From: Thraustochytrium sp. TN22 | Taxonomy: Eukaryota > Sar > Bigyra > Thraustochytrida > Thraustochytriidae | Direction of reading: 5' to 3' | Assembly: GCA_013306675.1 (NCBI GenBank) | Contig: JABLUY010000265.1 | Location: forward strand, 1-47,019 | Length of the DNA: 47,019 nt | Shown here: in pieces, positions 1 to 47,019 of the stretch | Position numbering within the stretch: position 1 is the first letter of the stretch | Layout of the letters: each line of letters opens with the position of its first letter | Program-made: the position numbers and the translations under genes | The notes under the pieces: generated by a model | What the model saw: only the letters and a program-made list of their open reading frames with translations | Told to the model about the DNA's origin: nothing | Database searches by the model: none

Positions 1-543
1 CACGCGAGAACTCCGAAGACTAACCCCTCGCTGAATCATCGAAACACCCAGACACTTAGTCGACTCTCGCTGGCCCTGGCGATGGCGCCCCTTAAGGCGC
101 TCGGGAGGGGGTTCCCGCCGACCCTGTTGACAGTACCAGGTACTCGTGCTCTAAGATCACCGGCAACTTTACTTTCTTCTCCAGAAAGGTTGTAGCGGCA
201 ATGCAGCCACGAGGAAACCTGCCTGCCGCAGCGACCACGAGCGGAACTCGCCAGCCGACTGCAGCCGCCAGCCACGGCAGGCGGCGCGGCAGCCCGAGAC
301 TCGAGTTGGCCGCGCTGGACTGCGGAGTTGATCAGACAACTAAGCAGCGGCAGCCCCACCGCGGAGTTGACAACTGCGCAGCATCGCAGCAGCGCCAGCC
401 CGAGTCGGCAGCCTGACAGTGAGTGAGTGAGCCCGCCGCCTCGCGACCCGCACCCCGACGCGCGCGCTCGGCCCGGCCGGCCAGGCGCAGTGGCGCACGC
501 GCGGCGCGCGCCCGGCCAGCGGCAGTCTCGGAGCGCGAGCGCG

Positions 544-584
<41 letters not shown>

Positions 585-610
585 GGGCGGCAGGCGCGGG
601 CGGGCGGCGC

Positions 611-643
<33 letters not shown>

Positions 644-721
644 GCGAGGGCGGCGGGCGGCTTGGTGTTGTGCACGCGCGGCGAGGAGGAGGAGGAGGAG
701 CGGCGCGCGCGCGGCGGCAGG
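1..721. other. 5' region with GC-rich simple repeats
   Basis: No supportable gene. The last 170 bases before the first gene are almost pure G/C, with a (GGC)n run near 549-583 and a GAGGGCGGC-type repeat near 617-655. The sequence CTGACAGTGA followed by GTGAGTGAG lies at 413-430 and recurs elsewhere in the window. Long open frames here on both strands result from the lack of A/T-containing stop codons. The region is probably the promoter and 5' UTR of the gene starting at 722. Confidence 0.6.
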
Positions 722-1993
722 ATGAGGCCGTACGGGGAGGACAAGGAGGGCGCGGTGTCGGCGGTGGTGACGGACCCGGAGTACGATGGGCGGCGGCGGC
801 ACCACAGCAGCTTTGAGGAGCAGCAGGAGGAGCTCATGGAGGCGGTGCGGCGGCAGAGCACGCTGCTCAAGTTCACGCCGTCGGGCGGGTCGAACTGCCA
901 GCAGTCGTCGCGGCTCATCATGTGGATCCTCTTTGCGTGCACCGTGGTGGTGGTGGTTCTGGTGTGCCAGGGCGCCATCGAGGTGCAGAACACGCTGGAG
1001 ATGGAGCTCGAGGACATGACGGAATTCCAGACGTGGGCGATGTCGAGCCGCAATGACGCGGACGCGCTGCGGCTGAATGTGAGCTACACGGAGGCTCTGG
1101 CAAATGGCACGGACTCGAGCGATCTGTGCGAGGTGCCCTTTTTCCTGGACGGCGAGAGCAACCTGGACCTGATTGACACGCTCGACTACGTGGAGTACCT
1201 CGCGGGCATCTTCATGATTTGCGGCATCATCTCGGCCACCATCTACCTGTGCACCAAATGCTGCGTGACGCTTGGCCTGAGCAAGAAGCGCAACCAGAAC
1301 CACGGCATCAAGAACGAGGCGCCTGTCATCGAGGGCATCCACGTGGGTGGCTTCCCGGAGACCAAGTCTGAGCGGCGCGTGCGCATCTTTCTTCGCGGCG
1401 AGACACTTGGTTACATGCTGGCACAGGGCCTCCAGGACGTCCCGCTGATCACCTTCTCGCTCGTCTACCTGTTCCTGCGCACGTCGCCCCGTGGCACCGC
1501 GTGCGCGCAGTGCATCGCGGACGGCACCGCGGAAATTTGCAAGCCAGACACTCTGGACTCGATCGACTTTAGCATCAAGCTCGCCGCCGGTGCCGTGTGC
1601 GTGTCGCTCATCTGGAATGCCGCGCTGCTCGCCGAGCGCTGGGTCGAGTACGTCAAGTTCCGCAAGCAGAAGCGCCACGGCTTTTACAACCCGCGCAAGT
1701 ACGTCATCTACACGTTGCTCTTCTTCATCGTCTACTTGGTTACCATCGCCTCGCCTGCGTCCCTGGTTATTCACTACTACCTTGGGCCCTTCTTCCCCAC
1801 GCTCGAGTCCACGGACACCTTCCACATCGTTGGCGTGGTGGGCCTCATCTTCTGGGGCATCGCCATCATCTTCGTCAACCTCGTCGCTGGCATTGACCCG
1901 GGTGAGATCCTCTCGTGCCCCGTGCTTTGCTGCGAAATTAGCGAGGTCGTCTGCGAGCCCGTAATGTCCAGCTGCGCGTGCTGCTGCTGCTAG
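722..1993 (+). CDS. Polytopic membrane protein with Cys-rich C-terminus
   Basis: A 423-residue protein I do not recognise. I start it at the ATG at 722, because the open frame upstream begins at a GTG inside GC-rich repeats. A basic/acidic N-terminus (about 1-60) precedes a first membrane segment around residues 68-85 (IMWILFACTVVVVVLVCQGA). Further hydrophobic segments are LAGIFMICGIISATIYL, LAQGLQDVPLITFSLVYLFL, AAGAVCVSLIWNAALLA, YVIYTLLFFIVYLVTIASP and VVGLIFWGIAIIFVNLVAG, so about six spans. The loop after span 1 has NVS and NGT glycosylation sequons and is probably lumenal or extracellular. The C-terminal 30 residues hold about nine cysteines and end in CACCCC, which suggests a palmitoylated or metal-binding tail. 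Function unknown; the coding call is strong because hydrophobic periodicity is maintained throughout. Confidence 0.85.
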   Translation: MRPYGEDKEGAVSAVVTDPEYDGRRRHHSSFEEQQEELMEAVRRQSTLLKFTPSGGSNCQQSSRLIMWILFACTVVVVVLVCQGAIEVQNTLEMELEDMTEFQTWAMSSRNDADALRLNVSYTEALANGTDSSDLCEVPFFLDGESNLDLIDTLDYVEYLAGIFMICGIISATIYLCTKCCVTLGLSKKRNQNHGIKNEAPVIEGIHVGGFPETKSERRVRIFLRGETLGYMLAQGLQDVPLITFSLVYLFLRTSPRGTACAQCIADGTAEICKPDTLDSIDFSIKLAAGAVCVSLIWNAALLAERWVEYVKFRKQKRHGFYNPRKYVIYTLLFFIVYLVTIASPASLVIHYYLGPFFPTLESTDTFHIVGVVGLIFWGIAIIFVNLVAGIDPGEILSCPVLCCEISEVVCEPVMSSCACCCC

Positions 1994-2393
1994 TGGCCGC
2001 CCTGATTTGACTGTGAGGAGGGTAGCGCTACAGAGAGCACGAGAGGAGGAGTAAAGAGAGGGAGAAAGAGTAAGAGAGAGAGAAAGAGAGCGTGCGCTTT
2101 GCGGATGCTTGATTAACCGATGTTTCTTTGTTGGATGCTCATTTCGGGTCCGAGCCGAGTCCGTGTTGTTGTTCTTGTGTTGTGTTGTGTTGTGTTCTCT
2201 TGTCCGACGCGTGCAGTGGCAGTGGCAGTGCCAGGCTGCACGCAGGCCTGTGCGAGCACCAGACTGCTGCGCGCGCGGGCGCTGGGCGGGCGGACACGGA
2301 CACGACAGCGTGGACACCAGACCGCGTCTGCGCGGGTCGCCTCGAGCAGGCTCGCTTCGTTGCGCTTCGTGGACGCGACCAGACAGCAGCAGC

Positions 2394-3403
2394 ATGAGGG
2401 TCCTTTCGCTGCTGCCAAGCATCACAGAGATCGTGGCGCTCGTGGCCGACACGGACAGCCCGGACGCAAAGGACAAGACCGTCCAGCTGGTGGGCATCAC
2501 ACACTGCTGCGACTACCCGCCCAAGGCGCTCGAGGGCGCGGAGGTGGTGACGACGTCCATCGTGGACCCGCGGACGCTGACACAGGCGGAAATCCACGAG
2601 CGCGTGACCGAGGCGTTGCGCGCGGGCCACAGCCTGTACACGCTCAAGGCCGAGGCGGTGGAGCGGCTGCGCGCGGACGTGGTCTTCACGCAATCGCTGT
2701 GTGATGTGTGCGCTGTGGCGTATCCGCAGGTGCTCGAGACGTGCGGCCGCGTCATGGCCGAGGTGCCGGGCGAGCAGCGTGTGGTGAGCCTGGAGCCCAC
2801 GAACTTGGGCCAAGTCCTGGAGACCGTGCTCACGGTGGGCAAGGAGGTGGGCCTTGCGGAGCGCGCAGAGCGCCTCGTGCAGGGCATGCGCGCGGACCTG
2901 GCCGAAATCACGCGTGAGGGCGAGCTGCAGGCGGCTGCAGCGCCAGGTGCAGCCCGCAAGAAGGTCGCCTTTCTGGAGTGGACCGACCCGCTGTTTGCGG
3001 GCGGCCACTGGGTGCCGGACATGATTCACGCCGCCGGAGCGCAGTGCGTGCTGAGCACAACCGGAAAGCCATCGCGGCAAGTGTCGGCCGAGGAACTCAT
3101 CGCGAGCGACCCGGATGTGATCTTCGTCGCTTTGTGCGGGTACGACGAGCACAAGGCTGCCATGGACGCGCGCGAGCTCGAGGCGCAAGCGTGGTGGCAG
3201 GATCTTCGCGCGGTACGCGAAGGCCGCGCCTATGCGCTGGACGCCAACTCCTACTATGCACGGCCAGGGCCGCGGCTTGTGGAGGGCACGGCTTTGCTCT
3301 TGTTTCTGCTGCATGGAATCAAGACCCGCCGACTTCCGGAGGGTGGTTGGCTGCAACTCGCATCGGCTGTTGCCAGAGATGCTGCAGAAGAAGATGCAGG
3401 CAC

Positions 3404-3448
<45 letters not shown>

Positions 3449-3458
3449 CGAGCCGTAA
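2394..3458 (+). CDS. BtuF/FhuD-like helical-backbone metal receptor fold protein
   Basis: A 354-residue protein of the periplasmic-binding COG0614 type, the family of bacterial cobalamin (BtuF) and Fe-siderophore binding proteins. Seen in the sequence: the start MRVLSLLPSITEIV, typical of the BtuF N-terminal lobe; QSLCDVCAV; SLEPTNLGQVLETV; the second-lobe segment VAFLEWTDPLFAGGHWVPDM; and EELIASDPDVIFVALCGYD. I start at the ATG at 2394 because the fold begins directly there; the 95 upstream codons look like translated 5' UTR. There is no signal peptide and no linked ABC permease or ATPase, so the protein is probably soluble and cytosolic. The C-terminus carries 14 glutamines from a pure CAG run, then HEP and stop. 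The ligand is unknown; corrinoid or haem are possible. A bacterial origin is plausible but unproven. Confidence 0.85.
3405..3446 (+). repeat. (CAG)14 in-frame polyglutamine tract
   Basis: Fourteen uninterrupted CAG codons lie just before the stop codon of the BtuF-like gene and encode a C-terminal polyglutamine run. The purity of the codon suggests recent slippage and probable length polymorphism. Confidence 0.95.
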
Positions 3459-3639
3459 ATGAAATCATCTATGAAGTACGAGAACGACAAATCGCAGGCA
3501 GCAACCGGCAGCGACGGGCGCAAACAAAGACGCATGCGGCGAAGCAACGGCGGCCCAAATCACCACTGCACAAACTGCACGCCCTTCCTTGCGCTCGCGC
3601 CAACCAGCCAGCCCTCCCGCTGCGGTGAAACGTGCTCAT

Positions 3640-5139
3640 CTACAAGAGCACAATGCCGATCTCCTCGGGGCTTAGCTCCTTGCCGATACCATAGTTGTAA
3701 AGGTAGTAATGCAGGTTGCCGTCACCAATGCCGAACAAGAGATCCTGGAGGACAGTCTTGTTCTCCATGAGGTCGAGCGCGTTGAAGACGTCAAAGTCAT
3801 TTGCCGCGGCGTGGATGAGCGAGTCCTTCATGAGCTCCTTGAAGGAGATGGTGGTGGCGACGTTGTAAAAGGAGTAGGCCGCCTTGAGGTGGTTGTACTC
3901 GTCGTGGCCCAGGATGGTGCTAGGCAGGTTGTAGAAGCTGCAAAAGTCCGTGACGGTGCCAGAGGAGTCCGTGATGACGTACGAGTACACGACGTCCTTG
4001 CGCGGCAGCAGCCAGTGCGCGACCTCCTCCTCGTCGAACTCGATCCAGACCTTGAACTGCTTCTGGTGCTCGCGCAGCAGCTTGGTGACGCCGGCCACGT
4101 GCTTGGGCGCCATGGGCTCGGTCCCGCAGACCGGCTCGGACGGCACGCGGTAGAGCTTCTGCGTGCGCTGCATGGTCATGCGGGGACCCAGGCGCGAGAA
4201 GCCGACGGCGATGAGCTTCTTGGGGTTGAGCGAGCGGTGCCAGTAGCGCGCCACGCCGATGGGCTCCGGGATGCGCACGCCGGCCGTGTACACGGCCTGC
4301 CACTTGTCAAGCACATTGACGCGACGCGTGACCTCCTTGATGAGCACGGGCGCCAGGCGCTTGCTGCGCAGCTTCTTGTGGATGCAGAGAAAGTTGATCT
4401 CTGCCATCTCCACCACCTTGTCGTGAACGTGCACCTTGGCCGGCACGCCCGTGATCATGGCCAGCAGCTTCTGGTTGCTCGATTGCCGCACGCCGACGTG
4501 CCAGTCCACCAGGTATCCGGGCGGTTTGAGGGCCCAGTTCAGAAAGTCCGGCGAGTAGTCGAAGCGGAACATGTTGTCGTCATCCTCCACGTAGTTCTCC
4601 GTCAGCAGCGTGTACGCCTCCTGCACCACCTCCGGGTTGGTCACGTCCAGACTGCACCACTCGAAGCCCTTGGGCAGCGAGTACGGCGTCTGCCGTACCT
4701 GGTCCACGGTCTTCACCTCGAGCGGGCCCGGTGCGCTGTCGCTGCCGCTGTCGTTCGCGCTCTCGGCGTTGCCCGCCGCCGCGGCCGCCGCGTCGCGCTG
4801 CGGCACGGGCTGCGTGCTCCAGAACTTGTGCGCGGACGCGCCGCCGTCCTTGCCGCCCTTCATGCGCTGCTGCAGCTCCAGCAGCTCGGCCATGCGTGAC
4901 TTGCTGACCGTCGCGTTCTCCACGCTCTTCCCCGCGGCCTCGGCCGCTGCGCCAGCGCCAGCGCCAGCGCCAGCGCCCGCGGCATCGCCCTCGCCCTCGC
5001 CCTCGCCCGCGCCCGCGCCGCCCTCCGCCGACACCTTGGCGGCGCCCAGCTTGGCCATGAGCTCCTCCACCGCCTTGGTCGCCGAGGAGTCCGACAGCGA
5101 CGCCGCCGCCGCCGCGCGCTCCTCGTCCGTGCCGCTCAT
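3640..5139 (-). CDS. NMT: Glycylpeptide N-tetradecanoyltransferase (N-myristoyltransferase)
   Basis: A 499-residue enzyme that transfers myristate from myristoyl-CoA to N-terminal glycine of proteins, in the cytosol and on ribosomes. Residues 1 to about 110 are low-complexity (Ala/Gly/Glu repeats such as GAGAGEGEGEG), like the dispensable N-terminus of other NMTs. The core follows: KFWSTQPVP, then LPKGFEWCSLDV, the acyl-CoA region NYVEDDDNMFRFDYSPDFL, WALKPPGY, and AEINFLCIHKKLRSKRLAPV, a family hallmark. The protein ends GIVLL; in yeast NMT the C-terminal leucine carboxylate acts as catalytic base, and a terminal Leu is kept here. Length and motifs indicate an intact gene. It is divergent from the LYR gene across 1.1 kb. 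Confidence 0.97.
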   Translation of the reverse strand: MSGTDEERAAAAASLSDSSATKAVEELMAKLGAAKVSAEGGAGAGEGEGEGDAAGAGAGAGAGAAAEAAGKSVENATVSKSRMAELLELQQRMKGGKDGGASAHKFWSTQPVPQRDAAAAAAGNAESANDSGSDSAPGPLEVKTVDQVRQTPYSLPKGFEWCSLDVTNPEVVQEAYTLLTENYVEDDDNMFRFDYSPDFLNWALKPPGYLVDWHVGVRQSSNQKLLAMITGVPAKVHVHDKVVEMAEINFLCIHKKLRSKRLAPVLIKEVTRRVNVLDKWQAVYTAGVRIPEPIGVARYWHRSLNPKKLIAVGFSRLGPRMTMQRTQKLYRVPSEPVCGTEPMAPKHVAGVTKLLREHQKQFKVWIEFDEEEVAHWLLPRKDVVYSYVITDSSGTVTDFCSFYNLPSTILGHDEYNHLKAAYSFYNVATTISFKELMKDSLIHAAANDFDVFNALDLMENKTVLQDLLFGIGDGNLHYYLYNYGIGKELSPEEIGIVLL

Positions 5140-6219
5140 CCTGCGCCGCGCTGCGCCGCCGCCGCGCCCGCCGCCGCCGCCCGCGCGCCCGCCGATCCTG
5201 GTCTGCCCGTAACTTATCGCGACCAGCTCAGGCTACGTCAACCGCCGCCGCCCTTTTATTCTTTCTAGAACGACGGTCGCCACGGTCGCCTCCCTCCTCG
5301 GCAGGGCCGGGCGCGGCGAGCCACAGTACGAGTCCGGCCAGCCAGCTGCGCCCGGCGGCAGCCGGAAAAGCCACCGTCCAGCCCGTTCAAGAGCCCAAAG
5401 AGTTCACCCTGAGCTTTGACAGCGAGGCCAGGGCCGGCCGCGGCGAACTTATAGCAAAGGTGGCGTCGATGATCTCGTTTTTGTTGATGTTGATGGGATT
5501 TGGGCACGCGGACGGGCAAGCAGTAGGCCTGGTGCTTCGGAGAAAGGGCGCGTCCGTGTTCGGAGAGAGAAGGGCGCGTTGTAAGTAAGACCTCTGTGCG
5601 TCGTGTGGCATGCATGCCAAAGAGACCGCAGCTCGACGCTGCGTCCGGACCTCGAACAGAGCTCGACGCTGCGTGCGGCCCTCGACCAGAGCAATTACTC
5701 TCCCCCGTGACTTTCCACGCAGTGTGTCCACCTCGTTTCGCGGGTGAATACTCTTCTCCTCAGCGAGCTACTGGACGAAATGCGCTTGGAATCATTCGCC
5801 AGCCGTGCGATTCTCCTCGCCGCCAGCCCCGTTGCCCGCCCTCGTCCTCTCAGCTCGTCCTGTGCTCTCAGGATACCGGTCCAAGGCGTACAGTGGCCAG
5901 GCCGCAGCTCGCTTGCCTTTAGCTACGGCTCGGCCCTGAAGCCCTTCGTCTTCGGGTGGTGTGTCCGGGCCACGCGGGCCGCGCCCGCGACCGCCCTTCA
6001 AGTTGTGCTCGCTTGTGCTCCAGGTCGACCTTGTAATTTTAGTTGTAACCCAGTACTGCGCCGCGAGCGCGAGTGGCCAGGACGACGAGGGGAAAAGCAG
6101 AACGAGAAGCTCGCCCCGCCCCGCCTCGCCTCGTCGGGTCTCGCGTGCGCGGACGGCGGAGGGCGCGGCGGACGGGCGGTCGGGCGGCCGGGCGGGCGGC
6201 CTGGCGAGCGGGGGCCACG
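5140..6219. other. Divergent intergenic region NMT / LYR gene
   Basis: About 1.1 kb between the NMT start (minus strand) and the LYR-protein start (plus strand), so it should contain both promoters. Short direct repeats of GCTCGACGCTGCG-type sequence lie near 5630-5680. The frames here on both strands show no domain, start context or hydrophobic pattern that would support a gene. Confidence 0.6.
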
Positions 6220-6635
6220 ATGTCCGGGTCGCCGGCCGGCTTCAAGTCGGCGCTGCAGCTGTACAGAGACTGCCTGCGCGTGGTCAAGGTGATCGCCGGC
6301 GATGTAGGTGGCGGCGCTGCGCTCGTAGAAGAAGAAGGGCTGGCGAGAGGACTGACGAAGAGGACGAGTCGCGCGATTTGATGCTTGTTTGGCCATCCGT
6401 TTGCCTTGCTTGCTTGTTTGCTTGACCTGCACAGAGCCCCAAGGGCGTGCAGCTGAGGGCCATGGTACGGTCTGAGTTCAGGAAGAACAAGGACGAGACG
6501 GACACGGAGAAGATTGAAATGGCCAAGTTCACGGCGGTGCGCGCGCTGAGCAACTACTCCCTGTACAACGCGGCGGCCAAGGATCCGCAGTTCAAGTCGC
6601 GGCTGGAGCGCCGCGGCCAGGACAAGAACGAGTAA
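6220..6635 (+). CDS. LYR-motif (Complex1_LYR family) small protein, two exons
   Basis: Exon 1 is 6220-6303 and exon 2 is 6435-6635, giving 94 residues. The intron, 6304-6434, starts GTAGGT and ends CACAG; joining keeps the frame (…VIAGD + SPKGVQLRAM…). Neither half makes a sensible protein alone, which supports the splice. The N-terminus contains ALQLYRDCLRVVKVI, where L-Y-R is the family signature. A following basic helix (VRSEFRKNKDETDTEKIEM) has the F and acidic/basic pattern of LYR proteins. Members act in mitochondria as adaptors for acyl carrier protein, in Fe-S cluster delivery or respiratory complex assembly. The length fits the smaller members such as LYRM9-like proteins; the exact orthologue cannot be fixed by eye. 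Confidence 0.85.
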
Positions 6636-6946
6636 GGAGCCCCCATCCTCCCCCCCCGGCGTCAAGGCATTGGTGCACGCTTGGGCGCGCGCGCCGCATT
6701 GGTGCCGGCTTTGCAAGTTTGCTTGACATGGCATGCCCGGCACGTTCGGTCTTTGCAAGTTTCTGCAGCCAGCGAGAGAGGAGAAGATTGACAACGACAT
6801 GGAACAAACAAAGGAAAATCTCTTCATCACATAGTCATGATGCGCACGAGCATCGTCATCGCATCATCACCGCATCATCATGCTCCTGGGCTGGGCTGGG
6901 CTGAGCGCGGCTGGGCGGTACGGTGTGGTTTGCTCAGTCGAGTAAA
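6636..6946. other. Convergent 3' region
   Basis: 311 bases between the ends of the LYR gene and the RhoGEF gene, which converge. It contains a C-rich run just after the LYR stop and an A/T-richer CATCATC segment near 6825-6882. I see no gene. Confidence 0.6.
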
Positions 6947-9900
6947 TCAAGGGGGCGCCGCGGAGGCCGTGGCGATGGCGTTACGGTGATACCTGTTCTC
7001 CATGTCCTCAAGGGAGAGCTTGCCGGTAGTGCCGCGCTTGGTATTCCAGACGCGCTTGTTGTTGGCGACGCTGCTGGTGCTGCTGCTGTTGCTAGCGCGG
7101 CGCAGCGAGTCGCCTCGGGAGTGCGCGCGGCGCAGGCTGTTGGAGCCCGAGGCGGTGTCGGCCTCAACGAGCGTCTCGATCTCCTTGGAGATGGCATCGA
7201 GCAGGCGGTCGCGCACGGCCTTGGTACCGCATCCGATGCGGAACTTCTCGATGCAGGTGGAGACCTTGTTGGAGATGGAGCCATTCGTGTTCTGCTTGCT
7301 GACGCTGCGCGTGACCTGCGTGACCTGGAAGGCGGCCTCGTCGGGCGACGGGTGCGGCTTGGCGTCGCACTTGCGCAGGTCCACGGTGTAGAGCAGGCGG
7401 TACGCCGGCTCGCCGGTGCCGCTGTTACGCTTCTTGAGCTCGGCGAGCAACATGAGGTCGTTGAACAGGAAGAGCTGCAGCTTCTGCGGCTTGCCCTCGT
7501 GGAAGGGCGCCGTGTGCACGTTGACCTCGTCCTCGGAGACGAAGCGGCGGTGCGGCTCGACGAGCGGCTCGGAGCAGCCGGACTCGCCGCCGAGCTGCTT
7601 GTAGATCTGCAGCACGCGGTCGATGTTCTCGGCGTCGCTGACCTTTTGGTTGACTTGCGCGGCAATGGCCTCGACGGCCTCGGCGGCGCGGTCGAGCTCC
7701 TGGCGCGCCGCCGTGCCGATGGCGTCCGCAGGCAGCGCCGCGACGGCCTCTTGCAGGCTGCGCACGAGCAGCGGGTACTTGCAGATGCGCTGCACGGGCT
7801 TGATGAGCAGGCTCTGAAGCGAGTGGTGCTGGTTCTCGGGGCGCGCCTCTCGCTGCGTGAGGAGCGCGTCCAGCTGCTTGTTCGCCTGGCGGCACGAGAT
7901 GAGCTTGGCCAGGGCGCCGCTGTAGCGGTGGCAGTAGGTGGAATACACCTTGAGAAAGGGCAAAATGACCTGGAGCTCGTGCGTAAAGAGGCCAACCACG
8001 TCCTTGAGCGGGGGGTCCTCCTGCGCCGCGAGCGTCTCGAGCCCCTGCTGCAGGTTCTTGAGAAGCTCTGCGTTGATTTTGAGGATGCCCTCGACGTTGA
8101 GGAAGACGGCCTGCTCGTCGTCTGACTCCATGAGAGCCGCGTTACCCTTCTCGGAACGCGCCTGCCGGAGCGGCAGCATGTATTCGCCGATGATCTTGCG
8201 CAGGTCGCACACGTAGGTCTTCTCCGTGATGAAGACCTCGCGCAGGACCGAGGCGGTCTTGGACAGCGCGCGGCGCTGCTTCTCGTCCGCCTCGGCCGTG
8301 GCGCGGGCCTCAAGCTTGGCGAAGACGGCCTCGCCGCCCTCGGTAGCCTGGTCCGCGGCGGCCGCCGCCTTGTAGCACGCCTCGAGCTCCTGCAGGGACA
8401 GCAGGCGCGTGGTGCCCATGGACGCCTTGCGGCGGTCCATCTTGGCGGCCCACTGGCGCTGGCCCGTGCGCGGCGCCGGGGAGCCTCCGGCGGGGCTGGC
8501 CCCTGCCGCGGCCGCCGCGGCGGCCGCGGCGGCCGCAGCACTGCCCGAGACGCCGCCGTCGGCGTCCGCAGCAGCGCCAGGGCCGGCACTGCGGCTGGTT
8601 CCGCTCCCGGAGCTGCTGGCGCTCGTGCGACGGCCCGAGGCAGGGCTGAGCGAGGTGGCCGAGGCCGTGTCGTCGTCGGTGGCGGCGCCGCCGGTGCGCG
8701 TGGAGACCGAGGCGCCTGAGCCCGTGCTGGTCTTGCGGGAGCGCTTGCCGGACTTGGTGCTGCTGGCGTTGTTGCGCTTCGCCTCGGCGGCTGCCACGGT
8801 CTCGGCGGTGCGCTCGAAGGAGATGGTGAGCGGGCGCGGCAGGCTCTTGATGATGTCGACCACCTGATCCCAGGTGGCATCGAGCGGGACGGCGTTGCCG
8901 CCGACGGCCGTGACGCGGTCGCCGAGCGCCACGCCGCCGCGCTCCGCCACGCTGAGCGCCGCAACGCAGGCCACCAGGACACCCTTGGGGTGCTTGCTGT
9001 TCTCGAGCGCAATGCCGAGCGGGCCAGCGGGGAAGTCGACGTCCAGATTCACCGTGCCGCCGGTGCTGGCGTCCGGCTGCAGGCGCGGAGCCACCTCGTA
9101 GCGGGACTTGATGCCGTCCAGCGAGAGCTTGGACTGCTGCATGGACTGCTGGCGCGTGTGAAGGCGGCGTGCGCCCGAGGAGGCTTCGGCGGCGGCGTCC
9201 TCGCCGTCTGCTGCCTGGCCAACGCTGGCCACCGCGGCGGCGGCCGCTGCGGCGGCGGCCGCAGACGCCGAGGTGGCGTTCGCCGCGTTGGTCTTGGCTC
9301 CGGCGGCGCTCGGCGTGGACGGCTCGGTGCCTGGAAGGCCGTCAGAGGTGGAGGAGGAGGAGGTGGTGGAGGAGGAGGCAGAGGAGGAGGCAGAGGCGTC
9401 GCCATTGCCAAAGGCGGCGTGGTCGTCGCCGTCGTTGGGGCCCTTGGCCGCCACGATGGAGGCCTGCGAGACGAGCTCGCGCGTGAGCGAGCCGCCGTCG
9501 AGGCTGGAGCGCCAACCGCGCGGCTTGGCGCGCGCGTGCCAGGCGCGCGACCTGCCCTGGTTCGGGATGGCGGTCTCGCGCGTCTCGTTGTGCTCGCTGA
9601 GCTTGCTGAGGGAGGTCTCGATGGCCGTCATGAGCGCGGAGGACGCCGGGCCCGACTCGCACCAGATCTCGAAGCGCTGGATCTGCGTCGAGGTGCGCGA
9701 GGCGGCGGCGCCGGAGCCTGCGCCGGCCGCCGCCGTGGCCGCGGCCGGCTGGCCGGAGGCCGCTGCGGCGCCGACGCCAGACTTGCGGGCGCTCTCGACG
9801 CGCGAGACGCGGCGCAGCTCGAAGGCGTGGCGGCCCTCCTCGTCGACGATATTGAGCTTCTTGACGCTGCGGCACTGGTCGAGGTCGAAAGAGTGGGTAA

Positions 9901-11647
9901 CGCGCAGGTTGGCCTTGCCCTTGAGTGTGGCGAGTGAGCCGATGAGCGAGCCGCGACCGAGCGTGCTGACCTTGCCAAGCGTGCCGCCGCCCTGGATGCG
10001 CGCGAAGATGATGAGGTCGTTGAAGACGTAGACGCGAGCGCGCTGGCGCTTGTTCTCGGCGAAGGGCGCTTCGCGCATGAGCACGTCCTCGGTGCGCACG
10101 AAGCGGCGCGAGGGCGTGACGAGGCCGGAGCAGCCGGCCTCGCCGCCCAGCTCGAGGTAAGCCTTCATGACTTGGTCCTGGTTCTCCGCCTCGCTCACTT
10201 TGGTGTTGACCATGTCGGCAATGTCCTGCACGACCTTCTCGGCGTGGCAGAGCTCCTTGACGTGCTGGTGGAAGTCTGGGTCGTCCTCGCGCATGGCCGC
10301 CAGCTTCTTCATGTGGTTGAGCAGCTCGCGGAAGAGCAGCGGGTACTTGCAGATTCGCTGCACGGGTTTGATGAGCAGGCTCTGGAGCGAGGACTGCGCG
10401 TTCTTCTTGCGCGCCTCGCGGCGCTGCAAGAAGTTGCCCAGCTCACGGCTCGACTCACGCAGGTTGCTGAGGCGCTCGAGCGCCGCGCTGTACTGGTGGC
10501 AGTAGACCCAGTACATCTTGAAGAAGGGCACGACGCGGACAAACTCCTTGGCGAAGACGCCTGCCACCTCGCACAGGGACGGGATCTCGCCGTTGCGGCT
10601 GATGCGCAGCACGCCGCTCTGCAGCCCGGTGAGAAGCTCGGCATTCACGTCAAGGATGTTCTCGACATTGTTGAAGATGAGCGTCAGGTCCTCGTTGCTG
10701 ATGAGTCGCTCGCCGCTGTCGCTCTTGCAGGCTTCGCGCAGCGGCTGGATGTACTCCGACACCAGCTTGCGCATGTCCTGCACGTAGGCACGCTCCGTGT
10801 CGAGCAGCTCGCGAAAGACCTTGATGCTCTGGACCTGGTCCTTGCTCTGCCGCGCGCTCGAGCTCGCCTCGCCGTCCGCGCTGCTGCCGCCGGACTTGGC
10901 GTTGCCAGCGCCTACCCACATAATCATGCGCTCGAACACGGCAGTGGTCTTTACGCCGTCCAGGAGGGCGGTCTCCTCGTCGACTCCGGCGCCAGCGCCC
11001 GTCGGCGTCGTGGGCGACCGCGGGGTGCTAGCCAGATTCGACTCGGACGAGGCGGAGGAGGAGGAGGACTGCCGTTTGCCGCCGTCATTGCTCTTGGACT
11101 CCACGTCGTCCGTCTGCAGCACGAGGTCGTTGCGCAGCCGGCCCGCCGACGCATTCTCGCTCTCGCCCTCGTTCTTCTTCATGCTCGCCTGCCGCTGCAG
11201 CTTCTGCGCCGCCTCGGCCTGCTGCGCTTGCAGGATGGACCGCGCACTGGCGGTGCGCGGCGGGCCCTTGCCCTTGGTTACGGTCCGCAGCGCGTCGCAG
11301 AGCTCCTCGTAGAGGTCCTGGCGCGCGCATGCGAGTGGGATGGCGTTGGCCGCGCCCGGATTGAGCGTCACCTCGCGCTTGGCGTCGTCCATGGCCAGCG
11401 AGAGCATGGCGGCCTCGAGCCAGACCAGCTCCGGCTTGCGCCGTGAGAAGGTCGACTTCTTGCGCACTTGCGACACCAGCAGCACGTCAGAGCACACCAG
11501 AAGGTGCATGTCGGTCTTCTTGCGCCCCGTCAGCTCCGCCGACTCGAAGAGCAGCCGCCGTCCCGGCTTGGCCAGGTCCGCCGACGGGCACCGCAGCACC
11601 TTGGCCCACTCCAGGAGCTCTGGGTCGCGCAGCGACTTGGTGGACAT
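6947..11647 (-). CDS. Multidomain Rho guanine nucleotide exchange factor (PH, DH-PH, PDZ, DH-PH)
   Basis: A 1566-residue single-exon protein. An N-terminal PH-like domain (about 25-125) is followed by a DH domain (about 270-490) with KVFRELLDTERAYVQDM and the conserved helix QSLLIKPVQRICKYPLLFRE. Next come a PH-like domain (about 500-710), a Ser/Ala-rich linker, a PDZ domain (about 862-945) with carboxylate loop GPLGIALE, and another Ala/Gly-rich linker. A second DH domain (about 1130-1342) again carries QSLLIKPVQRICKYPLL, followed by a second PH-like domain (about 1360-1495). DH domains load GTP on Rho/Rac/Cdc42 GTPases; PH domains position them at membranes and PDZ domains bind C-terminal peptides. 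The two DH-PH halves probably arose by internal duplication and then diverged. The start is the ATG at 11647, preceded by a long polypyrimidine (coding-strand) tract. Likely target: actin regulation. Confidence 0.93.
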   Translation of the reverse strand: MSTKSLRDPELLEWAKVLRCPSADLAKPGRRLLFESAELTGRKKTDMHLLVCSDVLLVSQVRKKSTFSRRKPELVWLEAAMLSLAMDDAKREVTLNPGAANAIPLACARQDLYEELCDALRTVTKGKGPPRTASARSILQAQQAEAAQKLQRQASMKKNEGESENASAGRLRNDLVLQTDDVESKSNDGGKRQSSSSSASSESNLASTPRSPTTPTGAGAGVDEETALLDGVKTTAVFERMIMWVGAGNAKSGGSSADGEASSSARQSKDQVQSIKVFRELLDTERAYVQDMRKLVSEYIQPLREACKSDSGERLISNEDLTLIFNNVENILDVNAELLTGLQSGVLRISRNGEIPSLCEVAGVFAKEFVRVVPFFKMYWVYCHQYSAALERLSNLRESSRELGNFLQRREARKKNAQSSLQSLLIKPVQRICKYPLLFRELLNHMKKLAAMREDDPDFHQHVKELCHAEKVVQDIADMVNTKVSEAENQDQVMKAYLELGGEAGCSGLVTPSRRFVRTEDVLMREAPFAENKRQRARVYVFNDLIIFARIQGGGTLGKVSTLGRGSLIGSLATLKGKANLRVTHSFDLDQCRSVKKLNIVDEEGRHAFELRRVSRVESARKSGVGAAAASGQPAAATAAAGAGSGAAASRTSTQIQRFEIWCESGPASSALMTAIETSLSKLSEHNETRETAIPNQGRSRAWHARAKPRGWRSSLDGGSLTRELVSQASIVAAKGPNDGDDHAAFGNGDASASSSASSSTTSSSSTSDGLPGTEPSTPSAAGAKTNAANATSASAAAAAAAAAAVASVGQAADGEDAAAEASSGARRLHTRQQSMQQSKLSLDGIKSRYEVAPRLQPDASTGGTVNLDVDFPAGPLGIALENSKHPKGVLVACVAALSVAERGGVALGDRVTAVGGNAVPLDATWDQVVDIIKSLPRPLTISFERTAETVAAAEAKRNNASSTKSGKRSRKTSTGSGASVSTRTGGAATDDDTASATSLSPASGRRTSASSSGSGTSRSAGPGAAADADGGVSGSAAAAAAAAAAAAGASPAGGSPAPRTGQRQWAAKMDRRKASMGTTRLLSLQELEACYKAAAAADQATEGGEAVFAKLEARATAEADEKQRRALSKTASVLREVFITEKTYVCDLRKIIGEYMLPLRQARSEKGNAALMESDDEQAVFLNVEGILKINAELLKNLQQGLETLAAQEDPPLKDVVGLFTHELQVILPFLKVYSTYCHRYSGALAKLISCRQANKQLDALLTQREARPENQHHSLQSLLIKPVQRICKYPLLVRSLQEAVAALPADAIGTAARQELDRAAEAVEAIAAQVNQKVSDAENIDRVLQIYKQLGGESGCSEPLVEPHRRFVSEDEVNVHTAPFHEGKPQKLQLFLFNDLMLLAELKKRNSGTGEPAYRLLYTVDLRKCDAKPHPSPDEAAFQVTQVTRSVSKQNTNGSISNKVSTCIEKFRIGCGTKAVRDRLLDAISKEIETLVEADTASGSNSLRRAHSRGDSLRRASNSSSTSSVANNKRVWNTKRGTTGKLSLEDMENRYHRNAIATASAAPP

Positions 11648-11667
11648 TGTGCCTCGGCGCCGAAAGC

Positions 11668-11743
11668 AAAGAAGAAGAAGAAGAAGAAGAGGAAGAGGAG
11701 GAGGAGGAAGAAGAAGAAGAAGAAGAAGAAGAAGAAGGAGAAG
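11668..11743 (+). repeat. GAA/GAG purine tract in RhoGEF 5' UTR
   Basis: About 76 bases of pure purine triplets lie 20 bases upstream of the RhoGEF ATG. Read on the coding strand this is a CTT/CTC polypyrimidine tract within the probable 5' UTR. It could serve as a core promoter or initiator-type element, or simply be a microsatellite. Confidence 0.85.
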
Positions 11744-12779
11744 TTCTGCGAGTCCGCGTCGAGCAGCTAGTCAGCTAGCGCGCTAGCTGCCCCTGTCTTT
11801 TTCGAAAAAAAAAAAAGCGCGAGCGCTGCGCTTGCCTTTCGACGCGACGCAGCGCGAAGGCGGCGCGGCGCGGCGCGGCGCGAAGGCGCGACGCGCGAGA
11901 GGCCGCGGCTCCCGCGCCGCGCGCAGCTGCGCGCGCGAGCGAGCGAGGCGGCGCCGAGTCTGACGCAGCGCCGCGCGCGTCGCGCTGCAGTGGAGCACAG
12001 CCCGGCCGACCGAGGCGTGAACTGTCCCCCCGAGGGAGGCGAGGCCAGCCACAGCTGGCCGAGCACAGCGCCGTGCTCGGGCGAGGCGGCAGGCAGGCGG
12101 CCGGGGGCGGTCGCGTCCCGCGCTCGCCGCCGCGCGTTTCCTCGGTCTCCTCACCTCGAAGCCGCGGCGATGGCAGTGGCAGTGGCCGCGGCGATGGACT
12201 GACTGACTGACTGACTGGGTCGCGCTCGGGCCCGCGCTCGCCGTCTCTTTCTCTTCGACTTTCCTAGGCTATAACTGCGGCGCAGTCAAGCAACCCGCTG
12301 GTCGATGTCGGACGCTCTCGTACGCTACTACGCTACCCGGGCCCTACAACGACACAAGCACTGCGAGCAAACGACTTGGAGGAGCTCTGGCTTTTCTCCT
12401 AAAGAGGTCATTGGGTCCCTCACGATGATGCTTCACACGCGGTGGGCAAGATGGAGGGCAGCGCTGTCGCCTCTGATCAGCGCAGCCAGAGGGGAAGCGC
12501 AGTCTCCCGAGGAGCCTTGCGTCGCCTCTACGCCCACTGCAGCGTCTTCTGGCCCTCGGCAGGGTGGGGCGATCGATGGAAAAGGGCATTCTATGAGAGC
12601 AGGTAGGTGGTAGGTAGGCACGGGCCCACGCGCGACCAAGTCCGCCTCGGGCATGCATGGAGGCATGGAGGCAGGCAGGCAGGCAGCCTGAGGCAGGCAG
12701 ACGAGAGGGGAGGTCGAGGTTAGCTCGCGTTTGGGACAGAGGCCGAGCGCCAGGGCCAGAGCGGGGCGCGCAAGCTTGC

Positions 12780-12948
12780 TGCAATTACCAGCCAGTTTAA
12801 TTGCTTGCTCTCTTACTCGCTCTCTTGATCTCACTCTTGATCTATCTCCTCGCTCCAAACACCTGCAATTCCCAGCCAGTTTTTAATTGCTTGCTCTCTT
12901 ACTCGCTCTCTTGATCTCACTCTTGATCTATCTCCTCGCTCCAAACAC
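12780..12948. repeat. Tandem duplication of an 83/85-bp unit
   Basis: Copy 1 (12780-12862) and copy 2 (12864-12948) both run from TGCAATT to CCAAACAC. They differ by one substitution near the left end and a TT insertion in copy 2. The second copy stops six bases before the stop codon of the TACO1-like gene, so the duplication lies in its 3' UTR. The near identity implies a recent event. Confidence 0.95.
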
Positions 12949-12953
12949 GCGCA

Positions 12954-13877
12954 CTACCGGACGTTGTGGAAAACCTTGGAGACGTCATCGTCGTTCTCGA
13001 GGGCCTCGACGAGCTTCTCAAACGAGGCGTGCAGGTCAGCGTCGTCGATGGAAATGGGCATTTTGGGGTCGTAGATGATCTGCACGTGGTGCGGCTCAAG
13101 GCCTGCCTTGGCGGCAGCCTTGGCTGTGGCCTCGAGGTCGGAGACGGCGCAGATAACCTCGACGGCCGGGCCGACGTGGTCCGAGTCGTCGCCGGCCGCT
13201 TCGGCGTCGCCGGCAGTCGCGGCCGGGTCGACCTCAAAGTCGGCGGCGTCCGGAAGCACGACGTCGGAGGCGCCCGCCTCGATGGCAGCCTCGGCGGCCG
13301 CCTCGGCGGCATCTTCAGAAGCCACGGGCAGCGCGAAGTAGCCCACGTGGTCGAAGGCAAAGTTGGCCGTGTTGGACTCCAGGTGGCCACCGTACTTGGA
13401 GAAGAGGTGGCGCAGGTTCGGCACGGTGCGCCGGCGGTTGTCCGTGAGGGCCTCCACCATGAAGAGCGAGCCGCCCGGCCCCGCGCCCTCGTACAGCACG
13501 TGTTCGACCCGGTCGCCATCGTGCTTAATCTCGCCCGAGCCGATCCTTGCAGCCTTCTCCAGCAGCTGCTTGGGCACGCTCGCCCTGTGCGCGCGGCGCA
13601 GAACGGCGTCCAGCGCGAAGTTCATCGTCGGGTCGCTGCCGCCGGCCGCAGCCACCATGACCTCGCGCGAGAACTTCTGGTACAGCTTATGCTTTTGCGC
13701 GTCATTGCGCGCCTTCTTGTGCTTGATGTTGGCCCACTTGGAGTGCCCCTGTGTCGTGCCGCCCGTCCGCGTCGTCAGCCGCCCGTCGCCCAAGCCGCGT
13801 CGCGCCGCGCAGCGCAGCGCTACGCCGCGCCGCGCCGCGCCGCGCCGCGCCGTCCCGGCCGCCCGGCCCGCCGCCAT
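12954..13877 (-). CDS. TACO1: YebC/TACO1 family translational activator, probably mitochondrial
   Basis: A 307-residue YebC-family protein. In mitochondria TACO1 promotes translation, notably of cytochrome oxidase subunit I. Residues 1 to about 43 are Arg/Ala-rich with one acidic residue and look like a mitochondrial presequence. The family start follows: GHSKWANIKHKKARNDAQK, then FSREVMVAAAGGSDP, and YEGAGPGGSLFMVEALTDN with NRRRTV. The third domain carries about 25 extra acidic/alanine-rich residues compared with bacterial YebC (around PDAADFEVDPAATAGDAEAAGDD). The ATG at 13877 is the first in frame and gives the presequence. The gene is divergent from RPABC4 across 377 bp. Confidence 0.93.
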   Translation of the reverse strand: MAAGRAAGTARRGAARRGVALRCAARRGLGDGRLTTRTGGTTQGHSKWANIKHKKARNDAQKHKLYQKFSREVMVAAAGGSDPTMNFALDAVLRRAHRASVPKQLLEKAARIGSGEIKHDGDRVEHVLYEGAGPGGSLFMVEALTDNRRRTVPNLRHLFSKYGGHLESNTANFAFDHVGYFALPVASEDAAEAAAEAAIEAGASDVVLPDAADFEVDPAATAGDAEAAGDDSDHVGPAVEVICAVSDLEATAKAAAKAGLEPHHVQIIYDPKMPISIDDADLHASFEKLVEALENDDDVSKVFHNVR

Positions 13878-14141
13878 CGATCGGTGCGAGTGGAATCAGT
13901 TCAACCTACCGCCAGGCCGCGCCGCGCGAGGCGCACGGGCGCCGCGCGAGGCGCGCCCGCCCAGGCCGCCGCCACCGCCGCGAGCATGGCGCGCAGCCGG
14001 AGCAGTTCTGGCGTCCTATCCACGGCGCAGCAAAGCTGCCAACGCAGCTCCAGCGCGTGGCGGTCGGGCCAGCCGGCTGCCGGCGAGTGGCCGCGGCGGC
14101 AAACAGCCAAGGCGCGTGAGGCGGGCAGGCGGCTCTCGCGC

Positions 14142-14172
<31 letters not shown>

Positions 14173-14254
14173 GCGCGCGCGGCGGCGGCGGCAGCGGCGG
14201 CGGCAGCGGCGGCGGTGGCAGCGGCAGGCGGCGGCAGCGCCTCGCGGCGGCACC
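13878..14254. other. Divergent promoter region TACO1 / RPABC4
   Basis: 377 bases shared by two divergent genes, both of which start with ATG. It is GC-rich, with a GGC run near 14147-14172 and a GGCGGCAGC-type repeat near 14180-14240 directly upstream of the RPABC4 ATG. No other feature is visible. Confidence 0.6.
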
Positions 14255-14470
14255 ATGAGCAGCGGCGGCCCGACCGGCGATGCGAAGCAGCAGGAGGCCG
14301 TGCGGCAGCAGGTGGCGAGCTCGCTGGCCGCTGGTATTACCTACGAGTGCGGCGACTGCGCCGCCAAGGTGCAGCTCAAGCCGCGCGACCCTGTGCTCTG
14401 CAACAGCTGTGGCTATCGCATTCTGTACAAGGTCCGCACGCAGCGCCTGCAGCAGTACGAGGCGCGCTGA
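14255..14470 (+). CDS. RPB12: DNA-directed RNA polymerases I, II and III subunit RPABC4 (Rpb12)
   Basis: A 71-residue protein. The C-terminal half is a four-cysteine zinc ribbon (Cys32, Cys35, Cys49, Cys52) in the form YECGDC…CNSCGYRILYKVR, followed by the basic tail RTQRLQQYEAR. This is diagnostic for the smallest shared subunit of the three nuclear RNA polymerases, which sits at the Rpb3/Rpb2 interface. Residues 1-28 are a non-conserved, Gln/Ala-rich leader. The length matches other eukaryotes (about 58-70 residues). No intron. Confidence 0.96.
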   Translation: MSSGGPTGDAKQQEAVRQQVASSLAAGITYECGDCAAKVQLKPRDPVLCNSCGYRILYKVRTQRLQQYEAR

Positions 14471-15664
14471 GGTCCAGCGAGAGTTGCGACCACGGCCAAG
14501 GGCTCGCTGCTGCTGGCTGCTGCACATGTCTCACCTTGAGTGATCTGATCTGTTTCCAAATCATCATACTTTCTACTTTCAATGTCACTGTTTGCGTGCA
14601 GAGCGCCTCGCTTCGCAGCCTCGAGCTTCGCAACCTCTCGAGCTTCGCAACCTCTCGAGCTCCGCAACCTCTCGAGCTCCGCAACCTCTCGAGCTCCGCA
14701 ACCTCGCGAGCTTTGCAAGCTCGCTCGAAATCGAGCTTTGCAATCTTCTTCTTCTTCTTCTTCTTCTTCTTCTCTTCATCCCTCTTCAACTTTTGTTTTC
14801 ACGGCAGCCTGAGGGAGTGAGTCGCAGCCTCACGAACGACCCAAGGCCAACTGATTCGGTAGATGGGGAGCTGCATGATTGCCATCGTCCACCTCGACGG
14901 CTAGCTTTTTCTTAGCTTCTGGCTAGCTAGCCGATGCCGCCGACCAGGCAGCTAACTTGCTTGCGCTAGGTAGAGGCGGCGGCCGGCGGCTCCGCATTAG
15001 GCCTAACCTACAAGGGAGGGCCGGCCCGCGGTCAGCGCGTTGCCGCGTCCCCAACGAACAAGGTTCCTGCGCCGAAGCCGCCAGCCAGCCAGGCAGGCGA
15101 GTCGGAGAAGCGAAAGCAAATCCGGGCGCGCCGGCCCCGCCGCTGGCGAGCGTCGTCCGGCCGGGCTCCGAGTCTGGCGGCCATCACCAGCGGCCAGGGC
15201 GGGCTCCTTTGCCCTTTGCAGCTCACGTACGACTGACAAACTGCTAAACTTACTTACACCGGCACGCGGCACGGCGGCGGGCCTGTTCATTGCGGCACGG
15301 CGGCGGCGGACTCGAGCCGCGCGCGGCGGGGCGGCAGGCGGGCAGGCAGACGCGCAAAGGCGACGGCGGCGCGGCGGCGTGCGGCGAGGGGCGGCTGCGC
15401 GCGCAGACGGGCGCGCGGGCGCGCCTCGCGGCGCGAGGCGCCGCACGAGGCGCAGCGCCGGGCGCGGAATTCGCCGCGCGACATCGGGCCGTGGTCGCTC
15501 GGTCGCTCGGAGCCCGGGTAGTCGTTCCGAAGGGCGAGGGAGCGAGCGGCCACGGCGCGGAGGGCGGGCGACAGACCAGGTACGCGGCGAGGCAGGCGCG
15601 CGCCGGAGCCCGCCCCGGTCCTCCTCCGGTCTGCGTTGCAGTGGCGTGACCTAGGTCCGCGACC
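14471..15664. other. Intergenic region with repeat array
   Basis: About 1.2 kb between RPABC4 and the ankyrin-like gene, both on the plus strand. It holds the 17-bp tandem array, a TTC microsatellite near 14744-14773, a GCTAGCTAGC cluster near 14921-14933 and GC-rich promoter-like sequence from about 15250. No gene is supported. Confidence 0.6.
14617..14741 (+). repeat. 17-bp tandem repeat array containing CTCGAG palindromes
   Basis: Consecutive units of AACCTCTCGAGCTCCGC at 14632, 14649, 14666, 14683 and 14700, flanked by a partial unit at 14617 and a diverged longer one at 14717-14741. Each of the central four units holds the palindrome CTCGAG. Units one and two have TTC where later ones have TCC. 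It lies about 150 bases past the RPABC4 stop codon. Confidence 0.9.
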
Positions 15665-17560
15665 ATGGGCTTTCTGGTGATGCAAAAGGCGCGGCTCGCC
15701 GGGAAGCGGCGCGCGCGCACGCAAAAGTATCTCGTGGAGCTGCTGCAGCGGTGCGCGGCGGGCGACCCGGAGGCAGTGCGCGATGTGGTGGGCAAGGTGG
15801 ACCCGCGGCTCAAGGAGATCGGAGCGACCCGAGAGATGGAGAAGATGGTGCAAAACTACGTGGAGACGGCCGTGGAGCAGGCGTTTCGCATGCGAAACCT
15901 GGCGGTGCTGGCGCCGCTCGTGGAGGCGCGGCACTGGAACTTCGAGGTGCAGGTGGGCGAGGACAAGAGGTCGTTCCGTGACCGCATCTTGGACGTGGCC
16001 ATGCTCAAGGCGCTGTCCACGGTGAATTTGGCTGGCGTGCAGCTCGTCCTCCGGTACTCGCATTGGGTGCCGCGCACGCACCACACCTTCATCCTGGTGG
16101 CCTGCCGTTGCGACAATGAGGAGGTTGTGCGCGTCATGCTGACGGACCGGCGCATGCGCGAGGGCAAGGCGAACCGGGCGCAGTGGGAGGACGCGGCGCT
16201 CGAGTCGGCGCGCAACCGGCGCATGCACACGCTGGACGCCATCATGGCCGGCGGCGTGCTGCCGCGGCTTGGCGTGGCTGGCACCGCGATCCTGCACGCC
16301 GCCTGCGCGCGTGGCAACACGAGCGTGGCGCGCGCCGCGCTCGCGGCGCCTGACCTCGCGCTGGCGGTCTGCGGCGGCGAGGCGCTGCAGCTCGCCGCGA
16401 GCGGGGGCCACACCGAGGTGGTCGACCTCCTGCTTCGCACCGGCCGCATTGATCCGGCGCAGGGCGGGAGCTGGTCCGCGCTGGAGCAGGCGACCGCGTT
16501 CGGGCACGAAGGCGCGACGGCGCTCCTGCTGCGCCATCTGCGCGGCCGCCCCGAGGCCGCCGCGGTGCGCGCGGGCGCTCTGTTGCAGACACTGAACTCG
16601 GCCTCTAGCCTTGCCACGGCGCACCTCGTGCTGGACGAGGCCGGCGAGGACCTGGCGCCGGTCGTGCGAAGCGCCGCGCTCGCGGCCGCCTGCCAACGCG
16701 ACCTTCGTATGCAGGGCATCGACCCGAGCGCGGCGCGCGACTTCGTGCTGCGTATCGTGGGCGACGAGGGCCAGGACGCCGCGCGCGTTGCTGCCAAGAG
16801 CGAGCCCACCGTTCGGGCGCTCCTGCTGTGGGCAGTGCGTGCCGGCGAGGATGCCCTGCTGCTGCGCTGGCTCGCCGGACTCGACGTTTCGCGCGGCGCC
16901 GCGCAGGCGCTTCTGGTCCAGGCCTGCTCTGCGCCTGATGTGCGCATCTTCCGGCTCATTCTGGCCAACGAGCGCGTGCAAAAGGAGGCCGACCCGAGCG
17001 CGGCCTGGCGCAACGCGGCCAGCATCCGTCATCGCGCTGTGGCGCATGCCCTCATGCACCACGAGCGCCTGCGCGCAGGCGGCAACACGGCTGAGGCGCG
17101 CGACCTAGCGCTCCAGGACGCATGCGTCTCCGGTAACGTGCTCGTGGTGCGCGAGCTGCTGCGAGACCCCCGCGCGCGAGTCATGCCCAGGATGGTGCGA
17201 ATGGCGCTCATGGCGCCGCCCACGCTGTCGCGCCCGCTGCTGCACGCGCTTATGCGCCGTCCCAGGGTGTACCTGCGCCCGCATGCCGCCGCGCACATCC
17301 AGGAGCACTTCATCGTTGAGGCGCATCGGCTGGAGGCCGACGCACGCGCTCGCGCGCGCTCCGCGCTCGCGCTTGCTCTCGCCGTGCAGGGCAGCCTTGC
17401 CATGAACGCCGACACCGCCATGCACATTTGCGTCATGGCCCTGGGCGACGACCTCGTGCACGCTGGCTGGGGCTCGGCGGATATCGCGGGCCGCGCTGGC
17501 CAGATGCTTTCTCGCGCGCGCCTTTTGCCAGACGCGAAGAGCCCGTGTGAGACCTCATAA
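15665..17560 (+). CDS. Ankyrin-repeat-like protein
   Basis: A 631-residue alpha-helical protein. The clearest ankyrin repeats lie around residues 205-300: GTAILHAACARGNTSVARAA, then GGEALQLAASGGHTEVVDLL and a following ALEQATAFGHEGATALLLRHL. Similar but degenerate helix pairs occupy 100-200 (VACRCDNEEVVRVML) and 380-520 (QDACVSGNVLVVRELLRDPR), so most of the protein is probably a divergent ankyrin solenoid. There is no transmembrane segment or catalytic domain. Ankyrin proteins mediate protein contacts; the partner is unknown. The N-terminus is basic (KARLAGKRRARTQK). The start is the ATG at 15665, in good context (GACCATGG). Confidence 0.85.
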   Translation: MGFLVMQKARLAGKRRARTQKYLVELLQRCAAGDPEAVRDVVGKVDPRLKEIGATREMEKMVQNYVETAVEQAFRMRNLAVLAPLVEARHWNFEVQVGEDKRSFRDRILDVAMLKALSTVNLAGVQLVLRYSHWVPRTHHTFILVACRCDNEEVVRVMLTDRRMREGKANRAQWEDAALESARNRRMHTLDAIMAGGVLPRLGVAGTAILHAACARGNTSVARAALAAPDLALAVCGGEALQLAASGGHTEVVDLLLRTGRIDPAQGGSWSALEQATAFGHEGATALLLRHLRGRPEAAAVRAGALLQTLNSASSLATAHLVLDEAGEDLAPVVRSAALAAACQRDLRMQGIDPSAARDFVLRIVGDEGQDAARVAAKSEPTVRALLLWAVRAGEDALLLRWLAGLDVSRGAAQALLVQACSAPDVRIFRLILANERVQKEADPSAAWRNAASIRHRAVAHALMHHERLRAGGNTAEARDLALQDACVSGNVLVVRELLRDPRARVMPRMVRMALMAPPTLSRPLLHALMRRPRVYLRPHAAAHIQEHFIVEAHRLEADARARARSALALALAVQGSLAMNADTAMHICVMALGDDLVHAGWGSADIAGRAGQMLSRARLLPDAKSPCETS

Positions 17561-17692
17561 GGCGCTCGCCCGCGCCCGCTCGCTTCCGAGCTACTAGGCC
17601 AGGGCTCGGCGAGTATTTGTACATGCGCGCGCGCGCGCGCGCTGGTCTAGCTGGCCTGGTCTGGTCTGTTGCGCTCTCTGGCCTAGCTAGCG

Positions 17693-17762
17693 AGCGAGCT
17701 CATGACGAGGGTCATGAGCCGCCGCCACAGGCCAGCGAGCTCATGACGAGGGTCATGAGCCG
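17693..17762. repeat. Duplicated hairpin spanning a stop codon
   Basis: The 29-base sequence starting AGCGAGCTCATGACGAGGGT occurs at 17693-17721 and again at 17734-17762. Each copy contains the inverted repeat GCTCATGAC-GAGG-GTCATGAGC (9-bp stem, 4-base loop). The right copy contains the TGA stop (complement at 17753-17755) of the minus-strand gene. Confidence 0.93.
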
Positions 17763-18646
17763 CTCACGTCCTTGGGCGCCACAGGCGCGCTCGCCGGCAC
17801 GGAGGACCTATTGCCCACAAAGTAGCTCGTGGCGAACTCCGGATGGTGCTCCACGGTGACCTCGCGCAGGTGCTCGAGGCCGGCCGCAGCCAGGAGCTCG
17901 GCGTCCTCCGAGCTGGTCCACGCCCAGGCGAGCAGCGCGCGATCGCGCGCCTGCGCCTCAAGCACGGCGGCGCGGGCCAGCGCCAGCCGCGCGGCGCGTG
18001 TATCGCCCACTAAATGTGCGAGCACGAGCCAGTCCGCCGCGTCCTGCCCATCGAGCATCTCGGCCTCCGCCTCCTGCACTTCGGTCACGTAGGCGAGAAG
18101 CCGCGTGTCTACCCTGTGATTGAGATGTAATGAATGCCCTAGCTTAAGCTTGGTCTCCACATGCTCCGGTGGCCGGCACCAGTGCCGCCGCAGCTCGTGC
18201 CACGCATCGCAGGCCTGCTCCGCGGGCCGCACCACGCTCCAGCCCACGGCGCGCGGCGTTGTGCCGCTGTTCTCCACGGCAAAGCGTGCCGTGCCGTCGC
18301 GCACGCCGTCCTGCAGGGCCGACACCAAGACGTCCTGAGCCACGGGGTAGGTGTAGCCCGGGTCCAGCCCGGGCACCGTGCCGTCGGGCTTTGGCTCGCA
18401 CTCCTGCGCCACCACGTGCCAGCGGGGGTCCTCTTGCGCCGCCGGCAGGCCCGCGGAGTGCACGGCGAGGACCCGGGCGACCTCGAGCGCCTCGGCGTCC
18501 GTGTCTCTGCTGACCCTGGTGATCGCCTCGTCCTCGTCCTTGTCCTCGTCCTCGTCCTCGTCCTTGTGAGAGGCCGAGGGGGGGCGCAGCTGCACCAGCA
18601 GCGCCCGCACCGCCTCCGCCTCCGCCTCCTCGTCCTTCTCCGCCAT
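17753..18646 (-). CDS. Conserved-looking protein of unknown function, possibly a divergent GNAT fold
   Basis: 297 residues, starting at the ATG at 18646 (MAEKDEEAEAEAV); the frame upstream of this has no support. Residues 30-42 are an acidic run (DEDEDEDKDEDE). The middle contains WHVVAQECEPKPDGTVPGLDPG and EHVETKLKLGHSLHLNHRVD. The C-terminal part (DWLVLAHLVGDTRAARLALA … RALLAWAWTSSEDAELLAAAGLEHLREVTVEHH) has the strand-helix pattern of the last motifs of GNAT acetyltransferases, where a W/A-rich strand precedes an 'AxxLYxxxGF'-like helix. The acetyl-CoA loop (Q/RxxGxG/A) is not evident, so this is weak. No membrane segment. Divergent from the 78-residue gene across 243 bp. Confidence 0.7.
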   Translation of the reverse strand: MAEKDEEAEAEAVRALLVQLRPPSASHKDEDEDEDKDEDEAITRVSRDTDAEALEVARVLAVHSAGLPAAQEDPRWHVVAQECEPKPDGTVPGLDPGYTYPVAQDVLVSALQDGVRDGTARFAVENSGTTPRAVGWSVVRPAEQACDAWHELRRHWCRPPEHVETKLKLGHSLHLNHRVDTRLLAYVTEVQEAEAEMLDGQDAADWLVLAHLVGDTRAARLALARAAVLEAQARDRALLAWAWTSSEDAELLAAAGLEHLREVTVEHHPEFATSYFVGNRSSVPASAPVAPKDVSGS

Positions 18647-18889
18647 GGCGCCTGATGATGAATTGCTTTGCTTTGCCTTCCCTTGGACAACAACAAGGCG
18701 CCAGGGCCACTGGGTCGTCACTGGCCAAGACTCCCGCTGCGTTGTGCAGACCGCGGTGCGCCGTTGGGCTTGCTCGAGTTGCGCGGCGCGACCCGACGTC
18801 TTCGCGCCGCAGAGCGGCAACGAACGCGCCTCCGAGCAGAGCAGAGCAGCGCGGCGCACGTGGTGGAGGTCGGCGGGCGCGACAGCGCG

Positions 18890-19126
18890 ATGGAGACAGA
18901 GGAGGCGGCGTCGCGTCAGCGGCAGCTCGCGGCGCTCGAGCGCCTTTGCACGGCCGTGCATGACGTCAAGCGCGACCTGGAGGGGCTCAACGACCGCGTC
19001 ACCGAGGTGAACAGCGCCTTTAGCAGGGTTGAGCGCCGCCTGGATGCCATGAGCATCCCGTTCCAGAGCGCCGTCTTTGAGTTCTCCACTCGCATCGACG
19101 AGCACCGCGCAACTCAGCAAGCTTGA
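18890..19126 (+). CDS. 78-residue coiled-coil protein, candidate DASH/Dam1 complex subunit DAD4
   Basis: Starts at the ATG at 18890 (METEEAASRQRQ). An almost continuous amphipathic helix follows: LAALERLCTAVHDVKRDLEG, LNDRVTEVNSAFSRVERRLD, then AMSIPFQSAVFEFSTRIDEH. The spacing of LN..V.EVN followed by an aromatic-containing FQSAVFEF segment resembles DAD4 (about 70 residues), a small subunit of the ring-forming kinetochore DASH complex. The match rests on pattern, not on any catalytic residue, and other small coiled-coil proteins could look the same. The upstream frame in the same phase is not convincing protein. Shares a 243-bp divergent promoter with the 297-residue gene. Confidence 0.6.
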   Translation: METEEAASRQRQLAALERLCTAVHDVKRDLEGLNDRVTEVNSAFSRVERRLDAMSIPFQSAVFEFSTRIDEHRATQQA

Positions 19127-19890
19127 ATACGTTCGCACCAAGCTGCCTGTGGCCAGTGGACAACACGCAGCGTCGAATACAGCTGATCTGCTCGTCAAGA
19201 GCATGTACATTCACGAAATTTAACGTTATCAGGGTACAGTCCGTCAATCGTTCGCTCTGCCCTGCAAGCCAGGTGCAGCGGCTCACATGTCAGTCGGACC
19301 GCGATACTTGCTTGCTGTAGCCAAGGCTAGACGGACGGCGCGCGTCGCTCCTCTCACCGTGAGTGCATCCCGGCGACTGCGCGAGCACGAAGCCACAGCG
19401 GCCGGCCCGGCCTCTGGCGCGCACCGCCGCACCTCCCTTTTCAGGAGCAAGCGACGAAGCCTTGCCGCGCCTCGCCGCGCCTTGCCAACCAAGTGCAGAT
19501 CAGCATTCACGGCAGCGACGCCCGGCTGGCGCTGGCTGGCCTAAAAAGAGGCGCAAAATAGCAAGACACTTCGAGGCGGCGCTCGGCGCTCGCACGCGCA
19601 GGCGGCCTGGTCCTCGCGATCGCGCGCGCCTCCAAACGCCAGAGGGGCGGCGCAGTCTAGCGCGGCGCGGCGCGGCGCGGCACGGCGCTGCGTGCGGTCG
19701 CGAGGGGCGGGCAGGCGCAGGGGAGGGGGGGGGGAGCGCAGCGCAGCAGCAGCGAGCGGGCGCGGCGCGCCGGGCCGGGCCGGACCGGGCGAGCGCTCGC
19801 ATCGGCGGCCGCCAAGGCGCATTTCCCTCGCTGCGCGTGCACCCTCCCTCCGCTCGCCGGCGCGCGCGGGCGCGCAGGCTCGGGGTCGTC

Positions 19891-19924
<34 letters not shown>

Positions 19925-19930
19925 GGCAGG
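19127..19930. other. Intergenic 5' region
   Basis: About 0.8 kb upstream of the polyproline gene. Base composition rises to nearly pure GC from 19600, with a GGCGCG run near 19660-19690, a G10 run near 19726 and a (GGC)n run near 19892-19922 directly before the ATG. No gene is supported. Confidence 0.6.
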
Positions 19931-20773
19931 ATGCAGGCGCTGAGGCGCAAGACGATGGCGCTCGGGCCGAGGCGCGGGTCGACAGCGCTGCAGCACAAGA
20001 CGGACGGGCCGAAGAAGTCAACCCAGGCCAAGGACGCCGTGAGCGCGAGCGCCAAGACCAAGGCCAAGGCCAAGGCGCGCGCCAAGGCGCGCAAGGAGGG
20101 CCACCAGAGCGTGATGGCCTCGCTCAGGCGCGACGGCACCTTCAACAGGCGCAAGAGCCACGTCCCGCCGCACGCGCTCATGGGCGCCCTGGACTCTCTC
20201 AACGACAGCTTCTCGCCGTCGCTCGTGCGCCAGGCGCTCATCCTCTTTTATGATCGCCACGACCCGATGAAGGAGAGTCTGGACGACATCCTGGACGTCC
20301 TGCTCTACTACTGCTCGCGCAAGGGGATGGACGCCCTCAATATCAAGCTCAAGCTCAAGTATGGCGAGGATCTGGACGACATCGAGGTACACGATCTGGA
20401 CGACCTGGAGTTCGAGGACTACGACGTCGACGCGCCGCCGCCGGACCCGGACGGCGACGACAGCGAGCCACCTCCTCCCGGCGCCTATGACTATGACGAC
20501 AGCGATGAGCGCGGCTTTATGCCGCCGCCACCGCCCGACGGCGACGTCTACGACGACATGGGCCCGCCACCACCAGAGGGCGACGAGCCGCCGCCGCCAC
20601 CGCCGCCATCCGTGAGCAGCTTCGACGACGATGACTTTGGCGCCGCGCCTCCTCCTCCGCCGCCTGTGGACGACGGCGACGAGCCGCCGCCGCCGCCGCC
20701 ACTTCCGGAGGACGGCACCTCATCCAAGTCCAAGCGCTTCAGCCTCTTTCGTCGCAGGCAGACTGCCAATTGA
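19931..20773 (+). CDS. Basic/acidic polyproline protein, possible cytoskeletal adaptor
   Basis: 280 residues in three zones. Residues 1-70 are highly basic with a KAKAKARAKARK stretch. Residues 75-160 are a compact helical domain (HALMGALDSLNDSFSPSLVR … YDRHDPMKESLDDILDVLLY) that I do not recognise. Residues 165-270 alternate acidic blocks with polyproline runs (PPPPP, PPPPPPP, PPPPPP), the kind of segment bound by SH3, WW, EVH1 or profilin. The end is basic and serine-rich (SSKSKRFSLFRRRQTAN) with two RRxS-like or KRFS sites. There is no WH2 or FH2 domain. A role in actin assembly is only a guess from the polyproline content. Confidence 0.8.
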   Translation: MQALRRKTMALGPRRGSTALQHKTDGPKKSTQAKDAVSASAKTKAKAKARAKARKEGHQSVMASLRRDGTFNRRKSHVPPHALMGALDSLNDSFSPSLVRQALILFYDRHDPMKESLDDILDVLLYYCSRKGMDALNIKLKLKYGEDLDDIEVHDLDDLEFEDYDVDAPPPDPDGDDSEPPPPGAYDYDDSDERGFMPPPPPDGDVYDDMGPPPPEGDEPPPPPPPSVSSFDDDDFGAAPPPPPPVDDGDEPPPPPPLPEDGTSSKSKRFSLFRRRQTAN

Positions 20774-21774
20774 TGTAAGAGCTGCTGACTGTGGCTGGCC
20801 GGTCGTCGGTGTCAGCTGCTGCTCGCCTTCCCTCCCTTGTTCTGTGTCTATTCTCTGCATCGCGCGGTGGGCGCGGTGCGCGCCAGTGCGCGCTCTGCCT
20901 AAATCAGCTTTCTTTTGTTGTTTGATCACTCAGGCTGGCAGTTCTTCTTTCTCTTGGCTGACTGTGAGCACCGCCGACCAGCTTGCCACAGCAAACTTTG
21001 AACTCGGAGTCTCGGACCTCACGTTGTGCCGCGGCGACTCCGCGGCGAATCTCGTACCTCACTCGGCCAGTAGCAGTGGCCGGTACTACTGTCCTTGTGC
21101 TCCGTCTCCGTCCTCGCGACGCTCAGCTCCGCATCATGGGCAGTGCGTCTGTTGAGAGTGAAAGGAGCTCGAGCTCAGCTGACACTGGCCGCTAAAAGAC
21201 GCACGAACCTGAAGAGCTGGCTGCTGCGCTTTTCAGCCACTTTGCCAGCGCAGCAAGCTAGCTAGCTAGCTAGCTAGCTCCACGGAGCTGGCTCGTGAGC
21301 GGCCTGCCGCGGCCTGGAGTAAGAGCTACAGCCCGGGCCAGCACGCTGGACATTCACCACTGGCAGTACTAGCCTAGTACAAGGGTTACGTCCCTCGCTT
21401 GCCCGCGCTTGTCCCTGTTTCGTCCTTGTCCACGGCGTCCAGCACGCGTAGCGCGCGTCGCGGAACCGCGGCGAACCGCACGTGCCATCCACTCTTTGCC
21501 GGAGGGCCCTTCGGGCCGCGGCGCCCTCGCTCGCTCGCCGGGGCGCGCGCGCGCGCTCGCTCGCTCGCCCGGCGGCAGCCAGGGCCAGCGCGGCCGGCCA
21601 GCGCGGCGCGGCGCGGCAGACCGAGCAGCGGGCCGCGGCCCCGAGCGCCCGGCGCGCGCCCGAGCGCCGGCGGGGAACGGGCGGGATTGAGAGGGAGCGG
21701 CCGCGGCAGACTCCGGCAGAGCAGGTCGGGTGCACGCGCGCGCGGCGCGGTAGAGCGCAGTCGCGCGGGCGCGC

Positions 21775-21808
<34 letters not shown>

Positions 21809-21857
21809 AGGAGGAGGAGGAGGAGGAAGGGGAGAAGAGGAGAAGGCAGCAGGGAAA
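20774..21857. other. 5' region of the exchanger gene
   Basis: About 1.1 kb. It holds an (AGCT)n island at 21256-21279, moderately GC sequence around it and, from 21500, nearly pure GC ending in (GGC)n then GGA-rich repeats (about 21776-21842) immediately before the NCKX ATG. The open frame running through this region into the exchanger is low-complexity Arg/Gly/Ala and is judged non-coding. Confidence 0.6.
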
Positions 21858-23681
21858 ATGGGCGCCGTGTCGCAGCTAGTGACGGCGCGCTTCGGCGCGG
21901 AGGCGGTGCGCGCGAGGAGGCGGTCACGCACGCGCGGCGAGAAGAAGACCATGCTCGGGTACATGTTTGCGGCGATGCTGGCGGCCGGCGTGGCTATGGC
22001 GGTGTTCAACAGCAACGAGGATATGGTGCTGGACGGCGTGGACTCCGCAATGGCCGCAGACCTCGGCCGGCGCCAGCTGGACCTGTTCAAAACGGAGCCC
22101 AGCGAGTGTGCCGGCGTGCCGAGCGGCTGGGCAGGCTGGCTCTTCGTCATCACGCTGTACTCGTTCGTGGGCCTGGCCGTGATCACGGACGAGTACTTTG
22201 AGCCTACGCTGAGCCTGCTAAGTGACGATTTGCGGCTCAGCTCGGACGTGGCCGGCGCCACCTTCATGGCCATCGGCAGCTCGGCACCCGAGCTGCTGAC
22301 TTCCATGGTGGACGTCTTCCTGTCCAAGGCAAGCGTGGGTATCGGCACCATCCTGGGCTCGGCCATGTTCAACCTGCTCATCATCGTGGCCGGCACCGCC
22401 ATCGTGGGCAAATCGAAGGAGGGCGGCGCCCTTCGCATCAACCCGTGGCCGCTGGGGCGCGACTCGATCTTCTACCTTCTTTCCATCATCTTGGTCGGCG
22501 GAGTCATGCTCAATGACCGGTCTCTCTGCGTGTTCCGCGACGACCGCTTCCGCATCTACACCAACAGCACCTGGGAGCAGACCAATGTCATGGTTGCCGA
22601 CGAGGACGACCTTCTCTGCTATGTGGGCCTCATCCAATTCGAAGAGGGCCTGCTGCTCATGTGCTTCTACGTGATTTACATCATCTTCATGATGTACAAC
22701 CAGCAGATCCACGAGTTTTTCGATGACAATGTCGCCTTCCTGTGCTGCTCGCGCTACTGCCGCCCCATGTCGGCGGCCAAGCCGGACTACCAGCTCTCCC
22801 ACATCGGTACCATCATGGAGCAGCAGCGCTCCAAGGTCGATCCGGGCGCTGAGGCCGTCACGGAGCGCGGCGTCGCGCCCATGCATGCGCCGCTGCCCGG
22901 CGAGTCCTCCACGGCCGACCAGGACGCCTCCGCGCCGCGCCGCGCGCGTGGCTACACCGACGACGAGTTCGATGCCGACGGTGACGACGACGACTTCCCC
23001 GGCCAGCCCTGGGCCGACTTCCCCGATACCTACGGCGGCCAGATCTACAAGATCATCGCCTTCCCGTACTACTTCATCTTTTGGCTCACCATCCCCGTCT
23101 CGCTCCCGGAGGGCCGCTTTCGCAACTTCGCGCTCTTTTTCGCGTGCCTCTTTTACATCACCTTGCTCACCATTGCCATGGTATACACGGCCACCTACGG
23201 CAGCTGCCTGCTGCGCATTGACCCTTTCATTATCGGCTACATCCTGCTGGCGATTGGCACCAGCGTGCCGGACGCGCTCGCCTCCTTCATCGTGGCGCGT
23301 GACGGCCACGGTGACATGGCCGTGTCCAACGCCATCGGCTCCAACGTCTTTGACATCCTCGTCGGCCTTGGCCTGCCCTGGTTCCTTGCCGGCCTCGTCT
23401 TTAACGACCAGGTCAAGCGCGATGACCAGACGCTCGGCGGCTCCTTCGTCGTCAACAATGGTGTCCTGGCAGGACTCACGCTTCTCGTCGGCGGCCTTTG
23501 CCTCTTCATTGGCTCGCTCATTTGCTTCAAGTGGCGCCTGCGCGGCTTCATCGCCTACATCCTCGTCATGTACTACGGCATCTTTCTTCTCCTCGTCGTC
23601 CTCATCAGTCTCTGCAAGATCCCCATCTGCATCGAGCTCGACTGCGAGCGCTGCGGCTTTGACCCAGTGCCCTTTTTCTAA
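21858..23681 (+). CDS. K+-dependent Na+/Ca2+ exchanger (NCKX, SLC24-like)
   Basis: 607 residues, starting at the ATG at 21858. A first hydrophobic segment (about 33-54) is followed by the alpha-1 repeat (about 130-180: ATFMAIGSSAPELLTSMVDV, then GTILGSAMFNLLIIVAGTA). A cytosolic acidic loop spans about 300-390, and the alpha-2 repeat lies at about 465-510 (GTSVPDALASFIVARD … SNAIGSNVFDILVGLG). The Asp of VFD lies exactly 27 residues after the Asp of PDA, matching the spacing of Asp548 and Asp575 in human NCKX2, where Asp575 confers K+ dependence. About ten to eleven membrane spans. Exports Ca2+ using Na+ in and K+ out at the plasma membrane or an internal membrane. The C-terminus has three cysteines (KIPICIELDCERCGFDP). 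Intact. Confidence 0.95.
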   Translation: MGAVSQLVTARFGAEAVRARRRSRTRGEKKTMLGYMFAAMLAAGVAMAVFNSNEDMVLDGVDSAMAADLGRRQLDLFKTEPSECAGVPSGWAGWLFVITLYSFVGLAVITDEYFEPTLSLLSDDLRLSSDVAGATFMAIGSSAPELLTSMVDVFLSKASVGIGTILGSAMFNLLIIVAGTAIVGKSKEGGALRINPWPLGRDSIFYLLSIILVGGVMLNDRSLCVFRDDRFRIYTNSTWEQTNVMVADEDDLLCYVGLIQFEEGLLLMCFYVIYIIFMMYNQQIHEFFDDNVAFLCCSRYCRPMSAAKPDYQLSHIGTIMEQQRSKVDPGAEAVTERGVAPMHAPLPGESSTADQDASAPRRARGYTDDEFDADGDDDDFPGQPWADFPDTYGGQIYKIIAFPYYFIFWLTIPVSLPEGRFRNFALFFACLFYITLLTIAMVYTATYGSCLLRIDPFIIGYILLAIGTSVPDALASFIVARDGHGDMAVSNAIGSNVFDILVGLGLPWFLAGLVFNDQVKRDDQTLGGSFVVNNGVLAGLTLLVGGLCLFIGSLICFKWRLRGFIAYILVMYYGIFLLLVVLISLCKIPICIELDCERCGFDPVPFF

Positions 23682-23722
23682 CTAAAACGCCGGGAGTCAC
23701 GAGCAAACTGGCAAGCAGGCAG

Positions 23723-23755
<33 letters not shown>

Positions 23756-24212
23756 TGTCTCGTCTCCTGCACGTCGACATGACAGTGAATAGACTTAGCC
23801 TGACAGTGAGTGAGAAAGAAGTGATGTGCTGAATAGAACAGTCGCCCCATCTGCTTTGCGCTGCGCTGCTTTTTTTGTTGCGTAATGGAAACGGACCGAA
23901 GCCAAACGACACATCTTCTTTGGTTTCAACTTGCGACTGAGAAAGGGGAACACGGGAGAATGCCCGAATACGGGAGAATGCCCGAATACGGGAAAATAGC
24001 CTACGCGCTTGTCGCAAGGCTTTCTTCGTGACACATGCACGCGCACACGGCACATGCACGCGCACACGCACACGCACACGCACGCAGTTGCAGACCTTCA
24101 AGTCCTCCCGTAACCGCACCCCTCCATGCTTGAACGCGCGTCTGTGCGTGAACGCGTGACTGTGCGATAAAAGCACATGTGTACGTGAAAGTGCTTACGT
24201 GCGCGAAAGCGC
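23682..24212. other. Convergent 3' region with several short tandem arrays
   Basis: Lies between the 3' ends of the exchanger and the homoserine kinase. It contains an (AGGC/GCAG)n run (about 23712-23755), two GACAGTGA sites (23782 and 23803), an 18-bp tandem pair at 23953-23988, and a CA/CACGCA-rich run near 24040-24085. It is markedly less GC-rich than the genes. No gene is supported. Confidence 0.65.
23953..23997. repeat. 18-bp tandem repeat
   Basis: CGGGAGAATGCCCGAATA occurs at 23953-23970 and 23971-23988, with a partial third copy (CGGGAAAAT) after it. It lies between two convergent genes. Confidence 0.9.
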
Positions 24213-25478
24213 TCACGTCTCGCCGTTGTAGACGACAAGGTCCGAGGAAAAGGGCGGATCGGCACGCACAACGACGCCGCCGACATTGGTCGGGTGGGTG
24301 ATGTAAACCTTGCCCTCAACGCCGAGCTTCTGCGCGGTGGCGTTCATGGCCGCAGCCACCTTCTGGTCCGTGCGCTGCGAGAAGGACTGCGTGAAGAAGT
24401 CGCCTGAGCCACCGGTCGTGATGGCCATGACCACAGGACCAGCGCCCGAGAGGTAGGCGCCCGCGGCGCCAGCCTCGTAGCAGGCGTTGATGAGAGGGTA
24501 GAGATGGTGGTAGACCTTCTCACCGCGCTGAGGTTGGTGCAGGCGGTCCTCCATGCCCACGCGCAGGTTCTGCGGCTTGTTGGAGGTGAGCGCCAGCACG
24601 AGCCAGGCGAGGCGGCCCATGTTGAAGACGGCGTCCTCGAGCGAGACCTCCTTGGGCACAACCTTGCGCAGCTCCGACGTCTTGCCAACGAAGGATGGGA
24701 TAAACATGACGAAGACCAGACCGTGCGGCAGCGACACGCGCTCCGTGGCCCAGCGCTGCTCGAGCGAGTCGTAGAGGCCAACCTGCACGCCACCGTAGAT
24801 GGCAGGCGCGACGTTGTCCGGGTGGCCCTCAATCTCCGTGGCAAGCTGCAGCAGCGTTTCCTTGCCCTGCACGTCCAGCTTGTGGCCCGCGATCACGAGG
24901 CCAGCCAGGATACCAGACACAATGGCAGCCGAGCTCGAGCCCAGGCCGCGACCGAACGGGATGCGCTGCACCATGTGGTACTTGAGCAGCGGCATCTCCT
25001 TGCCAGCCGCGCGGAAGGCCGCCTCCACGCCCACAACCACCAGGTTGGTCTCGTCGCGCGGGATGTCGTCCGCGCCCTCGCCCTCCACGGTGATCTCAAA
25101 TTTGTCCGAGCGCTCCACGGTCAGCTCGTTCCACATATCCAGGGCCATGCCGATGCTGTCGTAGCCCGAGCCCAGGTTCGCGCTCGTCGCCGGCACCTGC
25201 ACCGTCACGCTGCGCCGCTCCATAATGAGCAGCGACCCGCTCTCGAGGCGCGACCGCGAAGCGTCCTCGTCCTGCGTCTTGAGCCGCTTCTCCCACGAGC
25301 TCAGCGCCTCCTTCTCGGCCGTGCGCTTCCGCGCCGCGGCAGCGCGCACCGCCTCGCGCCGCTGCACCTCGCGCGTCCTCAGCATCACCAGCGCCGCCAC
25401 GCCCGCCGCCGCGGCCGCGGCCGCCAGCACCGCGCCGCTCACTGCGCCGTTGCCCGCATCGCCGCCGCGCGCCGCCAT
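24213..25478 (-). CDS. THR1: Homoserine kinase (GHMP family), with N-terminal hydrophobic segment
   Basis: 421 residues from the ATG at 25478. The catalytic core begins near residue 86 (SVTVQVPATSANLGSGYDSI) and contains the GHMP ATP-binding loop PFGRGLGSSSAAIVSG (about 174-189) and EIEGHPDNVAPAIYGG, which is typical of homoserine kinase among GHMP enzymes. The C-terminal glycine-rich motif YLSGAGPVVMAI is also present. The reaction is homoserine + ATP to O-phosphohomoserine, the penultimate step to threonine. Unusual: before the core there are about 85 extra residues with a hydrophobic stretch (12-33, VLAAAAAAAGVAALVML) followed by a charged, probably helical region (RKRTAEKEALSSWEKRLKTQ). 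This looks like a membrane anchor or an organelle-targeting leader. An ATG at 25223 would give a soluble, core-only enzyme. Confidence 0.93.
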   Translation of the reverse strand: MAARGGDAGNGAVSGAVLAAAAAAAGVAALVMLRTREVQRREAVRAAAARKRTAEKEALSSWEKRLKTQDEDASRSRLESGSLLIMERRSVTVQVPATSANLGSGYDSIGMALDMWNELTVERSDKFEITVEGEGADDIPRDETNLVVVGVEAAFRAAGKEMPLLKYHMVQRIPFGRGLGSSSAAIVSGILAGLVIAGHKLDVQGKETLLQLATEIEGHPDNVAPAIYGGVQVGLYDSLEQRWATERVSLPHGLVFVMFIPSFVGKTSELRKVVPKEVSLEDAVFNMGRLAWLVLALTSNKPQNLRVGMEDRLHQPQRGEKVYHHLYPLINACYEAGAAGAYLSGAGPVVMAITTGGSGDFFTQSFSQRTDQKVAAAMNATAQKLGVEGKVYITHPTNVGGVVVRADPPFSSDLVVYNGET

Positions 25479-25862
25479 TCTCCACCGCGCCGCTAGCCTC
25501 GGCCCGGCTCGACTCGACTCCACTCCGCGCGGCCCGACGCTCGTCCCCGCCGCCGCCGCCGCCACTGCCCGCGCTTGCCGCGTTTGCTGCGCGCGCCGCG
25601 CTGTGCTGCGCCGCCACCCGCCACCATGGCCACCATGGCCAGCCCGACCTTAGGTCGTGCAACCAGGGCAAGTCAGTGTCTCTCTCTGTGGCAACTTGGC
25701 AAGTAACTTGGCAATAAACAGCGAGCGCAACTTCGCACTCGGACTCGCCGACTCGGACTCGGACTCGCGCGACGACGAGGACGTCCTGTACTTGAGTCAC
25801 CAAACGTTCAGGTCGTGTTCATACAACTGCTTCATGTCACATTTTCACAGGTAAACTTGCCG
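25479..25862. other. Intergenic region
   Basis: 384 bases between the 5' end of homoserine kinase and the 3' end of the cyclase gene, both on the minus strand. It contains a (GGACTC/CGACTCGGACT)n-like run near 25738-25770 and no evident gene. Confidence 0.55.
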
Positions 25863-27137
25863 TCAGCGGGTCTTTCCGATGGTGCGATAGCCCGGCCAGT
25901 CGGGCGGCGCGGTGTAGTTGTGCGACTCCATAAAGCGGAGGACGCTGCCGCAAGGCCCATCCTTCTCGCTGGGAACGATGGCGCAGGCGGCCTCCATGAG
26001 TGTGCGGGCCTCAGACCAATGACCGGCAAGGTAGACGGCCACACCCTTGCGGCAAAGCGGCAAGAAGTGGCGCGGGAGGTTCCATTGAAGCGCACGAATC
26101 TCGAGGTCGGTGCGGAAAGCCGACTTGCGCACCTCGGCGACGTTGCGCACGTGGTCAATGATAGGGCTCGGGCCGATGAGCGAGATGCGACGGTCCACGA
26201 CGATCTCCTCGTCCACCTCCTGGTAGTCGCCGCGCAGGCGAATGGCATCCAGGTGCGCGTCGAGGCTCGCGAGGTCGCAATCGAAGGTGTAGAGCGCCAC
26301 CGGGTGGTGCGTGCCCTTGAGCAGCACTTCGTCCACCTTGCGCGAGCACCTCTTGGCGTCGTCGCCCAAAAGCTCAAAGACGTCGCCGGAGAACATGATG
26401 TTTGTGCCGTAGTGGCGCGTGACGTTCTCGAGGCGGTTCGTCAGGTTCACGTGCGGCGACAGGTAGGAGGCGTCGATCTTCTGGTTCGAGCCGATGGCGC
26501 CCTCAATGGCCCACCCGATGTGCAGGCCAAAGCCGAGGCGCACCTGGAAGTCCGGAATGTGATCCCGAATGCGCGCCCCAACCGTGGTGTCCGCCGACAT
26601 GAATTGCTGCAGATCCTGGTTGCGATGCACCTCGATGGTAATCTTGAGGAAGCTGATGAGCGCCTTCTCCACAATCTGCGTCCACGTGTCGCTCTCCGAG
26701 TTAGAGCGCTTCCAGACGACAAGGAAGGCGTCGCCCAGATTGCGATTCGCATTGCCAGAGTATGCCGAGACCTGGGTGTGGACGATATTGGCGATCTCGT
26801 TCACGTAGAGCATGATGTCCTCACGCAGCACCTCGGTGGTGATCATGAAGTTGCGGATGTCGCAGAAGCCAAAGACCGCCTGCACCTTGCGGCCGGGTAC
26901 CATGGGGTCCAGCTCGCCCGAGGTGTTCATGTTGCTCGCGATGATTTCGGCACCTGCCTCGCCAAATCCTACCTGGAGAAGGCCACCGATTTTCTTGATG
27001 GAGTTCTCCAGCAACTTGGTCTCGTAGCTGGACTGCACCGCCTGCTGCCGCAGCTTCCGCTCGCGCTGTTTTTTTGCGCGGTGCGCCTCGCGACCGGCCG
27101 CCAACATACCCGATGGGTCGTTCCGATACAATTTGTA

Positions 27138-27169
<32 letters not shown>

Positions 27170-28676
27170 TTTCGAAGGTTGTCAACGGGTTTTCTGCCAG
27201 CTCCTCCACGATGCGAACCATCTTTTCGATGGGTGCGATGACCAGCTTGTGCGCGTCATACGTGAAGATCATCGTAGCCAGGCCCAGCACAAAGATGATG
27301 AAGATGGTCTGCCCGATGCTTCGCCAGGCACTTGACACCTGGTACGCCGAGTTGTCGAAGGTGCCCTCCATGTAGGTTGCGTAGACGTTGTAGAGCTCCC
27401 GCTCCTCGGGGGTCAACTCGCGCACCGATTTGCCTCCGGGCAGCACGACAGCGTAATCCGCCTGGCAGTACGCGCGGTCCGCACGTACCTCAAACTGACC
27501 TGCGCTGCTGTTGTAAAAGGTGCACACCGCGTAAGCGTCCTGCAGCTCGGCCGTGCGCAGTGTGTCAGCGCCGGCCGTGGGCGAGCCGACGAGCGTTTGA
27601 TTCAGCGTTTCAGACACGATGCCCAGGTAGAGCAGGCCGGGCGTGCCACGTTCAAAGGCCATCCTGATGTCCGTGAAGGTGTTCGGGTCAATTCGCCCCA
27701 GCTGCATTTCGATGTTGGCCCACAGTAGCATGCCCAGCGAAGCTTCAAAGCTGTAGTCCGCCTCGTCGATGTTGATGAGGGGCAAGATGAAGAGGATCAC
27801 CAGCACGACGATGATGACGCGCCTTGTAGTGAGGTCCGCCAGCTTAGCGCCCACCTTGCTCTGCTGCTGGCTTCCTAGCGGCACCGGCTTGCTGAGTGTC
27901 GACGGTCGCTGCTGGACGACCGACTGCCGTTTACGGATTAGGTAGCGCGCCATGTACCCCGTGCTGGGCTTGCGCTTGCGCTTGTGCGGGCGGCCGCGCA
28001 TCGCCATCCGGTCGCGGTAGCCGGAAATGAACTCGTACAGCTTGAAGAGCCGTAAGAGCCGCAGCAGCCGCAAGATGCGCAGCAAGCGCGCAGCACGCGC
28101 TCCGGCCCTCGAGGCGCGCCCCGCGCGCGTCACGGTCAGGTCGTCCGCCTCGGCGCCAAAGGAGTCCACGCCTGCCACCACGAGGTCCCAGATCAGCGGG
28201 ATGTCCGGCACGAGCGACACCGTGGCGAGCACGTCGAGCCAGAAGAAGAAGCCATACTTGAAGTCCGGGATCACCACCGTCTTGGCAGAGATCTCCGCGC
28301 AGAACACCAACAGCGTGAAGAGCGACAGGATACCAAAGGCGCTGTCCGCCGACTTGGAGAAGAGCGCCAGCTTCAGGTCGTCGCCAAAGAGCGCAAAGAT
28401 CGTCAGTGCGCCTGTAATGATCGACACGACCGGGTTCGTCAGCATCTGCTTGATGCGTACGTGCGAACGCGGGAGCAGCTCCAGTTCATCCGCCTCTGCG
28501 GTCTTCTTGTCACTCTTCCGCATGAAGGACTTGGGCAGCACCTTGACGTTGTTGTGGGCTGGCTTGGTATGCGCCGCACCGCTCGCCGCGCCAGCCCGCG
28601 AGTTCGACGCGCTGTTCAGGCCCACGTCGTCTCCTTCCGAGGCCGGTTCAAGGCCAGGCTTCTGCGGTGCATCGGA

Positions 28677-28707
<31 letters not shown>

Positions 28708-30461
28708 TGTTGCTGCTGCTCGTGTTGCTGTTGTTGCTTGCCGTCAAGCGCCGCAATGATGTGGTCAAAACGACCGAAGCCCTTGCCTCCCTTTTGTGGC
28801 TTGATCTCCTCCAGAAGACCGACGGATGACTCTAGCGATTGCTTGATCTCGGCATCGCGGCTTGGGCCCGCTCGCAGGTGCGCCAAGAAAGCGTCCGTGG
28901 CGCCCGTGGTACTGAGCGTCTGCTGCTGCAAGGCGAGGAAGTCGCGTCCCTTGAAGAGCAGCGGCGACAGCGAGCTGCGAGTCATGTGCCTGATGGTGTG
29001 CTCGTCCGTGAGGCCAGGCCGCAGGTGCGCATCGAAGCGAGTATGTGCAAAGGTCTCTGCGAAGGCCTCCGTGCGCTTGAGCACAGTGGACCGCAGTTCG
29101 GCTAGATCGGCGATGGCGGCGCTCGAGAGTTTGTTGCTGTCACCACCGCCGCTTGCGGTAGTATGAAGCGCCTTGAGCACGTGGTCAGACCACGCAGCGC
29201 GGTTCAGAAAGAGGTGCGCTAGTGGCTCTTGAAGCGACGGACATTGCTGCGTGAGTGGAACCCAGAGCGGCGCAGCGACGAAGTCTGCAAGATTCAATCC
29301 GAGCAGACTCTGCATCAGCGCCGGGTCCCCCTCGGCTACTCCCGCGGACGTTGGCGATGTGCTCGCGATGCGTTCCAGCCAAACTTGCGCGCGCTCGCGC
29401 GGCAAGCACGCAGCGCACTGCTGCACGGCGCGGAACGCTCCCTGCACCACAACGCGCTGCACGACGGCAGCCTCGGAGAAGACGCCAGTGTGCACCGATA
29501 CACCACCCGAGGAGTCCGCTTGGCTATCGATCTCGTACGCCCGCAACAAGTCCAGGTTGCGCACCACGGCCCAGTGGCACGCCGGGTCAGTCGCTGCTGC
29601 GCACCAGTGCAGCGTCACGCGCAGCGTGCGCGCGTCCTGCGGCTGGAGCTTGTCGACCAGTGTCGAGTTCGCCTCGAAGAAAATGCGCGCGGCGTTGTGC
29701 GCCTCGTCGCGATGACCTCGCAGCACCAGCGGGGCCAGCAGCATGCCGAGCGCGTGCACCTCTGTCAACCGCAGGTCGGAGCCCATGTTGCGAAATTCAC
29801 ACAAGTTTATGAGGAAGCACGCCATCACGTGCATCTCCGCCACGGCGCCGGCGTTGGCCCTCCCAAGGCCACGCACCGCCTCGTAGAGAAGATCTTCCTC
29901 GAGATGAGGGACGTGGTCGCCGAACCCGAAGACGCCCAAAATGTCCACGGCGCGCGCGCCGTGGTCCTCGTCGCTCGTCTGCCTTGCCTCTGCTGTCTCC
30001 GCGGGCGATTCCGCGGCGGCCCCGGCCTCAGCTTCCTCGTCCCCATTCTCGATCTCCAGCACCTCGGTGGACACCGCGCGCGCGACACTGTCACGCGGCG
30101 GCTGCTCTGGGCCCTTCTCCCACGAGAATGTCCCTCTCAAGCGCCGCAGACGCTCCCTCGTGTTGAACAGGCGCGATAGGTCGTCCTCCGTGTCGTGACC
30201 TGTCCTGCGCGTGCACGCGTCGCCGAGGTTCTCTTCGAGCCACGCCGACGTGAGTGGGTCGAGGTCCACGTCGCGCACGCCCTTCTCGGACCACAGGTCG
30301 CGAAGTGCATACTGCACGATGAGGTCCTGCTGGCCGCGCACGATGTCTGTGAGGCGCTGAATCTCACCGATGGTGGTCTCCAGCGCATCGCCATTGGCGC
30401 CCAACTGCTGCGAGTCCCGCTGCAGCGGGAAAATTCGTCTTGTTGTGACGCGCGTCAACAT
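25863..30461 (-). CDS. Voltage-sensor / ectodomain / class III nucleotide cyclase fusion
   Basis: 1532 residues, one exon, ATG at 30461. Residues 1-660 are a mostly helical cytosolic region of unknown family with a polyQ stretch (about 575-600). Residues 670-820 are an S1-S4 bundle: hydrophobic segments near 675-695, 705-725 and 735-755, then an S4 with RAARLLRILRLLRLLRLFK, seven charges at every third position. A further TM (about 880-898, RVIIVVLVILFILPLINI) leads into a roughly 140-residue domain with sequons NQT and NSS, then another TM (about 1045-1065). A helical linker with D9 precedes the cyclase domain (about 1190-1395). Both metal aspartates are visible (FCDIRNF and LGDAFLVVW), as is the N…R pair in PHVNLTNRLE. 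No K+-channel filter is seen. Makes cAMP or cGMP; substrate uncertain. Related to ciliate and apicomplexan channel-cyclase fusions by general plan. Confidence 0.93.
27142..27170. repeat. GTC/GAC microsatellite coding for polyaspartate
   Basis: A GTCGTC run on the plus strand encodes nine consecutive aspartates in the cyclase linker, between the last membrane segment and the catalytic domain. The equivalent position in receptor cyclases is the signalling helix, so its length may matter. Confidence 0.8.
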
Positions 30462-31529
30462 GGTGCCGGCGTCGGCGGCCTGCGTGTGCAGGCCAGCAGC
30501 AGCGCCGGGCCCCGCGCCGCCACGCTCGCGCCGTGCTCGCGCTTCGCTCTCCCCGTGCTTTTTCTTTCCGTCCGGTCCGAACGCCCACGCGTTTTGCTGC
30601 TTCTCGTCTTTGCTTGCTTGCTTGCTTGCTTGCTCGCTCGCCCGCCCGCCCGCTCGCCCGCCCGCTCGCTCGCCCGCCTGCTCACGCGCGCGTCAACAAC
30701 TCAACTCGAGGAGCTCGCTCAGCACCCGCCGTCCATGGCTGGCGCCGAGCTCTGCCACTGCAATGCCGTGCGCACCGCCGCTGTTGCTCGCCAGCAATGA
30801 CAACAGCAGGAGCCCTGTCAGTGACGCTTGCCTTCGCGTGGCCTAGTTGGCCATTCGATTGGCCAAGGCCGGTGGTTCGGAAAAGCAAAACGGTACTCTC
30901 AGCCCCACCTGGCTCAGTCAGGCTGGCGACGGCAGGCGCCGTGACGGCCCGGGTAGGGCCGACCAGCCTGCACTCTTCGTTGCCTGTCAGTGCTTGTGAG
31001 GGTCCGCGGCACTGTGAGAGCACTCTCTCGACTCCCTCCACTCGCCCAGAAGCCGCGACGCTTTGCGCTGGGTGCTTTAGTAGCGGAGTTCGCTCGTAAG
31101 AAACGAACAGTGAGCCAAGCTTGCTCTAACCATCTCGCAAGTAAGTTATGTTAGCCTGAGGCCTCGGTACCCGTGCAACGCGCACGTGAAAGTCGGGCGA
31201 CGCAACGGGCAAGCGCGCCTTGTGGGCGGCGCGAGCCTCGGCTTCCGCCAGGGCGTATCTTTCCGACTGACTGTGAGGTTTGATAACAGTTTGTCCGTCT
31301 GCTTCTCGATCTGAAAATGCCACCGAGTCGCCGGCGATCGTAGCTTGGCCAGCCCGCCTCGTTTTCCACGTCCTTCTCCGAGCCCTCCCAGCGCGCCACG
31401 TCGCCCGCCGAGTCCTCGTACCAGGCTGTGCCAGTGGTACCGGATCGGTACCGACGCGAGTCCGGTCCCGCGCTCCGGTACAGCGGCACGAGGCAGCGCG
31501 AGAGAGCAGAGCAGAGGGCGAACAGTGGC

Positions 31530-31586
<57 letters not shown>

Positions 31587-31643
31587 GGGCGAGCGGCGGG
31601 CGGCGCAGCGCGAAGAGGCGGCCGGCGACGTGCGGGCCCGTTC
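30462..31643. other. Divergent promoter region, cyclase / NIPA-like transporter
   Basis: About 1.2 kb. It includes a CTTG tetranucleotide run merging into GCTC/GCCC repeats (about 30610-30685), less GC-rich sequence at 30830-31330, and the (GGGCGC)n array before the NIPA gene. No supportable gene. Confidence 0.6.
31529..31588 (+). repeat. (GGGCGC)n hexanucleotide array
   Basis: About ten GGGCGC units in the 5' region of the NIPA-like gene, ending about 55 bases before its ATG. A frame across it would read Arg-Ala repeats; I treat it as 5' UTR. Confidence 0.9.
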
Positions 31644-33038
31644 ATGGGCGTGCTCGGCAAGAACCGCGGCGGAGGTCTCAAGGCGTCGGCGCGCCCCGTG
31701 CACGCGCGGCGGCGCAAGGGCAAGGAGGTAGAGGAGCTGGAGGCGGAGGAGGAGGAGGAGGGGGTGCTGGAGGAGGAGGAGGAGGAGGAGGAGGAGGAGG
31801 GCAACCAGGACCGCAACAGCGTGGTGCGCACGGCGGTCAAGCCGCCGAGCGGGCCGCCGCGTGACTTTGGCGTGGGCGAGCTCACAACCTCTGACTCGGT
31901 CAGGTACCTGGACGGCAAGGTCGCCGCCGCGGGCCTGGCGACCGGGCGCAAGCGAGGCATCCGCGCGTGGCAGCGCCTCGAGGCTGCGCGGCACAAGGCG
32001 GCGGACCACGCCATGTGGATCAAGGTGGGCCTGCCGCTGTTTTTGCTGGCGGCCATCGAGGGTGTGCGCCTGTCGGGCGCATCCAAGGTCGGCGGCGCAG
32101 CGGGTGCCGGCGGCGGCGGGGGGGATGGCCTGAGCGGGTCCATCCTCATTGGCATCGGCCTCAGCGTGGCAGCCTCATTCATGAACGCGACGGGGCTTAA
32201 CCTGCAGCGCCTGGGGCAGAACGCGGACAAGGGCAAGAAGCCCAAGGGCTTGCCGCTGAGCCTGAACACGATTGGCATTCTCCTGACGGCAGGCTCTGGC
32301 GTCATGGACCTCATCTCGTTCGGCTTCGCGCCGCAGAGCCTGCTGGCGCCCTTTGGCGCCATGACGCTCATCGTGAACCTTATCCTGGCGCCCGTTCTGC
32401 ACAATGAGAGCCTGGCGACTGTGGACATCGTGGCGACAGCGCTGGTATGCGTGGGCATCGCCATCGCGCTCGCCGCCAGTCCGGCCACTTCGCCGGCGTA
32501 CACCTTGCGGGACCTGCAGACGCTTCTGTCGCGGCCCGTGGTCCCGGTTTTTCTGGCGGCGTATGTGCTCGCCATGGTCGCGGTGGCTTTGCACATTTAC
32601 CAGGGTGAGGCGAACGGCAAGGGTTCAACCAAGGTGGTTGGCGCGGGCTACCCGGTGCTCTCTGGGATGCTGGGCGGTATCACCACGCTGAGCGCCAAAA
32701 CCATGACGGAGCTCTTCAAGGTCGTGACCCTCGCATCGCACCCACAGCTGCTGGTTCCGGTCATTGCAGTGCTCGCGGTCTGCGCGGTCACGCAGGTCCA
32801 GGTACTGAACCGCGGCCTGGGCCGTCACTCGTCGCTCTTCGTCGTGCCCCTCTTCTCCGCGTCCATCCTGCTTGCCAACCTGTCAGGCGGCGGGGTTGTC
32901 TTTAACGAGTTCGCCGCTTTCAAGCCTGCGCAGCTGGCCAAATTTCTCGTGGGCGTAGCCATTGTGGTGACCGGCGTCACGGCGCTCGCCACCAAGGAGG
33001 AGAAACCAGTGGAGGCGGCTACCAAGAAGCGGGAGTGA
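31644..33038 (+). CDS. NIPA-like magnesium transporter (DMT superfamily)
   Basis: 464 residues from the ATG at 31644. The N-terminal 125 residues are hydrophilic with a 17-plus residue glutamate-rich block encoded by GAG repeats. The membrane part has about nine spans: IKVGLPLFLLAAIEGVRL, then GSILIGIGLSVAASFMNATG, LNTIGILLTAGSGVMDLISF, LAPFGAMTLIVNLILAPVL and so on to ITTLSAKTMTELFKVV and FLVGVAIVVTGVTALA. The helix-loop sequence 'LNLQRLG' and 'FGFAPQSLLAPFGAMTLIVN' is diagnostic of the NIPA (DUF803) family, which moves Mg2+ at the plasma membrane or endosomes. The first span before the NIPA core is extra. The end is basic (KEEKPVEAATKKRE). Confidence 0.93.
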   Translation: MGVLGKNRGGGLKASARPVHARRRKGKEVEELEAEEEEEGVLEEEEEEEEEEGNQDRNSVVRTAVKPPSGPPRDFGVGELTTSDSVRYLDGKVAAAGLATGRKRGIRAWQRLEAARHKAADHAMWIKVGLPLFLLAAIEGVRLSGASKVGGAAGAGGGGGDGLSGSILIGIGLSVAASFMNATGLNLQRLGQNADKGKKPKGLPLSLNTIGILLTAGSGVMDLISFGFAPQSLLAPFGAMTLIVNLILAPVLHNESLATVDIVATALVCVGIAIALAASPATSPAYTLRDLQTLLSRPVVPVFLAAYVLAMVAVALHIYQGEANGKGSTKVVGAGYPVLSGMLGGITTLSAKTMTELFKVVTLASHPQLLVPVIAVLAVCAVTQVQVLNRGLGRHSSLFVVPLFSASILLANLSGGGVVFNEFAAFKPAQLAKFLVGVAIVVTGVTALATKEEKPVEAATKKRE

Positions 33039-33402
33039 GTGCCCCGTTCCCGAGGCCCCAAGGCCCCGAAAGAATGCCTGGGTTGCTCAGTTTGACCCGA
33101 CGAGCAGGCAAACGTTTTCGGGACGCCGCAAGGAAAAACGATAAGATAAAAGAAGCTCGTTCAGGTTCGGGCATTCCGTATAACAATGTGTGAGAGCTGA
33201 AAGCATTCAGCGGCGGCAGCATACATGCCGTGCGCGTGCGTGACTTGTTGGCGGCGCGACCGGACGTCACACGGTCTGGCATGCCAAATTTTCTCCATCA
33301 GGCCGTGGAGGCCTGCCGGATCAGGCCGTGGGAGGCCTGCCGGATCAGGTCGTGGAGGCCTGTCTGCCTGACCATATGATCAGACCGTGGAGGCCGGCCT
33401 GA
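33039..33402. other. Convergent 3' region NIPA / PEX3
   Basis: 364 bases between converging genes. The left 250 bases show nothing recognisable; the right 106 bases belong to the 23-bp repeat array. Confidence 0.6.
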
Positions 33403-33424
33403 TCAAGCCGGGGAGGCCTGCTCG
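33297..33424. repeat. Degenerate 23-bp tandem array overlapping the PEX3 stop codon
   Basis: Five units of the form ATCAGGCCGTGGAGGCCTGC begin at 33297, 33320, 33344, 33379 and 33402. The third is longer (about 35 bases). The last unit contains the PEX3 stop (complement at 33403-33405) and the codons for its last residues; the preceding units keep a TGA at the same place. Confidence 0.9.
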
Positions 33425-35247
33425 AAGCCCTGCGCAGACACGGACTGGAAGAGCTGCATGAGCTGAGCGTCGTCAAAAGGGGCACCGCCGGGGCCTCCAG
33501 AGCCCGGGCCGCCGGCCTCGCCGCCGCCGCTGAGCATAGACTGGGTGAGCAGCTTCATGAGCTCAGCCTCGTTAATGTCCCCACCAGGGCCACCGTCCAT
33601 GCCGCCGAGGCCGCCGAGCAGCTTGGCGAGGCCGCCGAGGTCCTCGCCGTCGAGGCCGAGCGCGCCGAGCCCAAAGTCGTCCAGACCGTTGCCGCCGTCC
33701 TCCGCGCCCTGCTGGAAGACTGCGGTGCACAGCTCGTCCAGCGCCGAGACGTCGGCGAGCGCTTGGTAGAACTCAGTTCGCGGCACGGGCGGCAGGTCGT
33801 CGCCCGAGGCGTAGGCGGCGTCGCCCGAAGGTGGCGTTGCAGGCGAGCGCGAGCCGGCGTCCTCTAGCACCTGGCCAGAGGCCACCTTGAGGTTGACAAT
33901 GATCTTGGTGAGCGAAAAGCGGTCCTCCATGTCCTCGTCGTCGGCACCAGCGTCCGCGGCCGCGTCCGCGTCCGCGCTCGCGGCCGCGGCGGCGGTGGCG
34001 CCACTGCCGGGCGCAGAGGCAGCAGCGTTCGGCGTGGCAGACGGGGACGCGCCCGAGGCGGCGGCCGCCCCCGTCGCGGCCTCGGCGTCGCGAGCGGCCG
34101 CCACAGCCTCGGCACTGGTCTCGCCGGCCGACGTCTTGACCTTGACCCGGCGATACACCTCAAAGGGGCGCGTCTGCACGAGCTTGCGCAGCGCGTCGAA
34201 GAGGCGGTCGAAGGTCTGTTCGACGGCCAGCGCAAACGCCGGACTTTCGATCATGTCAAAGGTCTCCTCCAGCATGTCGCGCAGCATGGCATTCTGCTCG
34301 TGGCTGAGCTCGCGGTCCGGCGCCAGCACGCCCTCCTCATCCTCGGGCACCATGCAGCGCACGATCCAGCGGCGCGCCGCCTCAGAGAGGCGCAGGCCGT
34401 CCGAGTCGGCGCCCGCGCCCTCCACCTCGGCCCGGATGCGGTCCACCATGTTGAGGATGTCGGCGCGGTTCACCGTGGCGTCCGTGCCCATCTTCCAGTC
34501 CAGCGTGGCGCTCTGAATGGCCGCCTGCACGCGCTGCAGCATGACCTCCATGCCACTGCCGGAATTCATGAAGTGGTCGCTGCCGCTGAAGAGGAAGGCC
34601 TCGCGCAGCCGCTGCGACACGAGGCTGCCGCTGTCCTCCGAGTCCAGCACGGACGAGCCGGCGTCCGAGGCGCGCTCCGCAAGCGCCGGCGCCTCGGCCG
34701 ACCCGCCGGCCGCGGCGTCCGACTCCTCCTTGCGGCGCGAAACCGCCTCCTCGAAGGCGTAGCGGCCCAAAATGTGCAGCTGTATCCTGAGCACACAGTT
34801 GAGCAGGCCCAGCGCGTACACCGACACGATGAGCCGCGCCAAGCTCACAATTTTGAGCTCCTCCCAGAGCTGGAGCACCTCCTGCTCGTCCTCCGGCGTC
34901 GGCGCGCCCTCGCTCTTGCGCTTGAGTCGGACCGCCTTGAGCCGCTCCGTGACCGGCTTGGGGTCCGTCAGATTCTTCACCATGGCGCGCAGCGGCGGCA
35001 CGAAGGTCTGGATCATGCCGCCGCACTCGGCACGCACGCGCGTCAGCTCCGAGTCGCGGAACTGCGCCTCCATCATCTTGGCCTGTAGTCCGCGGCCGAG
35101 CTCCTCCACTTGCCGCATCCCGTCCAGCACCATGCGCTTCGCGTACATGTACCCGCCCACGCCCAGCGCCGTCACGCTGCCCAGCGCGATCAGCTTCTTC
35201 TTGTGCCACTTGACGAAGCCCCAGAGCCGCCCCAGGTAGTCCGACAT
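33403..35247 (-). CDS. PEX3: Peroxin-3 (peroxisomal membrane biogenesis factor)
   Basis: 614 residues. The N-terminus shows the PEX3 plan: short head (MSDYLGRLWGFVKWHKKK), membrane segment LIALGSVTALGVGGYMYA (about 21-38), a basic flank, then a helical domain with FRDSELTRVRAECGGMIQTF, ELKIVSLARLIVSVYALGLL and VLRIQLHILGRYAFEEA, which align by eye with the PEX19-binding region. PEX3 docks PEX19 and its membrane-protein cargo at ER and peroxisome. Middle regions contain Ala/Ser low complexity (about 365-430). The last 120 residues (DDFGLGALGLDGEDLGGLAK onward) are Gly/Leu/Asp-rich with two short helices (AELMKLLTQSM and AQLMQLFQSV). That extension makes it much longer than usual (about 370-450 residues). 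Intact. Confidence 0.93.
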   Translation of the reverse strand: MSDYLGRLWGFVKWHKKKLIALGSVTALGVGGYMYAKRMVLDGMRQVEELGRGLQAKMMEAQFRDSELTRVRAECGGMIQTFVPPLRAMVKNLTDPKPVTERLKAVRLKRKSEGAPTPEDEQEVLQLWEELKIVSLARLIVSVYALGLLNCVLRIQLHILGRYAFEEAVSRRKEESDAAAGGSAEAPALAERASDAGSSVLDSEDSGSLVSQRLREAFLFSGSDHFMNSGSGMEVMLQRVQAAIQSATLDWKMGTDATVNRADILNMVDRIRAEVEGAGADSDGLRLSEAARRWIVRCMVPEDEEGVLAPDRELSHEQNAMLRDMLEETFDMIESPAFALAVEQTFDRLFDALRKLVQTRPFEVYRRVKVKTSAGETSAEAVAAARDAEAATGAAAASGASPSATPNAAASAPGSGATAAAAASADADAAADAGADDEDMEDRFSLTKIIVNLKVASGQVLEDAGSRSPATPPSGDAAYASGDDLPPVPRTEFYQALADVSALDELCTAVFQQGAEDGGNGLDDFGLGALGLDGEDLGGLAKLLGGLGGMDGGPGGDINEAELMKLLTQSMLSGGGEAGGPGSGGPGGAPFDDAQLMQLFQSVSAQGFEQASPA

Positions 35248-36637
35248 GGTCCTCGGGCGCGCAGCGCGACCGGCTCCGCCAGTGGGATCTGCGCCGCGCC
35301 GGCCGCGGGCTGGTTACCTCCCGCCGCCGGCCGAGGAAAGCCTAGGCTGGCGCGTCGTGACGCCGCGCGGCGCAAGCGTCTCCCTCGTGCAGCGCCTCCC
35401 CCCCGGCCTGCTGCCGCCTCGGCCGCAGCGGCTTCGACCGGCCGCCCAGCTCAGCGCAGCTCAGCGCAGCGCAGCGCAGCGCAGCCGCAGCCGGGCGCCA
35501 CACGCGCGAGCCTGCGCGCCCGCGCCTGTCCGCGCCAGCTCGCGCGAAGCGCTACTGCCCGTCATCGGGGCGCGCGTCGCGGCTCGAGCGACCCTGGGAA
35601 TGAGCGATTTCTTCTTCTCCGAAGGGGCCTATCGACCGGCCCAAACATCGCCGCGGCGGCGGCGTGGCGCGGCGCGGCGCCGATCATCATGATGATGTGC
35701 TTTAGCCTAAGCTAACACCATGGTATCATCACTGCATGGTATCATCACTGCAGCCAGCTGTGTTCGAGCGTCACTGCAGTGGGCTCGAGCATCACTTGCA
35801 GCACTGTCTGTCACTGCAGTGGACTAGGCCTAGGCCTTGGCCTGGCTGTACGGCCGCAGATGACCCCATTTGCCAACCAACTCATGGGTAGTCCAACCAA
35901 CTCATGGGTACAGATGCCAGGCCCAGTGGACGGCCTGACCGCTTCAGGCGTCGAGCATCGGTGAGATCATCATCGATCGGTGAGATCGATCATCATTGCA
36001 GATCAAGCTTTCGTCAGCCAGCCGGAGGAAGTCGGCTAGAATGAGCATGGCCGAGGCGAGGTGGTGCCTTACCTGCAGGACAGGACAGGATGCCATTCTG
36101 TCGTCCATCGTCGCGTCGCGTCGCGTCGCGTGAGTCAACTCGAGTCGAGCTGAGCCGAGTCGACCCGGAGTCTGCGAGTCTGCGCCGCTGCCGGAACGCA
36201 GCACAGCGCAGCGCAGCGCCGCAGCCGTGGTCCTGAGGTCTGGCCATCACCTCGGCGCGCATCGGTGCACGAGCGCGAACAGTCACCACCACAGCACGCG
36301 TCGCGCTCCTGGGCCGCTCCTGGCAGCAGCAGCGCACGAGCTTCCGGGCCGGCCGTGGTGGTAGATTGATTTTGCCTTGCCTTGCCTTGCCTTGCCTCGC
36401 CTCGCCTCGCCTCGCCTGCCATGGCCAGTGGCACTGACAGAGCTGCCTTCGGGCGCCTGCAGACTCTGCACAACGTGCGGCTGGCAGCGAGCGAGCGGTC
36501 CTACTACCTGGCTGGTAGTAGGCGGAGGGCCGAGCCCGAGGTGGCAGGCGCGCGCAGAAGCGAAAGCGTCCGGGCAGGCAGGCAGGCAGGCGAGCGCGGA
36601 GCGGGCGGGCGGCGAGCGCGGCGAGAGCGGCGAGAGG
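35248..36637. other. Divergent promoter region PEX3 / chorismate synthase
   Basis: 1.4 kb containing two small tandem duplications: CATGGTATCATCACTG at 35719-35734 and 35735-35750, and an 18-bp unit CCAACCAACTCATGGGTA at 35873-35890 and 35893-35910. It also has GCAGT palindromes (CACTGCAGTG at 35772 and 35812), a (CGTCG)n-like run near 36106-36130, and CCTTG/CCTCG pentamers at 36373-36415. An open frame extends upstream of chorismate synthase but is low-complexity. No gene is supported. Confidence 0.65.
35719..35910. repeat. Two short direct-repeat pairs (16 bp and 18 bp)
   Basis: Perfect 16-bp tandem pair at 35719-35750 and perfect 18-bp pair separated by two bases at 35873-35910, both in the PEX3/chorismate synthase intergenic region. 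Confidence 0.92.
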
Positions 36638-38113
36638 ATGAGCACGTACGGGCGCGTGTTCCGCGCGACGACCTTCGGCGAGAGCCATGCGCAGGCCGTG
36701 GGCGTGATCCTGGACGGCGTGCCGGCGGGGCTGCAGCTGACGGAGGCCGACGTGCAGCCGCAGCTGACGCGGCGGCGGCCGGGGCAGAGCAAGCTGACGA
36801 CGCCGCGCGATGAGGCGGACCTGGTGAGCATCAAGGCCGGCACGGAGTGCGGGCTCACGCTGGGCACGCCACTGTTCATGAGCGTGGAGAACCTGAACGT
36901 GCGGCCCGGCGACTACAAGGAGATGAGCAAGGTGCCGCGGCCGGGCCACGCGGACATGACGTACCAGATCAAGTACGGCATTCGCGCCACGAGCGGCGGC
37001 GGCCGGTCGTCGGCGCGCGAGACCATCGGCCGCGTGGCGGCCGGCGCCGTCGCGGACAAGTGGCTGCGCCAGGTGTACGGCACCGAGGTGGTGGCCTTCG
37101 TGAATTCTATCGGCCCGGTGGATATCGCGCCCGAGGGCCTGCAGCACCCGAGCGGCCGCCCGTGGACGCGCGAGGAGGTGGACAAGGAGGGCTGCCTGCG
37201 CCTCCTGCGCAACCCGAGCTCCGGCTGGCGCAAGCTGACCGAGGCGGACGAGGCGGACGCCAAGGCGCGCGCCGCGGCGCAGAAGGAGCTCGACGAGAAG
37301 GACGAGGCCGCCTTTCTGGCGAGCAAGGACGACACCACCACGCCGGCCTACGTTGACGCGCAGGAGCGCGTGTACAACCGCGCGGGCGACCTGCTGGAGG
37401 TCTCCATCAAGGACATCGAGGCGCACCTCACTGACGACCTCGTGCACGTGCGGTGTCCGCACGCGCCGTCGGCCTGCCGCATGTCGACGCTGATCCGCGA
37501 CGTCAAGTCGCAGGAGGACTCCATCGGCGGCACGGTGGTGTGCGTGTGCAGCAACGTGCCGGCGGGCCTGGGCGAGCCGTGCTTCGACAAGCTGGAGGCC
37601 ATGCTGGCGCACGGCATGCTCTCGCTGCCGGCCACCAAGGGCTTTGAGATCGGCTCGGGCTTCGCCGGCACCCGGATGCAGGGCTCGCAGCACAACGACC
37701 CGTTCGAGAAGGTGGACGGCCCGCAGATGCTGCGTCCCAAGACCAACAACGCCGGCGGCACCCTGGGCGGCATCTCCAGCGGCGCAGACATCGTCTTCCG
37801 CGTGGCGGTCAAGGCGGTGAGCACCATCGGCCGCCCGCAGCCTACGGCTGACTTTGACGGCAACGACACCGTGCTGGAGGCCAAGGGCCGCCACGATCCC
37901 TGCGTGCTGCCCCGCACGCCGCCTCTCGTCGAGGCCATGGCCTCGCTCACGCTCATTGACGCGGCGCTCCTGCAGCGCACGCGCGTCGACCAGATCGGCA
38001 GCCTCACCGTGCCCTCGCGCGCCAACGTATTCGAGGCGGACCCGAGCGAGTCCGCCAAGAAGGTCGCCGAGCTGGAGGCGGAGCGCGCGGCCAAGCGCCA
38101 GAAGAAAGAGTAA
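36638..38113 (+). CDS. ARO2: Chorismate synthase
   Basis: 491 residues from the ATG at 36638, where the family sequence begins (MSTYGRVFRATTFGESH). Converts EPSP to chorismate with reduced FMN, the last shikimate step toward aromatic amino acids and folate. Visible motifs: GESHAQAVGVILDGVPAG (usually GESHG), RRRPGQSKLTTPRDEAD, RPGHADMTYQIKYG, GGGRSSARETIGRVAAGAVA, GFEIGSGFAGTRMQGSQHND, and the C-terminal FDGNDTVLEAKGRHDPCVLP. Between about residues 185 and 260 there is a charged helical insertion (EADEADAKARAAAQKELDEK) absent from bacterial enzymes of about 360 residues. No FMN reductase domain is fused. The frame is open upstream to about 36377 but gives low-complexity sequence, so a longer leader is not supported. 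Confidence 0.96.
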   Translation: MSTYGRVFRATTFGESHAQAVGVILDGVPAGLQLTEADVQPQLTRRRPGQSKLTTPRDEADLVSIKAGTECGLTLGTPLFMSVENLNVRPGDYKEMSKVPRPGHADMTYQIKYGIRATSGGGRSSARETIGRVAAGAVADKWLRQVYGTEVVAFVNSIGPVDIAPEGLQHPSGRPWTREEVDKEGCLRLLRNPSSGWRKLTEADEADAKARAAAQKELDEKDEAAFLASKDDTTTPAYVDAQERVYNRAGDLLEVSIKDIEAHLTDDLVHVRCPHAPSACRMSTLIRDVKSQEDSIGGTVVCVCSNVPAGLGEPCFDKLEAMLAHGMLSLPATKGFEIGSGFAGTRMQGSQHNDPFEKVDGPQMLRPKTNNAGGTLGGISSGADIVFRVAVKAVSTIGRPQPTADFDGNDTVLEAKGRHDPCVLPRTPPLVEAMASLTLIDAALLQRTRVDQIGSLTVPSRANVFEADPSESAKKVAELEAERAAKRQKKE

Positions 38114-38203
38114 AAACAACAAACAAAATCCGGGGTAGGGTTCCACCAAAAGTAGTGATACAACCTGAGCTTCCTTTTCATCCGTTCTTTCTTCTTTAGG
38201 AAT

Positions 38204-38243
38204 GATCTTTCACTCGCCGTGATGATCTTTCACTCGCCGTGAC
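38204..38243. repeat. 20-bp tandem duplication
   Basis: GATCTTTCACTCGCCGTGA plus one base occurs at 38204-38223 and 38224-38243, between the convergent ends of chorismate synthase and thiolase. Confidence 0.93.
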
Positions 38244-38281
38244 CGTGATGCGCCGCAGCGTCGCGCGGGCGAGCGAGTGAG

Positions 38282-39535
38282 CTAGAGCGAGGAGCGGGGC
38301 GGCAGGCTGAGCACGAGCGAGGAAGCGCCGCCGCCGCCGTTGCAAATCGCCGCGCAGCCGCGCTGCTTACCATGCTGGCGCAGCGCCGTGATGAGCGTCA
38401 TGACGATACGCGCACCACTGGCGCCGAGCGGGTGGCCGATGGAGACCGCGCCGCCGTTCACGTTGACCTTGTCAAGCGGAATCTTCATGTTGTGCGCGTT
38501 GACGAGTGCCACAACAGCAAAGGCCTCGTTGAACTCGAAGAGGTCCATGTCCTCGACGCGCTGGCCCGCGCGCTTTAGTGCCTTCTGCGCCGCCTTGGTC
38601 GGCGCCGTGGTGAACTCCTCAGGCGGGTTGGCCGCGTCTGCGTACGAGTCGATGTAGGCCAGCACGGGGAGGCCGTGCTCGCGAGCGTAGGTCTCAGACG
38701 CCAGCACGACGGCCGCCGCGCCGTCGCTGAGCACCGAGGCGTTGCCGGCCGTGACGGACTTGGCATTGACCGACTGCGAGAGCTTGGCGTCGCTTTTGGC
38801 GCTCGTGGGCAGCGTGAAGGCCGGCGGCAGCTGGCTGAGCGACTCGTAGGTGATCTCGCGCAGCATTGGCTCCTCGTCCTGCGTCATCTCCACCGACTTG
38901 CCGCGCTTGCCCTTGAGCTGCAGCGGGGCGATCTCATCCTTGAAGACGCCCTCCTGCGTGGCCTTGCGTGCGCGCGCGTAGCTCGAGGCCGCGTAGCGGT
39001 CCTGGTCCTCGCGCGTGATGCCGTAGGCCGCCGCGCACAGCGCGCCCGCGCAGCCCATGGCGTCGCCCGAGTACGCGTCGCGCAGGCCGTCGTTCGCCAG
39101 GCCGTCCACCAGCGTCGCGTCGCCGAACTTGCTGCCGAAGCGCGTCGCCGGGCTGTAAAAGGGCACGTTGCTCATGCTCTCGAAGCCTCCGCAGACCACC
39201 ACCTGGTTCTCGCCCAGCAGGATGCTCTGCGCGCCGAACATGATGGCCTTCATGCCGCTCGAGCACACCTTGTTCACCGTCGTGCACGGCACATCGGTCG
39301 GGATGCCCGCCTTGAGCGCAGCCTGGCGCGCCGGCGCCTGGCCCGCGCCGGCGCTCACCACCTGGCCCATGAAGACCTCCTGCACGTCGCCGCCCGCCAC
39401 GCCTGCGCGCTGCAGTGCCGCCTCGATGGCTGCGCTGCCCAGCTCAGGCGCGCGCAGCTTCGCCAGCGACCCGCCGAACGACCCGAACGGCGTGCGCGCC
39501 ATGCCCACCACGCACACGCGATCGCGGGACGCCAT
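38282..39535 (-). CDS. Acetyl-CoA C-acetyltransferase (acetoacetyl-CoA thiolase)
   Basis: 417 residues. Condenses two acetyl-CoA to acetoacetyl-CoA (mevalonate/sterol route) or cleaves it in ketone and fatty-acid degradation. Catalytic residues are visible: nucleophile Cys91 in TTVNKVCSSGMKA, the NEAFA motif (about 334), His368 in GHPLGASGARIV, and the second Cys (398) in CNGGGGASS. The N-terminus starts directly with the fold (RVCVVGMARTPFGSF), with no mitochondrial presequence. The C-terminus ends RSSL, which is not a convincing PTS1, so it is probably cytosolic. About 25 residues longer than bacterial thiolases, owing mainly to a charged insert (LKGKRGKSVEMTQDEEPML). Start is the ATG at 39535. 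Confidence 0.95.
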   Translation of the reverse strand: MASRDRVCVVGMARTPFGSFGGSLAKLRAPELGSAAIEAALQRAGVAGGDVQEVFMGQVVSAGAGQAPARQAALKAGIPTDVPCTTVNKVCSSGMKAIMFGAQSILLGENQVVVCGGFESMSNVPFYSPATRFGSKFGDATLVDGLANDGLRDAYSGDAMGCAGALCAAAYGITREDQDRYAASSYARARKATQEGVFKDEIAPLQLKGKRGKSVEMTQDEEPMLREITYESLSQLPPAFTLPTSAKSDAKLSQSVNAKSVTAGNASVLSDGAAAVVLASETYAREHGLPVLAYIDSYADAANPPEEFTTAPTKAAQKALKRAGQRVEDMDLFEFNEAFAVVALVNAHNMKIPLDKVNVNGGAVSIGHPLGASGARIVMTLITALRQHGKQRGCAAICNGGGGASSLVLSLPPRSSL

Positions 39536-39764
39536 CCTCCTTCAGGTTGCCGCCCGAGCGCGTTCGTTGTCTGCGTCTGCGTCTGCGTCTGCGTCCGCGC
39601 CGCCCCTCGCGGCGCGCCTGCCCGCTCGCCAGGGCGACTTGCTGCTTGCAGCCCAGGGACCCGCCCGCCCGAGCCCGCCGGACTGTGGTCTTCCAGTCCG
39701 ACGGCCGCTTCTCAAGTCGAGCAAGCTCAGAAAGGCGACAAGGCGTGCTGGCAGTAGAAGGCGT

Positions 39765-39918
39765 AGTACAGCTCAGCTCGTCGTCTTCGTCTCTCCGAGT
39801 CGGGCTGGCAGGCCAGGTCAGGCCAGGCCGCCAGGGCGCGCTGCCGCAGGTCTTGCAGTGTGCGGTGAACTGCTGCTGAGCCATTTGCTCCTGCACCTGC
39901 TGCTGCACGTGCTGGGCG
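39765..39918 (-). pseudogene. Decayed partial duplicate of the ADRM1 3' exon
   Basis: Positions 39830-39918 are nearly identical to 40410-40492 within the last ADRM1 exon (the stretch encoding VQEQMAQQQFTA and what follows). Two small insertions after that stretch break the frame. Positions 39765-39790 resemble the ADRM1 terminus (40048-40070, encoding DEDDELY). The roughly 330 bases between these two blocks in ADRM1, which encode most of the DEUBAD domain, are missing here. It lies between ADRM1 and the thiolase promoter, in the same orientation as ADRM1. No acceptor, start or complete domain remains, so it is non-functional as a protein gene. Confidence 0.85.
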
Positions 39919-40045
39919 GGACATCCGATTGCATCAGGTCAGGTTCAGGAGGCGAGACAGAGTGCATGTAGTCTTTGTTATTAAGAACGTAGAGGCGTCT
40001 CGCCGAGTGCTCGGAAGAACTGGGCAGCATACTTGCCTTATTCAA

Positions 40046-41701
40046 TCAGTGGTACAGCTCGTCGTCCTCGTCGGCCTTGGCCTGGAGAGCGCGAAGGAAG
40101 GCGCCGATGCCATCACCGCGCTGGAGCTCGGCGGCGCCGGCCATAGGGTCGAGGCCAAAGTTGGCCATGACGGCGTTGAAGTTGTCAGACTGCAGCGCGT
40201 GCGAGAGGGCAGCAAAAGCCTGGCGCACCTGCGGACTGGTGAGCGAGTAGCGCAGCTCCTGCTCGGTCTGGCTCTCCTCGGGGAGGAACTGGATGAGCTC
40301 GTCGCGGATGGCCGGGTCCTGGAGCATGGGAAGAATCTCGGAGGCCCGGAAAACCTCGTTGAGGGGCGGCGCGGGGCGCTGCTGCTGAGACGCAGCGCCG
40401 GAGACACCGGCCAGGGCGCGCTGCAGGTCTTGTGCGGTGAACTGCTGCTGAGCCATTTGCTCCTGCACCTGCTGTTGCACTTGCTGGGAGGGAACCGGCG
40501 AGGCGGGCGGTTCCGCGGCATCTGGCGACTGCACGGCACCTGTGACATGTAACGAGCAGCGCACGCAAGAGGGGTGGGGGAACGGGGAAGAGACACAAAG
40601 ACGGCGCACAGATCCCAGGTTAGTTTGGCACTATGATGAACAGCAAGCACGGCGGCGCGGGATGGCGCGCAGGCAAGCAGGAAGGCAGGCAGGCAGGCAG
40701 ACAAGAGGGTGAGGAGGATGCAGGCTCGGACGCAACGACAGCTCCCTCTCTCACAGTCAATTGCAAAAGCGAATCGTCGTCGTCGTCGTCGTCCTTGTCG
40801 ATGTCGTTGTCATCGCTGTCCCTCATCCTTGTCCTCGCCCTCGTTGTTGCCGCCAACGACGACATCTCTCAGTTGTAAAAGTCGTCGTCGTCGTCCTTGC
40901 CCTCGTTGTTGCCGTCGCCGTTCCGGTCGCGGTTGCGCCTCCTAGACCGACCTGAGTTGTCCTCGTCCTCGTCCTCGTCGTCATCGTCGTCGTCATCGCC
41001 GCGCCGCCGCTGGCTGCGGCGCGAGCTGGAGCCGCCGCTGCCGCCGTTGCCGCCACCGCCTGTATCAAGCCACGCGTCTCGTCGTTAGTCTCTTGCGTGA
41101 ACCAGCGTCTCTTCTCCCCACCCCCCTCGGTCCTTGTGCACGTACCCGCGGCAGACATACCGGGCAAGTTGAGGCCCTGAAGCACGCTCTGCAGCTGGCT
41201 CTCGTCGAGCTGCTGGCGGCCGCCACCAGGGCCGCCGGCACCGCCAAACTGCGAGAGGAACTGCATCATGGCGTTCTGCTGGCTGTCGCCGCCGCCCGCG
41301 CCGCCGGCGCCCCCGCCCAGGGCGCCCACGGGGGCGGCCGGCGGGTTAGACATGTAGCGGTTGAGCTTGCGGCAGTTCTCCTCGTCCTCCTCGCGCTTGC
41401 CCTGCATCCAAAAGAAGAAGCGGCGCGAGGAGTTGTTGAACTGCAGCAGGTAGACGCGGTCGCCGGCGCGGCCCGTGTCCACCTTCTCAAAGACCTGGTT
41501 GTCCGGGAACACCAGCAGGTCCTCCTCCACCGCGCCGCTGGGGCGCAGCTTCCACACCAGGTGGATGGCGCCCTCCGCGCCGCGCGTCAGGCACAGGCGG
41601 CCCTTGCGCGGGTCCGCCTCCACGTCGAACCTGCCGTTGCCCTTGGCCGTGGCCGTCAGCATGCCGGCCTTGAACTCGAACAGCGTCACGCTGCCCTCCA
41701 T
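40046..41701 (-). CDS. ADRM1: Proteasomal ubiquitin receptor ADRM1/RPN13 (spliced)
   Basis: Exon 1 is 41701-41161 and the last exon 40539-40046, total 344 residues; the intron begins GTATGT and ends GTCACAG. Exon 1 encodes the Pru domain (SVTLFEFKAGMLTAT … VYLLQFNNSSRRFFFWMQGK … ENCRKLNRYMSNPP), which binds ubiquitin and RPN2. A Gly/Gln-rich linker follows. The last exon encodes the DEUBAD domain (VFRASEILPMLQDPAIRDEL, SLTSPQVRQAFAALSHAL, FGLDPMAG) that binds the deubiquitinase UCH37. The protein ends DEDDELYH. A second donor (GTACGT, exon end 41146) is also in phase. Exon 40869-41060 is a possible alternative. Divergent from the basic/Ser-rich gene over about 400 bp. Confidence 0.88.
40869..41060 (-). 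other. Candidate alternative terminal exon of ADRM1
   Basis: Inside the ADRM1 intron. It is preceded by the acceptor-like GCTTGATACAG. Joined to exon 1 in phase 1 it reads about 63 residues: Gly-rich start, SSSRRSQRRRG, an aspartate/glutamate run, RSRRRNRDRNGDGNNEGKDD and the end DDDDDFYN, stop. It would make a DEUBAD-less isoform. An internal G|GTCGGT after NS is also in phase with the last exon, so it could instead be a cassette exon. Only RNA can decide. Confidence 0.45.
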
Positions 41702-42097
41702 CCTGCCGCGCGCTCGCCCGCTCGCTGCCCCGCTCGCTCCGCTCCGGCCCTCGCCCGGCCCCCTCGATCGCGCTCTGCCGCCCGCGCGCGCGCGCCCGCC
41801 GCCCAGCGAGATCCCGGTCCCGGCGCCTGCCCTCTCTCTCCTCTCTCTCCCCGGCGAAGCTTCGGCGGCGCCGCGCTGTTCTGTTCGTTCCGCCTCCGTT
41901 TCGTTCTGCCGGGCCCGCGGCCGACTCGGAACGGAACGACGGCGCTGGCCGCTCGCCGGGGTTTCGGAGCCGCCGCGTTCCCGTTGCAACGAAACGGCTG
42001 GCGGCTCGCGCTCGACCTGGACTCGGACTCGGACCGCGACTCGGGCTCGGAGGCGGCGGCGGGCAGGCGGGCAGCGCGCGCGCGCGCGCCTGGCGGC

Positions 42098-42991
42098 ATG
42101 GCGGGGTTCGGGCCGCGGCGGCGCGCGGAGGCGGAGGGGCGGCGGCCGTCGGCGACGGCGAACATGAGCGTGCAGGCGCTGGTGGCGGCCAAGCAGGCGG
42201 CCGGCGAGCAGGTGGACCCCGTGCTGCTGCGGCTGGGCCGCGAGATGTCGACCATCCAGGACCGCATCGCGGACACGAGCAGGCCTGACTGGGAGGACTT
42301 CAAGCAGAAGCACATGGACCGGCTCGGGCACAATATGGAGGACGCCATGGCGCAGTACAAGAGGGACCTGGAGAGGGAGCGGGAGAGGAAGCTGCGCCAC
42401 GGTGCTGCGCACGACGGCGACCGAAAGCGCAAGCGCAGCCGCAGGGACGACCACAAGAGCTCGAGGAAGGCGTCCAAGAAGTCCAAGAGGGCCAAGCGCG
42501 ACAAGGATGGCAGCAGCTCCCAGAAGAAGAAGAAGAAGAAGAAGAAGAAGACGCGAAGGGAGCACAAGAGCTCGAAGAAGGACACCAAGAAGAAGCGGAG
42601 TACGCGGAGTGACGATGACTCTAGCGATAGCGACAGCAGCAGCGGTGACAGTCGTAGCGGCAGTGATGGCAGCAGCAGCGAGGGCAGTGCAGGCAGCGAG
42701 TATCGTCGCGCGCGCCGTCGCGCGCGCCGTCGTGACCGCGAGGACCGGGCGAGCCACCGTCGCGGTGCGGTGGCCCATGACAAGTCAGACTCGGCAGGCC
42801 GCAGCGCGGAGGACGAAGGCAAGGCAGATTTGGCAGGCCGGATCGCGACTGATCAGGACGTGGAGGACAAGGGCATGTTAGCGTCACCGCCTAGCTCCAG
42901 CGCGTCGGATCCTGACAAGCCTGAAAAAGCCGCGTGGGATGAAAAAGCCGCGTCGGAAACGGAGCAAGTCGGAACCGCCAACATGGAGTAG
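42098..42991 (+). CDS. Lys/Arg/Ser-rich nuclear-type protein
   Basis: 297 residues from the ATG at 42098; an ATG at 42164 (MSVQALVAAKQ) is an alternative. Residues 20-105 form a conserved-looking helical part (REMSTIQDRIADTSRPDWED, FKQKHMDRLGHNMEDAMAQY, KRDLERERERK). After this come a lysine run of nine (KKKKKKKKK), basic KRKRSRR and KKSKRAKR clusters, then acidic-serine SDDDSSDSDSSSGDSRSGSD and RRARRRARRRDRED. The composition resembles splicing-associated or nucleolar proteins with RS-like and KS-like segments. No RRM or other fold is visible; precise family unknown. Divergent from ADRM1, whose start is 397 bases away. Confidence 0.82.
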   Translation: MAGFGPRRRAEAEGRRPSATANMSVQALVAAKQAAGEQVDPVLLRLGREMSTIQDRIADTSRPDWEDFKQKHMDRLGHNMEDAMAQYKRDLERERERKLRHGAAHDGDRKRKRSRRDDHKSSRKASKKSKRAKRDKDGSSSQKKKKKKKKKTRREHKSSKKDTKKKRSTRSDDDSSDSDSSSGDSRSGSDGSSSEGSAGSEYRRARRRARRRDREDRASHRRGAVAHDKSDSAGRSAEDEGKADLAGRIATDQDVEDKGMLASPPSSSASDPDKPEKAAWDEKAASETEQVGTANME

Positions 42992-43113
42992 TCGTACTGG
43001 CAAGTGGCCTCGATGTAAACATACTTATCTTACCCACCTGACAGTGAAGGAGACACCCACTTGTGAGCAGGATGAGAATCCTACCACCACCTGAAGAATC
43101 ACCCGGCGAGCAG

Positions 43114-43116
<3 letters not shown>

Positions 43117-43177
<61 letters not shown>

Positions 43178-43180
43178 GGA

Positions 43181-43219
<39 letters not shown>
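43117..43219. repeat. (GA)n microsatellite
   Basis: About 103 bases of GA dinucleotide with one interruption near 43171-43188. It lies between the convergent ends of the Lys-rich and CRT-like genes. Confidence 0.97.
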
Positions 43220-43222
<3 letters not shown>

Positions 43223-43365
43223 TCTCCTCCGGGAGGACAAGAAGCGCCATACATCCTCAGACAGACAGGAGGAGCATTCGCTTGACATGGCCGTGCCTTG
43301 TGCCTTTCCCTCACTGACAGTCGCGCTTCGCCACTTGTCATTCTCAGCGTCTCGGTTGTTTGCCA
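43220..43365. other. 3' region of CRT-like gene
   Basis: Short stretch of about average composition after the GA tract, including TCACTGACAG at 43309-43318. Nothing else seen. Confidence 0.5.
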
Positions 43366-45420
43366 TCATAATTCACTTGTGTCATGCGAGCGGGCCTGGA
43401 GGAGCGAGCGGCGGTGCTCCTCGGAAGCCGCCTCGATGGTCATGCGGTCCTGCTCCTCAAAGGGCGAGGTGAGGATGTAACTGGTCTCGGGCTCAGCGAT
43501 GGTCTTGTGCAAAAAGAGGCCGACGACGATGCATAGCATGGCAGCCTTGTTGAAAGGCGAGACGACAACCTGAGTTGGGACGTCCTTGGAGACGTTGGGC
43601 TGGAAGTTGAGGTCGTAGACGACGAGGGCGGCCCAGCCAAAGGGGATGGCGAGCGCGGTGCAGATGCGCAGGCAGAGCTCAGTGGCGCGCTTCATGATGA
43701 AGAGCGTGAGCATGTGGTAGGAGAAGCTGACGAGCAAAAAGAGGATGAGCAGCGGGAGCAAGGGCTTGCACCAGTCAGGGTCGGCGTGGCCAATGTAGCC
43801 AAAGCCAGACTCCTTGCCGAGCAAGATGCATGTGAGGCCCTCAGAGACCTCGACGTCGAGGCCGTGCAGCTCGGTGCTAATGTTGGCCCACTTGCGCGTG
43901 GGGTGCTGCAGGTGGCGGCCAACGGGCGCGAGGAGGACGCCGAAGATGAACTGCATGGGCACGAGCCAGCCGTGCAGCATCATGGGCGCCACGGGCAACG
44001 AGTAGCGCACGAGCGTGCGCTCCTCACAGATGGCCGAGAGTGCGGCCGGCACGGCAGCCAGCAGGAAGAGGATGGTGCTCGTGGCGCAGTCGCGGTTGTA
44101 GACGTGGCAGTAGGACTTGGCGCCGAGCGCGTGCACGTCGTCGGCGAGCACCGGGTACAAGCCGAGCGCGACGCCGACGACGACGAAGAACATGGCCGCG
44201 ATGGCCTGCGGCCGCTTCTGCACGAAGCGGCGCGACTTGATGAATGCCCGCTGGCAGGCGAGGCGCACGCAGGCGCTGCAGCCCGCGGGCGCCTCGGCGT
44301 CCGCGTGCGAACCGAGTCCGCCGACGCTGCCACGGCGGCGGGCGCTGTCGTAACTGGCCGCGTCAGGCTCGTCGTGAGCCTGGCGCAGGCGGCGCTGCTC
44401 GAGCATGAGCTGGTGCTGCGCTTGCTGCAGCATGGGCTCGGTGGGCGACTCGTCCGCCAGCAGATACTCGGGCAGTCCCGGAAGCCAGTACTGCACAGCG
44501 ATGAGAATGCCGGTGAGAAGCGCACCAAAGAGCTTGGTGAGCGGAATGGACGCGTTGGTGAGCAAAATCGTGAGCGGGGCCGGCACCGACCCGCTCGAGA
44601 CGACCTGGAGAATGAGGTGCAGCGCGTTGAGCAGCGCCAACAGCACGAACCAGGGCTTGGGGAAGTCGCAGGACTCCATGGCCGTGCGCGAGTACTTGCA
44701 GGAGTACCAGATGGCCGAGCCCACAGCCAGAGGCACGTGCGTGAGCATGAGCAGCTGCGCCAGCACGTAGCGGTAGTCGCGGAACTCGTCCACCACGGTG
44801 TGGTCCGCCATGACCTTGAGCAGCACGGGCTCCAGCGCCGTCACAAAGACCAGCGCCAGTGCGGCGCCCAGCAGTTTGATGTTGTGCCAGAACATGAGCG
44901 AGGCGGGCTCCTCGGACTCGTCGTCCGAGTCGAGCTCCATGTAGTCGCCGCGCTGGCTCGCGCGGATCGCGTCAATGTCGTCCACGATGAAGCCGCACGC
45001 GCGCAGGAGCTGCACGCCGGCCAGCAAGAAGGCCCGCCACGCGCGCGCTGCGCGCCGCGCCGCGGACTTGCGCGCCCGCGTGCAGCCGTCGCCGCGATCG
45101 AACTCGATGCCATCGTTGAGCGCCGCGAAGGCGCGCGCCGACCTCGGCGACGGCACCGGGTACGAGAGCAGCCGCCGCCGCTCGCCTGGGCCGCTGCTGG
45201 CCGAGCTTAGCCGCCGTGACCCAGGCCCGCCGCCAGCGCTGCTGACGCTCCCGGTGCGGCCGATGGTCGTGGTCGTGTGGCGCGAGAGCCCTGCACCGCT
45301 CGTGCTCGTGCTCGTGCCCAACGTCGTGCTGGAGCTGGAGCTGGAGCTGGAGCCGGGCATCCCGCCGCCTGCAGGGCCGCCGCTGCCGCCGCTCGCGCCG
45401 CCGCCCGCGCCCGCGGCCAT
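43366..45420 (-). CDS. CRT-like transporter (drug/metabolite transporter superfamily)
   Basis: 684 residues. Residues 1-160 are low-complexity Ser/Gly/Thr with one basic cluster (RARKSAARRAARAWR); an acidic patch (ELDSDDESEEP) follows. Membrane spans then follow: NIKLLGAALALVFVTALEPV, YVLAQLLMLTHVPLAVGSAI, WFVLLALLNALHLILQVVSS, PLTILLTNASIPLTKLFGAL, a hydrophilic loop (about 325-395), AAMFFVVVGVALGLYPVLAD, STILFLLAAVPAALSAICEE, then GWLVPMQFIFGVLLAPVG and three or so more. The TNASIPLTKLFGALL span and the 'EER…HGWLVPMQFIFGVLLAPV' segment match the CRT/CLT family, whose members export peptides, glutathione or amino acids from vacuoles or plastids. The family assignment is by eye; the substrate is unknown. 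Confidence 0.85.
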   Translation of the reverse strand: MAAGAGGGASGGSGGPAGGGMPGSSSSSSSSTTLGTSTSTSGAGLSRHTTTTIGRTGSVSSAGGGPGSRRLSSASSGPGERRRLLSYPVPSPRSARAFAALNDGIEFDRGDGCTRARKSAARRAARAWRAFLLAGVQLLRACGFIVDDIDAIRASQRGDYMELDSDDESEEPASLMFWHNIKLLGAALALVFVTALEPVLLKVMADHTVVDEFRDYRYVLAQLLMLTHVPLAVGSAIWYSCKYSRTAMESCDFPKPWFVLLALLNALHLILQVVSSGSVPAPLTILLTNASIPLTKLFGALLTGILIAVQYWLPGLPEYLLADESPTEPMLQQAQHQLMLEQRRLRQAHDEPDAASYDSARRRGSVGGLGSHADAEAPAGCSACVRLACQRAFIKSRRFVQKRPQAIAAMFFVVVGVALGLYPVLADDVHALGAKSYCHVYNRDCATSTILFLLAAVPAALSAICEERTLVRYSLPVAPMMLHGWLVPMQFIFGVLLAPVGRHLQHPTRKWANISTELHGLDVEVSEGLTCILLGKESGFGYIGHADPDWCKPLLPLLILFLLVSFSYHMLTLFIMKRATELCLRICTALAIPFGWAALVVYDLNFQPNVSKDVPTQVVVSPFNKAAMLCIVVGLFLHKTIAEPETSYILTSPFEEQDRMTIEAASEEHRRSLLQARSHDTSEL

Positions 45421-45707
45421 TTGCGCCCGCGCTGCCCGGCGGCTGGCTGCTTTGGTTTTTGAGCTTCTGCCTCGCCTCCGAGTCGCCTCGCAGGCTCGAT
45501 CCGTCGTCGTCTGTGCTTCTTCTTCCTCGTCTTGCGCGAGTTGACTGACAGTGATGAGCGCTGCTGATGGTGCTGGCCGTGGTGCTCATGGTCTGCCTGG
45601 CTGGCGAGCAGCATTTGAAGCTAGCTAGCTAGCTAGGCCTAGCTAGCTCTAGCCAGATACATACAGAGAGAAGGGACTAGTTACTACACTCTATGGTATT
45701 TCTTTCG
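45421..45707. other. Intergenic region with AGCT island
   Basis: 287 bases upstream of the CRT-like gene. It contains CTGACAGTGA at 45545-45554 and an AGCTAGCT/TAGCTCTAGCC island at 45618-45653. Presumably promoter. No gene is supported. Confidence 0.6.
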
Positions 45708-46859
45708 TCAGCAGCGCGTCCGCAGCTTCTTCGCCTTGGAGGACCGCGCCTGCGGCTTGCGCCCTGCCGTGCGGGCCCCGGACGCGCTCGTGTCTTTGCT
45801 GTCCAAAAACTTGCGCTTGAGACGGCCCGGCGCTGCAGCGAGCAGCGGGTCGCTGGGTGGGCAGGCCGGCACAGGCGCACTCGCAGCCACGGGCTTGCCC
45901 GCGGCCGCAACAGCCGCCTTGCCGGCCTCTTCCTCATCCTCGCCCGTCACCGAGCTCACCATGTCCGTGCCAGCAGGGCTCTGCATCTCCGCGGACCATG
46001 CATCGCCCGACGTGGTGGCCGGCGCGGCCGAGACCGCGGGCGCAGGCGAGGGCGCCGCAGCGACCGATCCAGCGACAGCGCGCACCACCGCGACGGCGGG
46101 TTCGTCCACAGCAACCTGCGGCTCTGCCATTGGCTTGGGAGGCTGCGCCTTGCAGGCCGCGATGCTGGGCCTCGGAGGTGCAGGTACACCAGGCGGAGCC
46201 CGGCAACGATGCAGGCGGAGGTCTTTCTTGCAGGAGAACTGCCGCCGGCACGTCCGGCAGGGGAAGGCAGGCGGCGGACTGCCGTCGCTCGCGAGCGCCT
46301 GGCGGCGCAACATGGTGCGAGCCGAGTCGGCGCAGGCGTCAACGACCTTGGCGAAGCCGCAGACGCGCTCCAGACTTTCGGAATAGGCCTCGAACATGCG
46401 CGCCGCGACGTCCACGGTGCGCGGGTCGTCGCACATGGTCTCGAGGTCGGCGCGCGCGCGGCGCGCCAGCGTGGACTTGTGCAGGCGGGTGGTAAGCCAG
46501 CCCTCCTTGGCGCGCTCGCGCAGAGCCCGGTCCAGCTCGTAACTCTCGCGCGTGGCCTGCTCCGAGTACTGCGCGGCGCCGGCGCCAAAGGGCGCATCCC
46601 TGCCGGAGCGCTCCCAGGCGAAGCCCGAGCACCCGCAGCGCAGGCACGTGAGCGAGCCCGTCATTTCGTCCCGCACGCGGGCGACGGCCTCCTTGCACAG
46701 CGGGCACGGGACCACGCGCTCCACGCGCTGCGGCACCGCGGCCTCCTTGGCCTCCAGGAACGCCCTCGTCACCGCGTGCCGGAGCTGCGCCTCGCGCGCG
46801 CGGCGCCGCAGCGCCCGCTGCGCCCGCGGCGCCTCCTGCTCCTGCTCCTGCTGCTGCAT
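45708..46859 (-). CDS. Zinc-ribbon and C2HC-finger protein, start uncertain
   Basis: 383 residues from the ATG at 46859; the frame stays open to the window edge through Ala codons, so the true start may lie outside. A Gln/Glu-rich leader (MQQQEQEQEAPRAQ) is followed by a four-cysteine ribbon (about 47-75: CPLCKEAVARVRDEMTG … CLRCGCSG) and a helical middle (LDRALRERAKEGWLTTRLHK, MCDDPRTVDVAARMFEAYSE). A C2H2-like finger of form C-x2-C-x12-H-x-C (FPCRTCRRQFSCKKDLRLHR followed by C) comes next. The C-terminal half is disordered Pro/Ala-rich with a basic end (KLKRKFLDSK … RKPQARSSKAKKLRTR). Likely nuclear and nucleic-acid or protein binding; no family recognised. Confidence 0.75.
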   Translation of the reverse strand: MQQQEQEQEAPRAQRALRRRAREAQLRHAVTRAFLEAKEAAVPQRVERVVPCPLCKEAVARVRDEMTGSLTCLRCGCSGFAWERSGRDAPFGAGAAQYSEQATRESYELDRALRERAKEGWLTTRLHKSTLARRARADLETMCDDPRTVDVAARMFEAYSESLERVCGFAKVVDACADSARTMLRRQALASDGSPPPAFPCRTCRRQFSCKKDLRLHRCRAPPGVPAPPRPSIAACKAQPPKPMAEPQVAVDEPAVAVVRAVAGSVAAAPSPAPAVSAAPATTSGDAWSAEMQSPAGTDMVSSVTGEDEEEAGKAAVAAAGKPVAASAPVPACPPSDPLLAAAPGRLKRKFLDSKDTSASGARTAGRKPQARSSKAKKLRTRC

Positions 46860-46954
46860 CCGCCTCTCCTCCTCCTCCTGCCTCTCCACCGCGGCCTGCG
46901 CAGCCCTGGACCCGGCGCAGCCTGGGTGGGTCCCGCGGGCGCTCTCCCGCTGGC

Positions 46955-46968
<14 letters not shown>

Positions 46969-47019
<51 letters not shown>
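46969..47019. repeat. (CCG)n trinucleotide run at window edge
   Basis: Uninterrupted GCC/CCG triplets running to the last base, so its full length is not visible. Could be 5' UTR of, or a polyalanine segment in, the zinc-finger gene. Confidence 0.95.

Follow-up and report, generated by a model that had tools for sequence, protein, structure and literature searches.

Few enzymes are known to be switched directly by membrane potential, the voltage-sensing phosphatases being one example, and voltage-sensor domains (VSDs) without pores can conduct by themselves, as in Hv1. The 'ion channel adenylyl cyclases' of ciliates and apicomplexans were reportedly the subject of work by Weber in 2004. SLC9C1 has been described as a VSD-regulated transporter. 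In 2025, two pore-less 'bimodal' VSD-cyclases, PPTG_13136 and PPTG_13761, were reported from Phytophthora parasitica (PMC12223298). According to PMC3283738, the fusions of ciliates and apicomplexans have a 'radically different' architecture with a GXG motif after the sixth transmembrane domain (TMD6), and the Paramecium adenylyl cyclase is reported there to conduct K+. The original prediction for the present locus had taken S5 and S6 of these fusions to flank a K+ pore, a premise at odds with the placement of the GXG motif after TMD6 in that source.

The window analysed here comprises 47,019 nucleotides of contig JABLUY010000265.1 from Thraustochytrium sp. TN22 and contains a gene with the following features:

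25863..30461, minus strand: whole ORF, 1532 aa, uninterrupted, encoding a predicted VSD-receptor-like class III cyclase
28500..30461, minus strand: N-terminal extension with a Gln-rich tract (residues 1-654), coding-like in GC3 and codon usage
28005..28448, minus strand: VSD, S1-S4 (residues 672-819), Pfam Ion_trans below cut-off
28041..28127, minus strand: S4 with ten basic residues (residues 779-807)
27756..27827, minus strand: TM5 (residues 879-902), hydropathy peak at 882-900 (2.62)
27324..27755, minus strand: loop (residues 903-1046), presumably extracellular, a putative sensor ectodomain
27258..27323, minus strand: TM6 (residues 1047-1068), hydropathy peak at 1049-1067 (2.11)
26907..27257, minus strand: PIEKM..LAENPL linker, followed by the LLQVGFGEAGAEIIASNM pre-cyclase motif (residues 1069-1185)
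26271..26906, minus strand: class III cyclase catalytic domain (residues 1186-1397), Pfam PF00211
25866..26270, minus strand: conserved C-terminal tail (residues 1398-1532), with 12 invariant columns in five sequences

The predicted order of voltage sensor, TM5, 144-residue loop, TM6 and class III cyclase is thus present in a single frame. As described in PMC12223298, Phytophthora PPTG_13136 and PPTG_13761 share with the window protein an N-terminal Ion_trans/VSD region with S4, a C-terminal Guanylate_cyc domain and the absence of pore-helix homology, and three hallmarks of a PPTG_13136-type protein (VSD with S4 charges, C-terminal class III cyclase, no pore-helix homology) were found in the window protein. 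The window protein, compared here with the published description, adds an N-terminal extension of 650 residues. The main text of PMC12223298 makes no use of the term 'extracellular loop'. A K+-channel-like N-terminus, a C-terminal class III cyclase and a GXG after the sixth span are likewise common to the window protein and the 'ion channel adenylyl cyclases' of Paramecium, Tetrahymena and Plasmodium (ACalpha; PMC3283738, PMC12414865 and PMC2279260). Pore-less VSD-cyclases have a precedent in Phytophthora; the present analysis adds bacterial proteins with this arrangement.

The combination of a VSD, a class III cyclase, a long loop and no canonical pore motif makes a voltage-controlled, and perhaps ligand-controlled, cyclase the best reading of the sequence. 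We assign a probability of roughly 60% to a membrane class III cyclase in which the VSD precedes a receptor-like core, consisting of TM5, extracellular loop, TM6, PIxxM/LAENPL linker and cyclase, and which would integrate membrane potential and an external cue without a pore. Movement of S4 would be transmitted via the S4-TM5 linker to TM5 and TM6, whose shift may set the register of the helix entering the cyclase dimer, and these same helices would also receive the signal of any ligand or ionic condition that the loop senses; the enzyme would then sum both inputs, with no part played by an ion pore. Topology, voltage sensing, ligand sensing and coupling are in this protein what we infer from the domain arrangement. 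The logic, a VSD directly driving an enzyme in the absence of a pore, would be that of voltage-sensing phosphatases, from which the window protein differs in its cyclase output and in the two extra transmembrane spans and loop placed between VSD and enzyme; Pfam gave no match to a PTEN-like phosphatase following the VSD. Such a cyclase would join excitability to second messengers within one polypeptide.

Codon usage argues for residues 1-1532 being a single coding unit. The frame of the ORF outscored the five other frames in all 16 windows of 100 codons, the last of which extends beyond the stop and scored slightly negative, and it was ahead in none of three windows upstream of the ORF. As the training set included codons 655 onward of the same ORF, the N-terminal windows alone count as independent evidence. 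The N-terminal extension is missing from the second family cyclase of this genome (C398) and from the three full-length bacterial relatives described below (L027, L028 and L029). No Pfam family matched residues 1-654 above cut-off, and matches to PDB sequences were weak (best E 0.047) and mainly within the Gln-rich stretch. Similarly, no second copy of this region was found in the genome, where other matches were weak (best E 0.002) and mostly fell on the Gln-rich part. A candidate RhoGAP domain at about residues 210-250 was rejected, since none of the genome's 17 PF00620 matches (E up to 10) lies on the window's contig.

The three bacterial relatives stem from metagenome-assembled genomes of Candidatus Poribacteria. 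Their cyclase parts are 46-49% identical to that of the window, and all three genes reside in the same gene order within an ABC sugar-transporter cluster. They lack the N-terminal extension and the linker insert of the window protein, and their S4 is shorter. The layout is common to all five full-length sequences, two from this genome, including the paralogue C398, and three bacterial, and in a tree these five form one side of a branch with 100/100 support against 23 other cyclases. All family comparisons refer to the window protein and these four relatives, with L028 and L029 being near-copies of each other in the VSD (95%). Pfam searches at E up to 10 listed the cyclase for L027, C398 and the window, not for L028 and L029; for these two the cyclase assignment relies on a stretch of about 203 residues that is 45% identical to the window protein, and on the fold matched by the model of L028. 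In addition to the two cyclases, this genome encodes a protein in which the same membrane module is joined to an RGS domain (E 8.8e-14).

The two further spans, predicted to lie some 140 residues apart with N-glycosylation sequons between them, were recovered, enclosing 144 residues with sequons at N954 and N984. Across the family the loop varies from 144 to 234 residues, and that of the window is 11-22% identical to those of the four relatives. The window segment QFEVRADRA aligns with the bacterial AWFDIRHEKA; out of 200 shuffles for each relative, the alignment score of the window loop was reached by none with L028, by 1 with L029, by 29 with L027 and by 123 with C398, and homology of the window loop to its relatives, as judged by these scores, is uneven. 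The loop drifts in length and sequence next to a conserved VSD and a conserved TM6-cyclase linker, a pattern to be anticipated for a receptor ectodomain and not for a pore. Of the folded ectodomain that had been proposed, the long loop stands; in residues 871-1070 Pfam found neither a CHASE nor a Cache nor a PAS domain, and the putative fold is suggested by the conservation pattern together with weak similarity. As anticipated, there is no TxGYG-type K+-channel filter between S5 and S6, nor is any [T/S]xGxG present in the entire protein, and Pfam, motif scan and PDB profile matches gave no pore-helix homology at sequence level.

A true channel-cyclase, in which TM5 and TM6 form an unconventional tetrameric pore or the GFG beyond TM6 dips back into the membrane, with the cyclase governed by ion flux as claimed for the Paramecium enzyme, appears unlikely. 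The K+ conduction reported for a Paramecium adenylyl cyclase and the GXG after TMD6 of its relatives (both PMC3283738) speak for it, as do VGFGE at residues 1164-1168 of the window protein and the low confidence of the loop in the models of both window and L028 proteins, which leaves room for a re-entrant element. However, the GFG at 1165-1167, the sole one between TM6 and catalytic core, lies exactly 33 residues before GFCD in all five sequences, while its distance from TM6 varies (97 residues in the window, 56-59 in the relatives), and GFGEAGAEII aligns with the pre-catalytic segment of 16 other cyclases, e.g. TFGRYVSPQI of L058. By sequence, the GXG of the window protein thus belongs to a pre-cyclase segment, and the loop is highly variable for a pore. 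The window linker contains an Asp run and an insert of about 40 residues, and over aligned positions it is 51-61% identical to those of the four relatives. Between membrane and cyclase, Pfam identified no HAMP domain, and hhalign comparison with three cyclases, of which L047 alone is Pfam-confirmed to carry one, gave probabilities below 1% with very shallow alignments; NCBIfam returned for the zone after TM6 a BarA match alone (1051-1090, E 0.15).

For the preferred voltage-controlled cyclase, the four S1-S4-like spans with a strongly charged S4 are borne out by ten S4 charges and a partial Ion_trans match. A hydropathy scan (19-residue windows, peaks above 1.0) located S1 at 674-692, S2 at 708-726 and S3 at 734-762; S4 is absent from the peak list. 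The N-terminal 650 residues hold six weaker peaks (1.01-1.43), with another at 1158-1176 (1.06), so that span numbering cannot rest on hydropathy alone. The basic residues of S4 are R779, R782, R785, R789, R792, R795, R798, R801, R804 and K807, and the longest run of R/K at every third residue is seven, a length reached once when the protein was shuffled 1000 times. The Ion_trans match of the window protein is confined to 703-816 (E 7e-4); its score falls under the curated cut-off in the window, C398, L028 and L029 and exceeds it in L027. The S2 motif FxxE (F720/E723) and D743 in S3 are invariant in all five sequences, and in six of six when the RGS protein is counted; S4 is basic in all five full-length sequences, and the window VSD is 33-39% identical to those of its four relatives. 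Matches of a module profile to PDB sequences stay within sensor regions, namely four weak ones to Kv1.2 (profile positions 45-139, E 0.046-0.054) and one to KCNQ2 (2-66, E 0.84). It seems improbable that the VSD is an Hv1-like proton or cation leak domain, or an anchor or dimer interface, with the loop alone regulating the enzyme: pore-less VSDs can conduct unaided, as Hv1 does, but the S4 periodicity and the FxxE/D residues are retained across bacteria and protist and would be needless in a mere anchor.

The predicted cyclase domain was confirmed by Pfam (Guanylate_cyc, 1199-1390, E 2e-8, above cut-off). D1201, D1244, N1339 and R1343 of the window protein, which align with other cyclases, correspond to the metal-binding Asp pair and the transition-state Asn and Arg, and these residues are kept in all five sequences. 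Position 1240, that of the substrate lysine, is R in the window and K in the other four, and S1332 is S in all five; adenylyl cyclases are specified by Lys plus Asp/Thr at these positions. The window enzyme is most likely an adenylyl cyclase working as a dimer, with cAMP as its presumed product. A role of the window protein as a cyclase of low activity or regulatory function that pairs with the C398 paralogue in a heterodimer, as R1240 and the two family cyclases in one genome might suggest, is highly improbable given the metal and transition-state residues in this copy and the conservative nature of the Lys to Arg change.

Structural modeling of the window protein from two sequences gave a mean pLDDT of 33. 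In the AlphaFold model of L028, S1-S3 are helices (block pLDDT 78-92), S4 is at 53-72, TM6 is a single helix spanning 357-410 (blocks at 62-66), TM5 is at 50-62 and the loop is mostly below 50. The best 50 of 466 Foldseek matches of this model all carry a class III cyclase domain and are thus uninformative on VSD or loop.

It might be speculated, as a tentative extension, that the VSD and the TM-ectodomain-TM unit constitute a portable voltage-and-ligand module occurring in bacteria and protists with cyclase or RGS outputs, and that the 'K+ pore loop' of ciliates and apicomplexans is a misread pre-catalytic GFG. As the GXG of the alveolate fusions follows TM6, their supposed pore may be the pre-catalytic segment; if this reading is true, the ciliate and apicomplexan adenylyl cyclases are pore-less too. 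The close bacterial relatives suggest a design wider than the water moulds, with a voltage-tuned receptor as a possible reading; they count against the published view of a family confined to stramenopiles and alveolates, offer a simple host for putting the idea to the test, and cast concrete doubt on the pores that have been attributed to the enzymes of Paramecium and the malaria parasite.

Among the matches listed from open-licence papers, titles and abstract starts named no bacterial VSD-cyclase or VSD-RGS fusion. Viral contigs yielded no relatives in 81 and 137 pattern stretches checked, and none of the 95 matching plasmid records covered more than 80% of the query, the best among the 30 matches listed covering residues 421-830 of L027. 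A contig scan limited by sequence pattern, which may have overlooked divergent members, confirmed 3 out of 149 stretches. Full-length members were present in 3 of 386 relatives, with three further genomes matching the cyclase part alone, and in 3 of 84 Candidatus Poribacteria genomes, 10 of which gave any match at E 1e-5. Phytophthora parasitica is flagellated (PMC12223298), and IFT57 is present in the genome of the window.

The protein is encoded by a single open frame, to which we assign a voltage-sensor domain (VSD, S1-S4), TM5, a loop, TM6, a linker and a class III cyclase, preceded by a long N-terminal region.

25863-30461, minus strand: whole ORF, 1532 residues, stop-free
28500-30461, minus strand: N-terminal 654 residues, coding-like by codon usage, with a Gln-rich tract near residues 575-600

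Pfam placed the class III cyclase at residues 1199-1390 (E 2e-8) and matched only the sensor half of Ion_trans, at residues 703-816 and under the curated cut-off (E 7e-4). S1, S2, S3, TM5 and TM6 are hydropathy peaks, while S4, with ten basic residues within 779-807, gives none because it is too charged; six lesser peaks (1.01-1.43) lie within the N-terminal 650 residues. Codon usage preferred the ORF frame in 16/16 windows, the N-terminal 654 residues included, and in 0/3 windows upstream of the ATG. No recognised domain was found in these 654 residues by Pfam, and a genome search yielded no second copy, only weak matches. The original prediction of a VSD joined to a class III cyclase in one ORF is thus borne out, as are the long loop with sequons between the last two spans (144 residues, two sequons) and the lack of a TxGYG-like filter there, a motif scan having found no [T/S]xGxG in the entire protein. 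Its main idea, a predicted voltage-controlled, pore-less cyclase, stands. Such a pore-less VSD-cyclase family was already published in 2025 (PMC12223298). New here are bacterial members with a common gene order, a sister protein that joins the VSD module to an RGS output, a conservation-based argument that the loop is a receptor, and a specific ground for doubting that the alveolate enzymes have the pore ascribed to them.

Searching the genome (37.9 Mb, 453 contigs) with the protein identified another cyclase, encoded by an ORF of 908 aa on contig C398. It has its parts in the order seen in the window protein, is 48% identical to it over residues 1145-1397, and is devoid of the N-terminus of about 650 residues. 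At a third match, on contig C16, the VSD alone was visible at first.

L012:1-2463 (genome C16:49608-50777 and downstream), minus strand: VSD-RGS gene, open frame of 830 codons

The VSD of this protein matches the module profile (E 9.5e-31) and is followed by TM5, a shorter loop, TM6, a PI-type linker and an RGS domain (PF00615 in Pfam; E 8.8e-14, with 52.3 bits where the cut-off is 23.9). A genome search with its VSD-TM6 part at E 0.01 returned, apart from the query gene, those of the window and of C398 and no others. Thus, as judged from sequence, the same membrane module is used in one genome with two predicted outputs, cyclase and RGS, and the C16 protein is a candidate voltage-tuned G-protein regulator.

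A species-genome collection was searched with an alignment of the cyclase part via two short patterns; 3/149 stretches were confirmed, each under a Candidatus Poribacteria title, and each carries the full layout in a single ORF (869, 790 and 776 aa in L027, L028 and L029). The full-length protein occurs in 3/84 genomes of the Poribacteria phylum and in 3 among 386 relatives.

L027:1865-8921: bacterial VSD-cyclase locus, sugar ABC-transporter cluster
L028:2146-9258: bacterial VSD-cyclase locus, sugar ABC-transporter cluster
L029:2139-9275: bacterial VSD-cyclase locus, sugar ABC-transporter cluster

In 3/3 loci a solute-binding-protein gene is followed by the VSD-cyclase, two permease genes and a MalK-like ATPase gene; at L027 the binding protein, first permease and ATPase were confirmed by Pfam, the second permease and all neighbours at L028 and L029 being assigned by eye from ORF lists. 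As the VSDs of L027 and L028 are only 52% identical, the shared order is not due to near-identical genomes. Further downstream, all three loci have an opposite-strand ORF, the L027 copy of which has no match in Pfam and which looks PilZ-like to us. Guanylate_cyc is listed by Pfam for L027 and not for L028 or L029; the cyclase parts of the latter two are 45% identical to that of the window protein over 203 positions, and the predicted L028 model matches cyclase structures. In a 28-row cyclase-domain tree, the window protein, its C398 paralogue and the three bacterial proteins (the five) fall together on one side of a branch with 100/100 support. The bacterial proteins cluster at only 80/77, so that a direction of transfer, if any, is not readable from the tree.

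Five lines speak for a putative receptor loop, rather than a pore, between TM5 and TM6. The region has no filter motif. The loops of C398, L027, L028 and L029 (157, 234, 160 and 160 residues) are only 22%, 17%, 11% and 11% identical to that of the window protein, as against 39%, 33%, 34% and 34% for the VSD and 58%, 51%, 59% and 61% for the TM6-cyclase linker. Nor is loop similarity entirely random: the pair of window and L028 loops scores 58 (mean of 200 shuffles 27, 0/200 reaching 58), and the real score is reached by 1/200 shuffles for L029 and, in the weaker pairs, by 29/200 for L027 and 123/200 for C398; the stretch common to the window and bacterial loops includes PGLLYLGI/PRLVYLNL and QFEVRADRA/AWFDIRHEKA. 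The module also occurs with the RGS output. Finally, a PDB profile search returned five weak rows, all matching in sensor regions; four of them are Kv1.2 (E 0.046-0.054) and the fifth is KCNQ2 (E 0.84). The predicted L028 structure supports S1-S3 (block pLDDT 78-92), S4 less well (53-72), and a long helix through TM6 (62-66); with a pTM of 0.37 and a loop mostly below 50, it favours neither a receptor nor a pore. HAMP homology was not found by Pfam on the relatives or by hhalign.

The alveolate fusions are described in PMC3283738 as carrying a GXG motif after TMD6. In the five, the segment from TM6 to the catalytic core has a single G-aromatic/aliphatic-G, the GFG of LLQ(V/I)GFGEAG; this GFG follows TM6 by 97 residues in the window protein, 59 in C398 and 56 in the bacterial proteins, with a GFG to GFCD spacing of 33 residues in 5/5. 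In a 22-row alignment, GFGEAGAEII shares columns with the pre-catalytic segment of 16 other cyclases (FVP in 9, YVP in 1, variants such as RYVSP in 6). Being fixed relative to GFCD and aligned with these segments, GFG in this family looks like part of the catalytic domain's entry and not a pore. It might be speculated that the GXG of Paramecium and Plasmodium is likewise pre-catalytic.

F720 and E723 in S2 and D743 in S3 are kept without exception by the five, and by all six once the RGS protein is added; in voltage sensors this arrangement is known as the gating-charge transfer centre. Alignments of the cyclase place the metal residues D1201 and D1244, as well as N1339 and R1343; R1240 stands in the place of lysine and S1332 at the Thr/Asp position, and therefore ATP is favoured as the probable substrate, albeit with doubt for the window copy. 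Most likely, movement of S4 upon putative voltage sensing would act on TM5/TM6 and the linker, on which loop occupancy would converge, and these would then set cyclase activity.

IFT57 (E 4.7e-97) and 90 Ion_trans matches are present in the genome, and the host is therefore most likely a flagellated eukaryote. Four consecutive Ion_trans matches on each of contigs C87, C432, C375 and C205 suggest four-repeat voltage-gated channel genes. Beside the cyclase gene, a 450-aa ORF (24213-25565, minus strand) resembles, in our estimation, homoserine kinase, and the upstream ORF (31428-33038, plus strand), with many hydrophobic spans, presumably resembles NIPA-type magnesium transporters.
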